Source of the DNA: an uncultured Dehalococcoidia bacterium
GTDB lineage: Bacteria; Chloroflexota; Dehalococcoidia; Lucifugimonadales; JAAXIE01
Direction of reading: 5' to 3'
Assembly: GCA_951813255.1 (NCBI GenBank)
Contig: OX638353.1
Coordinates: 2,663,501-2,727,500 of the forward strand
Length of the DNA: 64,000 nucleotides
Part shown: positions 1 to 64,000 of the stretch, piece after piece
How the letters are laid out: each line of letters begins with the position of its first letter
Position numbering within the stretch: the stretch's first letter is position 1
Notes under the pieces: generated by a model
Databases searched by the model: none
Told to the model about the DNA's origin: nothing
What the model saw: only the letters and a program-made list of their open reading frames with translations
Position numbers and translations under genes: made by a program

Positions 1-551
1 ACGCTGGAGGACGCGAAAAGAAACGCAGCGATGAGCGCGAAGCCCTGCGCCTTGGGTTGGCTGAAATACCCCCGCATCCGGTGGAAGACCGCGCCCAGCG
101 TCCCACCCTGTCCGTCGAACGCCACCCCGTCGCCACCCTGCCATGTAACCAACCCTGCGCCCGTCACCGACAGCAGGATCGCCACCCAGATGATTAGCTC
201 CAGCGTATCTCCCAGGAAGATGGCGCTCATCGGCGCAACCATGATCGGGTACAGGTAGTACACAGGAGCTACTCGCGCCAGTTGCCCGTTACGCAGCGCG
301 TTCAGCAGCATTATCAGGCTGCCCGACCGCACGAGCCCCAGCAGAAACCCTCCCGCTATGGCCGAGCCGTCAAATCCATCCGTGCTGACGGCTAGCAGAA
401 GGATCACGCCGACAGGTATCTCCATCACGCCTATCCAGAAGGCGTAGAAGAAAATGCTGGGGGAGAACTTCTCCACCACCAGCTTGTCGATGACGTTCAC
501 CACCCCCAACGTGAAGGGGACCAGCAACGCCAGGATCATCCACAGGGGCAA
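1..551 (-). CDS. EamA/DMT-family transporter, N-terminal part (cut by window edge)
   Basis: The reverse strand is open from the window edge to a stop just upstream of the start, giving about 183 residues. Successive hydrophobic helices are visible (LALLVPFTLGVVNVIDKLVV, then IFFYAFWIGVMEIPVGVILL, then SLIMLLNALRN, then VAILLSVTGAGLVTW). The pattern of about five helices, with Y-Y-L-Y-P followed by a P-x-x-x-x-F-L-G-D turn, is typical of the EamA domain of drug/metabolite transporters in the inner membrane. The substrate cannot be told. The likely start is TTG at 551, preceded by an AGGGAAG; ATG at 539 is an alternative. A TATAAT lies on the same strand at 660-665. The C-terminal half lies outside the window. 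Confidence 0.75.
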   Translation of the reverse strand, partial: MPLWMILALLVPFTLGVVNVIDKLVVEKFSPSIFFYAFWIGVMEIPVGVILLLAVSTDGFDGSAIAGGFLLGLVRSGSLIMLLNALRNGQLARVAPVYYLYPIMVAPMSAIFLGDTLELIIWVAILLSVTGAGLVTWQGGDGVAFDGQGGTLGAVFHRMRGYFSQPKAQGFALIAAFLFASSS

Positions 552-673
552 GTGGGCCTACTTCCCTGCTATCGCCAAGGGCTAGCCGGTATTCGCTCGG
601 AGGACCAGTATTTGGTCGGAGGACAGGTGTGTGCTCTGAAAAAGGTGCAACGCAACGGGATTATAGCAGAAGG

Positions 674-2134
674 TCATCTGCGTCCCTTCCGCACCTGTTG
701 AACAGCGTCCTGGCGTCCAATCGTCAACATTCCCGCCAGGACGACCATCCCCGCAGCAGCCAGCCCCGCCGCAATCAGGAACACCTCCCGCGAAGCGGCG
801 ACGAAAGCCTCTGGGTCCAACTCGTCCACCCCAGGCAAAATCCCCAGCCCTAGCTCATGGTGCCCCATCCGTATCGCAAACAGGCTGCCGAACACCGCCA
901 CCGAGATGACCCTCCCCATCGACTCCGCCACCCCAAGGGCCCCTGAAGCCGTGGCTGCCCGCGCCCCAGGTACTCCGTCCAGCGTCAGGGCGTATATGGT
1001 GGCCATCGTCAGTCCAAGCCCGAACCCCGTCACCAGGATCCGCACCGCTACCACCCATATCTCGGAATGCTGGTCCAGGAAAGCCATCGACGCCAAGCCC
1101 ACCGCCAGCACACCCAGCCCCGTCGTTGCCACATGACGCGGCTGCACGCGGTCCGCCGCCCAGCCCCCCATCAAAGCGGCCGTCGACATACCGGCAGCCA
1201 GCGTTCCCAGCATGACCCCCAGCGTAGGAGCGCCCCGGTCCAGGATGTCCGTGATATAGAACGGGAAGATGAACCAGATCACGAAGACGCCCGTCCACCC
1301 CAGCATCACGGCCGCGCACGGTCCCACGAACGCCCGTATCTTCAGCAGCGCCATGTCCATCGCAGGCCACGACGCCGTGCGCTCCACATGCCACAGCAAG
1401 ACCAGCAGCGCAGGGGCCAACACCAGCATCGTAATTGGCAGAAGGTTGCCCCAGCCCTCGCGGCCCCCCACATGCAGCCCGATCACCAACGCCACCAGAC
1501 TCCCCGAAAGAGCCAGCGCTCCCATCACGTCCAGCGATTTGCCCTGGGGCAGACGGTTGTCACGCTGCAACAACACCCACCCCAGCAGAAAGACACCCGC
1601 GCTGATCGGCACCCGCGCAAGGAATATCCACCTCCAGCCAAGGAACTCCACCAGCACCGCCGCCCCCAGCGTCGCCGCCAGCAGCCCCAGCGCTTGGCTG
1701 GAGAAGGCAATGCCCATGACACCGCCCCGCTGGTGCGGCGGATAGACCTGCGCCGCCACTGCCGGGGAAGCCGCCAGCAATATCCCCGTCCCTATCCCCT
1801 GCAGCACCCTGAGCCCGAATATGGCATAGAGATCAGGCGTAAGACCCACAGCCAGCAGGGCTATCGTATTCAGAGCGGCCCCCACCAGAAACACCCGCTT
1901 CAGCCCGAACAGGTCCCCCGAACTGCCAGCGCTCACCGAAAGCCCGGCACGCGCCGCCACATGCGACACGATGATCCACTGGATCGTCTGCATGTCGGTC
2001 CCGAAGTCTTCCGTGATCGCAGGCAGGGCCACGTTCACCCCTGTGTCCATGGCCCCCAACGCCAAGCCCGACCCCGCGCACAGCGCCACCAGCCAGCGTC
2101 GGTACTTGGAGAGGGTTACCGCCCCTGTGATCAC
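674..2134 (-). CDS. MFS transporter, DHA2-like drug exporter
   Basis: This 486-residue integral membrane protein has about 14 hydrophobic segments, the number expected of the DHA2 (14-TMS) branch of the major facilitator superfamily. Helix 1 has the MDTGVNVALPAI signature, close to the D-x-T-(I/V)-V-N-V-A-L-P motif of this branch. It is followed by a GDLFGLKRVF loop (motif A) and RVLQGIGTGIL in helix 4. The probable role is proton-driven export of small hydrophobic compounds across the inner membrane; the substrate is unknown. The GTG start has only a weak ribosome-binding site, so it is provisional. The gene is followed on the same strand by the EamA transporter and preceded by the phosphatase gene, with short gaps. 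Confidence 0.85.
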   Translation of the reverse strand: MITGAVTLSKYRRWLVALCAGSGLALGAMDTGVNVALPAITEDFGTDMQTIQWIIVSHVAARAGLSVSAGSSGDLFGLKRVFLVGAALNTIALLAVGLTPDLYAIFGLRVLQGIGTGILLAASPAVAAQVYPPHQRGGVMGIAFSSQALGLLAATLGAAVLVEFLGWRWIFLARVPISAGVFLLGWVLLQRDNRLPQGKSLDVMGALALSGSLVALVIGLHVGGREGWGNLLPITMLVLAPALLVLLWHVERTASWPAMDMALLKIRAFVGPCAAVMLGWTGVFVIWFIFPFYITDILDRGAPTLGVMLGTLAAGMSTAALMGGWAADRVQPRHVATTGLGVLAVGLASMAFLDQHSEIWVVAVRILVTGFGLGLTMATIYALTLDGVPGARAATASGALGVAESMGRVISVAVFGSLFAIRMGHHELGLGILPGVDELDPEAFVAASREVFLIAAGLAAAGMVVLAGMLTIGRQDAVQQVRKGRR

Positions 2135-2165
2135 CTGCTACGCGCTGCCTGAACGTAGTCCATCG

Positions 2166-2951
2166 CTAGGTCCCTTCGCCATCAGAGCCCCATCCGCCCA
2201 GAGGAGCCCCTCCTTTTGGAGAAGAAACATCCACGGCTATGGCCCCCGCCGCCAAGGCCCGGTCCAAGCTCGCGCGCTGTGGCCTGTTCAGTCCCACATG
2301 TTGGCGTTGTGATCGCATCTGCCGCACTGCATCGTCCACGCTATCCGCTACGCCGGTGGCTAGCAGCATCGCAGCCACGAACGTCGCAGACCTCCCGTGA
2401 CCTAGAGTGCACTGCACCAGCACCGCCTCCCCGTTCTTCACCCTTTCCAACGCCCAATCAACTCCTCGCGAAAGCTGCTCCACCGTCGGCCCCGACGCAT
2501 CCAGCACCGGCACCGCCAAATAGTTCGGCGCATCAGTCGATGTCCCAGGGTCTCGTGGTATCTCAGCGCACACATCCAGTACCGCCGATACCCCCCGCCT
2601 CGAGAGCCCCGGCCTGTCCCAAGGCAGTATCCGCCCCCCCACCAGAATCCCCCGTCCCAAGTCGGTGGCAGCAGGCTCCCGCGTCGCCACCCGCACCAGC
2701 ACCACGTTCACATAACGGCTGATGACAAACGGAAGATACCCCAGCAGCCACAGCGCCGGAATCGTGCCGTCAGGCCTCTTCCGGAACAACCTTCCCCCCA
2801 TCCCGTCCGACCTCTGGACCAAGTACGCCGCCGCCGGCAATAGCTGGGACAACGCCATCCAGAAGAGCACCGCAGCCGGCAACAACAATATCCCATCCAA
2901 CAGAAAAACACCGCCGGTGGTCAGCACCGCAGCAACGAACGTGAACCCCAA
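2166..2951 (-). CDS. Membrane-anchored dual-specificity-type protein phosphatase
   Basis: The protein has 261 residues. The N-terminal 90 residues hold two hydrophobic hairpin segments (about 3-45) and a further one (about 66-87). The C-terminal half is a cysteine phosphatase domain: the P-loop VQCTLGHGRS gives C181-x5-R187, and D151 in VPVLDAS is the probable general acid. This fits the DSPc/PTP-like superfamily, which removes phosphate from proteins or inositol lipids; the residue before the Cys is Gln rather than the usual His. TTG at 2951 sits 18 bases from a strong GGAGGAG, whereas CTG at 2963 has ideal spacing (6 bases), so translation may begin four codons earlier at a non-canonical CTG. 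The substrate is not known. Confidence 0.8.
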   Translation of the reverse strand: MGFTFVAAVLTTGGVFLLDGILLLPAAVLFWMALSQLLPAAAYLVQRSDGMGGRLFRKRPDGTIPALWLLGYLPFVISRYVNVVLVRVATREPAATDLGRGILVGGRILPWDRPGLSRRGVSAVLDVCAEIPRDPGTSTDAPNYLAVPVLDASGPTVEQLSRGVDWALERVKNGEAVLVQCTLGHGRSATFVAAMLLATGVADSVDDAVRQMRSQRQHVGLNRPQRASLDRALAAGAIAVDVSSPKGGAPLGGWGSDGEGT

Positions 2952-2996
2952 AGCCTGCCTCAGCTCGCGCTCCTCCTAGTCATTCCCGCGCCCCCC

Positions 2997-3205
2997 GTCA
3001 TTCCCGCGCAGGGGGAACCCACGTCCCTCACTCCATTACAATCCCAACGCCAACCAGCGAAACGACACCCCAACTCGCCCCCCTCCGTCATTCCCGCGCA
3101 GGCGGGAACCCACGTCCCTCACTCCATTACAATCCCAACACCAACCAGCGAAACGACACCCCAACTCGCCCCCCTCCGTCATTCCTGCGAAGGCAGGAAC
3201 CCACG
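2997..3205. repeat. Tandem array of intergenic repeat family A (90-91 bp units)
   Basis: Three copies of a unit starting GTCATTCC(C/T)GCG begin at 2997, 3087 and 3178. The first two units are almost identical over 90 bp and include the downstream text ACCCACGTCCCTCACTCC. The head of each unit is a small palindrome (ATTCCCGCGCAGGCGGGAA in the second unit; ATTCCTGCGAAGGCAGGAA in the third), in which both stem sides change together. No gene is evident between 2964 and 3560. The same family appears inside the terminase gene at 8123-8252. Confidence 0.85.
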
Positions 3206-3234
3206 TCCCACTCCCCCAACCTCCCTCACCCTCC

Positions 3235-3326
3235 CGTTCGTCCTGGAGCGAAGTGGTGGGGTCAACACAACCTCCGCACTCGGTCGCTTGAAGGCTGTGT
3301 TGACCCCACCACGAAGTCGAAGGACC
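3235..3326. repeat. Intergenic palindromic repeat family B, copy 1
   Basis: This 92-bp element starts CGTTCGTCCTGGAGCGAAGT and ends ACGAAGTCGAAGGACC. Its inner arms GTGGTGGGGTCAACACA and TGTGTTGACCCCACCAC are exact reverse complements. Related copies lie at 5548-5638, 8293-8377 and 9066-9156. Confidence 0.85.
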
Positions 3327-3436
3327 CCGCCTTCCACCAGCGCGTCCCTTTCATACTCATTCCTGACCCCACAGGGCATCCGCAATTCCCCACAAAGGCC
3401 CGGACTCTTGAGACCAGGAACCCTCGCACAACCCCT

Positions 3437-3464
3437 GTCATCGCGGCAAAAGCCGCAATCCAGA
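3437..3464. repeat. Short palindromic repeat (family A-like)
   Basis: GTCATCGCGGCAAAAGCCGC, followed by AATCCAG, forms a small hairpin (GCGGC/GCCGC). It resembles the GTCATTCCGGCGAAAGCCGG element at 8980-9012. Confidence 0.6.
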
Positions 3465-3521
3465 GGCCCTGCATGGTGCGCTGTGATCTTGAACCCCATA
3501 AAGGACAAAGCGAGTTTCCCG

Positions 3522-3527
3522 TATAAT
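3522..3527 (+). promoter_or_regulatory. -10 box TATAAT upstream of the phosphoesterase
   Basis: A perfect TATAAT lies 33 bases before the ATG at 3561. No convincing -35 hexamer is seen at 16-18 bases. The same block, slightly degraded (CTATAACAG), recurs at about 5677 in the duplicated 5' fragment. Confidence 0.5.
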
Positions 3528-3560
3528 AGCACGCAGCCATCCGCCCTCCGGGAGAACCCC

Positions 3561-4052
3561 ATGCTCCTAGGCGTCGTATCCGATACCCACGGCTACATGG
3601 ACCCCCGCGTCGCCCCCCTCCTCAAGGGCGTCGACCACATCCTCCACGTCGGCGACATCGGCCAGCCCAACGTCAACGACCAGCCAGACATCATCAGCCA
3701 GCTTTCCTCCATCGCCCCCGTCACCGCCGTTCGCGGCAACAACGACCGCCAACCACCCGAGTCCCTCTACCCCGAAGAAGTGACCCTCGACCTCGAAGGC
3801 TGCCGCATCTACCTCACCCACCAAGTCAAAGTCCCCAAAAGCCCCCGCAGCCGTCTCCTCAAACCCTACTCCGACGCCAACCTCCAAGTCGTCATCTCAG
3901 GCCACAGCCACATCGCCCTCCAGAAACAGGTCGGAAACATCCTCTTCTTCAACCCCGGCGCCGCCGGCAAACGCCGCTTCAACACTATCCCCTCCATCGG
4001 CCTCCTCCACCTAGTCGACGGCCAAGCCCAAGGCAAGCTCCTCCCCCTATAA
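3561..4052 (+). CDS. YfcE/MJ0936-family metallophosphoesterase
   Basis: This 163-residue protein carries the complete calcineurin-like phosphoesterase motif set: SDTHG (D8, H10), HVGDIG, RGNNDR, LTHQ and SGHSH, followed by NPGAAGKRR near the C-terminus. It is therefore a dimetal phosphodiesterase of the YfcE/MJ0936 type, acting in the cytoplasm on an unknown phosphodiester. Length is normal for the family. The ATG at 3561 is chosen because GGAG lies 6 bases upstream and the first catalytic motif starts at residue 7; the frame is open further upstream but there runs through repeat sequence. Fragments of a second copy of this gene lie at 4341-4434 and about 5655-5755. Confidence 0.9.
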   Translation: MLLGVVSDTHGYMDPRVAPLLKGVDHILHVGDIGQPNVNDQPDIISQLSSIAPVTAVRGNNDRQPPESLYPEEVTLDLEGCRIYLTHQVKVPKSPRSRLLKPYSDANLQVVISGHSHIALQKQVGNILFFNPGAAGKRRFNTIPSIGLLHLVDGQAQGKLLPL

Positions 4053-4139
4053 CCCCCGCCCAACCCTTCCCGCCGCTGTGTACAGCAGCGTTGGGCAGTC
4101 CGTATACTTATCAGCATCCAGCCTTGGGAGGCACCCGAA

Positions 4140-4316
4140 ATGGGTGGACTGATGAAAACCTTTACCGCCCCTACCCTGACGGCCCTCAGGAAAGAGGTCC
4201 AGAACTTCACCAAAGAGGCCCACGCCCAAGGAATGCAGGTGCATGTCGGCTGGGACCCCATGAAAGTGCAACAAACGAAGGATGGCTACTCCATCTTCGT
4301 CCACGCTCATGACTGA
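4140..4316 (+). CDS. Small hypothetical protein (58 aa)
   Basis: A short reading frame starts at ATG 4140, preceded by GGGAGG. It encodes a soluble, His-rich 58-residue protein (start MGGLMKTF, an amphipathic stretch LTALRKEVQNFTKEAHAQ, end SIFVHAHD). I do not recognise it. It sits between the intact phosphoesterase and the 3' remnant of a second copy. The good ribosome-binding site and amphipathic helix argue for a real gene, but there is no supporting domain. Confidence 0.45.
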   Translation: MGGLMKTFTAPTLTALRKEVQNFTKEAHAQGMQVHVGWDPMKVQQTKDGYSIFVHAHD

Positions 4317-4340
4317 CAAGCAACACATTGCATAAAGTCG

Positions 4341-4434
4341 CACCACCGGCAAACGCCGCTTCAACACCACCCCATCCATCGGCCTCCTGCAGATAGAAGA
4401 CGGCCAAGCCCACGGCGCCATCCACCCCCTGTAG
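4341..4434 (+). pseudogene. 3' fragment of a second metallophosphoesterase gene
   Basis: The sequence encodes TGKRRFNTTPSIGLLQIEDG and a further QAHGAIHPL before a TAG. This matches the last 30 residues of the intact gene at 3561-4052 (AGKRRFNTIPSIGLLHLVDG, QAQGKLLPL), with only a few differences. Nothing of the catalytic N-terminal part precedes it, so it is a truncated remnant. Confidence 0.8.
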
Positions 4435-4576
4435 CCACACCCTCCTTCCCCCTTCGTCCTAGGTCCGATGCTCAGAGCAGAATCTATTGGTTTGAGCCAA
4501 TTGCATAACGAGACGGATTACACCATTCGCTCTAACATAGATATAGCGAGCGTACGATTAACGTGCCATTTCTTCG

Positions 4577-4604
4577 TTGACAGGGAATCGCTAGATGCTA
4601 AAGT
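4577..4604 (+). promoter_or_regulatory. Probable sigma-70-type promoter for the 107-aa/dCTP deaminase pair
   Basis: TTGACA at 4577-4582 and TAAAGT at 4599-4604 are separated by 16 bases. They lie 31 bases before the ATG at 4636. The surrounding 150 bases are clearly more AT-rich than the flanks. Confidence 0.5.
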
Positions 4605-4635
4605 CCTCCATTAAGCAGGAGATAGGAGAGTAACG

Positions 4636-4959
4636 ATGAGCATCCCTAAGGTGCCACAGTGGAGAGACGAGCCCGAGCCCGTCTGGATAAACTGTGGAGA
4701 TGTCCGAAGCCTTAGGGACGAGGAGTTCTTGGTGTCCTTCAACGCCAACGGTAAAGGCTTCATCTCCTTTGTTCCTAGTAGATTTATCGATCCAGACAGG
4801 CGTCTCCTCCAAGCCGTCATAATCGCAGACGTGGATGAAGGTCTGCTGGTAGACATACCTGTAGAGACTCTTACCTCGGGGCCTAGGATTCTTGTACTGG
4901 ACTCCGAAAAGGATTCTGTCCTAACGTTCTCTAATCCGGTTACTTCCGTTGGTCCTTAG
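4636..4959 (+). CDS. Hypothetical protein (107 aa) paired with dCTP deaminase
   Basis: This is a soluble, acidic 107-residue protein with no recognised domain. It is predicted to be mostly beta strand (GKGFISFVPSRFI, LLQAVIIADVDEGLLVDIPV, PRILVLDSE). The start is well supported by AGGAGATAGGAGAG upstream. Its last 11 bases overlap the TTG start of the dCTP deaminase, so the two are probably translationally coupled and act together. Base composition is less GC-biased than in the flanking genes, suggesting acquisition by transfer. The function is unknown; a regulator or partner of nucleotide metabolism is only a guess from context. Confidence 0.65.
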   Translation: MSIPKVPQWRDEPEPVWINCGDVRSLRDEEFLVSFNANGKGFISFVPSRFIDPDRRLLQAVIIADVDEGLLVDIPVETLTSGPRILVLDSEKDSVLTFSNPVTSVGP

Positions 4960-5503
4960 TGATCAGGAGATATGGGAGGAGATTCGTATCGGGGAGCTGT
5001 CCTTCGAACCTGACATCTCTCCTGATCAGGTCACCCCTTCCTCCATCGATCTTAGACTTGGTAACCATTTCACAGTTGTCAGACTGCCACGCCCAGGGGT
5101 TACCATTACTGTCGACCCAATGAAGGCGGATATCGAAGGCCTTATTGGAGACTACTCCAATATCGAACATGTGCCAGATGGTGAGTCGTTTCTGTTGGAA
5201 CCCAATAGGCTTGTCCTTGCATATACCAGAGAGTACATCAAACTGCCTAACTACCTATCGGGGAGAGTGGAAGGGAGAAGTTCTTTAGCCAGACTGGGCA
5301 TATCCGTCCACCAGACGGCCCCTACCGTCCATGCCACCTTCCAAGGCCAGCTACGTCTGGAAATCCTTAACAACGGGATATTTCGTTGCGTACTCACTCC
5401 AGGCATGAATATATGCCAATTGATATTGGAAAGATTGGGAAGCCCAGCAAAATCCCCCCTACAAAGCAGCTTCCAGCAACAGAGGGAAAGTACGTCTAAC
5501 TAG
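4949..5503 (+). CDS. dcd: dCTP deaminase/dUTPase-family protein (Dcd-like)
   Basis: The protein has 184 residues, a usual length for Dcd. It shows the family core: SSIDLRLGNHF near the N-terminus, then GRVEGRSSLARLGISVHQTA and TFQGQLRLEILN. These correspond to the Dcd S-S-L-x-R-L-G helix and the G-F-x-G-x-x-T-L-E strand that carries the catalytic Glu. Members deaminate dCTP to dUTP and feed dTMP synthesis; some dUTPases share the fold. The usual A-G-x-I-D-P segment is replaced by APTVHA, so activity or specificity could differ. The TTG start overlaps the preceding gene by 11 bases. A bacterial chromosomal copy can be housekeeping, but the setting between gene fragments is accessory. Confidence 0.8.
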   Translation: MVLSDQEIWEEIRIGELSFEPDISPDQVTPSSIDLRLGNHFTVVRLPRPGVTITVDPMKADIEGLIGDYSNIEHVPDGESFLLEPNRLVLAYTREYIKLPNYLSGRVEGRSSLARLGISVHQTAPTVHATFQGQLRLEILNNGIFRCVLTPGMNICQLILERLGSPAKSPLQSSFQQQRESTSN

Positions 5504-5547
5504 CGAGTATCTCGTTCCCCCATCCAACCCATCTTCACCCTCCTCCC

Positions 5548-5638
5548 CGTTCGTCCTGAGCGAAGTGGTGCGGTCAACACAACCTCCGCGCTTGGTGGCT
5601 TGAAGGCTGTGTTGACCGCACCACGAAGTCGAAGGACC
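5548..5638. repeat. Intergenic palindromic repeat family B, copy 2
   Basis: Inner arms GTGGTGCGGTCAACACA and TGTGTTGACCGCACCAC are exact reverse complements. The outer ends are CGTTCGTCCTGAGCGAA and GAAGTCGAAGGACC. It precedes the 5' phosphoesterase fragment just as copy 1 precedes the intact gene. Confidence 0.85.
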
Positions 5639-5654
5639 GGGACACTCGAATGAC

Positions 5655-5755
5655 CCTAAAGGAAGCGCACTTCCCGCTATAACAGCGCTTAGCTATCAGT
5701 TCGTCGGGAGTCCCCGTGGCAGGCCTTCAATGCTCCTAGGTTCGTATCCGACGGA
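5655..5755 (+). pseudogene. Promoter and 5' fragment of a second metallophosphoesterase gene
   Basis: The text TTCCCGCTATAACAGCGC, then GGGAG, then ATGCTCCTAGG-TTCGTATCCGA mirrors the promoter and start of the intact gene (TTCCCGTATAATAGCACG, GGGAG, ATGCTCCTAGGCGTCGTATCCGA) with small indels. The reading frame is destroyed after about eight codons and nothing else of the gene follows. No gene is seen between 5504 and 5792. Confidence 0.7.
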
Positions 5756-5792
5756 ACAATGGCAGAACAACACATTTTGTTATAGCCATTGC

Positions 5793-6407
5793 CTAATCGT
5801 CCCTTGAGTTGAAGCGCGCACCTTCAAGATCACCTTGATGAATCTTTGCCTCTAACCTTGCCAAATGTCTGCTCCACGTTCTGAGCCTCTCATGAACTTT
5901 ATCCAACGAGTCATTACCTTCCTCGCCCCAAATGTCAGGACTGTGTATTCCCACCACACTTAACTGTTGGGTCAAGTATTCCAGTTCAGTAGCGATCTCA
6001 GCAAATACGTCGCTTCCCCCTTGGAATATCGTTAGCGCAATGCTGGGCACCCCGATTGTTCCCGTATATGGCCGAATGAGACTACGACATCGCTCAACGT
6101 GCGGTAGGCAGCTCCTAAATCTGATCAAATCCTCATTGGATTCTGTCAACGCAATGGATGCTTTACGACCACCATTCCAAGACTGGTGTAACCTTGGATA
6201 CCACCATCCAGATGTCCATAGGAGTGGCCCACTTAGCAAAAGGCCAACAGAAGTGAGAAGCAGTGCGATGGATGCACCGCTTGCCTTGGACCACTTAAGC
6301 CATGTCACAGTGTCGTCAATATGCCCAGGGACTCCGAAGATGAACAGAAGGAGTCCGAATCCTCCACCAAACCACCCGGCAATAGATAGAACCCGACGCC
6401 AACGCAT
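5793..6407 (-). CDS. Hypothetical two-helix membrane protein
   Basis: The 204-residue protein begins MRWRRVLSIAGWF and has two transmembrane helices (about 8-28 and 45-68) with a short loop between them. A soluble, largely helical C-terminal domain of about 130 residues follows, rich in charged residues (HVERCRSLIRPY, DKVHERLRTWSRHLARLEAK). No motif is recognised. It is convergent with the dCTP deaminase gene and shares its less GC-rich composition, so it is probably part of the same accessory island. An anchored effector or sensor is possible, but nothing in the sequence demonstrates this. Confidence 0.6.
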   Translation of the reverse strand: MRWRRVLSIAGWFGGGFGLLLFIFGVPGHIDDTVTWLKWSKASGASIALLLTSVGLLLSGPLLWTSGWWYPRLHQSWNGGRKASIALTESNEDLIRFRSCLPHVERCRSLIRPYTGTIGVPSIALTIFQGGSDVFAEIATELEYLTQQLSVVGIHSPDIWGEEGNDSLDKVHERLRTWSRHLARLEAKIHQGDLEGARFNSRDD

Positions 6408-6472
6408 TCAATAATCCTAAGTGTGGCTAAAGACTTGCGTCAAACGACCACCCCCCCACTGACACCCCCCTC

Positions 6473-6502
6473 TTGACAACTCACAAACACCTGTTCTAAC
6501 AT
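6473..6502 (+). promoter_or_regulatory. Probable promoter of the terminase module
   Basis: TTGACA at 6473-6478 and TAACAT at 6497-6502 are 18 bases apart. The nearest downstream genes on this strand are the zinc-ribbon and terminase genes. Confidence 0.45.
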
Positions 6503-6598
6503 AACCTCATACAGCAAGCACGGCCCACCCAACGCCAGGCCCGCCTTGCTATGTAGCGCGCGCTTGGGGACTGACCCCAAAAAGGTCCCCGGCCGCGT

Positions 6599-6814
6599 TT
6601 GTCTTTTTCCGGGGAACCTCATTTTCCCGGAAGGAGACGCCATGCAACCTCAACCCAGGCTCGGTCCCAACCCACCCCCGCCATCCGTTGCCGCCGCTGC
6701 GCCCGCGCCCAACTCATCCGCCTCAGCAAAACCCGCCAGCGGGACAACGACGTCTTCTGCCGCCCTCAATGCGGCCTCATCTTCAGCCCCCGCAACCCGT
6801 CCCCAAACCGCTGA
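6599..6814 (+). CDS. Small zinc-ribbon protein, start region possibly frameshifted
   Basis: From about 6684 to 6814 this frame has strong C-ending codon use and encodes a four-cysteine ribbon: C-R-R-C, a 21-residue spacer, then FCRPQCG. This is the pattern of a small zinc-binding protein. The best start signal, AAGGAGACGCC-ATG at 6642, lies in another frame; that frame reads as low-complexity Pro/Ala/Ser and is unlikely to be real. Either the start is the poorly supported TTG at 6599, or a one-base change in the C-rich run near 6672-6684 separates the ATG from the ribbon. The gene is followed by the terminase pair. Confidence 0.5.
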   Translation: MSFSGEPHFPGRRRHATSTQARSQPTPAIRCRRCARAQLIRLSKTRQRDNDVFCRPQCGLIFSPRNPSPNR

Positions 6815-6863
6815 ACCCTCAAACCCCGGAATTCCTAACCAGAGAGAAAAAGGTGGTGCGCCT

Positions 6864-7292
6864 GTGAGTTCCAAACACAAGAAATCCAAAAATTGCAGAA
6901 ATTGCAGTCCCGCCAGCTACCAAAACCAGCCCTCCAGCTACAACAAGACTGCAAATCCCGCTATGAAACAGAAAGCCCTTTCAGCCCACAGCATAGGTTC
7001 CACCGTCGCCCAGTCTGCAGATTTCGCCGGCGTCTCCGAACGCACCATCTACAACTGGCGCGACCAGGACCCCGGCTTCGCCCAAGCCTGGGACCAAGGC
7101 CGCGACCATCTCCTCGAAGGCATCGAAGCCCAAGCCTTCAAGCAGGCCATCCACGGAGATCGCCAACTCCTCATCTTCCTCCTCAAGGCCCACAAGCCCG
7201 AACTCTACGGCGCCAGACCCCGCCCTGCCCAACCTGCCCCCACGGGCATGGACATCGACGTCATCGAAGGGATTGTAAGCTCATGGCAGTAG
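6864..7292 (+). CDS. Terminase small subunit-like helix-turn-helix protein
   Basis: This is a 142-residue protein from GTG 6864, with a weak AGGTGG 7 bases upstream. The N-terminal 35 residues are polar and carry a C-R-N-C pair. A helix-turn-helix of the phBC6A51/terminase-small type follows: STVAQSADFAGVSERTIYNW, then DPGFAQAWDQGRDHLLEGIE and QLLIFLLKAHKPELYG. Such subunits recognise packaging sites on phage DNA and recruit the large subunit. The 3' end overlaps the large-subunit gene by 10 bases, the usual terS-terL order. No other phage structural gene is present in the window. Confidence 0.75.
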   Translation: MSSKHKKSKNCRNCSPASYQNQPSSYNKTANPAMKQKALSAHSIGSTVAQSADFAGVSERTIYNWRDQDPGFAQAWDQGRDHLLEGIEAQAFKQAIHGDRQLLIFLLKAHKPELYGARPRPAQPAPTGMDIDVIEGIVSSWQ

Positions 7293-8935
7293 ACACCTCC
7301 GCTCGCCCCACCCTGCCTATTCGGTGGGACACCGCCCGCCAGCACATGCGCGACAATCCCGTCCGCTTCGCCCAGGACATCCTTGGCGTCCAGCTTTGGC
7401 ACAAGCAGGAAGAAATCCTCCACGCCCTCCGCGACCACCGCCGCGTCGCCGTTAAGGCCGGCAACGGCATTGGCAAGGGCTTCACTGCCGCCACCGCTGC
7501 CCTCTGGTTCCTCGCCTCCCACAAGCCCGCCACCGTCCTCACCACCGCACCCACCGCCCGCCAGGTGCGCCACATCCTCTGGCGCGAAATTCACCGCCTC
7601 CACCAAGGTGCTGTCCATGGCCCAGGCGGCCAGCTCTTCCATACCCGCCTCAACATCGACGACGACCGCTTCGCCATCGGCCTCTCGACCGACCAAGCCG
7701 ACCAGTTTCAGGGCTTCCACTCCCCAAACATGCTCATCATCGTCGACGAAGCCGAAGGCGTCTCCGACACCATCTTCGAGGCCATCGAAGCCGTCATGAC
7801 CTCCGGCAACGTCAAGCTTCTCCTCATCGGCAATCCCACCTCCGACGACGGTGCTTTCCGCCGCGCCTTCCACCAAGACCGCCTCCTCTACCACACCATC
7901 ACCATCTCCGCCCTCGATTGCCCCAACGTCGCTGGCAACCAGGTCCTCATCCCCGGCCTCACCACCCGCGAATGGGTCGAAGAACGCGCCACCATCTGGG
8001 GACACGACAGCCCCATCTACCAAGCCCGTGTCCTCGGCCAGTTCTCCGACCAAGCCCAGAACACCCTCATCTCCCTCGCCCACATCGACCAAGCCATCCG
8101 CCGCGCCCCTTGGAACGACTCTTCCATCGTTCCTGCCGAGGCCGAAACCCACTCCCCGGACTCCACTGCAAGCCACCCACGGCACCATCACCCTTCCGTC
8201 GTTCCTACGGAGGCAGGAACCCACGTAACCCCGGACTCCATTACAAGTCACCCACTCGACCAGTGGAACAACGCCATCCCCACCCTCCCCTCCGTTCGTC
8301 CTGAGCGAAGTGAGACGGTGACACTTCGGACCCGCTCAGGGTCAGAAGTCTCACCGTCTCACGAAGTCGAAGGATCCTCACCCGGTGATGAGGACTCCCA
8401 TGCCCCCACCGTCCTAGCCGTCGACGTCGCCCGCTACGGCGCCGACAAAAGCGTCCTCCTCCTCGCATCCCCCGATTCCGTCCTCCGCATCGAGACCCGC
8501 CAAGGTCTCGACACCATGGAACTCACCGGTCATATAGTCGACGCCTGCCGCCGCTGGTCACCCAACAGAATCGTCGTCGACGAAATCGGCATCGGCGCCG
8601 GCGTCCTCGACCGCCTCAAGGAACTCGGCCTCCCCGTCAAGGGCATCAACGTCTCCCGCCCCGCACGCCGCCAGCCCAAGACTTATGCCAACCTCCGCGC
8701 CGAAGGCTACTTCCATCTCCGCGACCTCTTCGCCCAAGGCCTCATCACCATCCCCGACGACCCCGAACTCGCAGGTCAGCTCGCCTCCCTCCGCCACAAA
8801 TTCAAGAGCGCAGGCCAACTCTGCATCGAAGGCAAGGACGAAGCCAAAGCCCGAGGAATCCCTTCCCCCGACAAAGCCGACGCCCTCATGCTCGCCTTCC
8901 TCCCCCCATCCCCATCCGTCAAACTCCACATATAA
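7283..8935 (+). CDS. Phage-type terminase large subunit carrying in-frame palindromic repeats
   Basis: From ATG 7283 the protein has 550 residues. The ATPase half shows a Walker A-like KAGNGIGKG (about 58-66), Walker B LIIVDEAEG (D155, E156) and the coupling motif LLIGNP. The nuclease half shows VDVARYGADKS (about 380-390), IVVDEIGIGAG and DKADALMLAF, which together supply the three metal-binding Asp. It should therefore cut and translocate DNA in phage packaging. Between the halves, residues about 281-367 are encoded by the same repeat sequences that fill intergenic spaces nearby; the frame stays open through them. Walker A ends G-K-G rather than G-K-S/T. The pair is not accompanied by portal or capsid genes. 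Confidence 0.85.
   Translation: MAVDTSARPTLPIRWDTARQHMRDNPVRFAQDILGVQLWHKQEEILHALRDHRRVAVKAGNGIGKGFTAATAALWFLASHKPATVLTTAPTARQVRHILWREIHRLHQGAVHGPGGQLFHTRLNIDDDRFAIGLSTDQADQFQGFHSPNMLIIVDEAEGVSDTIFEAIEAVMTSGNVKLLLIGNPTSDDGAFRRAFHQDRLLYHTITISALDCPNVAGNQVLIPGLTTREWVEERATIWGHDSPIYQARVLGQFSDQAQNTLISLAHIDQAIRRAPWNDSSIVPAEAETHSPDSTASHPRHHHPSVVPTEAGTHVTPDSITSHPLDQWNNAIPTLPSVRPERSETVTLRTRSGSEVSPSHEVEGSSPGDEDSHAPTVLAVDVARYGADKSVLLLASPDSVLRIETRQGLDTMELTGHIVDACRRWSPNRIVVDEIGIGAGVLDRLKELGLPVKGINVSRPARRQPKTYANLRAEGYFHLRDLFAQGLITIPDDPELAGQLASLRHKFKSAGQLCIEGKDEAKARGIPSPDKADALMLAFLPPSPSVKLHI
8123..8252. repeat. Two family A repeats inside the terminase gene
   Basis: CATCGTTCCTGCCGAGGC-CGAAACCCAC and CGTCGTTCCTACGGAGGCAGGAACCCACG, each followed by ACTCCA(C/T)T(G/A)CAAG, match the intergenic units at 2997-3205. 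They are translated as VPAEAETHSPDSTASH and VPTEAGTHVTPDSITSH, so the repetition is visible at protein level as well. Confidence 0.8.
8293..8377. repeat. Family B palindromic repeat inside the terminase gene (copy 3)
   Basis: The outer ends CGTTCGTCCTGAGCGAAGTG and CACGAAGTCGAAGGATCC are those of family B. The inner arms are different but still complementary: GTGAGACGGTGA with TCACCGTCTCAC. The element is read in frame as SVRPERSE...SHEVEGSS. Confidence 0.85.
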
Positions 8936-8979
8936 CCCGGAGTCATTCGATGATAGACATCCTCTCGCCCTGCCTCCCC

Positions 8980-9012
8980 GTCATTCCGGCGAAAGCCGGA
9001 ATCCAGAAGGCG
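8980..9012. repeat. Short palindromic repeat (family A-like)
   Basis: GTCATTCCGGCGAAAGCCGG followed by AATCCAG forms a CCGGC/GCCGG hairpin. It lies in the 320-base gap after the terminase gene. Confidence 0.7.
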
Positions 9013-9065
9013 GCCCGTTTGGTACCCACATCCCCCGATAGGGGTCGTTCCAACTCTGGATTTTC

Positions 9066-9156
9066 CGTTCGCCCTGAGCGTAGTGGTGCAGTCAACCCAG
9101 CCTCCAAGCGACTAAGCGCGGAGGTTGTGTTGACTGCACCACGGAGTCGAAGGGCC
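9066..9156. repeat. Intergenic palindromic repeat family B, copy 4
   Basis: Ends CGTTCGCCCTGAGCGTAGTG and CACGGAGTCGAAGGGCC enclose arms GTGGTGCAGTCAACCCA and TGTGTTGACTGCACCAC, which pair at all but one position. Apart from repeats, I see nothing else in 8936-9255. Confidence 0.85.
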
Positions 9157-9255
9157 ATCGGGGAAAGGCCTGTGGCCCCCCTCCTCCTCTTTGACACCCC
9201 CCAGCCCCAGTGCTATCATCCCGCCGCCCCGCGTAGCCCGGAAGACAGGAACATT

Positions 9256-9891
9256 TTGAAGCTCATACTGGTACGCCACGGCCAAACCCCTTGGAACGCC
9301 GAAGGCCGCTTTCAAGGCCAGAGCGATACCGGCCTCACCGCCTTGGGCTTGCAGCAGGCCCGCTGCGCCGCCACAGCCCTCGCCACCCACGATATCTCCG
9401 CCATCTACTCCAGCCCCCTCCCCCGCGCCCTCAGCACCGCCCAGGAAATAGCCAGCAAGCATTCCCTGGAAGTCACCCCTTTGGACGGCCTCAAGGAAAT
9501 CCACCTAGGCGAACTCGAGGGCATCACCGGCCCCGTAATGCGCGAAAACTACCCCGAGGTCTTCCACACCTGGAACAACAACCCCAGCCGCGTCTCTTTC
9601 CCCGGCGGCGAGTCCCTCCGCCAGCTACAACGACGGGCATGGCGCGCCGCCCAGCACATCGAGTCCGCCTACCCCCCCGGCGACCTGACAGCCACCGTAG
9701 TCGCCGTATCCCACAACTTCGCTATCAACGCCATCGTCAGCCGCTTCCTCGGCCTGCCCCTCTCCCGCTTCCATCGCATACGTGTCGATCTCGGCTCCTT
9801 CACCGTTCTCGACATCGGAGAACGCTATCGCCACCTCCTCCACTTCAACGACCGCTGCCACCTGACCGGCCTCCCCGCCTCAGGAGGCTGA
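9256..9891 (+). CDS. Histidine phosphatase (phosphoglycerate mutase-like)
   Basis: The 211-residue protein starts MKLILVRHGQTPWNAEGRFQ, the RHG catalytic signature of the histidine phosphatase superfamily. GLTALGLQQA, IYSSPLPRALSTAQ, LGELEG and VSHNFAINAI (second catalytic His) follow in the expected order. This is the GpmB/CobC-like branch: a cytoplasmic phosphatase acting on small phosphorylated metabolites; the exact substrate is not inferable. The start is TTG 9256, chosen because RHG then falls at residues 7-9 and AGGA lies upstream; the frame continues open upstream into a repeat. It is followed 3 bases later by tilS. Confidence 0.85.
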   Translation: MKLILVRHGQTPWNAEGRFQGQSDTGLTALGLQQARCAATALATHDISAIYSSPLPRALSTAQEIASKHSLEVTPLDGLKEIHLGELEGITGPVMRENYPEVFHTWNNNPSRVSFPGGESLRQLQRRAWRAAQHIESAYPPGDLTATVVAVSHNFAINAIVSRFLGLPLSRFHRIRVDLGSFTVLDIGERYRHLLHFNDRCHLTGLPASGG

Positions 9892-9894
9892 GCC

Positions 9895-11352
9895 ATGCCC
9901 CGTCCCTCACGTAGCAGGGCCGTGGTGGAAACCGCGGCCTCCGAGTCCGTCCGCAGCCACCGTCTGCATGGCCGCGCCTTTCTGGTGGCCCTCTCCGGAG
10001 GTGCCGACTCCACCGCCCTCCTTCACGCCCTCCACAACCTCAGAGAGGTCTTGGATCTCACCCTCCACGTAGCCCACTTCGACCACAACTTCCGCCCCGA
10101 AGCAGCCGAGGACGCCCGCTTCGCCGCCTCCATGGCCCAACAACTCGGCCTGCCCTTCATCACCGAGCACGCCGACCCCATCGCCTACCAGCGCGAACAC
10201 GGCATCTCCTCCTTCGAAGCCGCCGCCCGCGAACTCCGCTACCGCTTCTTGGGCCGTGCCGCCGAATCCATAGACGCCGTCGCCGTCGCCTTGGGCCACA
10301 ACGCCGACGACCAAGCCGAAACCGTCTTGATGCACCTGCTCCGTGGCTCCGGCCTCGATGGCCTCCGCGGCATGGACGCCCTCAGCACTTGGCAAAGCTC
10401 CAACGGCCACCAACAGGTCAACCTCTTCCGCCCCCTCCTCACCGTAACCAAAGACCAACTCCGCCAATACTGCGAGGATTGGGATATCCCCTACCGAGAA
10501 GACCCCGCCAACCAGGACACCCGGTTCACCCGCAACCGCATCCGCCACCAACTCCTCCCATCCCTCCGTGAGTACAACCCCCGCATCTCAGAGGCCCTCG
10601 TCCGCTTGGCGCAGACAGCTTCTCAAGAAACCGCCTATCTGGAGGAACAGGCGGCACACGCGTGGACGCTCTTGGCCCACCCCGAGACAGACAAGGTAAC
10701 CCTCGACCGCGCTTCCCTAGTATCCCTGCCCGTTGCCTTACAGGTGAGGCTCTTGCGAAAAAGCTATGAGACCCTCGTGGGCAGCAGGCGCCGCCTCCAA
10801 GCCTCCCACATCGACGCCATGATGGCTCTCCTGCAGGAAGGCCATCAGAGCGAGGCGGTCCTACCCTTGGGCCTGCAGGCCTCTTCCTCTCACGAAAAGC
10901 TAACCATTAGCCGCCCCGCTGCCATCCCCTCGGCCCACTTCCAAGGCGAGCACCAGCTGGCACTTCCCAACCTTGGGGGCCCTCCACAGACCACTCGTCT
11001 CCCCGGCTGGAATGTCACGGCAGAATGGACCGACGCAACCTCAGAAGTGCCCCGCGACCCATTCACCGCCATCCTCGGCATCGCCCACCACACCCCCGGC
11101 CTATCTGTGCGAAGCCGCCGCCGGGGAGACCGCTTCCACCCCTACGGCATGCCGGGCGAGAAGAAGTTGCAGGACTTCTTCGTAAACCAGAAAGTGCCAG
11201 CCGCCCAGCGGGACTCCATCCCTCTCCTGTTCGGTGGTGGCAGGCTGGCATGGGTAGTGGGCCACCGCGTGGCTCAATGGGCAGCGGTACGCCCGGAGAG
11301 CAAGTTTGTCCTGCGCATCAGCTTTACCGCCTCTCCAGAGGCCCAATCGTAA
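9895..11352 (+). CDS. tilS: tRNA(Ile)-lysidine synthase
   Basis: This 485-residue protein has the PP-loop motif VALSGGADST (SGGADS at 34-39), AHFDHNFR, LGHNADDQAETVLMHLLRG and NRIRHQLLP. It ends with a TilS C-terminal domain (RRRGDRFHPYGMPGEKKLQD, then VPAAQRD, VVGHRV). TilS ligates lysine to C34 of the CAU-anticodon tRNA-Ile so that it reads AUA, an essential cytoplasmic modification. Length is in the usual range. ATG 9895 follows the phosphatase stop almost directly, implying an operon. Codon use matches its neighbour. Confidence 0.95.
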   Translation: MPRPSRSRAVVETAASESVRSHRLHGRAFLVALSGGADSTALLHALHNLREVLDLTLHVAHFDHNFRPEAAEDARFAASMAQQLGLPFITEHADPIAYQREHGISSFEAAARELRYRFLGRAAESIDAVAVALGHNADDQAETVLMHLLRGSGLDGLRGMDALSTWQSSNGHQQVNLFRPLLTVTKDQLRQYCEDWDIPYREDPANQDTRFTRNRIRHQLLPSLREYNPRISEALVRLAQTASQETAYLEEQAAHAWTLLAHPETDKVTLDRASLVSLPVALQVRLLRKSYETLVGSRRRLQASHIDAMMALLQEGHQSEAVLPLGLQASSSHEKLTISRPAAIPSAHFQGEHQLALPNLGGPPQTTRLPGWNVTAEWTDATSEVPRDPFTAILGIAHHTPGLSVRSRRRGDRFHPYGMPGEKKLQDFFVNQKVPAAQRDSIPLLFGGGRLAWVVGHRVAQWAAVRPESKFVLRISFTASPEAQS

Positions 11353-11357
11353 AGGCG

Positions 11358-11894
11358 TTAGGCCGTCGTCGGCTCCACCAGTTGCGCCCCAAGTATCTTC
11401 CTCGTGTGGTCCAGCGCCCACTTGTGCGCTTCCGGATCGAAGGAAGCCACGCAGTCAGTCGGTACCTCCACCGGGTAGTCCCGGTTTCGAGCATCCGAAA
11501 TGGTGTGCATCACGCAGATATCAGTACACACGCCGCAGACAATCAACTTGTCCGGCCTCAGGTTCTTCAGCCTTGCTTCCAGGTCGGTGTTGAAGAACCC
11601 GCTGTATCGGTTCTTCGGAATGATACTGCTCTCCTCCACCCACTCCTGAAGCTCGGGAATCACCTCAGTCTCAGCCGTTCCCTTCACACAATGCACAGGA
11701 AATATCTCGAACTCCAGGTCGTCGGGGTCATGATGGTCGGCGATAAACAGAATGGTGGAGCCCGCCTCCCGCTCCGTCCGCAACAGTGCCTGAATATTCG
11801 GAATGATGGCGCGTGAGTCGGGCCCGCAATAAAGATTATGACCCTCTTCCAAGAATCCCCGCAGCATGTCGACTACCAGCACAGTGTTGGTCAT
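11358..11894 (-). CDS. Isochorismatase-family cysteine hydrolase (nicotinamidase-like)
   Basis: The 178-residue protein has the isochorismatase-fold triad: D9 in VLVVDMLRGF, a lysine in IIPKNRYSGF, and the nucleophilic Cys in VCGVCTDICV. Metal-binding candidates D53 and H55 are seen in ADHHDPDD. The combination and size fit nicotinamidase-type amidases, which convert nicotinamide to nicotinate in NAD salvage, although related enzymes use other amides. The start at 11894 has AGGAGG 6 bases upstream. It is convergent with tilS (5-base gap) and follows purH on the same strand. Confidence 0.8.
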   Translation of the reverse strand: MTNTVLVVDMLRGFLEEGHNLYCGPDSRAIIPNIQALLRTEREAGSTILFIADHHDPDDLEFEIFPVHCVKGTAETEVIPELQEWVEESSIIPKNRYSGFFNTDLEARLKNLRPDKLIVCGVCTDICVMHTISDARNRDYPVEVPTDCVASFDPEAHKWALDHTRKILGAQLVEPTTA

Positions 11895-11994
11895 GACTCG
11901 CCTCCTGATTCCGCCCCATTATCCGGCGGGAAGGGTAGCTCCCAATGTAAATCCACAACCATGCGCCTTCAAGTCCCGCCGCCGGAACTGCTGA

Positions 11995-13521
11995 CTAGTG
12001 GCGGAAGTGACGCACCCCAGTGGTCAGCATGGCAACCCCGGCTTGATTGGCGGCATCGATGACCTCTTGGTCCCGTATGGAGCCTCCCGGCTGCACCACA
12101 GCAGTCACCCCGCCTTGGGCCGCCAGTTCCAGCCCGTCCGGAAACGGGAAGAAGGCATCCGACGCCAGCACCGAGCCCGGCCCCTTGTCGCCCGCGGCTC
12201 GCAAAGCAAGGTGGACGCTGGTCACACGGTTGGGCTGGCCTGCGCCCATGCCAACCATCGCCCCATCCTTGACCAGCAGGATCGCGTTCGACTTGACATG
12301 CTTGACTGCCCGCCATGCGAAAGCCAAGTCAAGTCTCTCCTGCCTGGAGGGAGCCCGTTGCGTTACTGTTTGCCAAGACGAGGCGTCCTCATCCAGCACG
12401 TCGCCCGTCTGCACCAGCAGCCCACCCGACAGGGGCCGGATATCAAACGAGGCGCCCGAAGGGCCATCCGGGACGGCCAGGATACGCAGGTTGCGCTTCT
12501 GCTGCAGAATTTCCAAGGCCTCGGGCTCGTATCCAGGGGCCACCACCACCTCGTAGAAGATGGGGGACATAGCCTGCGCTGTGGCAGCAGTAACAGGGCG
12601 GTTGAAGCCCACGATCCCACCAAATGCCGATACAGGGTCGCCGTCATACGCCTTCAGGTACGCTTGGGCCATATCTGCGTCACAGGCCAAACCACATGGG
12701 TTTGCATGCTTGATTACCACCACCGCCTGCTCCGAAAAATCACTGACGGTACGCCAAGCAGCATCGGCATCCATGTAGTTATTGAAAGAAAGCTCCCGCC
12801 CGTGCAACTGCTCTGCTTGGCAGACCCCGGTGGTCGATGGTAAGGCCGGTGCGTACAGTGCCCCCTTCTGGTGGGGGTTTTCGCCATAGCGCAAGGGAGC
12901 GACCCGTTGGTACGCCAAGTTCAAGGTCTCAGGGGGCTCATCACCAAGGTCCTCCCCAGATAGATAGGAGGCTACGGCCGAATCGTAAAAGGACACATGC
13001 TGGAACGCCTTCTGCGCCAAGCCACGTCGCTGCTCCAGTGAGGGACCTCCTTCAGCCAGGCTGGCTGCCACCCACTCATAATCGTTGGGGTCCACTACCA
13101 CTGTCACCCACTGGTAGTTCTTGGCGGCTGCCCTCAGCATGGTCGGCCCGCCGATGTCGATGTTCTCCAGCGCCTCATCTAAGGTGATATCGTCCCTGCG
13201 CACGACCTCCAGAAAGGGGTAGAGGTTGACCACTACCATGTCGATGGTGTCGAACCCCTGTTGCTGCAGTTGCTCCATGTGCTCGGGCTTGTCCCGTCGG
13301 GCCAACAGTCCCCCGTGGATGGCGGGGTGCAGAGTCTTGACCCTCCCTTCCATCACCTCAGGGAAGCCGGTATAGTCCGAGACCTGTTTCACCGGGAGGT
13401 CCGCCTCCTCAATAGCCCGGAAAGTGCCTCCGGTGCTAATGAGCTCCACTCCCATATCAGCCAGGGAACTAGCTAAGGGAACTATGCCAGTCTTGTCGTA
13501 AACGCTGATGAGCGCCTTCAT
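11995..13521 (-). CDS. purH: Bifunctional AICAR formyltransferase/IMP cyclohydrolase
   Basis: This 508-residue protein starts MKALISVYDKTGIVPLASSL, with STGGTFRAIEEA, VEGR-like MEGRVKTLHPAIHGGLLARR and NLYPF. These belong to the N-terminal MGS-like IMP cyclohydrolase domain. The C-terminal formyltransferase domain has RYGENPHQKGALY, VVIKHANPCG and SDAFFPFPDG, and ends with the family's GVAMLTTGVRHFRH. It catalyses the last two steps of IMP synthesis in the cytoplasm. It is the third gene of a purF-purM-purH cluster, starting 9 bases after the purM stop behind a GAGAGGAC site. Confidence 0.97.
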   Translation of the reverse strand: MKALISVYDKTGIVPLASSLADMGVELISTGGTFRAIEEADLPVKQVSDYTGFPEVMEGRVKTLHPAIHGGLLARRDKPEHMEQLQQQGFDTIDMVVVNLYPFLEVVRRDDITLDEALENIDIGGPTMLRAAAKNYQWVTVVVDPNDYEWVAASLAEGGPSLEQRRGLAQKAFQHVSFYDSAVASYLSGEDLGDEPPETLNLAYQRVAPLRYGENPHQKGALYAPALPSTTGVCQAEQLHGRELSFNNYMDADAAWRTVSDFSEQAVVVIKHANPCGLACDADMAQAYLKAYDGDPVSAFGGIVGFNRPVTAATAQAMSPIFYEVVVAPGYEPEALEILQQKRNLRILAVPDGPSGASFDIRPLSGGLLVQTGDVLDEDASSWQTVTQRAPSRQERLDLAFAWRAVKHVKSNAILLVKDGAMVGMGAGQPNRVTSVHLALRAAGDKGPGSVLASDAFFPFPDGLELAAQGGVTAVVQPGGSIRDQEVIDAANQAGVAMLTTGVRHFRH

Positions 13522-13530
13522 CGGTCCTCT

Positions 13531-14568
13531 CTATCCATCGAGGTACAGTCGTCGCTCGCCCTCTTGAGGTATCACCTCTCCCACTATCCGCGCATCTGGT
13601 ATGGCGTCCACAACCTCTGCCGCGTTCTCAGGTGAACACACCATGCACATTCCGAGCCCCATGTTGAAAACACGGTACATCTCGTCCGTGTCCACATTGC
13701 CGGTTCGCCGTATCAAGTCGAATATGGCAGGCTCCTGCCATGAGGCATTGCTCAGCCTCGCTGCCGTGCCCTCGGGCAACACCAGAGGCAGCTTGCCCGG
13801 CAGTCCCCCGCCGGTGATGTGGGCCATGGTTTTGATCAAGGGGAAGGCTGGCTCCAACAGTGGGTAATAGCTACGGTGAGGGACCAGCAGTTCCTCGCCT
13901 AAAGTGCGCCCCAACTCGGCGAAGTGCTGATTCAAGGGCGCAACATCCTCGTCCAATCCAAAGACGCGGCGTACTAGAGAAAAGCCGTTAGTATGCAGCC
14001 CACTGGAAGGCACGCCCAGGATCGCGTCCCCTTGTGCAACGGTGGAGCTATCCAGCATCTCGTCCTTCTCCACCGCGCCCACGAGAAACCCGGCCATATC
14101 CATGTCACCGTGAGCGTAAACGCCGGGCATCTGTGCTGTTTCGCCCCCTATGAGCGCGCAATCCACGTCCCTGCAGGCCGAGGCCATACCCCTCACCAAG
14201 GCTTCCAAGGCATCCACATCCAGTTCACCTACGGCAAGGTAATCAAGGAAGAACAACGGATGTGCGCCCCAAGTCAGGACGTCGTTCACGTTCAGGACCA
14301 CCAAATCGGCCCCCAAGGACTCCCACCGGCCCATTGCCGAGGCGACCTTGAGCTTGGTCCCCACGCCGTCGGCACTGGCCACCAGCACGGGCTCTCGGTA
14401 GCCCGTCAGGGGGTACAGGCCAGCGAAGCCCCTAGCACCTTGTGTAGCCATACCCTGCTGAGTAGAAACGCTGAAAGCCTTGATCCGCTGTTTCAGGCCT
14501 TCCAAGGCAGGGACGTCGACGCCGGAGGCAAGGTAGTTGTCACCGTCTTGGGTCAAGGGTTGCTTCAT
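13531..14568 (-). CDS. purM: Phosphoribosylformylglycinamidine cyclo-ligase (AIR synthetase)
   Basis: The 345-residue protein shows the PurM landmarks GVDVPALEGLKQRIK, VLVASADGVGTKLKVA, VVLNVNDVLTWGAHPLFFLDY, ALIGGETAQMPGVY, HTNGFSLVRR and HITGGGLPGKLP. It makes AIR from FGAM using ATP, the fifth step of purine synthesis. Its start overlaps the purF stop by 4 bases (ATGA), indicating translational coupling. Length is typical. Confidence 0.96.
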   Translation of the reverse strand: MKQPLTQDGDNYLASGVDVPALEGLKQRIKAFSVSTQQGMATQGARGFAGLYPLTGYREPVLVASADGVGTKLKVASAMGRWESLGADLVVLNVNDVLTWGAHPLFFLDYLAVGELDVDALEALVRGMASACRDVDCALIGGETAQMPGVYAHGDMDMAGFLVGAVEKDEMLDSSTVAQGDAILGVPSSGLHTNGFSLVRRVFGLDEDVAPLNQHFAELGRTLGEELLVPHRSYYPLLEPAFPLIKTMAHITGGGLPGKLPLVLPEGTAARLSNASWQEPAIFDLIRRTGNVDTDEMYRVFNMGLGMCMVCSPENAAEVVDAIPDARIVGEVIPQEGERRLYLDG

Positions 14569-16019
14569 CCATAGGCTTGGCGCTTTTTTGCCGGGCTCTT
14601 GGCAGTCTCCAGCACCAGCTTGTCTGTCAGCTCTAACTGCACCGGTACGGGATAGTGGCCGGTGAAGCAGGCGTCGCAGTAACCACCTTGCACGCCGTCC
14701 ACCACCTGCAGCAACCCCTCCATGCTAAGGTAGCCCAGACTGTCGGCCCCAATGAAGCTGCGAATCTCATCCACCGACTTATGGGAAGCGATGAGCTCCG
14801 CGCGGGTGCTCATGTCCACACCCAGGTAGCAGGGCCAGCGGATAGGCGGGGAGCAGACGCGCACATGTACCTCCGCCGCCCCGGCCCGTCGCACCAACGC
14901 CACAAGATGGGGGGTGGTGGTTCCACGGACGATGCTGTCGTCCACCAGCACCACCCGCTTGTCGCGCACTACCTCAGGCAACGGATTGAACTTGAGGCGC
15001 ACCCCCGAGTCCCGCGATTTCTGATCGGGTTCCATAAAAGTGCGCCCCACATAGCGGTTCTTCACCAACCCGTCGCTGTACGGGATCCCGGAAGCTTGGG
15101 CATACCCTACAGCGGCCGCCGTGGCCGAGTCGGGCACACCAATCACCACATCGGCGTCGGTGGGATGCTCTTGGGCTAGGCGAGCGCCCATGTCACTGCG
15201 GGTGGAGTAGACCAGCCTGTTGCTCAGCATGCTGTCGGGACGGGCTAGGTAGATGTACTCAAATATGCACAGGGCACGATTCGACTGCTCTGGTGTGCAG
15301 ATCGTGGAACGGAGACCGTCGTTGTCGATGATCACTATCTCGCCCGGTTCCAGTTCGCGCAGAAAGGTGGCACCCAAATGGTCTAAAGCACACGACTCCG
15401 AGGCCATGACCCAGCCGCCGTCCAACTTGCCCAAGCACAGTGGACGTACGCCTAGGGGGTCGCGAAACCCCATTACGGCATCCGGTGTGAGGCTTACTGC
15501 CGAATACGCTCCCTGCAGGGTACGCATGCAGTAGCTGGCCCTTTCCTCCCATGTAGCGCCGGGGGCGTTGGCCATCAAGTAAGCTATGGGCTCCGAGTCG
15601 GTGGTGGAAGTAAATTCGCACCCCCACTGCTTCGTGAGTCTTTTTTGTAGTGCAATAGGGTCGACGATGTTGCCATTGTGCCCTAGGGCCAAGCGCCCGT
15701 TGGCGCCATCAACAAGGAACGGTTGCACATTGCACTGTTGATTGGACCCTGTGGTCGAATAACGCGTGTGGCCGATGGCCATGGAGCCAGAGAGCGCCTT
15801 GAGTTCGCCGTTGCGAAAGACTTGATTAACCAAGCCCATATCGCTGTGAATGCGTATCGTCTCGCCATCGGAGACAGCGATGCCCGCACTCTCCTGCCCC
15901 CGGTGTTGCAGTGAGAAAAGCCCGGTGTGTGCGATATGGCCGGCGTCGCCCGTCGGCGAATAAACGGCCACTACCCCACATTCGTCCTTAGGGTGGTCGT
16001 CCACCTTGCTGGGAGCCAT
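14565..16019 (-). CDS. purF: Amidophosphoribosyltransferase
   Basis: This 484-residue protein has a 13-residue propeptide before the nucleophile C14 (DECGVVAVY). The class II glutamine amidotransferase domain follows (LFSLQHRGQESAGI, IGHTRYSTTG). The phosphoribosyltransferase domain carries the PRPP loop VVLVDDSIVRGTT. Cysteines in CIFEYIYLARPDS, VCSPPIRWPCYLG and YCDACF match the ligands of the iron-sulfur (Bacillus-type) form, which is matured by propeptide cleavage. PurF commits PRPP to purine synthesis. It is the first gene of the cluster and has its own probable promoter at 16076-16104. Confidence 0.96.
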   Translation of the reverse strand: MAPSKVDDHPKDECGVVAVYSPTGDAGHIAHTGLFSLQHRGQESAGIAVSDGETIRIHSDMGLVNQVFRNGELKALSGSMAIGHTRYSTTGSNQQCNVQPFLVDGANGRLALGHNGNIVDPIALQKRLTKQWGCEFTSTTDSEPIAYLMANAPGATWEERASYCMRTLQGAYSAVSLTPDAVMGFRDPLGVRPLCLGKLDGGWVMASESCALDHLGATFLRELEPGEIVIIDNDGLRSTICTPEQSNRALCIFEYIYLARPDSMLSNRLVYSTRSDMGARLAQEHPTDADVVIGVPDSATAAAVGYAQASGIPYSDGLVKNRYVGRTFMEPDQKSRDSGVRLKFNPLPEVVRDKRVVLVDDSIVRGTTTPHLVALVRRAGAAEVHVRVCSPPIRWPCYLGVDMSTRAELIASHKSVDEIRSFIGADSLGYLSMEGLLQVVDGVQGGYCDACFTGHYPVPVQLELTDKLVLETAKSPAKKRQAYG

Positions 16020-16075
16020 TAAGGATCCCCCATTCTGGCGAGGCTGTGCGTGATCGGCCAGCGAATCACTCTGGA

Positions 16076-16104
16076 ATGATATGGCTGGCCCGAGCCGTGG
16101 TCAA
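16076..16104 (-). promoter_or_regulatory. Probable purF operon promoter
   Basis: On the reverse strand TTGACC (16104-16099) and TATCAT (16081-16076) are separated by exactly 17 bases. The predicted transcript would begin about 50 bases before the purF start, in the 92-base gap after jag. Confidence 0.6.
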
Positions 16105-16111
16105 CGATGGG

Positions 16112-16813
16112 CTACTCATCATCGTCGCGGTTTCCCGGACCGTGGGATGAGCCTTGCCCGCTGCCTCCCTTGGGCATAATGGTTATCTTACGTTCTTCTC
16201 CAGAGCCGGCGCTCTGGGTCATGACGCGGAGATGGTCCGCCAAGGCCATGTGGACCACCCGCCTCTCGGCAGCCGACATCGGTTCCAAGGCGATGCCTCG
16301 GCCGCTGGCGACCACCCGGTCGGCAACCCGCATTGCCATGGCCCGCAGGGACTCGTTCCGACGTTCCCGGTACTTCTCGATATCCAGCACTACACGGCTG
16401 TTCATCTCACCGGCCCGCTTGCGCACCATCAGGTTGACGATGAATTGTAATGCGCGCAGGGTCTCTCCCTTGCGACCGATGAGAAGGCCCGAGTCCTCCC
16501 CGGTGATATCGATGAGAGGTCCCCCGGTATTCGGGTCGTTGGCAGTGCGCAAGGTGGCTGTCGTGGATGTTCCCGCCGACTGCAGTATGTGCGTCACGAT
16601 CTCCACGGCTGTGGGGGCAATGTTCGAACCTGCTACCACTCGCCTCGCCCGGACGCGCGCTGGCTCGGCGCCCAGCCCCAGGAACCGGGGCGGCTTACCG
16701 TGGCTTAGAATTTCTACTTCGGCCTCTTCCAGATCTACGCCGAGTTCTTTGAGACACAGTTCGCGTGCCTCTTCGACGGTTCGTGCGGACATTATCACTT
16801 CTGTTGCTTCCAT
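16112..16813 (-). CDS. jag: Jag/KhpB-type RNA-binding protein
   Basis: From ATG 16813 the protein has 233 residues: an N-terminal Jag domain (SARTVEEARELCLKELGVD, ending RFLGLG), a KH domain (SGLLIGRKGETLRALQFIVN, the GxxG loop being G-R-K-G) and an R3H domain (RERRNESLRAMAMRVADRV, PMSAAERRVVHMAL). KhpB proteins bind RNA together with KhpA and affect cell division and envelope synthesis. The gene is last in the rpmH-rnpA-yidD-yidC series, its usual place. The chosen start places it 119 bases inside yidC in another frame; ATG 16792 is an alternative. Confidence 0.9.
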   Translation of the reverse strand: MEATEVIMSARTVEEARELCLKELGVDLEEAEVEILSHGKPPRFLGLGAEPARVRARRVVAGSNIAPTAVEIVTHILQSAGTSTTATLRTANDPNTGGPLIDITGEDSGLLIGRKGETLRALQFIVNLMVRKRAGEMNSRVVLDIEKYRERRNESLRAMAMRVADRVVASGRGIALEPMSAAERRVVHMALADHLRVMTQSAGSGEERKITIMPKGGSGQGSSHGPGNRDDDE

Positions 16814-17615
16814 CGGTATCGCTCTCTTTCTCTCCGGACTCCGGTGCGGATGGAGGGGTGATTTGTCCCGGGGTGGGCGACGACCTGCTGAAGAGCGGTC
16901 CCCAGCCAGTCTGGAAGTACTGGATTCCCACCCCAATGATGTTGGATGTAATCCAGTAGAGTGCCAGGCCGCTCGGGAAAGACAGGGTGAAGAAACCTAG
17001 CATCAGGGGCATCATCCACAGCATCATGCGGTTGGTGGAGGCCTGTCGGTCGTCCATAGCTGGCATTGTGGTCATCTTCTGCTGGGCCCATGTCGAGGCC
17101 GCCACCAAAACTGGCAGTATGAAAGGCGAGGGGTCGGGATTGGCCAAATCAAGCCACAGGAAGTTGCTATTCAACGGCACAGTCTCGTGTACAGGAGGCA
17201 GCCAAGCGTAGAACCGCTGCGCCAAGCCGATGAACGAGTCGGGGTCGGTGGGCAGCGTCACGCGAAGCGCTTGGAACAGCCCTATCCATATCGGCAACTG
17301 GATGAGCATGGGGCCGAAGCAGCCTAGGGGGTTCACCCCAGCCTCCCGATATAGCTTCATGGTTTCTTGGGAAGCTCGCCCGCGATCGCCCGCGTACCGT
17401 TCCTGTATCTGGCGCATGCGTGGTTGTAGGGAACTCATCGCACGCATCTGCCGCGTCTGCTTGAGCGTTAGGGGTAGTGTCGCCAAGCGCACGATAATGG
17501 TGAAGATGATTATCGAAAGCCAGAACTGTTCGAAGAACACGTAGTACAACAGGGCGAGACCATTGATCATCGGGTCAATGACAAAGAAGTTGAATATGAC
17601 TTCTATAATTCCCAT
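16695..17615 (-). CDS. yidC: YidC/OxaI-family membrane protein insertase
   Basis: The 306-residue protein has the insertase core: IDPMINGLALLYYVFFEQFW, IIFTIIVRLATLPLTLKQT, QPRMRQIQERY, GVNPLGCFGPMLIQLPIWIG, and a late pair of helices with LALYWITSNIIGVGIQYF. It carries the hydrophilic-groove arginine in IVRLATLPL. YidC inserts membrane proteins alone or with SecYEG. The C-terminal tail is strongly basic (RRRGTRTVSQRTRRRSGRGR), as in ribosome-binding YidC tails, and is encoded in a 119-base overlap with jag. It is preceded on the same strand by a PQQ-propeller lipoprotein gene. Confidence 0.95.
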   Translation of the reverse strand: MGIIEVIFNFFVIDPMINGLALLYYVFFEQFWLSIIIFTIIVRLATLPLTLKQTRQMRAMSSLQPRMRQIQERYAGDRGRASQETMKLYREAGVNPLGCFGPMLIQLPIWIGLFQALRVTLPTDPDSFIGLAQRFYAWLPPVHETVPLNSNFLWLDLANPDPSPFILPVLVAASTWAQQKMTTMPAMDDRQASTNRMMLWMMPLMLGFFTLSFPSGLALYWITSNIIGVGIQYFQTGWGPLFSRSSPTPGQITPPSAPESGEKESDTDGSNRSDNVRTNRRRGTRTVSQRTRRRSGRGRSRNSKPR

Positions 17616-17624
17616 CGCCCCAGC

Positions 17625-18941
17625 TTACGTGGTCGTGTCCAATGACCAGAGCTTCTCGAATGTACTGCCCGTCAACCGCAAGGCCCACACCACGCCGTCT
17701 TCCTTGCTGACGAACAGGTCGCGTCCTACGCTCACCAGAGGCGCCTTGATTCGCGAGCCCTCGAGAATCACCACCTCCGACAACAACCCTCCATCTGCGT
17801 CCGTCGACTGCTCAGCATCGGAGATCAGGTACAATCCACCGTCCTCGTTGGCCACGACCACCCAATTGCGCCCACCCGACGAGATTGTGGTGGGCTGGGC
17901 CACCACTGGCCCCTGCACGACGAACTCCCGCAGTTTGTTGCCATCCCGGTCCAGCACGAATACTTGGCCGTTGAGAGAAGAAACGAAGGCGTTTGACCCG
18001 TCGGTGACAGCCCCACCCCAGAACCACTTGTCTGCCGAGGCCAGCACCCTGCTACTTCCTGAAGCAATGTCTATGCCATACAGGTTGCGGTCGAAGGAAC
18101 CGACCACCATCTGGTTGCCCATCAGTAGGGGGCGTGCGATTATGCCTCCCGATGTGGGTGACGGCCAGCTTGGCACCGGCGTTCCGTTGTTCAACGAGAT
18201 GGCGTGTACGTTGTGGTCCAAAGACCCGAAGTATGCGGTGTCTCCTACTACAAGGGGTGTCGTCCAGATAGGGCCAATGGCGTCACCGGGCAAGGGGAAT
18301 TGGCGCCAGGATGCAGGGATGCCCGTTTCCGCCTCAAAGGCATAAAGGATTCCTGTGTCCGAGCCCACGACTATTAGACCGAGGTCCGGAGCAAGTACCG
18401 GCCCGCCCACGATCTTCCCTTCCACCTCCGCCTGCCACTCCCCCTGCTCTAGGTTGGCTGGATTCCTGCGGTCGCGGTCTCTCTTCAGGGCATAAAGCAT
18501 GCCCATTTCCCCATCTTGCGTGGAGAACCCTACGTAGACACGCTGCGCGTCGACGGCTGGACGGCCAAAGACCCCTCCCAACTCAGGATCCGTCTCGGGC
18601 TTGAAACTCCAGACCAGACCGGAGCCTTCGATTTGTGCTCGCTCGAAGGTGCTGGTGCCTACAAAGGCTTGGTTCATCACCACCGGGTCAAGGGCTAGTA
18701 CCTCTCCCTCGCGCGTACCGACGTAGAGACGCGATGTAGTGGCAGTTCCGTCGGCAGCCACGATCTGCTCTGCCGCCATGGCGGTCCACCCGTTCGCAGC
18801 CACTCTGAACTGCTGGCCAGTGCAGGCCGTTGCCATAAGAAGGGCAATCGCCAAGGCCGCAAGGCACCATGGCTTTGAGAGACCCAACGCCAAAGGTGCT
18901 GTACGCTTCCTAGTCGGGAGAACGTGGATGATGATTTTCAA
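17625..18941 (-). CDS. PQQ-type beta-propeller lipoprotein (BamB-like)
   Basis: The 438-residue protein begins with a basic segment, a hydrophobic helix (CLAALAIALLMATAC) and a lipobox cysteine at C40. Repeated outer strands of a PQQ-type propeller follow: RLYVGTREGEVLALD, RVYVGFSTQDGEMGMLYALK, LIVVGSDTGILYAFEAETG, TAYFGSLDHNVHAISLNNG, QMVVGSFDRNLYGIDIASG and NAFVSSLNGQVFVLD. This is the fold of BamB, a scaffold in outer-membrane protein assembly, but in this genome an outer membrane cannot be assumed. The TTG start lacks a good ribosome-binding site. Its place between yidD and yidC suggests a role in envelope protein insertion or quality control (inference). Confidence 0.8.
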   Translation of the reverse strand: MKIIIHVLPTRKRTAPLALGLSKPWCLAALAIALLMATACTGQQFRVAANGWTAMAAEQIVAADGTATTSRLYVGTREGEVLALDPVVMNQAFVGTSTFERAQIEGSGLVWSFKPETDPELGGVFGRPAVDAQRVYVGFSTQDGEMGMLYALKRDRDRRNPANLEQGEWQAEVEGKIVGGPVLAPDLGLIVVGSDTGILYAFEAETGIPASWRQFPLPGDAIGPIWTTPLVVGDTAYFGSLDHNVHAISLNNGTPVPSWPSPTSGGIIARPLLMGNQMVVGSFDRNLYGIDIASGSSRVLASADKWFWGGAVTDGSNAFVSSLNGQVFVLDRDGNKLREFVVQGPVVAQPTTISSGGRNWVVVANEDGGLYLISDAEQSTDADGGLLSEVVILEGSRIKAPLVSVGRDLFVSKEDGVVWALRLTGSTFEKLWSLDTTT

Positions 18942-19004
18942 GAACAGTCAAGAAACAACTGAAGGATTATGCCTCACGGGCCCAATAATCGTGGACTTCC
19001 GAAT

Positions 19005-19217
19005 CTAAGGTACGGGATCGTAGCCCTTTCCTCCCAACGGGTGGCACCGTGACAATCGTTTCAGGGTGAACCAGCACCCCTTGAACATGCCATACCGCTC
19101 TATGGCCTGACGTGAGTAATGGGAGCAGGTAGGCTCGTAGCGGCAAGCGCTGGGCAAATAAGGCGAAACAGCCTTCTGGTACAGATTCAGCGCGAACAGA
19201 GCGCCTTGCTTCAACAA
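19005..19217 (-). CDS. yidD: Membrane protein insertion efficiency factor YidD
   Basis: This 70-residue protein shows the full YidD signature: LYQKAVSPYLPSACRYEPTC, SHYSRQAIERYG and RLSRCHPLGGKGYDPVP. YidD is a small amphipathic membrane-associated protein that helps YidC-dependent insertion. It sits between rnpA and the lipoprotein/yidC genes, the standard order. The start is TTG-TTG at 19217. Confidence 0.95.
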   Translation of the reverse strand: MLKQGALFALNLYQKAVSPYLPSACRYEPTCSHYSRQAIERYGMFKGCWFTLKRLSRCHPLGGKGYDPVP

Positions 19218-19254
19218 CTCTTGCTCCGGTCTGGTGGGCTTACGAACTCAGCCT

Positions 19255-19647
19255 TCATGTAAGATCTCGCATGATGGGTTCGCTCGCCCGGCATGACGCT
19301 GGTTCTAGTGGCGAGCCTGCGTCCAAGAGGTCCGCCCTTTGGAGCAGGTTCTGCAGGGCGTCCCGTAACTGATGGAAATCGGCCATACCTGCGGGGGTGC
19401 GCCCCATCACCAAGATGTCCCAGCCTGGCTTCACTTGGCTGGACCTTATGACCTCTCGTAATCTCCGCTTGACCCGGTTCCGTATGACCGCGTTGCCCAC
19501 TCTACGGCTGGTGGAAAAGCCAAACCTGCTTGCGTCGGTTTCATTAGGCGAGGCCTTAAGCACCAAGTGGCGGTTTGCCCATGAGCGCCCTTCTCTATGA
19601 ATCGATGCGAAGCGCTTGTCGCCTGTCAGGCGGTGGCGTCGCTGCAT
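19255..19647 (-). CDS. rnpA: Ribonuclease P protein component
   Basis: The 130-residue protein has the RnpA RNA-binding signature RNRVKRRLRE (56-65), preceded by FGFSTSRRVGNAV and followed by GWDILVMGR. It binds the catalytic RNase P RNA and helps cleave tRNA 5' leaders. It begins 15 bases after the rpmH stop. The last 25 residues are a poorly conserved tail. Confidence 0.95.
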   Translation of the reverse strand: MQRRHRLTGDKRFASIHREGRSWANRHLVLKASPNETDASRFGFSTSRRVGNAVIRNRVKRRLREVIRSSQVKPGWDILVMGRTPAGMADFHQLRDALQNLLQRADLLDAGSPLEPASCRASEPIMRDLT

Positions 19648-19662
19648 GGGCGAGTGGGCTCT

Positions 19663-19800
19663 CTAGACCGTCAGTTGATGTCGGCTCTTGAACCTGCGGC
19701 GACGCAAAACGGCCCGCCCCCCCGGGGTGCTCATACGGGCCCGGAAGCCGTGCACTCGCTGACGGCGACGCTTTTTGGGTTGATAAGTTCGTTTTGGCAT
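19663..19800 (-). CDS. rpmH: 50S ribosomal protein L34
   Basis: This 45-residue protein starts [20 protein letters not shown], with [15 protein letters not shown] and SRHQLTV, a complete L34. It heads the rpmH-rnpA-yidD-lipoprotein-yidC-jag operon and has a consensus promoter immediately upstream. Confidence 0.97.
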
Positions 19801-19818
19801 CAGTCCACTCGGCCACGC

Positions 19819-19847
19819 ATTATAATTCCGCTAGGTGGGGGTGTCAA
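19819..19847 (-). promoter_or_regulatory. Consensus sigma-70 promoter of the rpmH operon
   Basis: On the reverse strand TTGACA (19847-19842) and TATAAT (19824-19819) are both perfect and separated by exactly 17 bases. The transcript would start about 12 bases before the rpmH ATG. Because ATTATAAT is partly palindromic, a TATAAT is also present on the forward strand at 19821-19826, facing tlyA. Confidence 0.85.
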
Positions 19848-19848
19848 T

Positions 19849-20622
19849 TTGGACTCGCGTTCTTCTAAGAGCAAGCCTCAAAGAACAAGAGCAGACTTGC
19901 TGTTGGTGCAGCGAGGTATGGCTCCCACGCGTCAGCAGGCCCAAGCGATGATCATGGCCGGTTTGGTGCGTGTCCCTTCAGGTCCGGCATCAGGACGCAC
20001 CCTGAAGGCTGGTACTACACTGGACGTGGATACCGAGTTGATTGTGCAAGGGGGCCTGCCTTACGTTAGCCGTGGGGGCATCAAGCTGACCCATGCTCTG
20101 GACCACTTCTCCTTGAACGTGCAGGGCTTGGTCGCCCTGGACGTGGGGGCATCCACTGGGGGATTCGTCGATTGTCTGCTGCAACGCGGTGCCTCCGCCG
20201 TGCATGCCGTCGACGTAGGCCACGGGCAGATGGCACATTCTCTCCGCACTGACCCTAGGGTCACGGTCCTGGAGGGCGTCAACGCTCACTACCCATTCGC
20301 GCCGGAGATATTGGCGGACATCGCTACAATCGACGTTTCCTTTATCTCCCTCACAAAAGTCGTGCCCAATGTACTGCTGCACCTGCCTCCAGGAGCGCCC
20401 GTGGTAACGCTGGTCAAACCCCAGTTCGAGGCCCTGCGCGGAGAGGTGCCCCGCGGCGGGGTGGTTAGAGACCCGAAAATACACGCTCGGGTTTTGGCTC
20501 GCGTCATCACATGGGCTGTCGAAAACCGGCTCATAGTCCGGAACCTTACCGCATCTCCCATTGTGGGTGACGCTGGCAACCGTGAATTCTTCCTGTTACT
20601 GCTTAATCCCGCATCTTCGTGA
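19849..20622 (+). CDS. tlyA: TlyA-family rRNA 2'-O-methyltransferase/hemolysin A
   Basis: From TTG 19849 the protein has 257 residues. An S4 RNA-binding domain (RADLLLVQRGMAPTRQQAQA, MIMAGLVRV) is followed by an FtsJ-like methyltransferase domain with LDVGASTGGFVDCLLQRGA as the SAM site, VDVGHGQM, DVSFISLTKVVPN and LVKPQFEA. TlyA proteins methylate ribose in 16S and/or 23S rRNA. The frame is open further upstream but would overlap rpmH and its promoter, so the TTG behind AGGTGGGG is preferred. It is divergent from the rpmH operon. Confidence 0.9.
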   Translation: MDSRSSKSKPQRTRADLLLVQRGMAPTRQQAQAMIMAGLVRVPSGPASGRTLKAGTTLDVDTELIVQGGLPYVSRGGIKLTHALDHFSLNVQGLVALDVGASTGGFVDCLLQRGASAVHAVDVGHGQMAHSLRTDPRVTVLEGVNAHYPFAPEILADIATIDVSFISLTKVVPNVLLHLPPGAPVVTLVKPQFEALRGEVPRGGVVRDPKIHARVLARVITWAVENRLIVRNLTASPIVGDAGNREFFLLLLNPASS

Positions 20623-20693
20623 TGCCGGGCTTACTGAGGGCCATTGGAGCTTTTGTGAGAGTCTTGGGGTCGGGTAATAGCCGACCAATTCTG

Positions 20694-20723
20694 TTGACAC
20701 CCTTTGGAGTCTGCAGATAGAAT
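20694..20723 (+). promoter_or_regulatory. Probable tRNA operon promoter
   Basis: TTGACA at 20694-20699 and TAGAAT at 20718-20723 have an 18-base spacer, about 70 bases before the first tRNA. Otherwise 20623-20795 shows no gene. Confidence 0.6.
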
Positions 20724-20795
20724 GCTGCATCCGGCATCTCAGATGGCATATTGCTGTTATGGGGATGCTTAGACCCTCAGAGCACGGCCTTGACG

Positions 20796-20882
20796 GCCGA
20801 GGTGGTGGAACTGGTAGACACGCCATCTTGAGGGGGTGGTGGGCGTAAGCCCGTGTGGGTTCAAATCCCGCCCTCGGCACCA
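20796..20882 (+). tRNA. tRNA-Leu (GAG anticodon)
   Basis: The acceptor stem GCCGAGG pairs with CCTCGGC, with discriminator A and an encoded CCA. The anticodon arm is CCATC-TTGAGGG-GGTGG, giving anticodon GAG. A long variable arm (GGGC-GTAA-GCCC) confirms a class II tRNA-Leu. The T arm has GTGGGTTCAAATCCCGC. Confidence 0.95.
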
Positions 20883-20894
20883 CCAACGATTCAA

Positions 20895-20971
20895 GGCGAC
20901 GTAGCCAAGTGGACTAAGGCGGAGGTCTGCAAAACCTCTATTCGGCGGTTCGAATCCGCCCGTCGCCTCCA
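20895..20971 (+). tRNA. tRNA-Cys (GCA anticodon)
   Basis: The acceptor GGCGACG pairs with CGTCGCC; discriminator U; CCA is encoded. The anticodon arm GAGGT-CTGCAAA-ACCTC gives GCA. The T arm is GGCGGTTCGAATCCGCC. Confidence 0.95.
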
Positions 20972-20986
20972 ACTCCAGAAAACGTG

Positions 20987-21022
20987 CCGGAGCCTGTCAA
21001 TATTGTAGGCTCCGGTTTTTTT
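20987..21022 (+). terminator. Rho-independent terminator after tRNA-Cys
   Basis: CCGGAGCCT (20987-20995) pairs perfectly with AGGCTCCGG (21007-21015) around an 11-base loop and is followed by seven T residues. Confidence 0.85.
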
Positions 21023-21046
21023 GATATGCTCCAATTAGTCGTTTGG

Positions 21047-21132
21047 GCCGGGGTGGCGGAATGGCAGACGCGGCGGACTTAAAATCCGCTCCCTGCGAGG
21101 GGGTGTGGGTTCGAGTCCCACCCTCGGCACCA
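21047..21132 (+). tRNA. tRNA-Leu (TAA anticodon)
   Basis: The acceptor GCCGGGG pairs with CCTCGGC (one G-T pair), with discriminator A and an encoded CCA. The anticodon arm GCGGA-CTTAAAA-TCCGC gives TAA. There is a long variable arm and the T arm GTGGGTTCGAGTCCCAC. Confidence 0.95.
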
Positions 21133-21182
21133 TCCACGCGTCAATCTGTCCCGCGACCTAAAAGTCGCCGAAAGTCAGTGTC

Positions 21183-21797
21183 GTGATGCAGGACACTAAC
21201 GGTGGCCCCGTGACCCTCTCCATTGAGTACCCTCAGCGATTGTCTCGCGGGCACTTGCTGCTCAAGGCCTTCCTTGGCTGGCTATATGCTGGAATACCCC
21301 ACGGGATCATCCTCACCTTCTATGGCATTCTGGTTGCCATCATATCTCTGATCTCTGCTGTGGCCATCCTCTTCACTGGCAGGTACCCGGAATGGTTGTT
21401 CAATATCGCCCACGGGTATCATTGCTGGTCATTGCGCTTGAACGCCTACCTGAGCCTTATGACCGACCGGTACCCGCCCTTCTCCGGCAGACATGGGCCG
21501 GACCACCCCGTACTCCTGTACATAGATTATCCCCAGAGCATGTCCCGCGGGCATCTGTTACTCAAGTTCTTCCTAGGGTGGATATACGCTGGGATACCGC
21601 ACGGAATCGCACTCTTCCTTTATGGCATCGCCGTAAGCGTTGTATGGGTTATCGGCTTCTTCGTCATCTTATTCACTGGCCGGTACCCAGAAGGGATGTT
21701 TCGCTTCGTGGAGGCGTACTTCCGCTGGGAAATGCGGCTGAGTGTATATCTCGGCTTCATGAGCGACCGGTACCCACCCTTCCATGGCAGGGCCTAA
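21183..21797 (+). CDS. Tandem DUF4389-type membrane protein
   Basis: The 204-residue protein consists of two near-identical halves of about 100 residues. Each has SRGHLLLK(A/F)FLGW(L/I)YAGIPHGI, a hydrophobic helix, ILFTGRYPE and a W-x-x-R-L-x-x-Y-L-x-x-M-x-D-R-Y-P-P-F end. This is the DUF4389 pattern; each half has two probable membrane segments. The function of the domain is unknown. Translation starts at GTG-ATG 21183/21186. The 3' end overlaps the following lipoprotein gene by 14 bases, implying coupled expression. Confidence 0.8.
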   Translation: MMQDTNGGPVTLSIEYPQRLSRGHLLLKAFLGWLYAGIPHGIILTFYGILVAIISLISAVAILFTGRYPEWLFNIAHGYHCWSLRLNAYLSLMTDRYPPFSGRHGPDHPVLLYIDYPQSMSRGHLLLKFFLGWIYAGIPHGIALFLYGIAVSVVWVIGFFVILFTGRYPEGMFRFVEAYFRWEMRLSVYLGFMSDRYPPFHGRA

Positions 21798-23052
21798 CTT
21801 TCGTCAGGCGGCCACAAGAGGTCCGCTTTCAGCAGTAATCGTATCCATCGTGCTGCTACTGGCCGCCTGTGGCAGTGACACACCGGGAGTGATGACTCCG
21901 GCCAGCTCATCCGCCGAGACACCCCAACAAGTCTTGGCGAGGGTGAAAGCCGATGTTGCCGAACTGCGCCGCCTACAGTTCCTTGAGCCGGTGGAGGCGG
22001 AGTACCTCTCCGCGCAGGAACTCAACGGGTACTTGTTTGGGATGATGGGAGAGGAGGAAAGGGGGGAGCTGCGCCAGTTGGACGAGTTCCTCTCCATCCT
22101 CGGTTTGATTGAGCCGGATGTGGACTTGGTAGAACTGTATCTTGCCTTGTTATCCGAGGGCGTGCTTGGAGCCTACGATACGGAGGACGGCAGGCTGGTA
22201 GTGAGGCTCGAAGGTGACACCATCGGCTCAGAACAGGAGCTTACCCTAGCCCACGAACTCACCCACGCCCTGCAACAACAGCACTTCGACATTGAATCCC
22301 TGCTGGAAGACGCTGCTGGCGACCTCGACCGGGGTCTGGCCGTGTCCGCCTTGGCGGAAGGGGATGCCACTCTTCTGGAGCTGCGGTACCTGCGGGCCAA
22401 CTCGCTGCCCTTGCCCGATGTGCCCGACACGCCCGTTTACGACAGCGCTCCCAAGATTATTCAAGAGCTTCTGCTATTTCCGTATGCAGCCGGTCTGCAA
22501 ATGCTGACCCTCGGTTTCGGCGAGGAAGATTGGTCCGGCATTAACGAGGCTTATCGGGATCCGCCACGTTCCACGGAACAGGTGATCCACCCTGCCAAGT
22601 ATCTGGAAGGCGAGGCCCCTTTGCTCGTGACCCTCCCCGACGCCGGGCCCACACTGGGGGAGAATTGGACGCCCATCTACTCCAGTGTCGGTGGTGAGTT
22701 CCTCATCCGGCACCATCTGGGCTCCCAGCTAGGCACCCGAGATGCATCAGAGGCCGCCGCTGGTTGGGGGGGTGACGCCTTCGTCTTGTACGGCGACGCT
22801 GGCGATGGACGCGTACTCCTCTGGGCCTTTCAATGGGACTCTACGAAAGACGCCGCCGAGTTCTTCGACGGTTATTCTGAACTAGCTGGGGAAGAAGGCG
22901 GATGGATTGACACAGCGGCCGGCGATGCTTTCCGTCGTTGGAATCGCCCGGGACGCTGCCTGCACCTGCACAGATCGGCGGATTCCGTGGCCCTCATCAT
23001 CGCCCCTTCAGAGGAATTGGTAGCCAAGCTGGCTCCCCTGCTCACCGAATAG
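21784..23052 (+). CDS. Lipoprotein zinc metalloprotease (HExxH)
   Basis: The 422-residue protein has a signal segment VSIVLLLAACG with lipobox cysteine C29, so it is probably an anchored extracytoplasmic lipoprotein. H157-E-L-T-H161 in LAHELTHALQQQHFD is an HExxH zinc site, and ALAEGDATLLE about 35 residues later offers the third ligand (Glu) expected in gluzincins. The rest is acidic, and the C-terminal half contains no other recognised domain. It probably cleaves or once cleaved peptides outside the membrane; the substrate is unknown. The start overlaps the DUF4389 gene. Confidence 0.75.
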   Translation: MAGPNFRQAATRGPLSAVIVSIVLLLAACGSDTPGVMTPASSSAETPQQVLARVKADVAELRRLQFLEPVEAEYLSAQELNGYLFGMMGEEERGELRQLDEFLSILGLIEPDVDLVELYLALLSEGVLGAYDTEDGRLVVRLEGDTIGSEQELTLAHELTHALQQQHFDIESLLEDAAGDLDRGLAVSALAEGDATLLELRYLRANSLPLPDVPDTPVYDSAPKIIQELLLFPYAAGLQMLTLGFGEEDWSGINEAYRDPPRSTEQVIHPAKYLEGEAPLLVTLPDAGPTLGENWTPIYSSVGGEFLIRHHLGSQLGTRDASEAAAGWGGDAFVLYGDAGDGRVLLWAFQWDSTKDAAEFFDGYSELAGEEGGWIDTAAGDAFRRWNRPGRCLHLHRSADSVALIIAPSEELVAKLAPLLTE

Positions 23053-23163
23053 AACACGTCGGTGGGAACACCCACTGCGTTAGGTTCCATTGTGAAGGAT
23101 GGGCAGCGGATGTTACACTGGACTCTGGAGCTCTTACGATCCGCCCCAGGATGAAAGGGGAGC

Positions 23164-24057
23164 TTGGAGCACCTCAGAATCCAGGAAATGCCTGGCGTGC
23201 CGACCCCGTTGCTGGTGACGGCCCTCGCCGGTTGGGCCGATGCAGGGGAGGCTGCCACAGCAGCCCTAAGTCGCTTGGCTAAACTGTTCGATGCCAAGAA
23301 GTTCGCTGACCTCGACCCGGAAGAGTTCTACGACTTCTCCCAGGTTCGTCCGTACACCAGTCTGAATCGGGACGGTCTGAGACGCATCCGTTGGCCTGCC
23401 AACGAGCTTTTCTACAGCCCCACCGCCATGTCTGGGGCCGGTGCCCTTCTCTTCTTGGGGGTGGAGCCCAGTCTCAAGTGGCGTACCTATGCCGAGTCCA
23501 TTATCGACTTGGGCCAGCGATGCGGCGTATCCAAGGTGGTGCACATCGGCGCCCTGCTGGATGCCGTTCCTCATACCCGTGAGATACTGCTAACCGGCTC
23601 TTCCAACAACAAGGACATGATAGAGACGCTCGAGGACCATGGTATAAGGCCTTCACGCTACCAAGGGCCCACGGGTATCACATCCGCCGTAATGGAGGCA
23701 TGCAGCAAGCGTGATATCTCCTTCACAACCCTGTGGGGCCACACCCCTCATTACCTGCACGCCGCTCCCAACTACACCGTAAGCCACGCCCTAGTTCGGG
23801 CGCTTTCCGGCCTGCTCACCGCTTCCATAGAGCTCAAAGAATTGGAAGAAGCCTCCGTGACTTACCACCATCAGGTGAGTTCCGCTGTCATAGAGGACTC
23901 CCAGCTATCGTCCTACATCGAGAAGCTGGAAGAAAAATACGATTCCGCAGAGTCGCGAGACTTCGAGATACCTCAGCCTGATGAGGTGGTGCGTGACCTT
24001 GAGGATTTCCTTAAGGAGCGTCAGCGCCGCTTCGGCGGGGGAACATCCGGCGACTGA
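23164..24057 (+). CDS. PAC2-family (proteasome-assembly-chaperone-like) protein
   Basis: The 297-residue protein matches the bacterial PAC2 family: LLVTALAGWADAGEAATAAL near the start, LDPEEFYDFSQVRP, LFLGVEPSLKWRTYAESII, VVHIGALLDAVPHTR and YQGPTGITSAVMEACSKRDI. The C-terminal coiled-coil region contains SSYIEKLEEKYDS. In actinobacteria related proteins occur with proteasome genes, but the biochemical role is uncertain. The TTG start (23164) is weakly supported; ATG 23188 would remove only eight residues. Confidence 0.8.
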   Translation: MEHLRIQEMPGVPTPLLVTALAGWADAGEAATAALSRLAKLFDAKKFADLDPEEFYDFSQVRPYTSLNRDGLRRIRWPANELFYSPTAMSGAGALLFLGVEPSLKWRTYAESIIDLGQRCGVSKVVHIGALLDAVPHTREILLTGSSNNKDMIETLEDHGIRPSRYQGPTGITSAVMEACSKRDISFTTLWGHTPHYLHAAPNYTVSHALVRALSGLLTASIELKELEEASVTYHHQVSSAVIEDSQLSSYIEKLEEKYDSAESRDFEIPQPDEVVRDLEDFLKERQRRFGGGTSGD

Positions 24058-24078
24058 AGTGCTCAGCTTGTGCGAAGT

Positions 24079-24942
24079 CTACCAGTCGGCAGCCGTGTCG
24101 ATGGTTAGAACTCTCTCCAAGCCTGCCAAGTCCCGTTCCACGCTGACCCTCGCGCCAGGGAAGAGGCTTCCCACTTCCACCTCTATTGGCGCCACCTGTT
24201 CAGGGTCAACCTCTAGAAGTATCGCACCATTTGGCTTTAGCTTGGTGGCAGCCTGCTGCAGGAGTCTCTTGATCAGGTCCAAGCCATCTGGGCCGCCGTC
24301 CAAGGCCTCGCGGGGCTCGAACTGGATTTCAGGCTGAAGCGTGTCGATCACCTCGCTACGGATGTATGGCAGGTTTGCCACGACTAGGTCCGCGGGCTGT
24401 GGTAGGGGTTCCAGCAGGTCGCCCTGTAACAATGTCACTCGATCGGCCACGTTGTGCCTCTGCACATTGACCTCCGCCACCCTCAGGGCCGTTTCGTACA
24501 GGTCAGTAGCCACAATGTGGGCCGCCGGAAGATGGATCGCAAGGCTTACAGCAATGGTCCCACACCCTGTGCCAGGATCGGCGATGACAAAACTGCCCTC
24601 TTCCATGCGCATCATGGACGCGAAGAGCGCCTGCTCCACCAGCCCCTCTGTCTCGGGTCGGGGAATCAGGACCCCCGGCGCCACCAGCAGGTCGACGCCG
24701 TAGAACTCCTTGTGCCCCATGATGTAGGCCAGAGGCTCCCGCTTCAGGCGCCTCTCCACCAACTCTCCCAGCACCTTCTCGGCCTCCTCCGGGACCTCCT
24801 CTTCAAAATACGCGTAAATGCGGTGTCGTGGCACCCGCATCACGTTCATGACCATCACCTCGGCCTCCAAGCGGGCATCGGGGATGTCCGCTGCGGCCAT
24901 GGGCGCTTCCAACTGCTGGATGACCTCTCGGAGTATGGTCAA
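24079..24942 (-). CDS. prmC: Release factor glutamine methyltransferase
   Basis: The 287-residue protein has the PrmC N-terminal helical domain (ARLEAEVMVMNVM), the conserved GHKEFYGVDLLVAPGVLIPR, PETEGLVEQA, SAM motif IADPGTGCGTIAVSLA, and VVANLPYIRS. NLPY stands where many PrmC proteins have NPPY, a substitution that keeps the Asn and Tyr. It methylates the GGQ glutamine of release factors. It is adjacent to prfA on the same strand, the classic pair. The TTG start has AAGGTGA upstream. Confidence 0.92.
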   Translation of the reverse strand: MTILREVIQQLEAPMAAADIPDARLEAEVMVMNVMRVPRHRIYAYFEEEVPEEAEKVLGELVERRLKREPLAYIMGHKEFYGVDLLVAPGVLIPRPETEGLVEQALFASMMRMEEGSFVIADPGTGCGTIAVSLAIHLPAAHIVATDLYETALRVAEVNVQRHNVADRVTLLQGDLLEPLPQPADLVVANLPYIRSEVIDTLQPEIQFEPREALDGGPDGLDLIKRLLQQAATKLKPNGAILLEVDPEQVAPIEVEVGSLFPGARVSVERDLAGLERVLTIDTAADW

Positions 24943-25080
24943 GTTGTCACCTTCCCCTGAATGGAGAGGGCTCTTGATCCGGTCCCTTGCGGAAACGGGT
25001 GAGGTTGGTCAGGTATCCGCTGCAGCGCCGTGCTGGACCCGTAGGTCGCTGCGTGGGCTCCAGAGTCAAACGAGGGGATG

Positions 25081-26175
25081 TCAGCACGCGTCCTCGGCTA
25101 GGCGCTGCACTCGCTCCGCTTGTTGGAGGGCTACTATGATGTCCGCCAACTCCCCGTCCAACACTCGTTGGATGCCGTGAAAATTTTGGCTGATGCGGTG
25201 GTCTGAGATGCGGTCTTGGGCCACATTGTAGGTACGAATTTTTTCCGAGCGATCCCCACTGCCAATCTGCGCCCGCCTAGCCTGAGAAATCTGGCCGTGC
25301 CGTTTGGTCTGCTCCGCCTCGTACAGTCTTGCGCGAAGAATGGCCATGGCCTTCTGCTTGTTCTTGAACTGGGAGCGCTCGTCCTGGCATATGGACACGG
25401 TGCCCGTCGGTATGTGCACCATGCGCACGGCTGTCGCTACCTTGTTGACGTTCTGGCCCCCGTGGCCCCCGGCATGGAAGATGTCGATCCGCAGTTCGTC
25501 CGGATTGATATGAACATCCACCTCGTCCACAACTGGCAGCACCGCGACTGTGGCGGTGGAGGTATGGGTGCGCCCCATGGCCTCGGTGACCGGCACACGT
25601 TGCACCCGGTGCACCCCACGCTCGAACTTCATCAGGCTGAAGACGTTCTTGCCACTCACCTCAAAGACGATTTCCTTGAACCCGCCCAAGTCCGAGTGGC
25701 TCGTGTCCAACACCTCCACTTCCCAACGGCGCAGGGCGGCGTAGCGTGTGTACATGCGGAACAGGTCCGCAGCGAAAATCGCCGCCTCACGCCCGCCGGC
25801 CCCAGCCCGGACCTCCACGATTACGTCACGGGAGTCATTGGGGTCTTGGGGCAGCAGGGCCACTTCCATGTCGCCCCGCAGTTTCAGCAGCCGATCGTCC
25901 AAGTCGTCTATCTCGTCTTGGGCGAGGGCTATCATGGCTGGGTCACCGCCCTCATCCAGAATGCTTTGGGCATCCTGCCTCTGTCCGCCCAGTTTCCGCC
26001 ATTGCCGGAACAAGCCGACGGTGTCTTCAAGGTTCGAACGCTCTTTGGCCAGCTCCTGCACCTTCTCATGGTCGTTGGCCACATCGGGGTGGGCCATCAA
26101 CTCTTCCAGCTCGTGGAAGCGCGTCTCCGCACTCCTAAGCTTGCCCTCAATACTGCCAAGATGTGATGCAGTCAC
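25081..26175 (-). CDS. prfA: Peptide chain release factor 1
   Basis: The 364-residue protein has the peptidyl-hydrolysis motif HAGGHGGQNVNK and the RF1-type recognition segment RVPVTEAMGRTHTS, where P-V-T stands at the tripeptide position. RF1 ends translation at UAA and UAG. GTG is the start; the ribosome-binding site is weak. Nothing else is evident in the 138-base gap before prmC. Confidence 0.95.
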   Translation of the reverse strand: MTASHLGSIEGKLRSAETRFHELEELMAHPDVANDHEKVQELAKERSNLEDTVGLFRQWRKLGGQRQDAQSILDEGGDPAMIALAQDEIDDLDDRLLKLRGDMEVALLPQDPNDSRDVIVEVRAGAGGREAAIFAADLFRMYTRYAALRRWEVEVLDTSHSDLGGFKEIVFEVSGKNVFSLMKFERGVHRVQRVPVTEAMGRTHTSTATVAVLPVVDEVDVHINPDELRIDIFHAGGHGGQNVNKVATAVRMVHIPTGTVSICQDERSQFKNKQKAMAILRARLYEAEQTKRHGQISQARRAQIGSGDRSEKIRTYNVAQDRISDHRISQNFHGIQRVLDGELADIIVALQQAERVQRLAEDAC

Positions 26176-26272
26176 TAAGCCCCATGCCTATCATTAAGTT
26201 TCGTAACAAGTTTAGCGTAGCGCTTGGGGCCTCACAAGGGATTTGCCGTTTCTGGGCCATTTCCAAGGGAAC

Positions 26273-26301
26273 TTGACAGCTTTTTCGCCCTCGCGTACGC
26301 T
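26273..26301 (+). promoter_or_regulatory. Probable promoter of the EthD/desulforedoxin-like genes
   Basis: TTGACA at 26273-26278 and TACGCT at 26296-26301 are separated by 17 bases. The first gene downstream starts at 26407. Confidence 0.5.
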
Positions 26302-26406
26302 GCCATGCGTCCCGCAGATAGCTGTTCGGGTTTCCATTGACCGTCAGCGCAGGGCCGTTCGGCGCGCGAACCCTGCTACGAGGGACCACACCTGCAGGAG
26401 GACGAC

Positions 26407-26721
26407 ATGATAAGGGTATCCGTCTTTTACCCGAACGTCGAAGGCGGCAAGTTCGATTTAGACTACTACATCAACAAGCACATCCCAATGGCCAGCGAGG
26501 CACTCAGGCCCTACGGCTTGGGAACGGTGGAGGTTGATAAGGGCATCTCCGATACCGACCCCAATGCACCACCACGCTATGTGGTCATGGCCCACCTGAC
26601 CTTCGATACCGTGGATGGCGTGCACGAGGGTTTCAAGGCCACCGGCCGCCAAGTCATGGGCGACATCCCCAACTTTACCGACATCAAGCCCGAGTTCCAA
26701 ATCAGCGAGATACAGAGCTAG
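26407..26721 (+). CDS. EthD-family protein
   Basis: The 104-residue protein starts MIRVSVFYPNVEGGKFDLDY followed by YINKHIPMASEAL, the characteristic N-terminus of EthD-like dimeric ferredoxin-fold proteins. EthD was first described in ethyl-tert-butyl-ether degradation; many members have no known role. GGAGGACGAC precedes the ATG. Two tiny CxxC proteins follow on the same strand, the first after only 11 bases. Confidence 0.8.
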   Translation: MIRVSVFYPNVEGGKFDLDYYINKHIPMASEALRPYGLGTVEVDKGISDTDPNAPPRYVVMAHLTFDTVDGVHEGFKATGRQVMGDIPNFTDIKPEFQISEIQS

Positions 26722-26732
26722 GGAGGCCTGCT

Positions 26733-26849
26733 TTGGCAAATCAGACAGGGAAGCGGTACGTCTGTCGTCAGTGCGGGGCCGAGTTCATCGTCACCAAGGG
26801 TGGTGACGGCGAACTGACCTGTTGTCAGAAATCTCTAGAACTCAAGTAG
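26733..26849 (+). CDS. Desulforedoxin-like metal-binding mini-protein (38 aa)
   Basis: A 38-residue product from TTG 26733 with GGGAGG 6 bases upstream. It carries C-R-Q-C near the start and C-C near the end (RYVCRQCGAEFIVTKGG, LTCCQKS). The CxxC...CC spacing is that of desulforedoxin and the N-terminal domain of desulfoferrodoxin, which bind one Fe(Cys)4. A redox or metal-storage role is inferred. It is paralogous to the next gene. Confidence 0.75.
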   Translation: MANQTGKRYVCRQCGAEFIVTKGGDGELTCCQKSLELK

Positions 26850-26902
26850 CAGTCTCGTCTTTTGAAATTCTATTCGTGTAACGTTTCTTGAGGTGACCTG
26901 AG

Positions 26903-27046
26903 GTGGCGAACCAGCTGGGCAAGCGATATACCTGTGCCAAGTGCGGCACCAGCATACTGTGTACCAAGACTGGCGAAGGTGCGGTGATGTGCTGTGGTGA
27001 GGAGATGAAGTTGCAGCAGCCCCGCCAGCTCCCCTCCTCCGACTGA
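26903..27046 (+). CDS. Desulforedoxin-like metal-binding mini-protein (47 aa)
   Basis: A 47-residue product from GTG 26903 with AGGTGA upstream. KRYTCAKCGTSILCTKTGEG and VMCCGEEMKL match desulforedoxin closely, including the C-C-G-E-x-M end. An extra Cys is present (ILC). MANQxGKRY is shared with the 38-residue gene just upstream, so the two arose by tandem duplication. Confidence 0.8.
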   Translation: MANQLGKRYTCAKCGTSILCTKTGEGAVMCCGEEMKLQQPRQLPSSD

Positions 27047-27116
27047 AAACCTCACTGCACCGCCATCCTCACTACCGAAGAGCTCCCGCCGTATTCAATC
27101 CTGGCAGGACCACATG

Positions 27117-27159
27117 TAGCGCCGCGCCGACCCCTCTGCGGGGGCGGCCGCGGGCGCTA
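27117..27159. other. Long GC-rich hairpin between convergent genes
   Basis: TAGCGCC...GGGCGCTA forms the base of a nested stem that continues through CCG/CGG and CCCC/GGGG to a TCTG loop. An outer pair AGCTCCCG (27081-27088) and CGGGAGCT (27171-27178) encloses it. It lies between the mini-protein gene and lexA and has no T-tract on either side, so it could be a two-way transcription stop or a structured RNA. Confidence 0.5.
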
Positions 27160-27177
27160 TCTAGTAAGGCCGGGAGC

Positions 27178-27822
27178 TTAGTTCATTATCCGTATTACCC
27201 CAACAACCCTGCCCAGGATTTCTACGTTGTCGGCGGGGTAAAAGAAGGGATCCATCTGACTGTTGGCGGGTTGCAGGCGAACCTGCTGGCCCTCGTGGTA
27301 GAAGTGTTTCAGCGTCGCCTCTTCCTCGTCCCGTAACCACGCTGCTACCATCGTCCCGTTCCCAGCCATGGAGACCTTCTCCAGCACCACGATATCGCCG
27401 TCAGTGACGAAGGCATCCATCATTGACATGCCTCGCACCTTGAGGGCGTAGTGGTCGCCCGTTACGGGTGCCATCTCCGGCGGCACCGTCACCACGCCGA
27501 GACTTTCGGACCTATTGTCGGACAAAGCCGGACGAGGCTGTCCCGCAGCGATATGTGCAACGATGGGGACAGTTATAGCGTCTGGCTCGCTATAGGTCTT
27601 TAGCCCCACCAACTCAATGCCCCGGGCTACATCCGGTCGGCGGTTCAGGTAGCCGTCCCGCTGCAACAGCCTCAAGTTATAGTCTACGACCGAAGTGGAA
27701 CTGATTTCACAGGCCGTCTGTATGTCCCGTACCGTGGGTGGGAGTCCGTTTTCCAAGATAAACTGGCGTATGAACTCCAGCATCCGCTCTTGCCTTGCTG
27801 ATAGGCCTCTTCGCGCTTTCAT
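27178..27822 (-). CDS. lexA: LexA repressor
   Basis: This 214-residue protein has an N-terminal winged helix (LSARQERMLEFIRQFILENG, then PTVRDIQTACEISSTSVVDY) and a C-terminal S24 peptidase domain. The self-cleavage site A93-G94 (HIAAGQP), nucleophile S133 (RGMSMMD) and K172 (ATLKHFY) are present. LexA represses the SOS regulon and cleaves itself when RecA is activated. It has its own promoter at 27858-27886, with two palindromes just upstream that may be LexA sites. Confidence 0.95.
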   Translation of the reverse strand: MKARRGLSARQERMLEFIRQFILENGLPPTVRDIQTACEISSTSVVDYNLRLLQRDGYLNRRPDVARGIELVGLKTYSEPDAITVPIVAHIAAGQPRPALSDNRSESLGVVTVPPEMAPVTGDHYALKVRGMSMMDAFVTDGDIVVLEKVSMAGNGTMVAAWLRDEEEATLKHFYHEGQQVRLQPANSQMDPFFYPADNVEILGRVVGVIRIMN

Positions 27823-27857
27823 AACCGCCCCTCCCCTTGTTCTGATGTTGGGTCAAC

Positions 27858-27886
27858 TGTACACGACGGCCAAAGGAGGGTGTCAA
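27858..27886 (-). promoter_or_regulatory. Probable lexA promoter
   Basis: Reverse-strand TTGACA (27886-27881) and TGTACA (27863-27858) are separated by 17 bases; the start codon is 36 bases beyond the -10 hexamer. Confidence 0.6.
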
Positions 27887-27903
27887 CGAAGAAATGTCAC
27901 GGT

Positions 27904-27936
27904 TAGAACATGTTCAGAAGGCTAGAACATGTTCAA
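27904..27936. promoter_or_regulatory. Two direct copies of the palindrome TAGAACATGTTCA
   Basis: GAACATGTTC occurs at 27906-27915 and 27925-27934, each flanked by TA and CA, with a 19-base period (about two helical turns). The copies lie just upstream of the lexA -35 hexamer, and the second overlaps the rpsT stop codon. Perfect palindromes beside lexA suggest an operator, possibly for LexA itself. Confidence 0.55.
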
Positions 27937-28193
27937 GAGGCGTTGTGAGCGGCGTTCACCTTGGCCATCAGCCGGGACTTGCGCCTGTCGGCATTGTTGC
28001 GATGTAGTACGCCTTTTCGCACTGCCCGGTCCAAGGCCCGGAGGGCTTGGCGAATAGCGGGTTCGGCTTCTTCTGGCCCAACGTCTCGAAGGGAAGTGGT
28101 GGCGCTGGCCACAATGGTGCGGGTGGCCCTGCGGGTCTGACGATTTCTCACTCGGCGTCGCTCTGACGTGCGCGCCGACCTTTCACTGGGCAA
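27933..28193 (-). CDS. rpsT: 30S ribosomal protein S20
   Basis: The 86-residue basic helical protein contains SERRRVRNRQTRRATRTIV, AIRQALRALDRAVRKGVLHR and NNADRRKSRLMAKVNA, matching S20 (the last segment is the family signature). It binds 16S rRNA. It sits between relA and lexA on the same strand. Confidence 0.92.
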   Translation of the reverse strand: MPSERSARTSERRRVRNRQTRRATRTIVASATTSLRDVGPEEAEPAIRQALRALDRAVRKGVLHRNNADRRKSRLMAKVNAAHNAS

Positions 28194-28235
28194 TTAGAAC
28201 CTCCCAATTCTTATGACCAATAATTTTTTGGCCGT

Positions 28236-30497
28236 TCAACTCGTGGCAGTAACTTTATCATTTATTGGGGTCTTCTTGTCGGTGGCAGGGCTCTTCGCCT
28301 TCTCACCAACATGCGTCTCCCCACCGTTGTCGCGCACCGCCCGGATCACGCCCCTGACCCCTTCCAGTTTGGAGAAGAGGCGGCTGAGCTGGTCGGTGCC
28401 GGTGACGTACACCGTGAGGGAAAGGGTGCACGTGCCGTCCTTCTGCTCCGTTGTGATCACTGCGGCGATGTTGACACCTTCCGCCGACACGCGAGTGGTA
28501 ACGTCGCTCAACAGACCGACCCGATCCCAAGCGAGGATACCTACCCTCACAGGGTAGAGTTGCCTGCTGTGGCCCCACTGCACTTCCACCAGTCTCTCGG
28601 GCTCATCCTCGTTCTTGAGGTTGGGGCATCCCGTCTTGTGTACCGTAACGCCAGTAGTTCTTGTGACGAACCCCACGATCTCATCGCCGGGCAGAGGGTT
28701 GCAGCAGCGTCCGATGCGCGTCAGCAGGTCCCCCACACCCAACACCTGGATGCCCGAGGTCGGGCTGGTGATGGGCACTTCAGCCGGTTGCGGGCCTTCA
28801 CCTGGCCGTGGGCCTGTCTGCAGGGATGTGAGCCGCCCGAACACCTGGCTCTCGGCGATGATGCCGGACCCCAAGGCTGCCAGGAACTCATCCAAGTTGC
28901 CGTAGCCAAAGACGTGGGCTACTTCGCCCTCTTCCATGGAGATACCGAGGCGCTTCAGTTCGCGGCGCAGCAATTCCCGGCCACGCTGCATGTTGCTGCC
29001 CCGTTGCTGGCGCCGGAACCATTGACGCACTTCCTGCCGTGCGGAGGCGGACTTCAGCAGCCCTAGGTTGGTGTTTAGCCAGTCCAGCCGTGGGCCCCGG
29101 GCCACCTTTGTGCTGACTACTTCGACGGTATCGCCGCTTTTCAACTGGTAGTCCAAGGACACCAGCCTGCCGTTGACCTTGGCACCCACACAGCGATGGC
29201 CCAGTTCCGTATGAATCTTGTAGGCGAAATCCAGCGGGGTGGAGCCCGTGGGCAACTCGAGTATGTCTCCCTTGGGTGTATAAACAAAGACTTGGTCGGG
29301 GAAGAGGTCAGTCTTGACCGTTTCCAGGAACTCGTCGGTGGCGGTGACCTCCCGCTGCCATTCAAGCAGTTGACGGAGCCAAGCCATTTTCTCCTCGAAG
29401 CGCATGTCCGAGGAGTTGCCGTCCTTGTAGCGGTAGTGGGCTGCCACACCGTACTCCGCCACTTGGTGCATCTCATGAGTCCGTATCTGCACCTCTAGGG
29501 GCACTCCGCCTTCACACCTCACCGTGGTGTGCAGGGACTGGTACATGTTGTCCTTGTGGTTGGCGATGTAATCGTCGAACTGCCCTGGTATGGGGCGCCA
29601 CAGATTGTGGACTGTCCCCAAGGCGTTGTAGCAGTCGGTCTTGCTGTCCACGAGCACACGCAGGGCGTACAGGTCGTAGATGTCGGTGCTGGCCTTCTGC
29701 TGTGCTTCATACTTGTCGATTTTGCAGGCAATGCTGTAGATGTGTTTGGGACGGCCGGTTACCTGGGCCTTGATGTTGGACCGCTCCAACTCTGTGGCCA
29801 ACGCCTCCGCCACACCTTCCACATACTCTTCCCGCTCCGTGCGCTTGGTAGCGAGCATCGCCGAAATCTGGTGGTATTTCTCCGGCTCCAAGTGGCGGTA
29901 GGCTAGGTCTTCCAAGCGCCACTTCATGTCCCATATACCCAGGCGATGGGCGAGAGGGCCGTAGATGTCCAGCGTCTCCTGGGCGATGGCTTTCTGCCGC
30001 TCCGGCGACAGAGCAGGCAAGGTCTGCATGTTGTGCAGCCGGTCTGCCAGCTTGATGAGAACCACGCGGACATCGTTGGCCATAGCCACCAGCATCTTGC
30101 GCAGGCTCTCGTCGTTCAGCCGGTCCTCGGAGTAGGTGCGGCCCAGCTTTTCGTAGTCCATCCGCGTGAGCTTGGTGACCGAGTCCACCAAGCGGGCCAC
30201 CTCACCGCCAAAGGCCTTCTCCAAGTCCTGGTAGGTGATCCCGCAGTCCTCCATCACGTCGTGGAGGAGGGCGGCGCAGAGAGTATCGGCGTCCAGACGC
30301 AGGTCGGCCAGCACCAGTGCCGTATTCAGGGGGTGCTGCACATAGGGCTCGCCCGAGCGCCGCGTCTGCCCCTCGTGGCACTGGCTGGCATAGGCGTAGG
30401 CGGCCTCAATTCGCAACACCTGCTCTTCCGGCAGGTACTGCTGAAGCCGTGAGACGAGCTCTTCAGGCGCCTGGTCCACGCCTACAGTTGTAGCCAT
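28236..30497 (-). CDS. relA: Bifunctional (p)ppGpp synthetase/hydrolase (Rel/SpoT)
   Basis: From ATG 30497 the protein has 753 residues. The HD hydrolase domain is intact (LLHDVMEDCGITYQDLEKAF, LADRLHNMQTL), followed by the synthetase domain (LVDSKTDCYNALGTVHNLW, YQSLHTTVRCEGG, EVQIRTHEMH), the TGS domain (VFVYTPKGDILELPTGSTPL), a linker with the RCCNPLPGDEIVG motif, and a C-terminal ACT domain (ITTEQKDGTCTLSLTVYVT). It makes and degrades the stringent-response alarmone. The ATG is preferred over upstream codons because a TATCAT lies 7 bases before it, suggesting a leaderless transcript. Confidence 0.95.
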   Translation of the reverse strand: MATTVGVDQAPEELVSRLQQYLPEEQVLRIEAAYAYASQCHEGQTRRSGEPYVQHPLNTALVLADLRLDADTLCAALLHDVMEDCGITYQDLEKAFGGEVARLVDSVTKLTRMDYEKLGRTYSEDRLNDESLRKMLVAMANDVRVVLIKLADRLHNMQTLPALSPERQKAIAQETLDIYGPLAHRLGIWDMKWRLEDLAYRHLEPEKYHQISAMLATKRTEREEYVEGVAEALATELERSNIKAQVTGRPKHIYSIACKIDKYEAQQKASTDIYDLYALRVLVDSKTDCYNALGTVHNLWRPIPGQFDDYIANHKDNMYQSLHTTVRCEGGVPLEVQIRTHEMHQVAEYGVAAHYRYKDGNSSDMRFEEKMAWLRQLLEWQREVTATDEFLETVKTDLFPDQVFVYTPKGDILELPTGSTPLDFAYKIHTELGHRCVGAKVNGRLVSLDYQLKSGDTVEVVSTKVARGPRLDWLNTNLGLLKSASARQEVRQWFRRQQRGSNMQRGRELLRRELKRLGISMEEGEVAHVFGYGNLDEFLAALGSGIIAESQVFGRLTSLQTGPRPGEGPQPAEVPITSPTSGIQVLGVGDLLTRIGRCCNPLPGDEIVGFVTRTTGVTVHKTGCPNLKNEDEPERLVEVQWGHSRQLYPVRVGILAWDRVGLLSDVTTRVSAEGVNIAAVITTEQKDGTCTLSLTVYVTGTDQLSRLFSKLEGVRGVIRAVRDNGGETHVGEKAKSPATDKKTPINDKVTATS

Positions 30498-30504
30498 CGC
30501 GCGT

Positions 30505-30510
30505 ATGATA
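30505..30510 (-). promoter_or_regulatory. -10 element directly before relA
   Basis: Reverse-strand TATCAT ends 7 bases before the ATG at 30497, so the RNA would begin at or next to the start codon. No -35 element is clear. Confidence 0.4.
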
Positions 30511-30644
30511 GGGCCGCATGTTGCGTAAAGTCTATAGAGATAGCAGAGCCTTTCGATTGTCATGCCTGGGAGCTGCGTGAGCCGTGGCCCGGTGGGCGGC
30601 CTCCTCCTGACAGGGATGGAGGTAGTACCGAGTTCCGGTCTCTT

Positions 30645-31017
30645 AATTCGACACTGGTCGTAGCTGGGATTTGATTTTTTGTATCTGGGAAGTGTCGAAT
30701 TTGTCGAATGCTGCTCTGCTGGTCGTAGCTGGGCCGTATCTGAAAAATGAATTCGACAGTGTCGAATTCATTTGTGATGCGGAGCATCAGGGAAGAGTGT
30801 GCCGGGGCTTCTGAATGGGAGTTAAATCGCAATTTACCTAAGGGCGTGGGGCCTACACCTCGCTGGCGGCAGAACGTGCATCTCACTGGCCTCCGCATCC
30901 GGTCTCCACTGGCAGGCCTTTTTTCGCAGTTTTCGCAGTCGATTTGTAGCTGTGGCGAGGTTGTTTTGTATCTGAGAGGACTGCGAAAACTGCGGGATTA
31001 GCAATTTTTCGTATCTG
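30645..31017. repeat. Cluster of hairpins with GTAGCTG...GTATCTG core
   Basis: Four units are seen. Unit a has arms AATTCGACACT (30645-30655) and AGTGTCGAATT (30691-30701) around GTAGCTG (30660) and GTATCTG (30681). Unit b has GTAGCTG (30725) and GTATCTG (30736), next to the palindrome at 30749-30769 built from the same TTCGACA text. Unit c has 16-bp perfect arms CGCAGTTTTCGCAGTC (30925-30940) and GACTGCGAAAACTGCG (30979-30994) around GTAGCTG (30946) and GTATCTG (30968). A lone GTATCTG is at 31011. No convincing gene lies in 30564-31252; the short frames there have no start signal or protein character. Confidence 0.7.
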
Positions 31018-31252
31018 TTTTGGTGGCTGGCCGGGACTGCAAGAGTGCGGATTTGGCGGGACCGGGCTGCTCCGCTTGGGATTCGTGGCTGGGGCCATTG
31101 TCTTCTGAATGGCAGACACTGTTCAAATGTTCTCCCTATCGTCGGGTTGAGTAAAGGCAAGAAAGCCTGATTGGTCTGGAAGAAACAAAGGCATTCAGAC
31201 CCATAGTTCTAATCATCTCAAAGCTTTCAAGATCGAAGGTCGTACCCACCAG

Positions 31253-31534
31253 TTAGCACCCTTCTTGGATGAACAGTGCTTCGGGACCATTGCAGACCGC
31301 CAAGCCTGCTGCATCGTTTAGGATACCAGCAGGAGCGGCGGCAGGGCCTCCAAGGGGAGATATTAGGATGATGGTGATAAGGGTTACCAGCACTATGAGG
31401 CCAATGGTGACTCCAGCCCTATGCCAGGACGACAGTACCCATGGCAGGGTGATAGTGCGTTTGGGCTTGGAGGGCTTGACTTGGGCCTCGCCGGTTGCCT
31501 CGGCTAGGGCTTGTTCCCATATCTCTTTAGTCAC
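31253..31534 (-). CDS. Hypothetical single-helix membrane protein
   Basis: The 93-residue protein has an N-terminal polar part (TKEIWEQALAEATGEAQVKP), a basic stretch, one transmembrane helix (GVTIGLIVLVTLITIILIS) and a short C-terminal part with two cysteines. The GTG start follows the preceding stop by two bases, so the two small genes probably form an operon. The function is unknown. Confidence 0.5.
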   Translation of the reverse strand: MTKEIWEQALAEATGEAQVKPSKPKRTITLPWVLSSWHRAGVTIGLIVLVTLITIILISPLGGPAAAPAGILNDAAGLAVCNGPEALFIQEGC

Positions 31535-31535
31535 C

Positions 31536-31742
31536 CTACTGTTGTCCTTTCCGGCGTTCTTCCGCCTTGCGTATTCCGTTCTGTTTTGCGTGGAATGCCT
31601 TATCTCGTTTGACCATGGCAGCTACCACACGCGGATCAATCGTTGGGGCAACCATAGGGGATCGAGTGGGGCTGGTCAATGGGTAATTGGCATGATGGGC
31701 GTGTAGTAGCTGGTTGGAGGATGGGCGAGGGCGGGAGTCCAA
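31536..31742 (-). CDS. Hypothetical small basic protein
   Basis: The 68-residue frame ends with a basic, helical segment (VVAAMVKRDKAFHAKQNGIR, KAEERRKGQQ). The first 28 residues are Pro/Ser-rich and may not be translated; an internal ATG (MVAPTIDP) would give about 40 residues. No domain is recognised. It directly precedes the single-helix protein gene and follows the pcrA stop region on the same strand. Confidence 0.35.
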   Translation of the reverse strand: MDSRPRPSSNQLLHAHHANYPLTSPTRSPMVAPTIDPRVVAAMVKRDKAFHAKQNGIRKAEERRKGQQ

Positions 31743-31770
31743 CAGGTCGCTGAGTTGACGGGTCCGGGTC

Positions 31771-33948
31771 TTACAGCTTCTCCAGAGGGGCCATACCTAG
31801 GAGGAGTTTCTTGACGCCGTTCTTTTCGTCGAAGGCAACGGTGGCTTGGACATCGCCGTTGACGACGACGGTATTGATGACCATGCCCTGACCGAACATC
31901 TTGTGGACGACCTTGTCGCCCGGCTTCAGGTCGATTTCAGGTTCGGCGGGTGTGGCGGGAGCCCACCTGCCCCATGCGGACTGTGGCTGCTGTTGAGGGC
32001 GTTCCGGGGCCTGCACCAAATCGCGTGGTATGTCCTGCAAGAACCGGGAGGGTATGCTGGGGCCACCGCCACCGCTGTAGCCCTGTCTACGGCGGAAGGA
32101 GCGTGTGAGGAAGACGCGGTCCTTGGCGCGGGTGATGCCCACATAACACAGCCGACGCTCCTCGGCCATCTGATTCTCGTCGTCGAAGGAGCGGATGTGG
32201 GGCAGCAAGCCCTCCTCCATACCCACGAGGAAGACGACTGGAAACTCCAAGCCCTTGGCTTGGTGGAGGGTGATGAGAGTCATTCCGTCCTCACCCTCCT
32301 CGTAGTTGTCCACATCGGCGACCAAGGCGAAGCGCTCCAGCAACTCGAAGAGGCCCTCGGGCGGGTCCAAGTCTTCGAACTCCTGGGCGACGGTCCGCAA
32401 CTCCATGACGTTTTCCCAGCGCTCGTCGGGATGCTCGACTTTCTCCTGAAGGTAATCGTGGTACTTGATGCGCTCCAGCAGGGTGTCCAGCAATTCCACC
32501 ACATCGATTTCCCGGCTAAGTTCGGCGAGACCTTGGAGTAGCTGGTGAAAGCTACGGAGGGTACCTGTAGCCCTAGTGCCCAAGGGGCTGGCTGCTTCGC
32601 CATTCGACATCTGCTGGATGGCGTTGAACAGTGGGACATCCTGGTGCGCTGCCCACCGCTCCAAGTCTTCCAGAGAGCGTTGGCCGAAGCCGCGGGGAGG
32701 GACGTTGATGACGCGGCGCAGACTGACGGCGTCGTTGGGGTTGGCCAGAAGGCGGAGGTAGCACATGAGGTCCTTGACCTCTTTACGCTGGTAGAACCGT
32801 GTCCCGCCCACCAGCCTGTAGCGGGCCCCACGTCGCAGGCATGCCTCCTCCAAGGGCCGTGACTGGGCGTTGATGCGGTACATGACGGCGCAATCGCGGG
32901 CAGGGACCCCCTCTTCCTTCTGCAAGCGGTTCACCTGGCCGACCACGAAGTCTGCTTCTTCCTCGGGTGTGTGGGCTTCGGTGGCGATGATGGGCACTCC
33001 GCCATCGCGGCTGGTGCTCAGAGGTTTCCGCAGAGACATAAGGTTGCCGGCGATGACGCCTTGGGCTGCGGAGAGGATATTGCCAGTGGAGCGGTAGTTC
33101 TCGATAAGGTTGACGATTTTGGCATCGGGGTAGTCGTTCTGGAAGCTGAGGATGTTGCGTATGTCGGCGTTGCGCCATGAATAGATGGACTGGTCGGGGT
33201 CGCCCACCACACAGATGTTCCGGTGGCCGCCTGCCACCAATTTGGCCAACTGGTACTGCACCATGTTGGTGTCCTGGAACTCGTCGATCATGACGTACTG
33301 GTAGCGGGTCTGGTATCGCTCCAGCGCCTCGGCGTTGGTACGGAACAGTTGCACCGCCTTCAACAAGAGGTCGTCGAAGTCCACTGCGTTATTACGGGCC
33401 AGCAGTTCTTCATAGCGCTGGTATGCGCGAGAGGCCCGTTCCTCGAAATAGTTGGCTGGCGTCCGAGCCAAGGCTTGAGGGTCGACCATGCTGCTCTTTG
33501 CCTTGGAGATGACGGATTGGACGGCACGCCGCGGGAACTGCTTGCTGCTGAGGTCGGCCATCTCGATGGCTTCCTTCAACACGCTGCCCTGATCATCGTC
33601 GTCGTAGATGGTGAAACCGGGGTCGAGGCTGATGTGATGCCCTTCGCGACGCAATATCCGGACACAGAAGGAGTGGAAGGTGGACATGGCAACGTCACGG
33701 GCGTCGGGGCCTGCCAAGCGGTCCAAGCGCTCTCGCATCTCACGGGCTGCGCGGTTGGTGAATGTGACGGCCAGTATGCGGTAGGGAGGGATGCCGTAAG
33801 CACCCATCAGGTAGGCGACGCGGTGGGTGATGACCCGCGTCTTGCCGCTGCCAGGGCCGGCCACGATGAGGAGAGGGCCTTGGACGGTCTCAACTGCCTC
33901 GCGCTGGGCGGGGTTTAGTCCTTCGAGAATTTGCCGGTATGAGGTCAA
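31771..33948 (-). CDS. pcrA: ATP-dependent DNA helicase UvrD/PcrA
   Basis: From TTG 33948 the protein has 725 residues. The superfamily 1A motifs are complete: LNPAQREAV (Q motif), AGPGSGKTRVITHRVAYL (I), LAVTFTNRAAREMRERL (Ia), YVMIDEFQDTN (II), VGDPDQSIYSWR (III), LIENYRSTGNIL (IV), LMTLHQAKGLEFPVV-type TLHQAKGLEFP (V) and ERRLCYVGITRAKD (VI). A C-terminal Tudor-like segment (PGDKVVHKMFGQGMVINTVV) matches PcrA proteins that bind RNA polymerase. It unwinds DNA in repair and removes RecA filaments. The TTG has AGGAC upstream; the frame continues upstream as non-conserved sequence. Confidence 0.93.
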   Translation of the reverse strand: MTSYRQILEGLNPAQREAVETVQGPLLIVAGPGSGKTRVITHRVAYLMGAYGIPPYRILAVTFTNRAAREMRERLDRLAGPDARDVAMSTFHSFCVRILRREGHHISLDPGFTIYDDDDQGSVLKEAIEMADLSSKQFPRRAVQSVISKAKSSMVDPQALARTPANYFEERASRAYQRYEELLARNNAVDFDDLLLKAVQLFRTNAEALERYQTRYQYVMIDEFQDTNMVQYQLAKLVAGGHRNICVVGDPDQSIYSWRNADIRNILSFQNDYPDAKIVNLIENYRSTGNILSAAQGVIAGNLMSLRKPLSTSRDGGVPIIATEAHTPEEEADFVVGQVNRLQKEEGVPARDCAVMYRINAQSRPLEEACLRRGARYRLVGGTRFYQRKEVKDLMCYLRLLANPNDAVSLRRVINVPPRGFGQRSLEDLERWAAHQDVPLFNAIQQMSNGEAASPLGTRATGTLRSFHQLLQGLAELSREIDVVELLDTLLERIKYHDYLQEKVEHPDERWENVMELRTVAQEFEDLDPPEGLFELLERFALVADVDNYEEGEDGMTLITLHQAKGLEFPVVFLVGMEEGLLPHIRSFDDENQMAEERRLCYVGITRAKDRVFLTRSFRRRQGYSGGGGPSIPSRFLQDIPRDLVQAPERPQQQPQSAWGRWAPATPAEPEIDLKPGDKVVHKMFGQGMVINTVVVNGDVQATVAFDEKNGVKKLLLGMAPLEKL

Positions 33949-33991
33949 AGTTAAGTCCTGTCTGAGTGATGGGTTATTCGCGCGCGGTCGA

Positions 33992-33997
33992 ATTATA
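33992..33997 (-). promoter_or_regulatory. -10 box TATAAT upstream of pcrA
   Basis: A perfect reverse-strand TATAAT lies 43 bases before the TTG start at 33948. No good -35 at 16-18 bases. The rest of the 182-base divergent gap to acs shows no gene. Confidence 0.45.
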
Positions 33998-34130
33998 GCA
34001 GCCTTATGTCTGCTGCCAGCTATCCACACCACGTTTACAACCACACCTGCTTGTGCTACAACCGCACCGTATTCACCCACTACCGATATGGCCGACTGAC
34101 AGACATGTCGGCTGCCCCGGAGGTTCACCC

Positions 34131-36080
34131 ATGGCGGAGCAGGCTGCCAGCATTGAAGCGCTGTTGGAGGAAGGAAGGACCTTCCCCCCTTCTCCCGAGT
34201 TCGCGCAACAGGCCAACATCAACGACCCCAATGTATATGAGGAAGCGGAGCGGGACTTCGAGGGCTTCTGGTCCCGGTTTGCTGATGAGCTCAGCTGGTT
34301 CCGGAAGTGGGATACGGTGCTGGAGTGGGACCCGCCCCACGCGAAGTGGTTCGTGGGCGCGAAGACCAATGTGTCCTACAACTGCGTGGACCGGCATCTG
34401 GCGACCCGCCGCAATAAGGCGGCCATCGTGTGGGAGGGAGAGCCCGGCGACTGGAAGGTCTATACATACTGGGACCTCTACCGGGAAGTGTGCCAGTTCG
34501 CCAACGTGATGAAGGGCTTGGGTGTCACCAAGGGTGACCGGGTGACCATCTACCTGCCCATGGTGCCGGAATTGCCCATTGCCATGCTGGCCTGCGCACG
34601 TATCGGGGCGGCCCACAGCGTCATCTTCGGTGGCTTCAGTCCTGATTCGATCCGTGACCGCATTGAGGACTCCCAGTCGAAGCTGCTTATAACGGCTGAC
34701 GGGGGTTTCCGGAGAGGCAACATCGTGCCGCTGAAGCGGAACTGTGATGAGGCCATTGCTGGCGATACCACTATTGAGCAGGTAGTGGTGGTGCGACGCA
34801 CGGGTCATGCGGATGAATTGATGCAGGGGGGGCGCGACCAGTGGTGGCATGACCTGATGCAGGGCGCGTCGCAGAAGTGCGAGCCGGAACCGATGGATGC
34901 CGAGGATATGCTGTACATGCTGTATACCTCGGGCACGACGGGCAAGCCAAAGGGGATCGTGCATACGACTGCTGGGTACATGGTCGGGACTTATGCCACG
35001 GCCAAGTGGATATTCGATCTAAAGGAAGATGACGTCTACTGGTGCACTGCCGACATCGGCTGGGTCACAGGCCACAGCTATATCGTGTACGGGCCGCTTT
35101 CCAATGGGGCGACTACGGTGATGTACGAGGGGTCGCCCGACTTCCCGGACCGTGACCGCTGGTGGTCTATCATCGAGAAGTACGGCTGCACCATCTGCTA
35201 CACCGCGCCAACTGCGATACGCACGTGCATGCGCTGGGGTGAGGAGTATCCCGAGCGGCATGACCTGTCCAGCCTGCGCTTGCTTGGTTCAGTTGGCGAG
35301 CCGATCAACCCCGAAGCGTGGGTGTGGTACCGCAAGAACATTGGCGGGGACCGTGTTCCCGTGGTCGATACCTGGTGGCAGACGGAGACGGGCATGATAC
35401 TCATTGCCCCGTTGCCGGGTATCACGACGCTCAAGCCCGGTTCTGCCACGCGACCCTTCCCTGGGGTGCTGGCGGATGTGGTGGATGAGGCTGGGAACTC
35501 GGTGGGCTTGGGTGCTGGCGGGTATCTTGTGATCAAGCGGCCTTGGCCTGCCATGCTGCGGACGATTTATGGTGACCCTGAGCGGTTTGTGGAGCAGTAC
35601 TGGTCCCGCTATCCCAACATCTACTTCACCGCTGACGGTTCCAAGCGGGATGCTGATGGCGACTTCTGGCTGCTGGGGCGGGTGGATGACGTGATCAATG
35701 TGTCCGGTCACCGCATCAGCACCATGGAGGTGGAGAGTGCGCTGGTGGACCACCCGACAGTTGCGGAGTCTGCGTCTATAGGGAAGAACCATGAGATCAA
35801 GGGTCAGGCCGTGGTCTCCTTTGTCACGCTGAAAGAGGGCATCGACGGCACGGACGACCTGTTGAACGAGTTGAAGAGGCATGTGGCCACCAAGATCGGG
35901 TCCATGGCACGGCCTGACGATATCTTCTTCACTGCTGAACTTCCCAAGACTCGCAGCGGCAAGATCATGCGCCGCCTGCTGCGGGACGTGGCGGAGGGAC
36001 GTGCCTTGGGGGATACCACCACGCTGGCGGACCCAGGTGTGGTGGAGGCTCTCAAAGAGCAATACGGGGACGAGGAGTAG
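34131..36080 (+). CDS. acs: Acetyl-CoA synthetase (AMP-forming)
   Basis: From ATG 34131 (GGAGG 7 bases upstream) the protein has 649 residues, the normal Acs length. It shows the acetyl-CoA synthetase N-terminal domain ([20 protein letters not shown]), AMP-binding motif [71 protein letters not shown] and C-terminal [12 protein letters not shown], whose second Lys is the acetylation target in Acs. It activates acetate to acetyl-CoA in the cytoplasm. A methyltransferase gene follows with almost no gap. Confidence 0.95.
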
Positions 36081-36098
36081 GTCCTGGAGGTCGCGAAT

Positions 36099-36767
36099 CT
36101 GCCGCTCAGCACCAATTGGGACCTCAGCCGGGAGGAACTTCTTGCCCGGGACCACTTCCGCCGCCAGGATGAGAGCGACGATCCCCTCTTCTACAGGCAG
36201 CCCCGCTTGCTGGTGCATATAGACGACGGTGCCATCGCTGCGGTCTCCCACCTGCTGGGTCGCTTGATTCCGCCTGATTCCGAGGTACTGGATCTGTTCA
36301 GCAGCTACCGCTCGCACTGGCCCAAGGAGCACCCCAAGAAGCGCATGGTGGGCTTGGGCCTGAACGCGGTGGAGATGGAGCATAACCCCGACCTTGATGA
36401 GTATCTCATCTACGATGCCAATCACGAGACAACTCTGCCCTTCTTCGATGAGAGCTTCGATGCGGTGGTGATTACCGTCTCCATGCAGTACATCACCCAC
36501 CCCGTGGAGACCTTCCGCGAGGTGAACCGGATACTGCGTCCCGGTGGCCGGTTCCTCGTCCTGTACTCCAACCGTATGTTCCACACGAAGGCCGTCTACA
36601 TCTGGTTGGTGTGCAACGACCAGCAGCGGGGCTGTCTGGTTGCAACGTACCTGGATGAAGCGGGCAACTTCACGGAAGCCCAAGGCTTCTACGTCCCGCC
36701 CCAAGGCGACCCCTCCGGCGAAAGCTCCGACCCCATGTTCGCCGTGCTCGCAAGCAAGGCCATGTAG
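36099..36767 (+). CDS. Class I SAM-dependent methyltransferase
   Basis: Coding character begins well before the first ATG/GTG/TTG: in-frame sequence from 36084 reads NLPLSTNWDLSREELLARDH and continues into LLVHIDDGAIAAV. CTG 36099 stands 7 bases after a GGAGGT and CTG 36084 stands 6 bases after GAGGAG, so a CTG start is likely; TTG 36207 would cut the N-terminus. The product (222 residues from 36099) has SEVLDLFSSYRSHWP as motif I, LPFFDESFDAVVITVSMQYI and FREVNRILRPGGRFLVLYSN, typical of Methyltransf_11. The substrate is unknown. It is coupled to acs. Confidence 0.8.
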   Translation: MPLSTNWDLSREELLARDHFRRQDESDDPLFYRQPRLLVHIDDGAIAAVSHLLGRLIPPDSEVLDLFSSYRSHWPKEHPKKRMVGLGLNAVEMEHNPDLDEYLIYDANHETTLPFFDESFDAVVITVSMQYITHPVETFREVNRILRPGGRFLVLYSNRMFHTKAVYIWLVCNDQQRGCLVATYLDEAGNFTEAQGFYVPPQGDPSGESSDPMFAVLASKAM

Positions 36768-36846
36768 CATCGCTCTTCACCGTCCAATGATGTCAACAAT
36801 GTGACTAGGCCCTGATGTCCCCAAGGTGAGAGAATCCAGGATTCTT

Positions 36847-36855
36847 TGCTACAAT
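36847..36855 (+). promoter_or_regulatory. Extended -10 element upstream of the antitoxin-like gene
   Basis: TG-C-TACAAT fits the extended -10 consensus TGnTATAAT and lies 60 bases before the GTG start. The preceding 80 bases after the methyltransferase contain no gene. Confidence 0.4.
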
Positions 36856-36915
36856 GTTGCTGAAGCTCCAGTAACTTCACCAGCTGAGTTGACTGGAGTC
36901 TAGGAGGAGATTCGC

Positions 36916-37188
36916 GTGGCTACCGTCAAGAAGCGAACTATCCCTGTCCGGTACCTCTCTCGTGAAGAAGCCTTGGCCGAAACCGAGGCCAAGCTGCGTG
37001 TATACGAGCACCGCTACGAAATGTCCAGCGAGAAGATGGCCACGCTCTTGGAGTTGGACGCAATCCGCCCCACCGCCGAGGTGCTCATATGGTACGCGGA
37101 TTATCAAGGGCTTCTCTTGATGCGCAAAAAGACCCCCACGACTGGAACTCCTGGGACCACTACCGCACCATCCACGACGCCCGGCTGA
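36916..37188 (+). CDS. Antitoxin-like protein upstream of a DUF6516/TumE-type toxin
   Basis: The 90-residue frame starts at GTG 36916 behind AGGAGGAGA. The segment AKLRVYEHRYEMSSEKMATL, then AEVLIWYADYQGLL, has the Y-E-x-x-Y-x-M-S-S-E...W-x-x-x-Y pattern I associate with small proteins encoded directly before DUF6516 toxins. The last 17 residues (Thr/Pro/Gly-rich) look like an out-of-frame read of the toxin coding sequence, so the true end is probably near 37105. A role as the antitoxin is inferred from context. Confidence 0.5.
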   Translation: MATVKKRTIPVRYLSREEALAETEAKLRVYEHRYEMSSEKMATLLELDAIRPTAEVLIWYADYQGLLLMRKKTPTTGTPGTTTAPSTTPG

Positions 37189-37561
37189 GCGAGCACCCCT
37201 TTATAGCCGACGAGCCCGACACGCTCTCCTTCGAGCATAGGGCTGGCGACGTCATCTATCTGACTGGCAGGGTCTACTGCCGGAAGAACGTAGTGCTGCA
37301 AGTCGAGAAAAGGTTCGAAACACGTTGGTCAGGAAACCTTTGCGCGTTCGTTGCCACTCCTATGCTTACATAGCCTGGATGCCGGGCCAACACCTCCTCC
37401 TTAAGTACCACAACCTCCACCGGGATCACGACGAATATCACCATCGCATATATGACCCAGTGACCGGCGAAGAAATCTTTCACGAAATCCTCGAGCGTAG
37501 GCAGTTCCCAACGTTCTCAGAAGTGCTGGATGAGTTGCAGCTTCTGACTGAAAACCTCTAA
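37089..37561 (+). pseudogene. Frameshifted DUF6516/TumE-like toxin
   Basis: Two overlapping frames encode one protein. The first (from 37089) has HYRTIHDARLSEHPFIADEP, RAGDVIYLTGRVYCRKNVVL and QVEKRFETRWSGNLCAF and stops at 37373. The second resumes in frame with RCHSYAYIAWMPGQHLLLKY, HNLHRDHDEYHHRIYDP and PTFSEVLDELQLL, ending at 37561. Together they follow the order seen in DUF6516 (TumE-type) toxins: a G-R-V strand, Y-x-Y-x-W, R/K-Y-D/H-N-x-H, a H-H-R segment and a late E-V-L-D-E-L helix. The shift lies within about 37325-37373. Either it is a decayed toxin, a sequencing error, or a real recoding site. Confidence 0.55.
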
Positions 37562-37584
37562 GGCTACAAAGAAGGACCAAAACC

Positions 37585-38661
37585 ATGCTAGAACGATTCA
37601 AAGTCAAAGACGATCACGCCGTTCGGGTGGGGCCTGATGCCCTGCGGGAGACGGTGGCAGGCATTTTCGAGAAGGTGGACGTGCCCACCGAGGATGCGAG
37701 GCTGGCGGCTGATGTGCTAGTGACGGCTGATGTGCGGGGTGTGGACAGCCATGGCGTGTCCAATATGTTGCGCAGCTACGTCAACGGGTACAACAGGGGA
37801 GAGATAAACCCGCGGCCGCAATGGCGGGTGGTCAGACAGACGCCTGCGGCCGCGACCATCGACTCCGACCGCGGGCTGGGAATCATCATTGCTCCCAAGG
37901 CGATGGAATTGGCCATGGATAAGGCCGACGATACGGGTATCGGCATGGTTACGATCAGCAACGGCCGACACCTAGGGATGGCCTCCTACCATGCGATGAT
38001 GGCGTTGCAGAGGGATATGATCGGCACCTGTATGACGAGCGCACCCCCGCGCATGGTGCCTACGTTTGGGGCCGAGCCGCGGTTGGGGACCAACCCCATT
38101 GCCGTTGCTGCTCCTGCCAAGGAGGAGCCACCCTTCGTCTATGATGCTGCCACAACGGTGGTAGCCCAGAACAAGATTGTGCTGGCACGAAGGCTGGAGG
38201 CGATGATTCCGCCTGGGTGGCTGGCTGACGCGGCGGGAACACCTATTCTGGATGAGTCCGACGGCAAGGCGGATGGTGGGTTGCTGCCAGTGGGCAGCAC
38301 CCGTGAGGCGGGTTCACACAAGGGGTACGGGCTAGCCTGCGTGGTGGACATCATGTGCGGCCTGCTCTCCGACGGTTCCTTCGGAATGTTCCCTGGTCGT
38401 CCCAACTTCAATCACATGGTGTCGGCCTACAAAATCGAAGCCTTCACCGACACCAACGAGTTCAAGGAAGCGATGGACCGCTTCCTGCGAACGCTGCGGG
38501 AGACGCCTCCGGCGCCGGGGGCTGACCGCGTGCTCTTTCCGGGCTTAGCCGAGGCCGAGGCGCAACGCGACCGCCAAGCCAACGGCATCCCCCTCCACGA
38601 CGAGGTGGTCACCTGGATACGAGACCTCTGCGGAGAGCTGGGTGTGGGCTGCCAGGTGTAG
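37585..38661 (+). CDS. Ldh2-family malate/L-lactate-type dehydrogenase
   Basis: The 358-residue protein matches the Ldh2 family of NAD(P)-dependent oxidoreductases: ADVLVTADVRGVDSHGVSNM, SDRGLGIIIAPKAMELAM, VTISNGRHLGMASYHAMMAL, GTNPIAVAAP and SHKGYGLACVVDIMCGLLSD. Family members oxidise malate, lactate, ureidoglycolate or sulfolactate and do not share the classic LDH fold. The substrate cannot be assigned. The start ATG 37585 follows AGGACCAAAACC, 24 bases after the toxin end. Confidence 0.88.
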   Translation: MLERFKVKDDHAVRVGPDALRETVAGIFEKVDVPTEDARLAADVLVTADVRGVDSHGVSNMLRSYVNGYNRGEINPRPQWRVVRQTPAAATIDSDRGLGIIIAPKAMELAMDKADDTGIGMVTISNGRHLGMASYHAMMALQRDMIGTCMTSAPPRMVPTFGAEPRLGTNPIAVAAPAKEEPPFVYDAATTVVAQNKIVLARRLEAMIPPGWLADAAGTPILDESDGKADGGLLPVGSTREAGSHKGYGLACVVDIMCGLLSDGSFGMFPGRPNFNHMVSAYKIEAFTDTNEFKEAMDRFLRTLRETPPAPGADRVLFPGLAEAEAQRDRQANGIPLHDEVVTWIRDLCGELGVGCQV

Positions 38662-38703
38662 GTGTAACAGTAAACTGAGGGCTAGGATTCGGGAGGTTGC
38701 GAT

Positions 38704-39147
38704 TTGACCACGCATAGAGTGAGGCACCTATCCCATTTCTTCGGTGAGGAGGCGACGGGTAAGTTCCGCTCAGCCCTCCGTGATTTGGGCATTCTCTTCG
38801 CTGACGATGGCAACCATACCGATATTGACTTGGGGGAGTTTGTTGGACGTGATTCACGCGGCGAGCGGTTGGCTGCTGCCTTCGAGGTTTTGATTCTCGA
38901 AGGGGATGGAGTCAAACTCAAAACTCAGACGGCCAATGACGTCCAAGACCTTGGGCAGTTTAGTATTTCTGCATACCGCGAGGTTCATCAGGCTCTGTTC
39001 AGGCTCTCAGACAGCCACGGCCACGTTTGGATAAGACAAGGCACGCGAGACTACGGGCTTAGGGTAGCCCATGAAGTTCCTAACCGCAGTGTGAGTTTGG
39101 TCACGAGTCGCGGAGTCGGCTCCCTCCGAATCGTTGGAAGACGTTAA
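38704..39147 (+). CDS. Hypothetical protein
   Basis: The 147-residue soluble protein begins TTHRVRHLSHFFGEEATGKF and contains a repeated beta-rich section (FSISAYREVHQALFRLSDSH, HVWIRQGTRDYGLRVAHEV, SLVTSRGVGSLRIVGRR). I see no recognised domain. The TTG start has GGGAGG upstream. It converges with the GNAT gene, overlapping it by 4 bases. Codon bias is weaker than in neighbours. Confidence 0.5.
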   Translation: MTTHRVRHLSHFFGEEATGKFRSALRDLGILFADDGNHTDIDLGEFVGRDSRGERLAAAFEVLILEGDGVKLKTQTANDVQDLGQFSISAYREVHQALFRLSDSHGHVWIRQGTRDYGLRVAHEVPNRSVSLVTSRGVGSLRIVGRR

Positions 39148-39578
39148 AGCGCCTTCCGCATCGAGATGTGCTCGATGCCGGCTTCCATGAAGAGGTCGCC
39201 TTCCTCTGTGTAGCCTTGGCGAGCGTAGAAGTCCCTGACGTAGGTCTGGGCGTGGAGGACGGCTTGGGCGAGGCCTAGGCGGCGGGCTTCCTCCTCCAAT
39301 TTCTCCATGATTAGGGTGCCGACTCCCGCCCGACGGTGCGGCAGGTCTACCGCCATGCGCCCGATCTGGGCTTCGCCGTTGGGGAGGGTCAGCAAGCGGC
39401 CGGTGCCAACGGGCAGAGTGCCCAGTAGAGCGAGGGCGTGGATGGCGTCAGCATCCGCCTCGTCCAACTCTTCTTCGATGGGGACGGCCTGCTCGTGGAC
39501 GAACACGCGGATACGGATGGCCTTGGCCGCTTCCATCTCAGAGGCGGTCTCGACGAGTTTGACGGTGACAGCTTCCAA
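39144..39578 (-). CDS. GNAT-family N-acetyltransferase
   Basis: The 144-residue protein has the GNAT acetyl-CoA binding region (IGRMAVDLPHRRAGVGTLIM, where R/Q-x-x-G-x-G/A is R-R-A-G-V-G) and ARRLGLAQAVLHAQTYVRDF followed by YARQGYTEEGD. The N-terminal RIRVFVHEQAVPIEEELDEAD matches the ElaA/YjcF-like branch. The acetyl acceptor is unknown. It starts 15 bases after the aminotransferase gene stop on the same strand. Confidence 0.85.
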   Translation of the reverse strand: MEAVTVKLVETASEMEAAKAIRIRVFVHEQAVPIEEELDEADADAIHALALLGTLPVGTGRLLTLPNGEAQIGRMAVDLPHRRAGVGTLIMEKLEEEARRLGLAQAVLHAQTYVRDFYARQGYTEEGDLFMEAGIEHISMRKAL

Positions 39579-39593
39579 GTGGCCCTGCGCGCG

Positions 39594-40763
39594 CTATGGG
39601 GACTTCGCGATCGCGCCGATGGCAGCAGTGGCCTTGGCAACTTCCTGCTCGGTGTTGAAGAAGGAGAAGGAGAGGCGTACCGCGGGCGGGTAGCTGACCT
39701 GCCGGCATACGATGTTGTGTTCGTCCCACATGCGATCTACGACATTCGGTGGCTCGGCGCCTTCCACGGTGAGGGTCACGAGCCCGGAGCGACCGGGGCC
39801 CTCGGTGGGTGATGTGACCTGCACGCCGGGGATATCGGACAACTGGCGCTTGGAGGCGTCGGAGAGGCTGAGGATCCGCTCCTCGATCTCGGCTGGCCCT
39901 GCGTTCAGGTTGAACTGTACGGCATCGACAAAGCCTGCCCATAGAGGATGGCTGGGGTTGGTGGTCGGGAACTTCTCGATGGAGTCCGTTTCCATTTCGT
40001 AGTTGCCCAAGTGGTCGTGGAAGGAAGTGGAGCGGCTGGAGACCCGCACCGGCTTCAACTGGGGCACCAGGTCACGCCGGACAAACAGCCCGCCGGTGCC
40101 AGACGGTCCCAACAGCCATTTCTGGCCGGAGAAGGAGTAGAAATCGGGGTCCAGCTTACGCATGTCCAAGGCGATGTGGCCTGCCCCTTGGGCCGAGTCC
40201 ACCAGCATCAGGATGCCCCGGTCTTTGGTCATGGCGCGTATTCCCTCGGCGGGCATGCGCAGGCCGGTGGAATACTGGATGTGGGAGAAGAAGACCATGC
40301 GGGTCCTGGGGGTGATGGCTGCTTCTATCTGGCTGAGGATGGACTCGTGCTCCTCGGCGGGAGCGAACTGGAGCACTTTGACCTGCGCACCGAAACGGTG
40401 GTTCAGAACGAGGGAGGGCACCATGACCGACATGTGCTCCAGATTGCAGACGATGATCTCATCGCCCTCGTTCCAGTCGAGGCCATTGAGGATGATGTTG
40501 AGGCCCTCAGTGGTGCTGGAAGTGAGGACGATCTCATCGGGAGTGGCGTTGATGAGGCGGGCTGCCTGCTCCTTGGCCTTGACCATGTGGAGGCGGCCAG
40601 CGGCGAATACTTCGCGGGTGGTGGGCCCGTCGAAGCTTTCGTACTCCATGCACTCCATGACAGCTTCCACCACTCCTCTAGGCGATGGGCCCTGCCAGCC
40701 TGTGTTCAGATAGGTCAGCCTCTGGCACGCCGGTATCTGGGCGCGTATCGCCTCTACGTCCAC
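39594..40763 (-). CDS. Class V aminotransferase (cysteine desulfurase-like)
   Basis: From GTG 40763, preceded by a strong GGAGGTGA, the protein has 389 residues. It shows the class V fold: TYLNTGWQGPSPRGVVEAVM, LTSSTTEGLNIILNGLDWNE, FFSHIQYSTGLRMP, MLVDSAQGAGHIALDMRKLD, and the PLP lysine in YSFSGQKWLLGPSGTGGLFV. PLP-binding D and H/Q positions are present. Relatives include cysteine desulfurases and isopenicillin N epimerase-like proteins; the S-G-Q-K-W-L-L-G-P text fits the latter branch better than NifS/IscS. Specific reaction unknown. Confidence 0.85.
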   Translation of the reverse strand: MDVEAIRAQIPACQRLTYLNTGWQGPSPRGVVEAVMECMEYESFDGPTTREVFAAGRLHMVKAKEQAARLINATPDEIVLTSSTTEGLNIILNGLDWNEGDEIIVCNLEHMSVMVPSLVLNHRFGAQVKVLQFAPAEEHESILSQIEAAITPRTRMVFFSHIQYSTGLRMPAEGIRAMTKDRGILMLVDSAQGAGHIALDMRKLDPDFYSFSGQKWLLGPSGTGGLFVRRDLVPQLKPVRVSSRSTSFHDHLGNYEMETDSIEKFPTTNPSHPLWAGFVDAVQFNLNAGPAEIEERILSLSDASKRQLSDIPGVQVTSPTEGPGRSGLVTLTVEGAEPPNVVDRMWDEHNIVCRQVSYPPAVRLSFSFFNTEQEVAKATAAIGAIAKSP

Positions 40764-40942
40764 AGAGTCACCTCCTGGATGATCCGGGTTAGACACAATC
40801 GGGGATTGATGGCATTTTTGAAGCTGGGCCATCATATCACAGCCCGTGTTCGCGTTGACGCACTGACCGCTGCTGGCTACAATCCCGATGCACTGAGAGT
40901 CCGCAATTCGTCACCATCTAAATCAGTAAATAGGGAGGCGCC

Positions 40943-41710
40943 ATGGCCTACGAGACCGTCCTGCTGGAGCGTGATCAGGGGGTGGGTATCATCATCCTGA
41001 ACCGGCCAGAGGTTCTCAACGCCATGAACTACCAACTGGTGGGTGACCTTGATGGGGCCATCACCGAGCTGGAAGAGGACGATACCATCGGCGCCATCAT
41101 CGTCACGGGCTCCGGGGAAAAGGCCTTCACCGCTGGGGGCGACATACACGAGCAGCGCAGTGACCAGCACCGTGCGCCTGAAGAGCTTGCGCAGCGCAGC
41201 GAAATACGCGCTGGCTGGTCCTGGCACCTGGCTTCCTGTCGCAAGCCTACTATCGGGGCCATGAACGGCCTCGCCTATGGTGGGGGTGGGGTACTGGCCA
41301 CCTCTCTTGACATGCGGGTTGGCTGCGAGCGCACCGTCTTCCGCTTTCTTGCTGCTGCTTACGGGCGACTCAACACCACTTGGACCCTGCCCATGATCGT
41401 TGGCTGGCCTATCGCGAAAGAGCTTCTGATGACGGGCCGCCATGTCCAAGCCGACGAGGCTTACCGGCTTGGACTGCTCAACCACCTAGTCCCTGCCGAT
41501 CAGGTGATGGAGAAGGCGATGGAGATAGGCGTCGCCATCGCCGGGCACCGCCCCGAGTCCATCCAAGGCATCAAGATGATGCTGACCGAGGACATCGGCT
41601 CCACATGGCGGGACATGTGGAGCCGCGAGAAAGAGTACCTCCGCCAGATGGAGAATTGGACGGTGGAGGACTCGTTCACGGAGTTCCTCGCCCGCCGCGG
41701 TCGCGACTAA
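40943..41710 (+). CDS. Enoyl-CoA hydratase/isomerase family protein
   Basis: The 255-residue crotonase-fold protein has GVGIIILNRPEVLNAMNYQL, IIVTGSGEKAFTAGGDI (oxyanion-hole segment) and KPTIGAMNGLAYGGGGVLAT. The usual Glu of the second catalytic position is not clearly placed (RFLAAAYGRLNTTW), so it may be an isomerase or hydrolase rather than a hydratase. AGGGAGGCGCC precedes the ATG. A strong terminator follows at 41736. Confidence 0.88.
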   Translation: MAYETVLLERDQGVGIIILNRPEVLNAMNYQLVGDLDGAITELEEDDTIGAIIVTGSGEKAFTAGGDIHEQRSDQHRAPEELAQRSEIRAGWSWHLASCRKPTIGAMNGLAYGGGGVLATSLDMRVGCERTVFRFLAAAYGRLNTTWTLPMIVGWPIAKELLMTGRHVQADEAYRLGLLNHLVPADQVMEKAMEIGVAIAGHRPESIQGIKMMLTEDIGSTWRDMWSREKEYLRQMENWTVEDSFTEFLARRGRD

Positions 41711-41735
41711 TCCTCTGAACGGCCATGGACCTGCG

Positions 41736-41764
41736 GAAGCCCTCCTTAGGAGGGCTTCTCTTTT
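41736..41764 (+). terminator. Rho-independent terminator after the crotonase gene
   Basis: GAAGCCCTCC and GGAGGGCTTC form a perfect 10-bp stem with a TTA loop, followed by TCTTTT. Confidence 0.85.
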
Positions 41765-41821
41765 GGCACTCCAGGGTGCCGTAGACTCCACAATCTCCTG
41801 CGCGAGCGGAAATCGCCTAGG

Positions 41822-42772
41822 CTACTCCTCGGGGAATTGCGGAATCACATCCCTCGCGAATTTCTCCATGGTGGCGACCAGCGTGTCGATGGTCTCGTTG
41901 TGCAGGTCGGGCAGGCTGTAGAAGGTGTCCATGACGAGGTGGTGAACGCCCAGGTCTTGGAAGCGTCCCACTGATTCGACGATGCGGGGCGCCGTGTCCA
42001 CCAGAGGCCACGTTTCCGGGGAGCCGTGGGACGGCATGGTGACCTCTATGTGATGGGATGGGGTCTCGTCCATCACCTTCATGGGGTGACGGGCAGCCAG
42101 CTTGATGCTGTTGGGGTCGCGCCCCGCTCTTTCCGCCATCTCCCGCAGACGTGGGATGCTCTCTTGCAGCAACTGGAAGCTGGGGCGCGTCGGTCCCCAA
42201 GCGTCACCGAGTTCGGCTGCCCGGCGCAGCGAGCGGCGGCTGCCACCACCCACCCAGATTGGTGGATGGGGCTGCTGGTATACGGGCGGGTAGGACTGCA
42301 CACCCGAGAAGTCGAAGAACTTGCCCTCGAAATTCACTGGGTCGACTGTCCACGCGTGTCGCAGGGCTTGGATTGCCTCGTCGGTAATTGCCCCCCGGTC
42401 CTCCCAAGAGGCGTTCAGGCACTCGAACTCCCGCTTGGCCACACCTACTCCCACGCCGAGGATGAGGCGGCCCTTGGAGAGCTGGTCCACCGTGGCGGCT
42501 ACCTGCGCTGTGTGGAGGGGATGGCGCAGGGGCATGATTACGATGCTGGTGCCGAGTTGCACCCGCTTGGTGATGGAGGCCACGTAGCCCAGCACAGTGA
42601 ACATGTCGTAGTAACCTTGGCCGAACCGTTCCACCATATCATCGGGCACAACCACATGGTCGCTGACCCATACTGAGTGGAAACCCATGGCCTCGGCTTC
42701 CTGTGCGATGCGGAAGATACCGTCTGGGTCGGCCACATGACGATAGTGGGGCAGCATCACTCCGAATCTCAC
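41822..42772 (-). CDS. LLM-class flavin-dependent oxidoreductase
   Basis: The 316-residue luciferase-like TIM-barrel protein shows AEAMGFHSVWVSDHVVVPDD, ITKRVQLGTSIVIMPLRHPL, HTAQVAATVDQLSKGRLILG, VGVGVAKREFECL and HPPIWVGGGSRRSLRRAAEL. Members use FMN or F420 and oxidise organic substrates; the SDH near residue 38 is typical of the F420-dependent group. The GTG start overlaps the stop of the preceding membrane protein gene by 3 bases, indicating an SDR-membrane protein-LLM operon. Confidence 0.88.
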   Translation of the reverse strand: MRFGVMLPHYRHVADPDGIFRIAQEAEAMGFHSVWVSDHVVVPDDMVERFGQGYYDMFTVLGYVASITKRVQLGTSIVIMPLRHPLHTAQVAATVDQLSKGRLILGVGVGVAKREFECLNASWEDRGAITDEAIQALRHAWTVDPVNFEGKFFDFSGVQSYPPVYQQPHPPIWVGGGSRRSLRRAAELGDAWGPTRPSFQLLQESIPRLREMAERAGRDPNSIKLAARHPMKVMDETPSHHIEVTMPSHGSPETWPLVDTAPRIVESVGRFQDLGVHHLVMDTFYSLPDLHNETIDTLVATMEKFARDVIPQFPEE

Positions 42773-43290
42773 GACGACACCTCCGAGTCATTTTGTCCAT
42801 CCGCTTGGCTTCTGGCTCCCTGCGAGCCTGCCGAGTTCCGTCCCCACCGGAAGGGGAAGGTGAGGAGAGGACTGAAGTTAGGACGCGCCAGAAGTCCTGC
42901 TGTGGCCCAGTGCACGACGGGGACGGGGCCGAGGAAATACTCAACCCTGGGTCCGGCAACCAATGCCCACCCAGACCCCACGAGGCCGAGACCGATGGCT
43001 GCGATGATGCCTCCGAGTATAAACAGGGCGACGGCAGCGGGAGGGTGAATGACGGCCACCAAGGCTGCGACCGCGCCCACTATGGCTCCCACGGCTACCA
43101 CTCCCCTGAGAAGTTCCTGCAGGCGTTCGATGGAGTCCAGCTCCTGCAAAGTGTAGCTGTTGAGGCCGATGGATGTGGCCACCAGAAAACTCATGATGAA
43201 TCCGTAGACGCCAACGAGGCCACTGAAGAGCAGCACCGGACGACGGTGGCCGAAAAGGTGGCCGAAAAGGCGGGCTATATGGCTGTCCAT
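42769..43290 (-). CDS. Hypothetical membrane protein (four helices)
   Basis: From ATG 43290 the protein has 173 residues with about four transmembrane helices: PVLLFSGLVGVYGFIMSFLV, LLRGVVAVGAIVGAVAALVA, VALFILGGIIAAIGLGLVGS and a weaker one before a Pro-rich stretch. The C-terminal 40 residues are polar. The start overlaps the 3' end of the SDR gene by 16 bases and the stop overlaps the LLM gene. No family is recognised. Confidence 0.7.
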   Translation of the reverse strand: MDSHIARLFGHLFGHRRPVLLFSGLVGVYGFIMSFLVATSIGLNSYTLQELDSIERLQELLRGVVAVGAIVGAVAALVAVIHPPAAVALFILGGIIAAIGLGLVGSGWALVAGPRVEYFLGPVPVVHWATAGLLARPNFSPLLTFPFRWGRNSAGSQGARSQADGQNDSEVSS

Positions 43291-44051
43291 CCGCCGTCGA
43301 CTATGAGGTGGTGGCCGGAGGTGGCGCTGGCGGAGGGGCTGGCTAAGTAAACGCATGCGCCCACGAGTTCTTCGGGTTGCATACGGCGGCCGAGAGGCAT
43401 GTGGGCCTCCAAGTCCCGCTGCAACTCCTCCTCGGAGCGAGTGTCCGTCTCCAGCAGCCCGGGGGTCACGGTCGGGCCTGGGCCAATGGCGTTGACGGTT
43501 ACGCCCAAGGCGGTCCACTCCAAGGCTAGGACCTTGGTCAGGTTCACGACCCCGCCCTTGCTGGCGCAGTAGGCGGAGCGGTTTGGGGCTGCGACTGTTC
43601 CCAACTGGGAAGCGATGTTGATGATACGGCCGCTGCCGCGGGGCACCATGTGGCGGGCGGCTGCTTGGGCGCAGAAGAAAAGGCCCTTGAGGTTGGTGTC
43701 CAGCACACGGTCCCAGTCGTCCTCGCTGACTTCGAGGGCGGGCCGTCGCACACGGACGCCAGCGTTGTTCACCAAGATGTCGAGCTGGCCGAAGTCGGCT
43801 ACCAGTTGGTCTACAGACTGGCGCATGGCGGGTACGTTCAGGACATCCACCTCGTAGGCGCCACTGCGCCGGCCCATGGCCTCGATTTCAGCCTGCACAC
43901 CATGAGCCTCTTCCATCCGTGGGGCCATGTCGGATACGGCCACGTCGGCGCCCGCCTCAGCTAGACCCAAGGCGAGGGTGCGGCCGATACCTCGTGCCGA
44001 GCCGGTCACCAATGCCACTTTGCCTTCCAAGCTCAGCCCCGAATAGGGCAT
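43275..44051 (-). CDS. Short-chain dehydrogenase/reductase
   Basis: From ATG 44051 (AGGAGG 5 bases upstream) the protein has 258 residues. Classical SDR motifs are complete: VTGSARGIGRTLALGLAEAG (cofactor T-G-x3-G-x-G), LDILVNNAGVR, the Ser of INIASQLG, and the Y-x3-K pair in YCASKGG, then IGPGPTVTPG and IVDGGW. An acidic residue after strand 2 (VSDMAP) favours NAD. The substrate is unknown. First gene of a three-gene operon. Confidence 0.9.
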   Translation of the reverse strand: MPYSGLSLEGKVALVTGSARGIGRTLALGLAEAGADVAVSDMAPRMEEAHGVQAEIEAMGRRSGAYEVDVLNVPAMRQSVDQLVADFGQLDILVNNAGVRVRRPALEVSEDDWDRVLDTNLKGLFFCAQAAARHMVPRGSGRIINIASQLGTVAAPNRSAYCASKGGVVNLTKVLALEWTALGVTVNAIGPGPTVTPGLLETDTRSEEELQRDLEAHMPLGRRMQPEELVGACVYLASPSASATSGHHLIVDGGWTAI

Positions 44052-44171
44052 GGCTGCCTCCTGAGGTGGGGTGTCCGCCATTATACACAAGGGGGCAGCA
44101 ACGACGGAGAGGCGCCGTTTGGGCCGTGTATAATGCGGCGCGACAAGGCGTCGTTACTTAGGAGATTCCCT

Positions 44172-44954
44172 ATGGCTCCCACCGATTTCTCTGCCTTAGA
44201 CCGTCCCGAGGTCTCTCAGAATTCCTTTTACCCCCGCCGCAACTGGACACCCACCCCAACGGGGGCCGAGGACCACCAAGTTGAAGTTGAGCCCGGCATT
44301 ACCCTCTCCTGTCGTTTCTTTCCCTGCAACCCGGCCCGGCCCACGCTCCTCTTCTTCTACGGTAACGGCGAAACTATTGGCGACTACGACCAAATCGCTC
44401 CAATCTATAACCAGGTAGATCTCAACTTCTTTGTGGTCGACTACCGCGGCTATGGCCAGAGCCAGGGCTCCCCATCATTCTGCTCAATGCAGTCCGACGC
44501 CCATGAGGTTCTCAGCTACTTGCAACGTCACCTGGAGGCGTCGGGGCGCTCGCCGGATATATTCGTCATGGGACGCTCCATGGGGCGACACCCTGCCTTC
44601 GAGCTGGCCAGCAGAGAGGCCGGTAACCTTGCGGGACTGATAGTGGAAAGCGGCCGCCCTACGCTGGGCCAGTTCGTCTACGGTCTGGATGAGGACACTG
44701 CCGAGAAATTGGAAGAAGCGTATCGCCAAATGGTGTTCGGCGTCACGCTGCCTGTCCTGGTGATTCACGGCGAGGTCGATACGCTAGCCCCGCTGCACCA
44801 AGCCGTAGAGATGTTTCACGCCTTCACATCCCCCGCCAAACGCCTGCTGACCATCCCGCGCGCAGGCCACAATGATCTGCTGTTCGTCGGCCTCAATGAG
44901 TACTTCAGCGCAATCTACGAGTTCGTCAACAACAACGTCTCCAACCAAATCTAA
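44172..44954 (+). CDS. Alpha/beta hydrolase
   Basis: From ATG 44172 (TTAGGAGA upstream) the protein has 260 residues. The fold is shown by LLFFYGNGETIGDYDQIAPI, FFVVDYRGYGQSQGSP, nucleophile elbow GRSMGRHPA (Ser in G-x-S-x-G), acid in IHGEVDTLAP and His in AGHNDLLFV. This layout resembles ABHD17/YtpA-like serine hydrolases. A TATAAT at 44129-44134 may be its -10 box. The substrate is unknown. An SDR gene follows 35 bases later. Confidence 0.88.
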   Translation: MAPTDFSALDRPEVSQNSFYPRRNWTPTPTGAEDHQVEVEPGITLSCRFFPCNPARPTLLFFYGNGETIGDYDQIAPIYNQVDLNFFVVDYRGYGQSQGSPSFCSMQSDAHEVLSYLQRHLEASGRSPDIFVMGRSMGRHPAFELASREAGNLAGLIVESGRPTLGQFVYGLDEDTAEKLEEAYRQMVFGVTLPVLVIHGEVDTLAPLHQAVEMFHAFTSPAKRLLTIPRAGHNDLLFVGLNEYFSAIYEFVNNNVSNQI

Positions 44955-44989
44955 GGCCCTGACCGGGGTCTGACAGCAGGAAGAGAACG

Positions 44990-45745
44990 ATGCCGCTTGA
45001 AGGAAAGACCGCCCTGATCACTGGCTCAGGCCGTAATATCGGGCGAGCCACCGCCCTCACCCTCGCCAAACAGGGTGTCAACATCGTGGTGAACGCACGG
45101 AGCAATCAAGCCGAGGTTGATGCCGTTGCTGAAGAGGTGCGTGCGCTTGGCGTACGAGCGTTGCCGGTGCTGGCAGATGTGGCCGACAGGGCATCGGTGG
45201 ACTCCATGGCGGCTCAAGCAGTCGAAGAATTCGGTGGCATCGATATCCTGATCAGCAACGTTGCGATTCGGCCCCACCGGCCCTTCCTGGAAGTGACGGA
45301 CGATGAGTGGGTGCATATACGCAGCATCATCCTGGACGGAGCGATCTACTGTAGCCAAGCAGCCATTCCGTCCATGGTTGAGAAGGGATGGGGCAGGGTC
45401 ATATACATGACAGGCTCCGGCACCTACCGGGGTGGCAACAACCGTGCCCACGTATCCGCAGCCAAGATGGGTCTGGCCGGCTTGGCCCGTTCCCTAGCGT
45501 TGGAGATGGCGCCGCACAACATAACGGTGAACGTGATTTCACCGGGGACGATAGACACAGTCCACGAGGCGTCCTGGTATCCGGAAGGGGTGCCCGAGTC
45601 CCGAGCGCACAGTGAGGTGCCGTTGGGGAGAGCCGGCTGGCCCGATGAGATCGCTGGCGCCTGCCGCTACCTCGTGTCAGACGAAGGGGCCTACGTCACT
45701 GGGCAGACACTGCACGTCAACGGTGGCCTCTTCCTGGGATGGTAG
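44990..45745 (+). CDS. Short-chain dehydrogenase/reductase
   Basis: The 251-residue SDR has ALITGSGRNIGRATALTLAK, IDILISNVAIRPH in place of the usual N-N-A-G, and a catalytic Ser in YMTGSGT. The usual catalytic Tyr is replaced: the Y-x3-K position reads HVSAAKMG, with His for Tyr, so it may be catalytically altered. The end VTGQTLHVNGGLFLGW is typical. It ends exactly where the convergent CoA-transferase gene ends. Confidence 0.85.
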   Translation: MPLEGKTALITGSGRNIGRATALTLAKQGVNIVVNARSNQAEVDAVAEEVRALGVRALPVLADVADRASVDSMAAQAVEEFGGIDILISNVAIRPHRPFLEVTDDEWVHIRSIILDGAIYCSQAAIPSMVEKGWGRVIYMTGSGTYRGGNNRAHVSAAKMGLAGLARSLALEMAPHNITVNVISPGTIDTVHEASWYPEGVPESRAHSEVPLGRAGWPDEIAGACRYLVSDEGAYVTGQTLHVNGGLFLGW

Positions 45746-46420
45746 TTAGCGGACCTGCAACTCCTTGAGGTCGGACGCCACCGTTAATTCAGCGTCGGTG
45801 ACATCCTGCACCTCTTTGGGAGTGTACCCAGGCGCAATCTCCTTGAGAACGAAGCCGTCGGGTGTGACTTCAATGAGCCCCAGGTTGGTGCACACCAGCT
45901 TTACCACGCCCACGGCGGTCAGAGGCAGGTTGCAACGCTTCAGCAGGCGTGGCTCACCCTCGCGGGTGGTGTGTTCCATGGCGACGAACACCCGCTTGGC
46001 ACCGACGGCCAAGTCCATGGCCCCACCGATGCCCCCGCCCTTGCGTCCGAGGGTCTTCCAGTTGGCGAAGTCACCGTTTTCGGCCACTTCATAGGCCCCC
46101 AGCACCGTTACGTCCACATGACCGCCGCGTATCAGGGCAAAGGAGTCGGCATGGTGTACGATGGCAGCCCCAGGGTTCAGGGTGACGTGCTGACCGCCGG
46201 CGTTCACCAGATGGGGGTCTTCCTCACCTTCGGGGCTCAGGGCCCCGTACCCGATGACCCCGTTCTCCGACTGGAAAATGATCTCCCGCTCCGTATGCTT
46301 GTAGTTGGAGCAGAGGGTGGGTATGCCGATCCCCAGGTTCACCACCCAGTCATCCTGGAACTCCATGGCCAGACGGCTAGCCATAGTCTGCCGGTCGATG
46401 GGTGTCTTTTCAGTAGCCAT
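45746..46420 (-). CDS. 3-oxoacid CoA-transferase-type subunit B
   Basis: The 224-residue protein matches beta subunits of family I CoA transferases: VVNLGIGIPTLCSNY, the catalytic Glu in FQSENGVIGYG, LIRGGHVDVTVLGAYEVAEN, GGGIGGAMDLAVGAKRVFVA and HTTREGEPRLLKRCNLPLT. It pairs with subunit A (47030-47746) to move CoA between succinyl/acetyl-CoA and an oxoacid. An unrelated 192-residue gene lies between the two subunits. Confidence 0.92.
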   Translation of the reverse strand: MATEKTPIDRQTMASRLAMEFQDDWVVNLGIGIPTLCSNYKHTEREIIFQSENGVIGYGALSPEGEEDPHLVNAGGQHVTLNPGAAIVHHADSFALIRGGHVDVTVLGAYEVAENGDFANWKTLGRKGGGIGGAMDLAVGAKRVFVAMEHTTREGEPRLLKRCNLPLTAVGVVKLVCTNLGLIEVTPDGFVLKEIAPGYTPKEVQDVTDAELTVASDLKELQVR

Positions 46421-46434
46421 TTAGCCCCTTCTTC

Positions 46435-47013
46435 CTATCCCACTGTCTTGCTCTCCCATGCACATTCGGAGAGGCTTTCTATTCGGCCGATCATCTTGCC
46501 ACAGGTCTCTTCCACCATCGTACGACCATCTTGCTTCAGAACATTTCTACACTCCCGGAAACCAAAATCGCCCATGCATGACCGGTAGGCAAACTCTTCG
46601 AGTGCTTCCCGTACCTCCGTGGACGCTGTCCAAGTCCAGTAAATTCCCTTGTTCTCCCAGCTCTTCAAGTCGAACTTCTCAGGACTGTGTTCTTTGACTA
46701 TTTCCATGAGGCGTTGGTGCTTCACCAAGTACCAGGTGGCACCGGTTCTGTCGAGAGTGAAGCACATGTACAGGTCTGGGCGGTGTTTGTACTTCTTGTC
46801 TATCACGAGGCCGGTCTTGAGTTGCACCTTCAGCGTCTTGCCCGTATCTGGGTGGTGAGCGAGGAAGTCGGTACCTTGCCAGTCATTGGATAGTCGGATG
46901 CAATCAAACCCGTATTCAGCCAGAACAGCGGATGCTTTATGGAAATTATAGGTCTCCATTTGCTTCGACTTCTCGCCAGAGCCTTTTCCATATTCGATAT
47001 GTTGGAACTCCAC
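46435..47013 (-). CDS. Hypothetical protein with nuclease-like core
   Basis: The 192-residue protein starts at GTG 47013 behind GAGAGGGAT. The segment KASAVLAEYGFDCIRLSNDW, then GTDFLAHHPDTGKTLKVQLK, has a D-(F)...(V)QLK pattern that resembles the D...QxK variant of the PD-(D/E)xK nuclease fold. The rest contains YLVKHQRLMEIVKEH and a Cys-containing C-terminus, with no further domain recognised. Base composition is clearly more AT-rich than in both CoA-transferase genes, suggesting insertion. Enzyme activity is a hypothesis only. Confidence 0.6.
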   Translation of the reverse strand: MEFQHIEYGKGSGEKSKQMETYNFHKASAVLAEYGFDCIRLSNDWQGTDFLAHHPDTGKTLKVQLKTGLVIDKKYKHRPDLYMCFTLDRTGATWYLVKHQRLMEIVKEHSPEKFDLKSWENKGIYWTWTASTEVREALEEFAYRSCMGDFGFRECRNVLKQDGRTMVEETCGKMIGRIESLSECAWESKTVG

Positions 47014-47029
47014 TCTATCCCTCTCGCCC

Positions 47030-47746
47030 CTAATTCACTCGTGAAGCGCCGTGCCAGATTCCGTCGGGCGGTATCTTGACCATGCGCTGTACGTAGATAC
47101 TGGGCAGGTGGACATGGTCCGGGTCGAAGGTTCCCACCTCCACGAAGTCCTCTTCAACCTCAACGATGGTGGTGGTGGCTGCCATTCCCATGATCGGGTT
47201 GAAGTTACGGGCAGAGAGGCGGAACTGCAGGTTGCCTGCTTTGTCGGCGCGGTATGCCCGCAGGAGTGCATAATCTGCTCGGAGGGGGTATTCCATAACG
47301 TGCATGCGCCCGTTGAACTCGCGGTGCTCCTTGCCCTCGGCGGTCTCGGTGCCCACGCCCGTGGGGGTGAAGAAGGCCCCGATGCCCGCGCCGGCGGCCC
47401 GGATGCGCTCTGCCAGAGTCCCTTGAGGCACCAGTTCAGCTTCGATCTCCCCTGCCTCTGCCAGCTTCTCGAATGCCAAGGCGCGGGAGGGATGGGGGGC
47501 TGCGGTGAAGGCGCAGACCATCTTGCGCACCCGCCCGTCCTCGATGAGCTTGCCGACGTCGATCAGGCCGTCATAGCCGCCGTGGTTGTTGCAAATGCCC
47601 GTCAGGTCCTTGGCCCCCTGCCGGTGCAATGCAGCCAGCAGGTTGCGAGGGACACCCACTCCAGCGAACCCCGGCACCATGATGGTCGACCCATCAGGAA
47701 TGTCGGCCACCGCTTCATCGAAGCTCTGCAAAACCTTGCTCTTCAT
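47030..47746 (-). CDS. 3-oxoacid CoA-transferase-type subunit A
   Basis: From ATG 47746 the protein has 238 residues. It shows the subunit A pattern: DGSTIMVPGFAGVGVPRNLL, LTGICNNHGGYDGLIDVGKL, VRKMVCAF, ELVPQGTLAERIRAAGAGIG, AFFTPTGVGT and EYPLRADYALLRAYRADKAG. It forms the enzyme with subunit B. The longer frame upstream has no conserved content. The gene is the first of the interrupted operon. Confidence 0.92.
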   Translation of the reverse strand: MKSKVLQSFDEAVADIPDGSTIMVPGFAGVGVPRNLLAALHRQGAKDLTGICNNHGGYDGLIDVGKLIEDGRVRKMVCAFTAAPHPSRALAFEKLAEAGEIEAELVPQGTLAERIRAAGAGIGAFFTPTGVGTETAEGKEHREFNGRMHVMEYPLRADYALLRAYRADKAGNLQFRLSARNFNPIMGMAATTTIVEVEEDFVEVGTFDPDHVHLPSIYVQRMVKIPPDGIWHGASRVN

Positions 47747-47925
47747 GGCCACCGGCCCTCTACCACGGATGCCAAGCATAGTAGCGCACATAGCGGGAGG
47801 TTGCCAGCTTGGATTGGGATAGCCCAACTTGACACGCCTATACCCCCGCCGTAGACTGGCAAACACTACCGAGGTAGGAATGTGCCTAGCTGGGAGTGGC
47901 TGGCACAGATTCGAAAGGAGATACC

Positions 47926-48438
47926 ATGGCCAAGACCTTCGACATCAGCCGTGTTGGGCATGTGGGCATCCAGGTAACCGACTTTGACCGTTCGCTTGCG
48001 TGGTATACCGGGACCCTCGGCCTGACTCTCACAGGTAAGTGGCCCATGGGCGAGGATGGCGCCATTGCCTTCATGCGATTCAACGAGGACCATCACAACA
48101 TCGTGCTCTTCACCCATCCCACCGAAGTGGACGAAGAGACCAAGAACCTCGGCTACAACGGCCTGCAACACATCGCCATGGAGGTCAAGGACCGCGACGA
48201 GTGGCTGAAGGCCTTGGCCGACCTGCGACGCAAGGGCGTCGAAATCGTGCAGGGTCCCCTGATCCACGGCCCCGAGGGCTCCATGGGCCCCGGCAACTTC
48301 ATGGGTGGCAGCGGCAGCCGTTCCTTCTACTTCAACGACCCCGACGGCAACCGCCTGGAGATTTACGCCGACATGATGAAGGTGCCCAACGATGAGCAGT
48401 TCCCCAGGGCCGAGTACGCCGACGTCTTCAAGAAGTAG
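47926..48438 (+). CDS. VOC/glyoxalase-family protein, copy 1
   Basis: From ATG 47926 (AAAGGAGA upstream) the 170-residue protein shows two beta-alpha-beta3 modules: SRVGHVGIQVTDFDRSLAWY (first metal ligand H12) and GLQHIAMEVKDRDEWLKALA. The late PDGNRLEIYADM carries the Glu ligand. The VOC superfamily includes glyoxalases, dioxygenases and epimerases. The exact reaction is not inferable. A close paralogue follows 45 bases later. Confidence 0.88.
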   Translation: MAKTFDISRVGHVGIQVTDFDRSLAWYTGTLGLTLTGKWPMGEDGAIAFMRFNEDHHNIVLFTHPTEVDEETKNLGYNGLQHIAMEVKDRDEWLKALADLRRKGVEIVQGPLIHGPEGSMGPGNFMGGSGSRSFYFNDPDGNRLEIYADMMKVPNDEQFPRAEYADVFKK

Positions 48439-48483
48439 GCGCGCTTAGTCCCTCTGAGCACCTCCGAAACGAGGAGAACTGTC

Positions 48484-49044
48484 ATGGCCAAATCGTTCGA
48501 CATCAGCCGGGTAGGGCACGTCGGCATACAGGTGACCGACTTCGACCGCTCGTTGCACTGGTACACCCAGACCCTTGGCCTCACCCTCACGGGGAAGTGG
48601 CCTATGGGCGAAGATGGCGCCATCGCCTTCATGCGGTTCAACGAGGACCACCACAACATTGTGCTGTTCACCCACCCGACTGAGGTGGACGATGAGACTA
48701 GGAATCTCGGCTACAACGGCCTACAACACATTGCCATGGAGGTCGCGGACCGGGACGAGTGGCTGAAGGCCCTCGCCGACCTGCGGCGTAAGGGCGTGCC
48801 CATCATCCTCGGTCCGATGATTCACGGCCCCGAGGGTTCCATGGGCGCGCCTGCCAACTTCATGGGTGGCAGCGGCAGCCGCTCTTTCTACTTTAAGGAC
48901 CCTGACGGGAACCTTCTGGAGATCTACTCCGAGATGATGAAGGTCCCCAACGGCGACCTCTTCCCCCGCCCTGAGTACGCAGAAGTGTTCGGCGCCCGGC
49001 CGCCGGATTTGGGAAACCTCTCCGACACCTTGCAGGGCCGTTAA
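48484..49044 (+). CDS. VOC/glyoxalase-family protein, copy 2
   Basis: The 186-residue paralogue of the preceding gene differs at only about 20 of the first 168 positions, plus one inserted residue (SMGAPANFMGG against SMGPGNFMGG). Metal-ligand positions are kept. It has an extra 16-residue tail. Adjacent near-identical genes point to a recent tandem duplication, or to subunits of a hetero-oligomer. GAGGAGAA precedes the ATG. Confidence 0.88.
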   Translation: MAKSFDISRVGHVGIQVTDFDRSLHWYTQTLGLTLTGKWPMGEDGAIAFMRFNEDHHNIVLFTHPTEVDDETRNLGYNGLQHIAMEVADRDEWLKALADLRRKGVPIILGPMIHGPEGSMGAPANFMGGSGSRSFYFKDPDGNLLEIYSEMMKVPNGDLFPRPEYAEVFGARPPDLGNLSDTLQGR

Positions 49045-49072
49045 GAGGCCAGTCCAGTTGTGCAGACCTAGC

Positions 49073-49101
49073 AGGGGGCCGTTCAGGCCCCCTAACTTTT
49101 T
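49073..49101 (+). terminator. Rho-independent terminator after the VOC pair
   Basis: AGGGGGCC and GGCCCCCT form an 8-bp stem around GTTCA, followed by AACTTTTT. Confidence 0.8.
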
Positions 49102-49232
49102 CGGCTACCGGGTGGCCACCGGCCCACATTCGCCCTTGTGGTTGTACCCATCTTGCGGCGCGCCCAAGGGCTGACTTTGAACACCGCCGCTAGCACCGCC
49201 AGCAGTCCTGCCAACAACCATAGCCGGTTCAT
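49092..49232 (-). CDS. Possible small membrane protein (46 aa)
   Basis: From ATG 49232, preceded by GGGAGAAGAGAAGCG, the frame encodes one hydrophobic helix (RLWLLAGLLAVLAAVFKV) and a basic C-terminus. It is too short for a domain call. The remaining 49233-49413 sequence holds nothing else recognisable. Confidence 0.35.
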   Translation of the reverse strand: MNRLWLLAGLLAVLAAVFKVSPWARRKMGTTTRANVGRWPPGSRKS

Positions 49233-49414
49233 CGCTTCTCTTCTCCCATCCCACTGAGTCGGCCGTGAGTCTTCCTTCACCCGCCTTACTTTACCCTCAA
49301 GTCCGCTCAGGCTACTATCACCCGGTAGGGAACTACGGCCTACATCTTGCAAGACCTAGCCCATAGTATCAATATATCAGGCCGTCCCCTCTAACCACGA
49401 TCAGGAGGCTTCAC

Positions 49415-50488
49415 TTGCCCTCGTACACCATAGCTGCCATTGCAGGCGATGGGATAGGCCCGGAGGTCATCGCGGAAGGTAAGAAGGCATTGGAGGCTGT
49501 TGCCGCTTCCCGCGGTGACCTTGAATTCCACTTCACCGACCTCCCTTGGGGCTCCGACTTCTACCGCGAGACCGGGATGATGATGCCCCAGGATGGGCTG
49601 CAACGCCTGATGCCCCACGATGCCATTCTCTTCGGCGCAGTCGGCGACCCAAATATCCCCGACCACGTCACCCTGCATGGCCTCATCCTCCCCATACGGC
49701 GGGGAATGGACCAAGGCGTGTGCTTCCGCCCGTCCTATCTCTACCAAGGCGTGTCGTCCCCTCTGGCTGGTAAGGCCCCAGGGGACATCGATATGGTGGT
49801 GTTCCGAGAGAATACCGAGGGGGAGTATGCCCCAATGGGAGGCAGACTCTATCCGGGTACCCCGCACGAGGTGGCAGTGCAGGCGGGTGTGTTTACCCGC
49901 CACGGCACCGAGCGGATCATCCGGGCTGCGTTCGAATACGCCCAGAAACGGAACAAGAAGCGAAAGGTAACCTCTGTCACCAAGTCCAATGCCCAAGCCT
50001 TCAGTATGGTCTTCTGGGACGAGGTCTTCCGCGATGTTGCCGCCGAATACCCCGACATCGAGACCGAGTCGTTGCTGGTGGACCGTGCCTGCATGGACTT
50101 CATTCGCTGGCCTGAGAGCTTTGATGTCGTTGTAGCCTCCAACCTGTTTGCCGACATCCTGACCGACATCGCTGCCATCATCACCGGCAGCATGGGTCTG
50201 GCAGCCAGTGCCAACATCAATCCCACGAGGGAATTCCCTTCCATGTTCGAGCCGGTCCACGGGGCGGCCTTCGACATCACCGGTAAGGGCATCGCCAACC
50301 CGCTGGCGACGGTTTTGGCCTGTTCGCTGATGCTGGAGCACTTGGGAGAGACAGAAGCGGCGACCTCTCTTGATCGGGCTGTCCAGACCTGCCTGGAGCA
50401 GGGAACTGTGAAAACTCCAGACTTGGGAGGCACGGCAAGCACCAGCGCTATGGGTGATGAGGTAGTGCGCTTGGTGCAGCAAAGGTAG
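49415..50488 (+). CDS. Tartrate/D-malate-type decarboxylating dehydrogenase
   Basis: The 357-residue protein belongs to the isocitrate/isopropylmalate dehydrogenase family: IAAIAGDGIGPEVIAEGKKA, the signature FADILTDIAAIITGSMGLAA and FEPVHGAAFDITGKGIANPL. DFYRETGMMMPQDGL, FGAVGDPNIPDHVTLHGLIL and PIRRGMDQGVCFRPSY match the tartrate/D-malate dehydrogenase branch rather than LeuB. It would decarboxylate D-malate or tartrate with NAD. The start is TTG 49415, 6 bases after AGGAGG. Confidence 0.87.
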   Translation: MPSYTIAAIAGDGIGPEVIAEGKKALEAVAASRGDLEFHFTDLPWGSDFYRETGMMMPQDGLQRLMPHDAILFGAVGDPNIPDHVTLHGLILPIRRGMDQGVCFRPSYLYQGVSSPLAGKAPGDIDMVVFRENTEGEYAPMGGRLYPGTPHEVAVQAGVFTRHGTERIIRAAFEYAQKRNKKRKVTSVTKSNAQAFSMVFWDEVFRDVAAEYPDIETESLLVDRACMDFIRWPESFDVVVASNLFADILTDIAAIITGSMGLAASANINPTREFPSMFEPVHGAAFDITGKGIANPLATVLACSLMLEHLGETEAATSLDRAVQTCLEQGTVKTPDLGGTASTSAMGDEVVRLVQQR

Positions 50489-50642
50489 ATGCTCCGCTAC
50501 CTGCCCGGAGCTTGGAAGCAACTGGATTGCGATTGACTCGCAACAGTGCCTCAAGTAGAATGCCGACGGTTTCCCGCCAGAGGTTGCGGGTCAGGGAGTG
50601 GCCCTAGTATAGGGAATCCCCAGCTTGGGAGGAGTGTAGCCA

Positions 50643-51110
50643 ATGCCCAGTATTACAATGACCGTCAACGGCACCAAGTACACCAACGACGTAGAGCCCA
50701 GACTGCTGCTGGTCCATTATCTGCGCGACATATTGGGCCTTACCGGCACTCATGTGGGTTGCGATACCAGCCAGTGTGGCGCCTGTACCATTAATGTGGA
50801 TGGGCGCGCAGTGAAGTCCTGTACATTGTTCGCGGTCCAAGCTGATGGCGCGGACATCCTCACCATCGAGGGCATGGCTAAGGGCGATGAGCTTCATCCC
50901 ATTCAGGAAGGCTTCTGGGAAGAGCACGGCCTGCAATGTGGCTTCTGCACCCCGGGCATGATCATGATTGCCCACCAGATACTGGAGCGCACCCCCCGTC
51001 CTACTGAAGCGGAAATCCGCCATGGACTGGCAGGAAACCTGTGTCGCTGCACCGGCTACCACAACATAGTCAAGGCCATCCAGTACGCTGCTAACAAGAT
51101 GTCGCCATAA
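50643..51110 (+). CDS. [2Fe-2S] subunit of a xanthine-dehydrogenase/CO-dehydrogenase-type enzyme (CoxS-like)
   Basis: The 155-residue protein has the plant-type ferredoxin motif [16 protein letters not shown] with a later Cys (KSCTLFA), and the helical second cluster domain [13 protein letters not shown] and [15 protein letters not shown]. This is the small electron-transfer subunit of molybdenum hydroxylases. GGGAGGAG precedes the ATG. The FAD subunit follows 42 bases later. Confidence 0.93.
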
Positions 51111-51152
51111 CTTGGCGTCCGCCCTGGCAAAACGCATGAGGAGTGGTACGAA

Positions 51153-52022
51153 ATGATCCCTGCCTCGTTTGAATATCACGCACCCACCACGCTGGCGGAC
51201 GCATTGCGGCTGCTGGGTAGGAACCGGGAAGACGGAAAAATCATGGCAGGAGGCCACAGCCTGACCCCCATGATGAAGCTACGGCTAGCCCGTCCCGGCT
51301 CTGTCATTGACCTGCGGCGTGTCCCGGGCCTTAGCTACATCCGTGAAGAAGACGGCCACTTGGCCATTGGGGCCATGACCACCTATTGGGACATCATGTC
51401 CTCGGAGCTGGTACAGCAGAAGCGTCCAGGACTAGCTGCTACGGCCGCGGAGGTTGCCGATATCCAGGTCCGCAACAAAGGCACCATAGGCGGCTCCCTG
51501 TCCCACGCCGACCCCGCGGGTGACATGCCCGCTACCGTCTTGGCATTGGAAGCTGAGATACAGTCACGCAGCAGCCGGGCCACTCGGGCTACCCCGGCAG
51601 AGCGCTTTTTCGTCGATACTTTCGTCACCCGTCTGCGGGACAACGAGATACTCACCGAGATCCGTATCCCGGTTGCTCCTGCCCGCACGGGCGAGTCGTA
51701 CAAGAAGTTCGCCAACAAGGCATCCCACTACGCCATCGTCGGTGTCGCCGCCCAAGTGACCTTGGGACGGGACGGCAACTGCGAGAAGGTGCGCATCGGA
51801 ATCACCGGAGCGGGCCCCAAGGCTGTGCGAGCGCGAGCTTCTGAGCGGGCCTTGGAGGGACGCGATCCCTCGGATCGGCAGATTGAGCGGGCGGCCAACA
51901 TGGCCAGCCGTGCTGTCACTCTCTACAACGAGGACATCCACGGGTCCGGTGAATACCGTGCCCACCTCACTAGGGTGATGACCCGGCGAGCGCTGCAAGA
52001 GGCGGTTGCCAACGCCAAATAA
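51153..52022 (+). CDS. FAD-binding subunit of a molybdenum hydroxylase (CoxM-like)
   Basis: The 289-residue protein shows the PCMH-type FAD domain: MAGGHSLTPMMKLRLARPGS, VIDLRRVPGLSYI, GAMTTYWDIMSSE, VRNKGTIGGSLSHADPAGDM and a CoxM C-terminal domain (ITGAGPKAVRARASERALEG). It passes electrons from the [2Fe-2S] subunit to an acceptor. No molybdenum-binding large subunit is encoded on either side in the window; the next genes are an NrtS-like protein and a reverse-strand MFS gene. Confidence 0.92.
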   Translation: MIPASFEYHAPTTLADALRLLGRNREDGKIMAGGHSLTPMMKLRLARPGSVIDLRRVPGLSYIREEDGHLAIGAMTTYWDIMSSELVQQKRPGLAATAAEVADIQVRNKGTIGGSLSHADPAGDMPATVLALEAEIQSRSSRATRATPAERFFVDTFVTRLRDNEILTEIRIPVAPARTGESYKKFANKASHYAIVGVAAQVTLGRDGNCEKVRIGITGAGPKAVRARASERALEGRDPSDRQIERAANMASRAVTLYNEDIHGSGEYRAHLTRVMTRRALQEAVANAK

Positions 52023-52047
52023 TCGTCCTGCCTTTGGCGTAAGATAA

Positions 52048-52359
52048 GTGCAGCCACCCGATATAGAGCAAGGTTGTGAAGCATGCCGGCGGCCCCTGAA
52101 AAGGGGCCGCCGATTTGTTTTCAAGAAGGGCAGCTCGGAGCACGCGCGCTGCTTGCGGTGCTGCTTCCTGTACTGGCCGATGATACGGCGCTCCCTTATA
52201 GCGTCCCTGGTGGTGGGATCGGTGCTTACGGCCATCAACCAGGGGACCATCATGTTTGGCGGTTCGTGGGATGCGGACCTCTATTGGAAGATACCGCTGA
52301 CTTTTTGCGTCCCCTTCTGTGTAGCCACGTACGGCGCGCTGGCCAACAGTCGCAGCTAG
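52048..52359 (+). CDS. NrtS-like membrane protein with N-terminal cysteine ribbon
   Basis: The 103-residue protein has a C-E-A-C...CLRCC cysteine pair set in the first 40 residues, then two membrane helices: SLIASLVVGSVLTAINQGTI and WKIPLTFCVPFCVATYGALA. The I-N-Q-G and P-F-x-V-x-T-Y-x-A motifs match NrtS, annotated in cyanobacteria as a nitrate/nitrite transporter. The cysteine ribbon is an addition I would not expect in NrtS. The GTG start is weakly supported. It lies 25 bases after coxM. Confidence 0.65.
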   Translation: MQPPDIEQGCEACRRPLKRGRRFVFKKGSSEHARCLRCCFLYWPMIRRSLIASLVVGSVLTAINQGTIMFGGSWDADLYWKIPLTFCVPFCVATYGALANSRS

Positions 52360-52412
52360 CTGCGCCCTCTCCAGGTACGATTCTCCGGATACCATCCTGG
52401 GGTGAAGCTCGT

Positions 52413-53735
52413 TCAGCGAGCGGGTCTGGCCGGATCAGCTGTTCGTCCCTGTGTGCGTTCACCTGCTCGCTCCGGTGTTAGACCCGGCACGTACCCTCGC
52501 AGGCCGCGCATTTCAGGGCTGAGCAGCAGCACCCCCAGAGCGACGACCAAGATGATAACGGCTCCGATGGTGACAGCGGTGGCAGCGTCGGTGAATTGGG
52601 CTATCGTGCCTCCCATAGCCATGCCGAGGGGTACGAGGCTCCATGTGGCCCCAAAGAGGCCCATTACTCTGCCCCTAAGCCGGTCGGGCACCAACTGTTG
52701 CAGGGTGCTCATGCCTCCCACGAGGTAGGTGGAATAGGATGCGCCCACGAAGAACAGGGTGCCCATGGCCAGGAGGTAGTCTCCGCGCCACGCAGTCAGG
52801 GAGAACAGGATGAGCCATATTCCGTAGCTGACTGCGGCGCCCACGATCACCAGCCCCTTGGGGTGATGTGGTTTCAGGTTGGCGATCAGAATCGTACCCA
52901 TCAGCGCCCCCGCGCCGGCGACACCCAGCAGGTAACCGACGCGAGCGGCGCCCACGTGGAAGGCTTCGTCGGCGAAGGAAGGCATGAGGTGTATGTAGGA
53001 CATGCCGAAGAGGCTGTTGCAGAAGGTGAGCAACATTACAAGAGAGAAGACGGTGTGCTGCCGCACGTAGCGGAAGCCCTCACGCACCTGCTGCACCACC
53101 CTGCCCTGTGCCGGTGGTCGTTCCCTCAGGTTCAGCAGCGACACCACGACGGACATCAGGTAGAAGGCGGCGGCGGTGCAGAACATGGAAGTGTGTATCC
53201 CCCAGTTCTCGATGACCAAGCCAGCCACGGCAGGAGCGCCAATGCGCACCGCGTTCCATACAATGTTCTCCATGGCAACGGCATTCAAGATGTGCTCACG
53301 CAGCACGAGGCGTGGGAATATGCTGGAGCGGCTGGGCTGGTCGATGGCGGAAACGGCCCCGATGACTACCGCTGTCCCCAGCACATGCCATACTTCCACC
53401 CGGTCGGTCAGAACCAGAAAGGCCAAGAGAGCGACCACGCTCGCGGAGGTGGCTTGGGCGAGAGTGACCATGCGCTTGGGCTCCAGCCGGTCAGCTAGGA
53501 CTCCCCCTACGAGGTTGAGGACCAAGGCTGGCAGGGCGATGGCCATCCCCAAGAAACCCAAGTCCAGCTCCTCACCCGTCAGGTCGTACATGAGCCAACC
53601 CATGGTGAAGTTGAGGAGCATCTGGTGGCCCGTCACCTGGGCCAGCAGTACCATCCAGTAGTAGCGGAACTGCCCGTATCGCATGGATGAGGGCAGTGCA
53701 TTGTTCAAGCGGCGGAATGTTCCCTGGGAACCCAT
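52413..53735 (-). CDS. MFS transporter, EntS/MFS_3-like
   Basis: The 440-residue protein has 12 hydrophobic helices. MRYGQFRYYWMVLLAQVTGHQMLLNFTMGWLMYDLTG-like content (QMLLNFTMGWLMYDLT), VGGVLADRLEPKRMV (motif A) and IDQPSRSSIFPRLV match the MFS_3/EntS branch, and a second motif A-like LVPDRLRGRVMGLF occurs in the C-terminal half. It probably exports a small molecule; substrate unknown. It converges with the CoxM/NrtS genes. Confidence 0.87.
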   Translation of the reverse strand: MGSQGTFRRLNNALPSSMRYGQFRYYWMVLLAQVTGHQMLLNFTMGWLMYDLTGEELDLGFLGMAIALPALVLNLVGGVLADRLEPKRMVTLAQATSASVVALLAFLVLTDRVEVWHVLGTAVVIGAVSAIDQPSRSSIFPRLVLREHILNAVAMENIVWNAVRIGAPAVAGLVIENWGIHTSMFCTAAAFYLMSVVVSLLNLRERPPAQGRVVQQVREGFRYVRQHTVFSLVMLLTFCNSLFGMSYIHLMPSFADEAFHVGAARVGYLLGVAGAGALMGTILIANLKPHHPKGLVIVGAAVSYGIWLILFSLTAWRGDYLLAMGTLFFVGASYSTYLVGGMSTLQQLVPDRLRGRVMGLFGATWSLVPLGMAMGGTIAQFTDAATAVTIGAVIILVVALGVLLLSPEMRGLRGYVPGLTPERAGERTQGRTADPARPAR

Positions 53736-53784
53736 TGGCGCCTGACTAGTCTCTCATCCGTCGGTCTCTGGGCTCGTCAGTCCG

Positions 53785-54021
53785 TCACTCCCTCGAGGGC
53801 AGACTGCCCCAAGTCAGCGCATCCGGGTCTTCCACCAATCCCTGCTCCCCTGCCATCTGGCGCAGTTGCAACAGTGTGGCGTTGACCTCCGGGGTGAGAA
53901 ACACCCACTCAGGCTCCTCAGGGAACCAGTACGGCGAGTTGATGCGGACTACCTTGAGTTCTTGGGCATTCAGGTAGATGCCGAATCTGGTTGTTCCGCT
54001 TCTTCCAGGGTCCCGTTCCAT
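53785..54021 (-). CDS. Hypothetical small protein
   Basis: The 78-residue frame (start MERDPGRSGTTRFGIYLNAQ, then WFPEEPEWVFLTPEVNATLL) overlaps the 3' end of plsC by 52 bases in another frame. It has no recognised domain and is acidic and soluble. GGTGACGA lies just before the ATG. The overlap and conserved codon character make it plausible. Confidence 0.45.
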   Translation of the reverse strand: MERDPGRSGTTRFGIYLNAQELKVVRINSPYWFPEEPEWVFLTPEVNATLLQLRQMAGEQGLVEDPDALTWGSLPSRE

Positions 54022-54716
54022 TCGTCACCGTCCTGTTGTCGGAAGCCGTTGTCTGAGGCATTGACTTGGGCCCGCATCCGTTCCAGGGAGTAGTAGCCGC
54101 GGTACTGTTCAGGAAGCATGATGGCTATACGGCCCATGATGTTGTCGGTGAAGTGCTCCAATACTGCCCGGCTGACGTTGCCCTCAATCTTTGGCAGGGT
54201 GAACGGCTGGCCCACCCTTACCGACATATTGCAGAAGGCGAACAGGGTACGCCATAGAGGGCGTATCTTCTCGCTGCCCCAACAGGCGACGGGCAATATG
54301 GGGGCTTGGGATTTCAGGGCTAGGTAGGCCACACCGGCAGAGGCCCGTCGCATCTGCCCCTCCAAGCTGCGACCGCCCTCAGGGAACAGGCCCACGCACC
54401 TGTCGCGGTCCAACTGCTGCATGGCCCACAGCAATGCCTCCGGGTCGTTTCCGTTCCGCTTCACCGGGAAGGCGCCCAAACCCCGCAACACGTGGTTCCG
54501 CACCGGCCCCCTGAAGAGGCTGTCCTTAGCCATAAAGAAGATATAACGACCTACGGTGCTGGTGACCAGCGGGATGTCGGAATTGCCCATGTGGTTGGAG
54601 ACCACAATCAGCGGCCCATGCCTTGGCACGTTCTCCCGGCCCTGCCGGTCGACTCGGGCGAATAGCCCCATGCCTACGCGGGCCATCTCGGTGCCGAAGT
54701 GGTAGTAGACGCCCAT
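53970..54716 (-). CDS. plsC: 1-acyl-sn-glycerol-3-phosphate acyltransferase
   Basis: From ATG 54716 the protein has 248 residues. The PlsC motifs are VSNHMGNSDIPL (N-H-x4-D), FPVKRNG, LFPEGGRSLEGQM and ILPVACWGSEKI. It acylates lysophosphatidic acid to phosphatidic acid at the inner membrane. The start codon overlaps the cmk stop (TGATG), so the two are translationally coupled; cmk-plsC is a common pair. Confidence 0.92.
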   Translation of the reverse strand: MGVYYHFGTEMARVGMGLFARVDRQGRENVPRHGPLIVVSNHMGNSDIPLVTSTVGRYIFFMAKDSLFRGPVRNHVLRGLGAFPVKRNGNDPEALLWAMQQLDRDRCVGLFPEGGRSLEGQMRRASAGVAYLALKSQAPILPVACWGSEKIRPLWRTLFAFCNMSVRVGQPFTLPKIEGNVSRAVLEHFTDNIMGRIAIMLPEQYRGYYSLERMRAQVNASDNGFRQQDGDEWNGTLEEAEQPDSAST

Positions 54717-55423
54717 CAGGCAGCACCGATCATGCAAATGATCCGGTCGACGACCTGCTCCACGTCCATCCCCTCGGTATCCAGTTTATGAGCGTCGTCG
54801 GCCGCCACCAACGGGGAGTGGCTGCGCTGGGTATCACGCTGGTCACGCTGTTTGATGTCGGCCAGTATTCGGCCGTAGCCTCCCTCATCGCCAACTTGCA
54901 GCATTCGTCTCCGCGCCCGCGTTTCAGGGGAGGCAACAAGGAAGACTTTGAGGTCCGCATTGGGTGCGACTATGGTGCCAATATCCCGTCCGACCATGAC
55001 GATGGAGCCTTTGGAAGCTATGTCGCGCTGCTGCTTAACCAAGGCTGTCCTCACCTCGGGCCATTGCGCCACTTGGGATGCCCCGGAGTCGACTTCCGGG
55101 GTGTAGAACCGTGGGTCTCGCTCATCGGAGGAGGCGCTGCCCTCCTGCACGGTGAACTCGAAGGTCTCGTCGCTGGCCAACTGACGCAGTGCCGCGCCAT
55201 CGGAGAGCGAAAGACCCTTGCGGATGGCAGTCCATGCCAAGGCGCGATACATGAGGCCAGTGTCGAGAAACTGGAACTCTAGTCTACGGGCCAGCAGTCT
55301 GCCTACTGTCGTCTTGCCGGAAGCGGCGGGACCATCTATGGCGATAGTCGGGTGCTTTGTGAGTACCCCTAGGCGAGAGCGGAGGGGTGTTCCTGAAGGT
55401 TCGTTTTCGGTGGAGGGGAACAC
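54716..55423 (-). CDS. cmk: Cytidylate kinase
   Basis: The 235-residue protein contains the P-loop IAIDGPAASGKTTVGRLLAR, LDTGLMYRALAWTAIR, VDSGASQVAQWPEVRTAL, MVGRDIGTIVAPNADLKVFL and RSHSPLVAADDAHKLDTEGM. It phosphorylates CMP and dCMP. The first 23 residues are outside the conserved fold and the true start may be GTG/TTG nearer LTKHPTIAID. Confidence 0.94.
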   Translation of the reverse strand: MFPSTENEPSGTPLRSRLGVLTKHPTIAIDGPAASGKTTVGRLLARRLEFQFLDTGLMYRALAWTAIRKGLSLSDGAALRQLASDETFEFTVQEGSASSDERDPRFYTPEVDSGASQVAQWPEVRTALVKQQRDIASKGSIVMVGRDIGTIVAPNADLKVFLVASPETRARRRMLQVGDEGGYGRILADIKQRDQRDTQRSHSPLVAADDAHKLDTEGMDVEQVVDRIICMIGAA

Positions 55424-55506
55424 TATTGGGAGTATATACCTGTGGGATTTGGGTGTATAGGTTCGCTAGGTATCTCGTCGTGGCACCGTGCGATTCGCCC
55501 AGATAC

Positions 55507-56535
55507 CTACCAATCGGGCTGGTAGTCCTCGAAGTCATTGTTGGTTAGGCGCTTCTGCTCTGTGCCGTCGCGTTCCATGGTGAAGATCTCGGTCTCGGTG
55601 TACAGGTCCGACACGAAGGCGATTCGCTTGCTATCGGGAGACCACACCGGTGAAGATTCCTCTGCCTCGTTCTTGGTCAACTGCTGCTGATTGTTCCCGT
55701 CGGCGTCCATTACGAATATCTCGGCGTCGCCGTCGGTTGTGGATACATAGCAGATACGCCTGCCATCCGGCGACCATCTAGGGTGGTAATTGTCACCATC
55801 GTTCTGGGTCAGCGCCCTGCGTTCGCTCCCATCTACGTTCATAACAAAGACGTCACGCAAGCCGTCGTCGCCTGGGGAAACGAACGCGACCATGTCTCCC
55901 TTGGGAGACCAGCGCGGAGACTGATCAGGATGCTCGGTGAGTCGCTCCACATTGACCCCATCGGGGTTCCTCATCACGATGCCGGCAGGCTCCGTGGTTG
56001 TGAAGAGGAGGGATGCGCCATCGGGCGACCAGTGGCCGAGGTCCACTCCCGTGGAGTCCTGGGTCAACTGGCGCAGGTCAGAACCGTCCACGCTTAGGTG
56101 CCATATCTCGAGGGAGCCGCTGCGGTCCGACACGAAGGCTATGCGTGCGCTGTCGGGGGACCATACGTGCTGGCGGTTCATGCCTGGGGAAGTTGCTACT
56201 CTGATTTGCTCGGCACCGTCGGCGGTGGTGCGTACGATCTCTGCATCGGCGTCGGAACTCTGGGACATGAAAGCGACCGAAGTGCCGTTGGGAGCCCAGA
56301 GGGGTCGCGAGTCGAGGGCGTCAGTGGATGTCAGCCTGACCTGCTCCGATCCGTCGGGCTGCATCACGTAGACTTCGGGATTGCCATCGCGCTCAGATAT
56401 GAAAGTGATGGGGCTGGTGTCAGACTCGCAGGCAAGAGCCGCCAGCATCGGCAAAGACGCAAGGAGGAGGATGGGAGGGACCCTTGTGGCCACCCGCAGG
56501 CGTGCCACAAGTCCTATCAAGGGACCGAGGCTCAT
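55507..56535 (-). CDS. TolB-like PD40 beta-propeller lipoprotein
   Basis: From ATG 56535 the protein has 342 residues. A hydrophobic leader ends in a lipobox (LAALAC, C36). Then come about seven repeats of the PD40/TolB type, each with a W-S-P-D-x-x-x-I-A-F-V-S core: PLWAPNGTSVAFMS, HVWSPDSARIAFVSDRSGS, GHWSPDGASLLFTT, PRWSPKGDMVAFVSPG, PRWSPDGRRICYVSTTDGDA and PVWSPDSKRIAFVSDL. It is likely an anchored propeller for protein contacts outside the membrane. TATACT stands 6 bases before the ATG, suggesting a leaderless message. Confidence 0.85.
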   Translation of the reverse strand: MSLGPLIGLVARLRVATRVPPILLLASLPMLAALACESDTSPITFISERDGNPEVYVMQPDGSEQVRLTSTDALDSRPLWAPNGTSVAFMSQSSDADAEIVRTTADGAEQIRVATSPGMNRQHVWSPDSARIAFVSDRSGSLEIWHLSVDGSDLRQLTQDSTGVDLGHWSPDGASLLFTTTEPAGIVMRNPDGVNVERLTEHPDQSPRWSPKGDMVAFVSPGDDGLRDVFVMNVDGSERRALTQNDGDNYHPRWSPDGRRICYVSTTDGDAEIFVMDADGNNQQQLTKNEAEESSPVWSPDSKRIAFVSDLYTETEIFTMERDGTEQKRLTNNDFEDYQPDW

Positions 56536-56653
56536 GTGGCGAGTATAGCAAGGGGTTATGGTCAACTACGCAGGGGTTGAGACGCCAGTTCTGCCCAGTT
56601 CCGCTGTTGCCGCTATGGTTCTTCGATCCTACGGATTGGGGGGTGGGCTGTAG

Positions 56654-56659
56654 TATAAT
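56654..56659 (+). promoter_or_regulatory. -10 box TATAAT upstream of the LLM oxidoreductase
   Basis: A perfect TATAAT 30 bases before the ATG at 56690, which has AGGGAGGGG upstream. No convincing -35 element. Confidence 0.45.
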
Positions 56660-56689
56660 CGGATTGTTTCCGCTAGGGAGGGGCAAGGC

Positions 56690-57862
56690 ATGATCGACAA
56701 GTTTTCCGTGTTGTACGTCGGCCAGATTGAGTTGGAGAATATCGGCATCGACGGCACACCGGCGGACGAGAGGCGATATCCCAACGAGCGGCTCACCGAG
56801 GGATTGGCCAACGCGGAAAAGATGGCCGTGCTGCTCGATGAGTTGGGTTTCCATGCCCTGTGGACTGCGGAGCACCACTTTCAAAGGGAAGGGTACGAGT
56901 GCCTGCCCAACCTGATACTTCTCGGGACCCATCTAGCTGGCAAGACCAAGAACCTGAAATTCGGCTGCGCCTTCAATATTGCCCCCATGTGGCACCCTCT
57001 ACGCTTGGCCGAAGACTATGCCATGGCCGACTTCCTAACTGGCGGGCGCATCATTTTTGGCGTGGGTCGTGGCTACCACAGCCGGGAGGTGGAGACCTTC
57101 GGCGCTCCCGTCATCGACAATGACGCCAACCGCGAACTGTTTGAAGAGCAGATGGAGATCATCTTCAAGGCCTTCAACGAAGACTCTTTCAGCCACCAAG
57201 GCAAGTACTACCAGATACCCGCCAATGTTCCCTATCGTGGCTACGACTTACAGGACATCACCTTGGTGCCCCGGCCCTCGCACAAACCAGTGGAGATATG
57301 GCAGCCCATCGCCAGCGGCAGGACCTTGGAGTGGATGGCCAGCAAAGGCATCAAGGCAATGGTGGGGCTCACTGGCGAAATGCTGGTGGACCGGCTTTTC
57401 CGGGACTACCAAGGCTATGCTGCCAAGCACGGGCGGGACCTGGCTCTGGGTGAGGGTCTGGCACTGAACGTGGGCTTCTGCTTGGCCGATACGCAGGAAG
57501 AGGCGATGGAGCGGGTGCGGAAGTCTCACGACGAGCGCTACAAGTGGTTCGCCCCCTTTGGCTTCGTACGGTACACCGACGAGCAGGGCCGGGCTTGGGG
57601 CACGCCTGGCGCGCCGGCACGTCTGCCGCATATTGAGGACGGGGTGCAGCAGAAGGCTTGGATATGCGGTCCATCGGAAGAGTTCGTCTCCTATCTCAAG
57701 GAGACCGAGGAGAAGTACCCAGGGCTGGAACACCTCGTGCTCCACTGGCCTGAGGGGATGCCCTTCGAGGAATTCAGTGAGCAACTCAAGCGCTTTGCGC
57801 AAGAAGTGATGCCTGCCTTCCAGAGGTCCGAGTCCAGAGAAGCCTCAGCTCCAGCCGACTAA
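56690..57862 (+). CDS. LLM-class flavin-dependent monooxygenase
   Basis: The 390-residue luciferase-like protein shows VLLDELGFHALWTAEHHFQR, LGTHLAGKTKNLKFGCAFNI, MWHPLRLAEDYAMADFLTGG, RIIFGVGRGYHSREVETFGA and HKPVEIWQPIASGRTLEWMA. The W-x-A-E-H-H motif is that of the bacterial luciferase alpha-like branch that uses reduced FMN. SAR202-type genomes are noted for many such paralogues. The substrate is unknown. A probable selenoprotein gene follows after 60 bases. Confidence 0.9.
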   Translation: MIDKFSVLYVGQIELENIGIDGTPADERRYPNERLTEGLANAEKMAVLLDELGFHALWTAEHHFQREGYECLPNLILLGTHLAGKTKNLKFGCAFNIAPMWHPLRLAEDYAMADFLTGGRIIFGVGRGYHSREVETFGAPVIDNDANRELFEEQMEIIFKAFNEDSFSHQGKYYQIPANVPYRGYDLQDITLVPRPSHKPVEIWQPIASGRTLEWMASKGIKAMVGLTGEMLVDRLFRDYQGYAAKHGRDLALGEGLALNVGFCLADTQEEAMERVRKSHDERYKWFAPFGFVRYTDEQGRAWGTPGAPARLPHIEDGVQQKAWICGPSEEFVSYLKETEEKYPGLEHLVLHWPEGMPFEEFSEQLKRFAQEVMPAFQRSESREASAPAD

Positions 57863-57922
57863 GTATCACTCCTTCATGTGTTGGCAGACTACCCGACTGT
57901 CTCGAGGAGGTGCCTCAGAGCC

Positions 57923-58675
57923 ATGGCTACGATGACCGAGATTGAGACGTATAACTATGCCAACTTTGGCCCCGGGTCCAGTGCCTCGGATTTTGCCAAG
58001 TTCCGCGAGCACATGAAGGTGGGAGATAGGGCTCCCGACTTCCAGGCCACGCTTCTCGATACGGGTGAGACGGTCCAACTCAGCGATTACTGGAAGGACC
58101 AGGACCTGCTCATTGAGTTCGGCTCCCTCACTTGACCCTACTGCTCGCTGGCGGCGCCAGCGCTGGAGCCCATGGCCAAGGAATACGAGTCCAAGGGCTT
58201 CAAGTCCATCTTCGTCTACACCCGCGAGGCTCATCCTGGGGAGCACTACCCAGCCCACCGCAGCATTGAGCAGAAAGTATCCCAAGCCATGGCTTTCAAG
58301 CAGATACTTGGTATTGAGCGGCCCATACTGGTGGATGACGTTATGGGCACCGGCCACGATATGTACGGTACGCTGCCGAACATGACCTACATCGTCGCCC
58401 GTGCCAGTGGCCGTGTGCTATTCCGCTCCGACTGGACCGACCCGCCTACTATCAAGAACGTGCTGGACTACATCCTAGACTGTCGTGAGCGTCGCCGAGA
58501 GGGCGTGCGCCTCACGCCGTTCTACTCAGAGGTTGTTGGCTACCGCTGGAGTGACCAAGCCAAGCAGGAGGAGGCGCTAGCCCGGGCGGGCCCGCAAGCG
58601 GTGGAGGACATGGCGACGGCCATGCAGAGGCGGGGGTCCGGCCCCAGACCAGGATTTATTTCGCTCGACTCCTAG
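57923..58675 (+). CDS. Deiodinase-like thioredoxin-fold protein, probable selenoprotein (in-frame TGA)
   Basis: One continuous frame runs from ATG 57923 to the TAG at 58673-58675, broken only by TGA at 58133-58135 (codon 71). Before it come VGDRAPDFQATLLDTGETVQ and LLIEFGSLT. After it come P-Y-C-S-L-A-A-P, then FKSIFVYTREAHPGEHYPAH and GIERPILVDDVMGTGHDMYG. This is a redoxin of the iodothyronine-deiodinase-like kind, where the TGA falls exactly at the nucleophilic Cys/Sec of (C/U)-x-x-C. Reading it as Sec gives a 250-residue protein with U-P-Y-C. A hairpin follows at 58143-58169. If the organism lacks Sec machinery the gene would be broken instead. No sel gene is in the window. Confidence 0.7.
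58143..58169 (+). promoter_or_regulatory. Candidate bacterial SECIS hairpin
   Basis: CGCTGGC (58146-58152) pairs with GCCAGCG (58156-58162) around a GGC loop, and GCTC (58143) can pair with GAGC (58166). It begins 8 bases after the TGA at 58133-58135 and its apex is about 18 bases beyond it, within the range known for bacterial SECIS elements. Confidence 0.4.
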
Positions 58676-58722
58676 GAATGAAAGAGCGCTCCCAATGCTT
58701 TGTAAGCCGAAAGTGAGGAAGA

Positions 58723-59577
58723 ATGACCACCAAGAGAGGCGTGCGGTACGATCCCAATGCTACGTTTGAAGTCCGCGAGTTCGACCTTGAGTACCTGAAC
58801 TACCAAGGTGAGTCCCGGATGGTGCGCATCTACCAGCCACAGGGGGAGGGCCCCTTCCCAGTGCTGCTGAGCATTCATGGCGGGGCTTGGAGCGCAGGTA
58901 ATCATGAGAACAACCCGGTGACCACCCGGCCCATTGCCCGCAGCGGCGTACTGGTGGCTGCCATAGGGCTGCGGGTGGCGCCTGAATTCCCCTACCCAGC
59001 CCAAGTGCAGGACACGAACTACGGCACCCGGTGGATCAAGCAGCACGCCAGGGAGTTCAATGGTGACCCCTCCACCTTGGGGGCCATCGGGTACTCGTCG
59101 GGTGGGCATACCCTGCCGTTGTCGGCTATGCGTCCCAACGATCCGCGTTACGGCGCTATACCGTTGCAGGGCGATGCTGATGCCACTGTAGGCTGGATGG
59201 GCGTCTGCTGGCCCGTCATTGACCCCTATGTCCGGCACATGGTTTCCCAACAGGCTGGAAACGATGAACTGTCGGGCAAGAACCTGGGGTACTTCCTCGG
59301 CGAAGAGGCGATGCATGAGGCCAACCCCGTTGAGATGCTGGAGCGTGGGGAGAAGTGCGTACTTCCTCCCACTTTGGTGATACACGGGACCGCGGATACG
59401 AATGTACCCTTCGAGCGGGCCGAGCGGTTCTGTGAGTTGTACAACGCAGCGGGTGGCAAGGCTCAGCTTGAACCCTTCCAAGACCAGCCCCACAGTTTCG
59501 GCAATAGCCCAGGACCCCAGTCTGACAGGCTGGTGGAAGTGGTGAAGAGCTACATCGCCAAGTTTTTGGGTGCTTAA
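58723..59577 (+). CDS. Alpha/beta hydrolase (esterase)
   Basis: The 284-residue protein has the oxyanion motif SIHGGAWSAGN (HGGAW, as in hormone-sensitive-lipase-like esterases), nucleophile elbow AIGYSSGGHTL, acid in VIHGTADTNVPFERAE and His in QDQPHSFGN. It hydrolyses carboxyl esters or amides of unknown identity in the cytoplasm; no signal peptide is seen. GTGAGGAAG stands just before the ATG. Confidence 0.88.
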   Translation: MTTKRGVRYDPNATFEVREFDLEYLNYQGESRMVRIYQPQGEGPFPVLLSIHGGAWSAGNHENNPVTTRPIARSGVLVAAIGLRVAPEFPYPAQVQDTNYGTRWIKQHAREFNGDPSTLGAIGYSSGGHTLPLSAMRPNDPRYGAIPLQGDADATVGWMGVCWPVIDPYVRHMVSQQAGNDELSGKNLGYFLGEEAMHEANPVEMLERGEKCVLPPTLVIHGTADTNVPFERAERFCELYNAAGGKAQLEPFQDQPHSFGNSPGPQSDRLVEVVKSYIAKFLGA

Positions 59578-59623
59578 CGAATAGCCTGAGCATCTTTGAA
59601 TAAGATAATTTGGAGGCAGGAAC

Positions 59624-60019
59624 ATGGCACTTACGATGGCAGAAGCAAACAGGATCGTTGCAGGAGCAATAGCGGAGGCCGAGCGTCTTGGCATCAAGAT
59701 TAGCGCGGCTGTGGTCGACTCGGGTGGACGCTTGGTGGCGTTCAATCGGATGGATGGCGCAATCTGGGGAGGCGTGTATGGCTCCCAGGGCAAGGCTGTG
59801 GCTTCCGCGGCCTTCGGGCGGCCCAGCGTCATGATCGAGCAGCGGTATGACACCAGCGTAACCCTCCGGGGTATTGCAGCGACCGAAGGCCACATGATTC
59901 CCGGCCAGGGCGCCGTGCCCATCATGCGGGACGGTGTTTGCGAAGGGGCCTGCGGCGTCGGCGGTGGAACTGCACAGGAGGACGAGGACTGCGCCAACGC
60001 TGGCGTGGGCAAGCTATAG
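59624..60019 (+). CDS. GlcG/HbpS-family heme-binding-like protein
   Basis: The 131-residue protein matches the GlcG/HbpS family: LTMAEANRIVAGAIAEAERL, ISAAVVDSGGRLVAFNRMDG and QGAVPIMRDGVCEGACGVGG. Family members include the HbpS heme-sensing protein and GlcG beside glycolate genes; other roles are unknown. TTGGAGGCAGGAAC precedes the ATG. Confidence 0.82.
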   Translation: MALTMAEANRIVAGAIAEAERLGIKISAAVVDSGGRLVAFNRMDGAIWGGVYGSQGKAVASAAFGRPSVMIEQRYDTSVTLRGIAATEGHMIPGQGAVPIMRDGVCEGACGVGGGTAQEDEDCANAGVGKL

Positions 60020-60126
60020 GTCTGCTCCTCTGATTCGACTAGGTCTTCCCAGCCTACCACCACAACTCCCAGCGGCTGGCGACCTGTTGTTGCCGGCATA
60101 GGGAGGGGCCCCGCTGAGGGGATGGT

Positions 60127-60930
60127 ATGGAAGACCTGATAATTGACGCCTCGGGCATCCGCAAGACTTATCGCGCAGGTGCCGTGGAAGTGCACGCCCT
60201 GCGCGGGATCGATCTCAAGGTGCAGCGCCAAGAGGTCGTTGCCATCATGGGTCCGAGCGGCTGTGGCAAGACCACGCTGCTCAACTGCCTGTCAGGTCTG
60301 GACGAGATTGATGAGGGGCAGGTGTTGCTCGATGGGGTGGTGCTCCACGACCTGCCCGACGACTATCGCAGCGACTACCGGGCCCAGAACATGGGCTTTG
60401 TCTTCCAGCTATACAACCTGCTGCCTGTGCTCAACACGGTGGAGAATGTGGAGCTTCCGCTTCTCGTATCCGGCACGAACCCGAGGGAGGCCCGGAGTCG
60501 CTCCTTGGAGTTGCTGGACTTGGTGGGCTTGGCGCACCGCGCACATCACCTGCCCGGCGAGCTTTCGGGAGGGCAGCGCCAGCGGGTAACGCTGGCCCGC
60601 GCCTTGGTCAACACGCCTGCCATCGTCTGGGCCGATGAGCCCACCGGCGACCTCGACACGGAAACGGCTACCGATATCATCGATCTGATGATTCGCCTCA
60701 ATCGCGAGAATGGGCAGACGTTTGTGGTTGTCACCCACTCGCTGGAGGTAGGGCGCCGTGCGCACCGCATCGTGCGGATGCGTGATGGAGTCATTGAGCG
60801 TGAGGAGTTGGACCCCTCATCGGCCACGTGGTTCGGCACGCCTGCTGTCCCGGCACCAGGCGTCTCAGCGCCGGGCGGGCCTGCTATATCCGCGCCCGCA
60901 GCAGTCCCGGTGGCTAACGGCGATACCTGA
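60127..60930 (+). CDS. ABC transporter ATP-binding protein (LolD/MacB type)
   Basis: The 267-residue protein shows Walker [22 protein letters not shown]-loop [20 protein letters not shown], signature [20 protein letters not shown], Walker [13 protein letters not shown] and switch VVTHSLE. The F-Q-x-x-N-L-x-P text marks the MacB/LolD group that works with FtsX-type permeases. A Pro/Ala-rich tail of about 35 residues follows. The permease gene starts 9 bases later. Confidence 0.93.
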
Positions 60931-60939
60931 GCCTGTTGA

Positions 60940-63900
60940 ATGGAAGAGCTTTTCGGCATCTCCATCAACGTCTTCATGTTCGCGCTGCTGGCCATGCTCG
61001 CGCCAGCACTCCTGCTGATTTTCTACCGAGGCTGGCGTAACCCGGTTCTCGTCAAGCTGGGACTGCGAAACATACCCCGGCGCAAGACCCAGACCATCCT
61101 CATCATCGTGGGCATCATGCTCAGCGCGGTGATCACCTCAGCCGCCTTTGGCACCGGCGACACCATCAGCTACTCCATCCGCCAAGAAGCAGTCAAGGTC
61201 CTGGGACCCATCGACGAAATCATTGTGCCCGCCCGCGCCACCGAAGCCGACACCTTTGGCAGCAACCCGTACGTCCCCTACGAGCGATTTCAAGAGTTAA
61301 AGGACGAACTGGGCAGCCTCCCAGCCATAGACGGCCTCACTCCAGGCATAGGCGAGACCGTGCCTGCGGTGAACCTCGACACGAACCTCAGTGAGGGTGC
61401 TTTCCGCATCGCAGGGGTCGACCCCAACCATCTGGAAGGCTTTGGCGGGTTGGTCTTCTCATCGGGCGGCGGTGCGCGACTGGAAGCCTTGGCGCCCGAT
61501 GAAGGGTATATCAATCAGGAAGCCGCCAAGGAGATGAAGGCCGCTGCTGGACACCGCTTGTCTCTCAACCTCCCCGGCGAGATCGGGGGGACAGAGACCA
61601 CGGTGTTCACCGTCAAGGGCGTCGTGGAACAGGGCGGCTTGGCTGGAGACGCTCCCACCCTTCTTCTGTCGCTCTCCCGGACACAGGAACTCTTCCACCG
61701 CGACGGCCAAATCAACTACATCGCCGTCTCCAACCTCGGCGATGAGCGGACGGGAGTCAACTTCAGCGAAGAGGTCACCGATCGGCTGCGAGTGCGTTTC
61801 GCCGACCCGCAGGTAGCTGCCGAGCTGAAGGAACTGCTGGCAACCCCAGCAGCGATGGCCGCCTTGGAAGCCGAGAGCGCTCCCGGTCCCGATGGAGAGG
61901 CGTCCAAGCAGACCCGCTTGGTGCAATACCTTCGGTCTCAGGGAACAGGGGATGAGCTTGTGGCCCTGCTCGCCGATGAAGACGTACAGCAGCAAGTCCT
62001 AGGGGCCTTGTCCGAGGTGGAGTCGGACGACTTATCCGAGGACGAGACGGGTTTGGAGACCCAAGCCGGGACGCTGTTCGCCGACCTGGCTGAGTACCGC
62101 GTGCTGGATGTGAAGCGCCAAGTGCTCGAGCAAGCCGACGAGGTCGGTAGCTTTGTCACCACCTTCTTCCTGATCATGGGCCTCTTCTCCGTCATCGTTG
62201 GTGTCCTGCTAATCTTCCTCATCTTCGTGATGCTGGCTGCGGCCCGGCGCACAGAGATGGGGATGGCCCGGGCGGTGGGCGCGCGCCGGGTGCATCTGGT
62301 TCAGATGTTTGTCTTCGAGGGGACAGCCTACTCGGTGATATCCGCTGCCATAGGCGTTGGACTGGGCCTTGGTGTTAGTTCTCTTATCGTCGTCATCGCC
62401 AACCGCATCTTTCAGGCAGCCGGTTCAACGACCGGGGATTTCCAGATGACAAGGCATTTCGAACCGGAGAGCATCGTGGTGGCCTACTGTCTCGCCATGG
62501 TGATCACTCTCATTACCGTGGGCCTGTCCGCCTACAGGGTAAGCCGGCTCAATATAGTATCGGCAGTGAGGGACCTGCCATCCGAGCCAGTCGCCATATC
62601 CAGCGGTGGCTGGAGGCAGGGGTTTGTTACGCTGATATTTCATGTGCGAAGAGTCGCTGCGACTCCTCATTCGCTTATAGGGGCCCTTGTTGCTCTCCAG
62701 GTGCCGCGGGTATTGGATGCCCTTGGAAAGCTGGTGTGGTCGCTGCTGTCGATCCCCTCCCTTGCCATGGCGTCGGTTGGGCGGCTGCTGTGGCCGCCGG
62801 TGTACCAAGGCTGGCTTACCTTCCTCCTGGGGCTGCTCCTTACTTACGCGGGCATTGATACACAGATTGCTTGGTTCAGGCTCGGTGTGACGCTGATGAT
62901 CATCGGGTTGGGGCTCATGCTGCGCGTTGTGCTGCGACGTACCGCCCTCCGCACCGACATCGTTGACCGCATTGCTTTCACCTTCATTGGGCTGGTGACA
63001 CTGGCCTTCTGGGTAATGCCCTTCGACCTGCTGCGCAAGGTGTCCGGAGACCTGAGTGGCGGGCCGGAGATGTTCTTTGTATCCGGCATCTCGATGGTGG
63101 CCGCTGCCGTGTGGACGGTGATGTACAACTCCGACCTGCTGCTGCGAGGCTTGTCACTAGCCAGCGGTGGTTTTGGCAGGCTCCGCCCGGTCATGGTGAC
63201 GGCCGTGGCGTATCCCATGAGTTCTAAGTTCCGCACCGGTCTGACTTTAGCCATGTTCGCCCTCGTCATCTTCACACTCATCGTCATGTCCATTCTTACC
63301 AGCGCATTCGGGCGCGTTGGCACCGATACAGACCTCTTCTCCGGTGGTTGGGACCTGGATGCATCGGTCAACGTCAACACACCCATTAGCGATCTGGAGG
63401 AGGCCATCGCGGAAGCTCCCGGCTTGGCCGCTGAAGATATCGAGGCCGTAGGCGGCTATACCTTCATCCCCATCGAGGTGCGCCAAGTCGAAGCGGAAGA
63501 GCGTAGTTGGAGCCCCTACATATTGAAAGCGGCCGATGATGGCTTTCTGCTGAACACGGAGCACCGTCTCAAGATAATTGCTGACGACTACGGCCCGGAC
63601 CTGTCGGACGTATGGCGGGCCTTGGACGAGGACCCCAATCTGGTGGTAGTGGATGCGCCGGCTGTGCCAAGCCGCACAGGGGTGGGGAACACCGGCTGGG
63701 CGCCCTTCAACGTGGAGGGCGTGAAGTACGAGGACCAGGGCATGGCGCCCTTCGACATTGAAGTGAGAGAGCCGCGTACTGGTGGGCAGGTGCGTCTCAC
63801 CGTTATCGCAGTGATGGATGTGCTGGCCGAGGACCTGGACGAAGGCAGCTTTGGCATGTTCTCCGGGCGTGGCTACCTTGAAGCCACGATTCCGTTCCCA

Positions 63901-64000
63901 GTTCCCCTCACCAACTACCGCTTGCAGGTAGCTGAGGGTGCGGATGCCAACGCGGTTTCGGAAGCCTTGGAGGAGACATTCCGGGACAATGGCTTGGAAG
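60940..64000 (+). CDS. Large FtsX-domain ABC permease (3' end outside window)
   Basis: The frame opens at ATG 60940 and is uninterrupted to the window end, giving more than 1,020 residues. It begins with a hydrophobic helix, then LVKLGLRNIPRRKTQTILII and VGIMLSAVITSAAFGTGDTI, a large extracytoplasmic domain, and a first FtsX core near 62150-62560 (FLIMGLFSVIVGVLLIFLIF, AARRTEMGMARAVGARRVHL). A second helix group, VALQVPRVLDALGKLVW onward, and another MFALVIFTLIVMSIL with a second soluble domain follow. It forms the membrane part of a MacB/LolCDE-like system with the upstream ATPase. The export substrate is unknown. Confidence 0.85.
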   Translation, partial: MEELFGISINVFMFALLAMLAPALLLIFYRGWRNPVLVKLGLRNIPRRKTQTILIIVGIMLSAVITSAAFGTGDTISYSIRQEAVKVLGPIDEIIVPARATEADTFGSNPYVPYERFQELKDELGSLPAIDGLTPGIGETVPAVNLDTNLSEGAFRIAGVDPNHLEGFGGLVFSSGGGARLEALAPDEGYINQEAAKEMKAAAGHRLSLNLPGEIGGTETTVFTVKGVVEQGGLAGDAPTLLLSLSRTQELFHRDGQINYIAVSNLGDERTGVNFSEEVTDRLRVRFADPQVAAELKELLATPAAMAALEAESAPGPDGEASKQTRLVQYLRSQGTGDELVALLADEDVQQQVLGALSEVESDDLSEDETGLETQAGTLFADLAEYRVLDVKRQVLEQADEVGSFVTTFFLIMGLFSVIVGVLLIFLIFVMLAAARRTEMGMARAVGARRVHLVQMFVFEGTAYSVISAAIGVGLGLGVSSLIVVIANRIFQAAGSTTGDFQMTRHFEPESIVVAYCLAMVITLITVGLSAYRVSRLNIVSAVRDLPSEPVAISSGGWRQGFVTLIFHVRRVAATPHSLIGALVALQVPRVLDALGKLVWSLLSIPSLAMASVGRLLWPPVYQGWLTFLLGLLLTYAGIDTQIAWFRLGVTLMIIGLGLMLRVVLRRTALRTDIVDRIAFTFIGLVTLAFWVMPFDLLRKVSGDLSGGPEMFFVSGISMVAAAVWTVMYNSDLLLRGLSLASGGFGRLRPVMVTAVAYPMSSKFRTGLTLAMFALVIFTLIVMSILTSAFGRVGTDTDLFSGGWDLDASVNVNTPISDLEEAIAEAPGLAAEDIEAVGGYTFIPIEVRQVEAEERSWSPYILKAADDGFLLNTEHRLKIIADDYGPDLSDVWRALDEDPNLVVVDAPAVPSRTGVGNTGWAPFNVEGVKYEDQGMAPFDIEVREPRTGGQVRLTVIAVMDVLAEDLDEGSFGMFSGRGYLEATIPFPVPLTNYRLQVAEGADANAVSEALEETFRDNGLE

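Follow-up and report, generated by a model that had tools for sequence, protein, structure and literature searches.

The locus and its reading frame

The window, a stretch of 64,000 nucleotides from an uncultured Dehalococcoidia bacterium, lies within a single 3.40 Mb contig of an assembly with a contamination estimate of 7.7%. Near its right end, a predicted selenoprotein gene stands between two enzyme genes, with the following features:

56690-57862: luciferase-like monooxygenase, upstream neighbour
57904..57910, forward strand: Shine-Dalgarno-like GAGGAGG ahead of the start codon (ATG, 57923), read directly from the sequence
57923..58675, forward strand: putative selenoprotein gene of the deiodinase-like type, encoding 250 aa with Sec as residue 71 (translation with TGA = U)
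58133..58135, forward strand: TGA codon read as Sec (U71), first position of a thioredoxin-type U-P-Y-C
58142..58144, forward strand: codon of Cys74, the presumed resolving thiol of UxxC; Cys in 46/58 Sec-containing rows of the homologue alignment
58146..58162, forward strand: bacterial SECIS hairpin CGCUGGC-[GGC]-GCCAGCG, 7 bp, with its apical G (58153) 17 nt past the UGA, assigned from homologue covariation
58723-59577: alpha/beta hydrolase, downstream neighbour

The translation of 57923-58675 yields a frame of 250 residues in which the sole internal TGA, at 58133-58135, stands in the context ...EFGSLT-U-PYCSLAAP.... The first-pass annotation had described a single frame broken only by TGA, with this codon at the first catalytic position of C-x-x-C in a thioredoxin-like protein. 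Both descriptions were borne out: homologues match on either side of the codon and carry TGA at the homologous position, and the motif reads EFGSLT-U-PYC.

In a mechanical ORF list, the gene appears as two ORFs of the same frame, one ending at 58135 and the next starting at 58172. If the TGA were a true stop, the locus would encode a 70-residue peptide and a separate 167-residue protein from the ATG at 58172, which lies after the hairpin. This division would, however, remove the active-site residue, split the thioredoxin fold, and leave the conserved TGA, Cys74 and the SECIS hairpin between the halves without explanation. True termination is accordingly regarded as very improbable.

The selenocysteine machinery of the genome

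The reading of TGA as selenocysteine had been tied to the presence of a decoding machinery in the genome, and all components sought were found. The selA (552 bits), selB (346 bits) and selD (393 bits) genes each score over the cut-off. A tRNA-Sec with a TCA anticodon (UCA in the tRNA sequence) is recognised by both Rfam and ARAGORN. SelD carries its own in-frame TGA, in the context SHCAG-U-AAKIS, and thus represents a further Sec gene in the same genome. The position is that of the catalytic Cys/Sec in known SelD proteins.

Across the order, selA passes its cut-off in 128 of the 147 genomes, so that Sec decoding is the norm among its members. A comparison of selA presence with TGA presence across relatives yielded no information because nearly all genomes have selA.

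The contig harbours two selD copies near its opposite ends, at G000:C1:15765-16688 (L012) and 3386799-3387722 (L011). They sit in segments of about 3.9 kb that are 95-96% identical. The arrangement has the appearance of a circular overlap between strain variants that the assembly left unresolved, a true duplication being conceivable as well. The overlap may explain part of the contamination estimate.

Conservation of the selenocysteine position

The full-length frame aligns with homologues at 59-64% identity across residues 1-249, before and after the TGA, and the nearest family members are about 60% identical. At 55-64% identity, full-length homologues stem from MAGs that carry the labels Chloroflexi, Dehalococcoidia, Pyrinomonadaceae, Deltaproteobacteria and Thermomicrobiales. 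Of six such homologues, five have TGA at the corresponding column; L058, the remaining one, is without the UPYC segment and was set aside as locally divergent or damaged. Further homologues came from searches of the 147 relatives in the order and of 400 phylum genomes.

Of the 71 homologue rows in the tree set, 58 have TGA at the U71 column; the records behind them bear the labels Chloroflexota, Acidobacteriota, Myxococcota and Thermomicrobiota. The non-TGA rows have Cys (6/71) or Ser, Ala, Gly or Asp (7/71). The close UxxC clade, with motifs of the UPYC/UPPC/USEC type, has Sec in all 46 rows; the branch uniting it has modest support (84/48). The window protein groups with two Chloroflexota sequences (97/89), and its nearest named homologues are Chloroflexota. 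That the family occurs under four phylum labels points to horizontal transfer or to the mis-binning of MAGs.

The first-pass annotation had asked whether Cys replaces the TGA in homologues, and the answer is divided. All six Cys rows belong to distant branches, which also include Ser, Ala, Gly and Asp forms, and the close clade has no Cys row.

Seven deiodinase-like homologues have neither Sec nor Cys at this column, namely L059 (A), L060 (S), L084 (G), L085 (S), L087 (A), L090 (D) and L094 (S). All of them keep a REAHP-like segment, and they are perhaps relatives without a redox role that serve a different function.

The TGA could in principle stem from a sequencing error or mark a pseudogene disabled by a nonsense mutation. 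The codon was read from one contig only, with the contamination estimate given above, and the near-end duplicates, about 95-96% alike, mark the assembly as imperfect. However, about 58 homologue rows, drawn from many genomes and named MAGs, have the same TGA, a covarying hairpin adjoins it, and the remainder of the frame is intact. The conservation of the TGA refutes this explanation, which retains a negligible probability.

A SECIS hairpin downstream of the UGA

The hairpin occupies a fixed place in the homologues, with its arms at +14 to +20 and +24 to +30 from the U of the UGA and its apical G at +21. The stems vary (CUGGC/GCCAG, GCGGA/UCCGC, GGGGA/UCCCC), while the G stays first in the loop. 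Covariation was computed on 38 distinct sequences. The score is 0.63 against 0.19 for shuffled alignments, and six of the seven pairs have changed on both sides. Such both-side changes fill 72 cells compared with 25 after shuffling, a value that none of 500 shuffles reached. Paired cells amount to 89% (65% when shuffled) and fall to 60% or less when the arms are slid by 1 to 3 columns.

As a codon control, synonymous codons were shuffled in 2000 trials that kept each protein sequence and the codon use of each gene. The mean uninterrupted pair run is 5.02, whereas the shuffles gave 0.78 +/- 0.22 with a maximum of 1.64. All five core pairs are present in 48 of 57 Sec rows, and in 9 of 13 later Sec sequences that had not entered the hairpin definition. 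Non-Sec homologues mostly have 0-3 of the five, one having 4.

In three rows, L088, L091 and L093, the TGA is followed by a UPIT- or UPLA-type motif and the hairpin lies outside the common register. It may be shifted in position there.

When the locus was folded as a single sequence, its hairpin did not exceed in strength those of shuffled versions of this GC-rich stretch (z about 0), and the SECIS assignment therefore rests on the comparison of homologues. An Rfam search of the locus matched no family at the hairpin. On the comparative evidence, the hairpin is taken to be a bacterial SECIS element.

The hairpin also bears on the possibility that the TGA is read as Trp or Cys through a suppressor tRNA or an altered code. 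Any reading of TGA as a sense codon would keep the frame open. However, of the window's 29 longest non-overlapping ORFs, 8 stop at TGA, which indicates that it has no genome-wide sense reading. The genome has a TCA-anticodon tRNA-Sec along with selA, selB and selD, and the hairpin is reduced in homologues with Cys, Ser or Ala at the site. Insertion of another amino acid is thus as improbable as true termination.

Decoding as selenocysteine, as the first-pass annotation had claimed, is strongly supported by the Sec machinery in the genome and the TGA column kept in homologues. Judged from sequence, the UGA lies in a real gene and is almost certainly decoded as selenocysteine. The fuller statement, Sec at U71 in a deiodinase-like redoxin, is held with very high confidence.

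Family, fold and relay residues

The kinship to deiodinases, likewise proposed at first pass, found strong support. The T4_deiodinase profile (PF00837) matches with 38.3 bits against a gathering score of 27, and 36 of 37 aligned family members match it. Redoxin (44.1) and AhpC-TSA (42.9) outscore it, all three lying above the curated Pfam cut-offs. NCBIfam NF038285 deiodinase_rel reaches 65 bits over residues 28-169, below its curated cut-off of 250 bits. A profile of the family retrieves mouse Dio3 first (E 5.9e-24), Dio2 second and ResA third (1.8e-14). The AlphaFold model (pLDDT 94, pTM 0.92) has Dio3 as its top Foldseek match and best PDB match (9.9e-10), with ResA-type proteins close behind (E about 3e-9), which places the fold between both. 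The structure model and the profile and Pfam searches together point to a protein between iodothyronine deiodinase and the TlpA/ResA thiol oxidoreductases.

The proton relay of Dio2 comprises S127, T129, Y157, E160, H162 and H182 (PMC11592359). These residues map to S68, T70, Y99, E102, H104 and H112 in the window protein. Among the Sec rows, H104 is conserved in 58/58, T70 in 57/58, E102 and Y99 in 55/58 each, S68 in 54/58 and H112 in 40/58.

With animal Dio1-3 (PDB 4tr3, 9h48), the window protein shares the thioredoxin/peroxiredoxin-type fold, FGSxTU, the S/T/Y/E/H/H relay and the EAHP motif. It differs in several respects. The substrate loop, loop-D, is for the most part missing, being 9 residues shorter and without the conserved Trp, and Leu69 stands at the position of the Dio proximal Cys. 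UxxC replaces UPPF, so that the resolving thiol would be C74 and not the Dio cysteines, and the bacterial SECIS is placed inside the coding region. With TlpA/ResA (PDB 4nmu, 1su9), the thioredoxin fold and a CxxC-type active site are shared, but the window protein has Sec for the first Cys and adds a REAHP segment and a C-terminal helical extension past the ResA-like core. TlpA/ResA proteins are also a weaker profile match to the family than Dio3.

The same order contains a second, more Dio-like Sec protein (L050, L051, L052, L074, L075). These canonical Dio-like relatives share the Sec column and the deiodinase homology, but they have FGSYTUPPF without CxxC, and L050-L052 have a DGW loop. They form a separate clade (support 100/99), and L050, searched by itself, matches mouse Dio3 at 1.7e-27. 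In L055, a record labelled Deltaproteobacteria, two different deiodinase-like Sec genes, of the UPPF and UPYC types, lie close to each other (2829-3554 and 4001-4741).

Proposed function and gene context

The encoded protein is best regarded as a stand-alone oxidoreductase with a thioredoxin fold that belongs to the bacterial deiodinase-like family and is probably cytosolic. Its predicted role is likely that of a selenol/thiol reductase resolved by C74, a redox role being likelier than thyroid-hormone deiodination. SelB together with Sec-tRNA-Sec would bind the hairpin and thereby recode the UGA. The selenolate of Sec71 would be tuned by the Dio-type relay (S68, T70, Y99, E102, H104, H112) and would act as a nucleophile on an electrophilic substrate, for which peroxides, disulfides and halogenated aromatics are examples. 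The selenenyl intermediate would then be resolved by Cys74, and the resulting U71-C74 selenenylsulfide would be reduced back by thioredoxin or a similar reductant. This cycle of Sec71 attack, C74 resolution and recovery by a reductant is considered somewhat more likely than not.

A rival view, which concerns function only, is that the Sec enzyme truly removes iodine or another halogen reductively from iodo- or bromo-aromatics, as a deiodinase or dehalogenase in the manner of animal Dio. Dio3 is the closest PDB neighbour by sequence and fold, and the proton-relay residues are retained. Against this stand the shortened loop-D with its missing Trp, Leu69 at the proximal Cys position in combination with a Trx-type CxxC resolving thiol, and the nearly equal fold match of TlpA/ResA proteins. 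The authors of the 2005 description likewise expected a different function (PMC1088965). True deiodination is therefore thought unlikely, and the role as a selenol/thiol reductase is preferred.

The neighbouring genes add little to this reading. The luciferase-like monooxygenase and the alpha/beta hydrolase were sought near the homologues, with weak or scattered hits only, which provides no operon argument. With gene order unconserved, the genomic context gives no clue to the substrate.

A more speculative idea, given a similarly low probability, is that the UxxC clade is a Sec-only branch uniting the Dio proton relay with a Trx-type resolving Cys. It would be a dedicated reductive dehalogenase of these environmental bacteria or carry a similar new activity, and some relatives, those with Ser/Ala/Gly/Asp, would have been repurposed after loss of the redox residue.

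Known family members and significance

Deiodinase-like bacterial selenoproteins with a bacterial SECIS were described from the Sargasso Sea in 2005 as predicted redox proteins (PMC1088965) and were counted again in the GOS data in 2008 (PMC2398784). The table of a 2026 review lists a deiodinase-like selenoprotein with the motif UxxC (PMC13188914). Bacterial PF00837 selenoproteins have thus been known since 2005, and the claim of a new selenoprotein made at first pass does not stand. With the catalogued family (PF00837; PMC1088965, PMC13188914), the gene shares its bacterial origin, the PF00837 match, the in-frame TGA, UxxC and a SECIS just 3' of the UGA. The motif of the window protein is UPYC, and the likeness to the catalogued UxxC family is drawn from published descriptions. 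Since a deiodinase-like UxxC family has already been catalogued, the gene is an added member of it and a good fresh example of a family first described in 2005. In the literature, as partially covered, no mention was found of the wide Sec-only clade in this order or of the non-thiol variants.

A standard gene caller would cut the gene of the window, and likewise those of its relatives, into two fragments. The comparison yields a large alignment in which the SECIS clearly covaries, and it reveals almost universal decoding of Sec across the order. Bacterial relatives of the deiodinases are now at hand for testing the origin of deiodinase chemistry.
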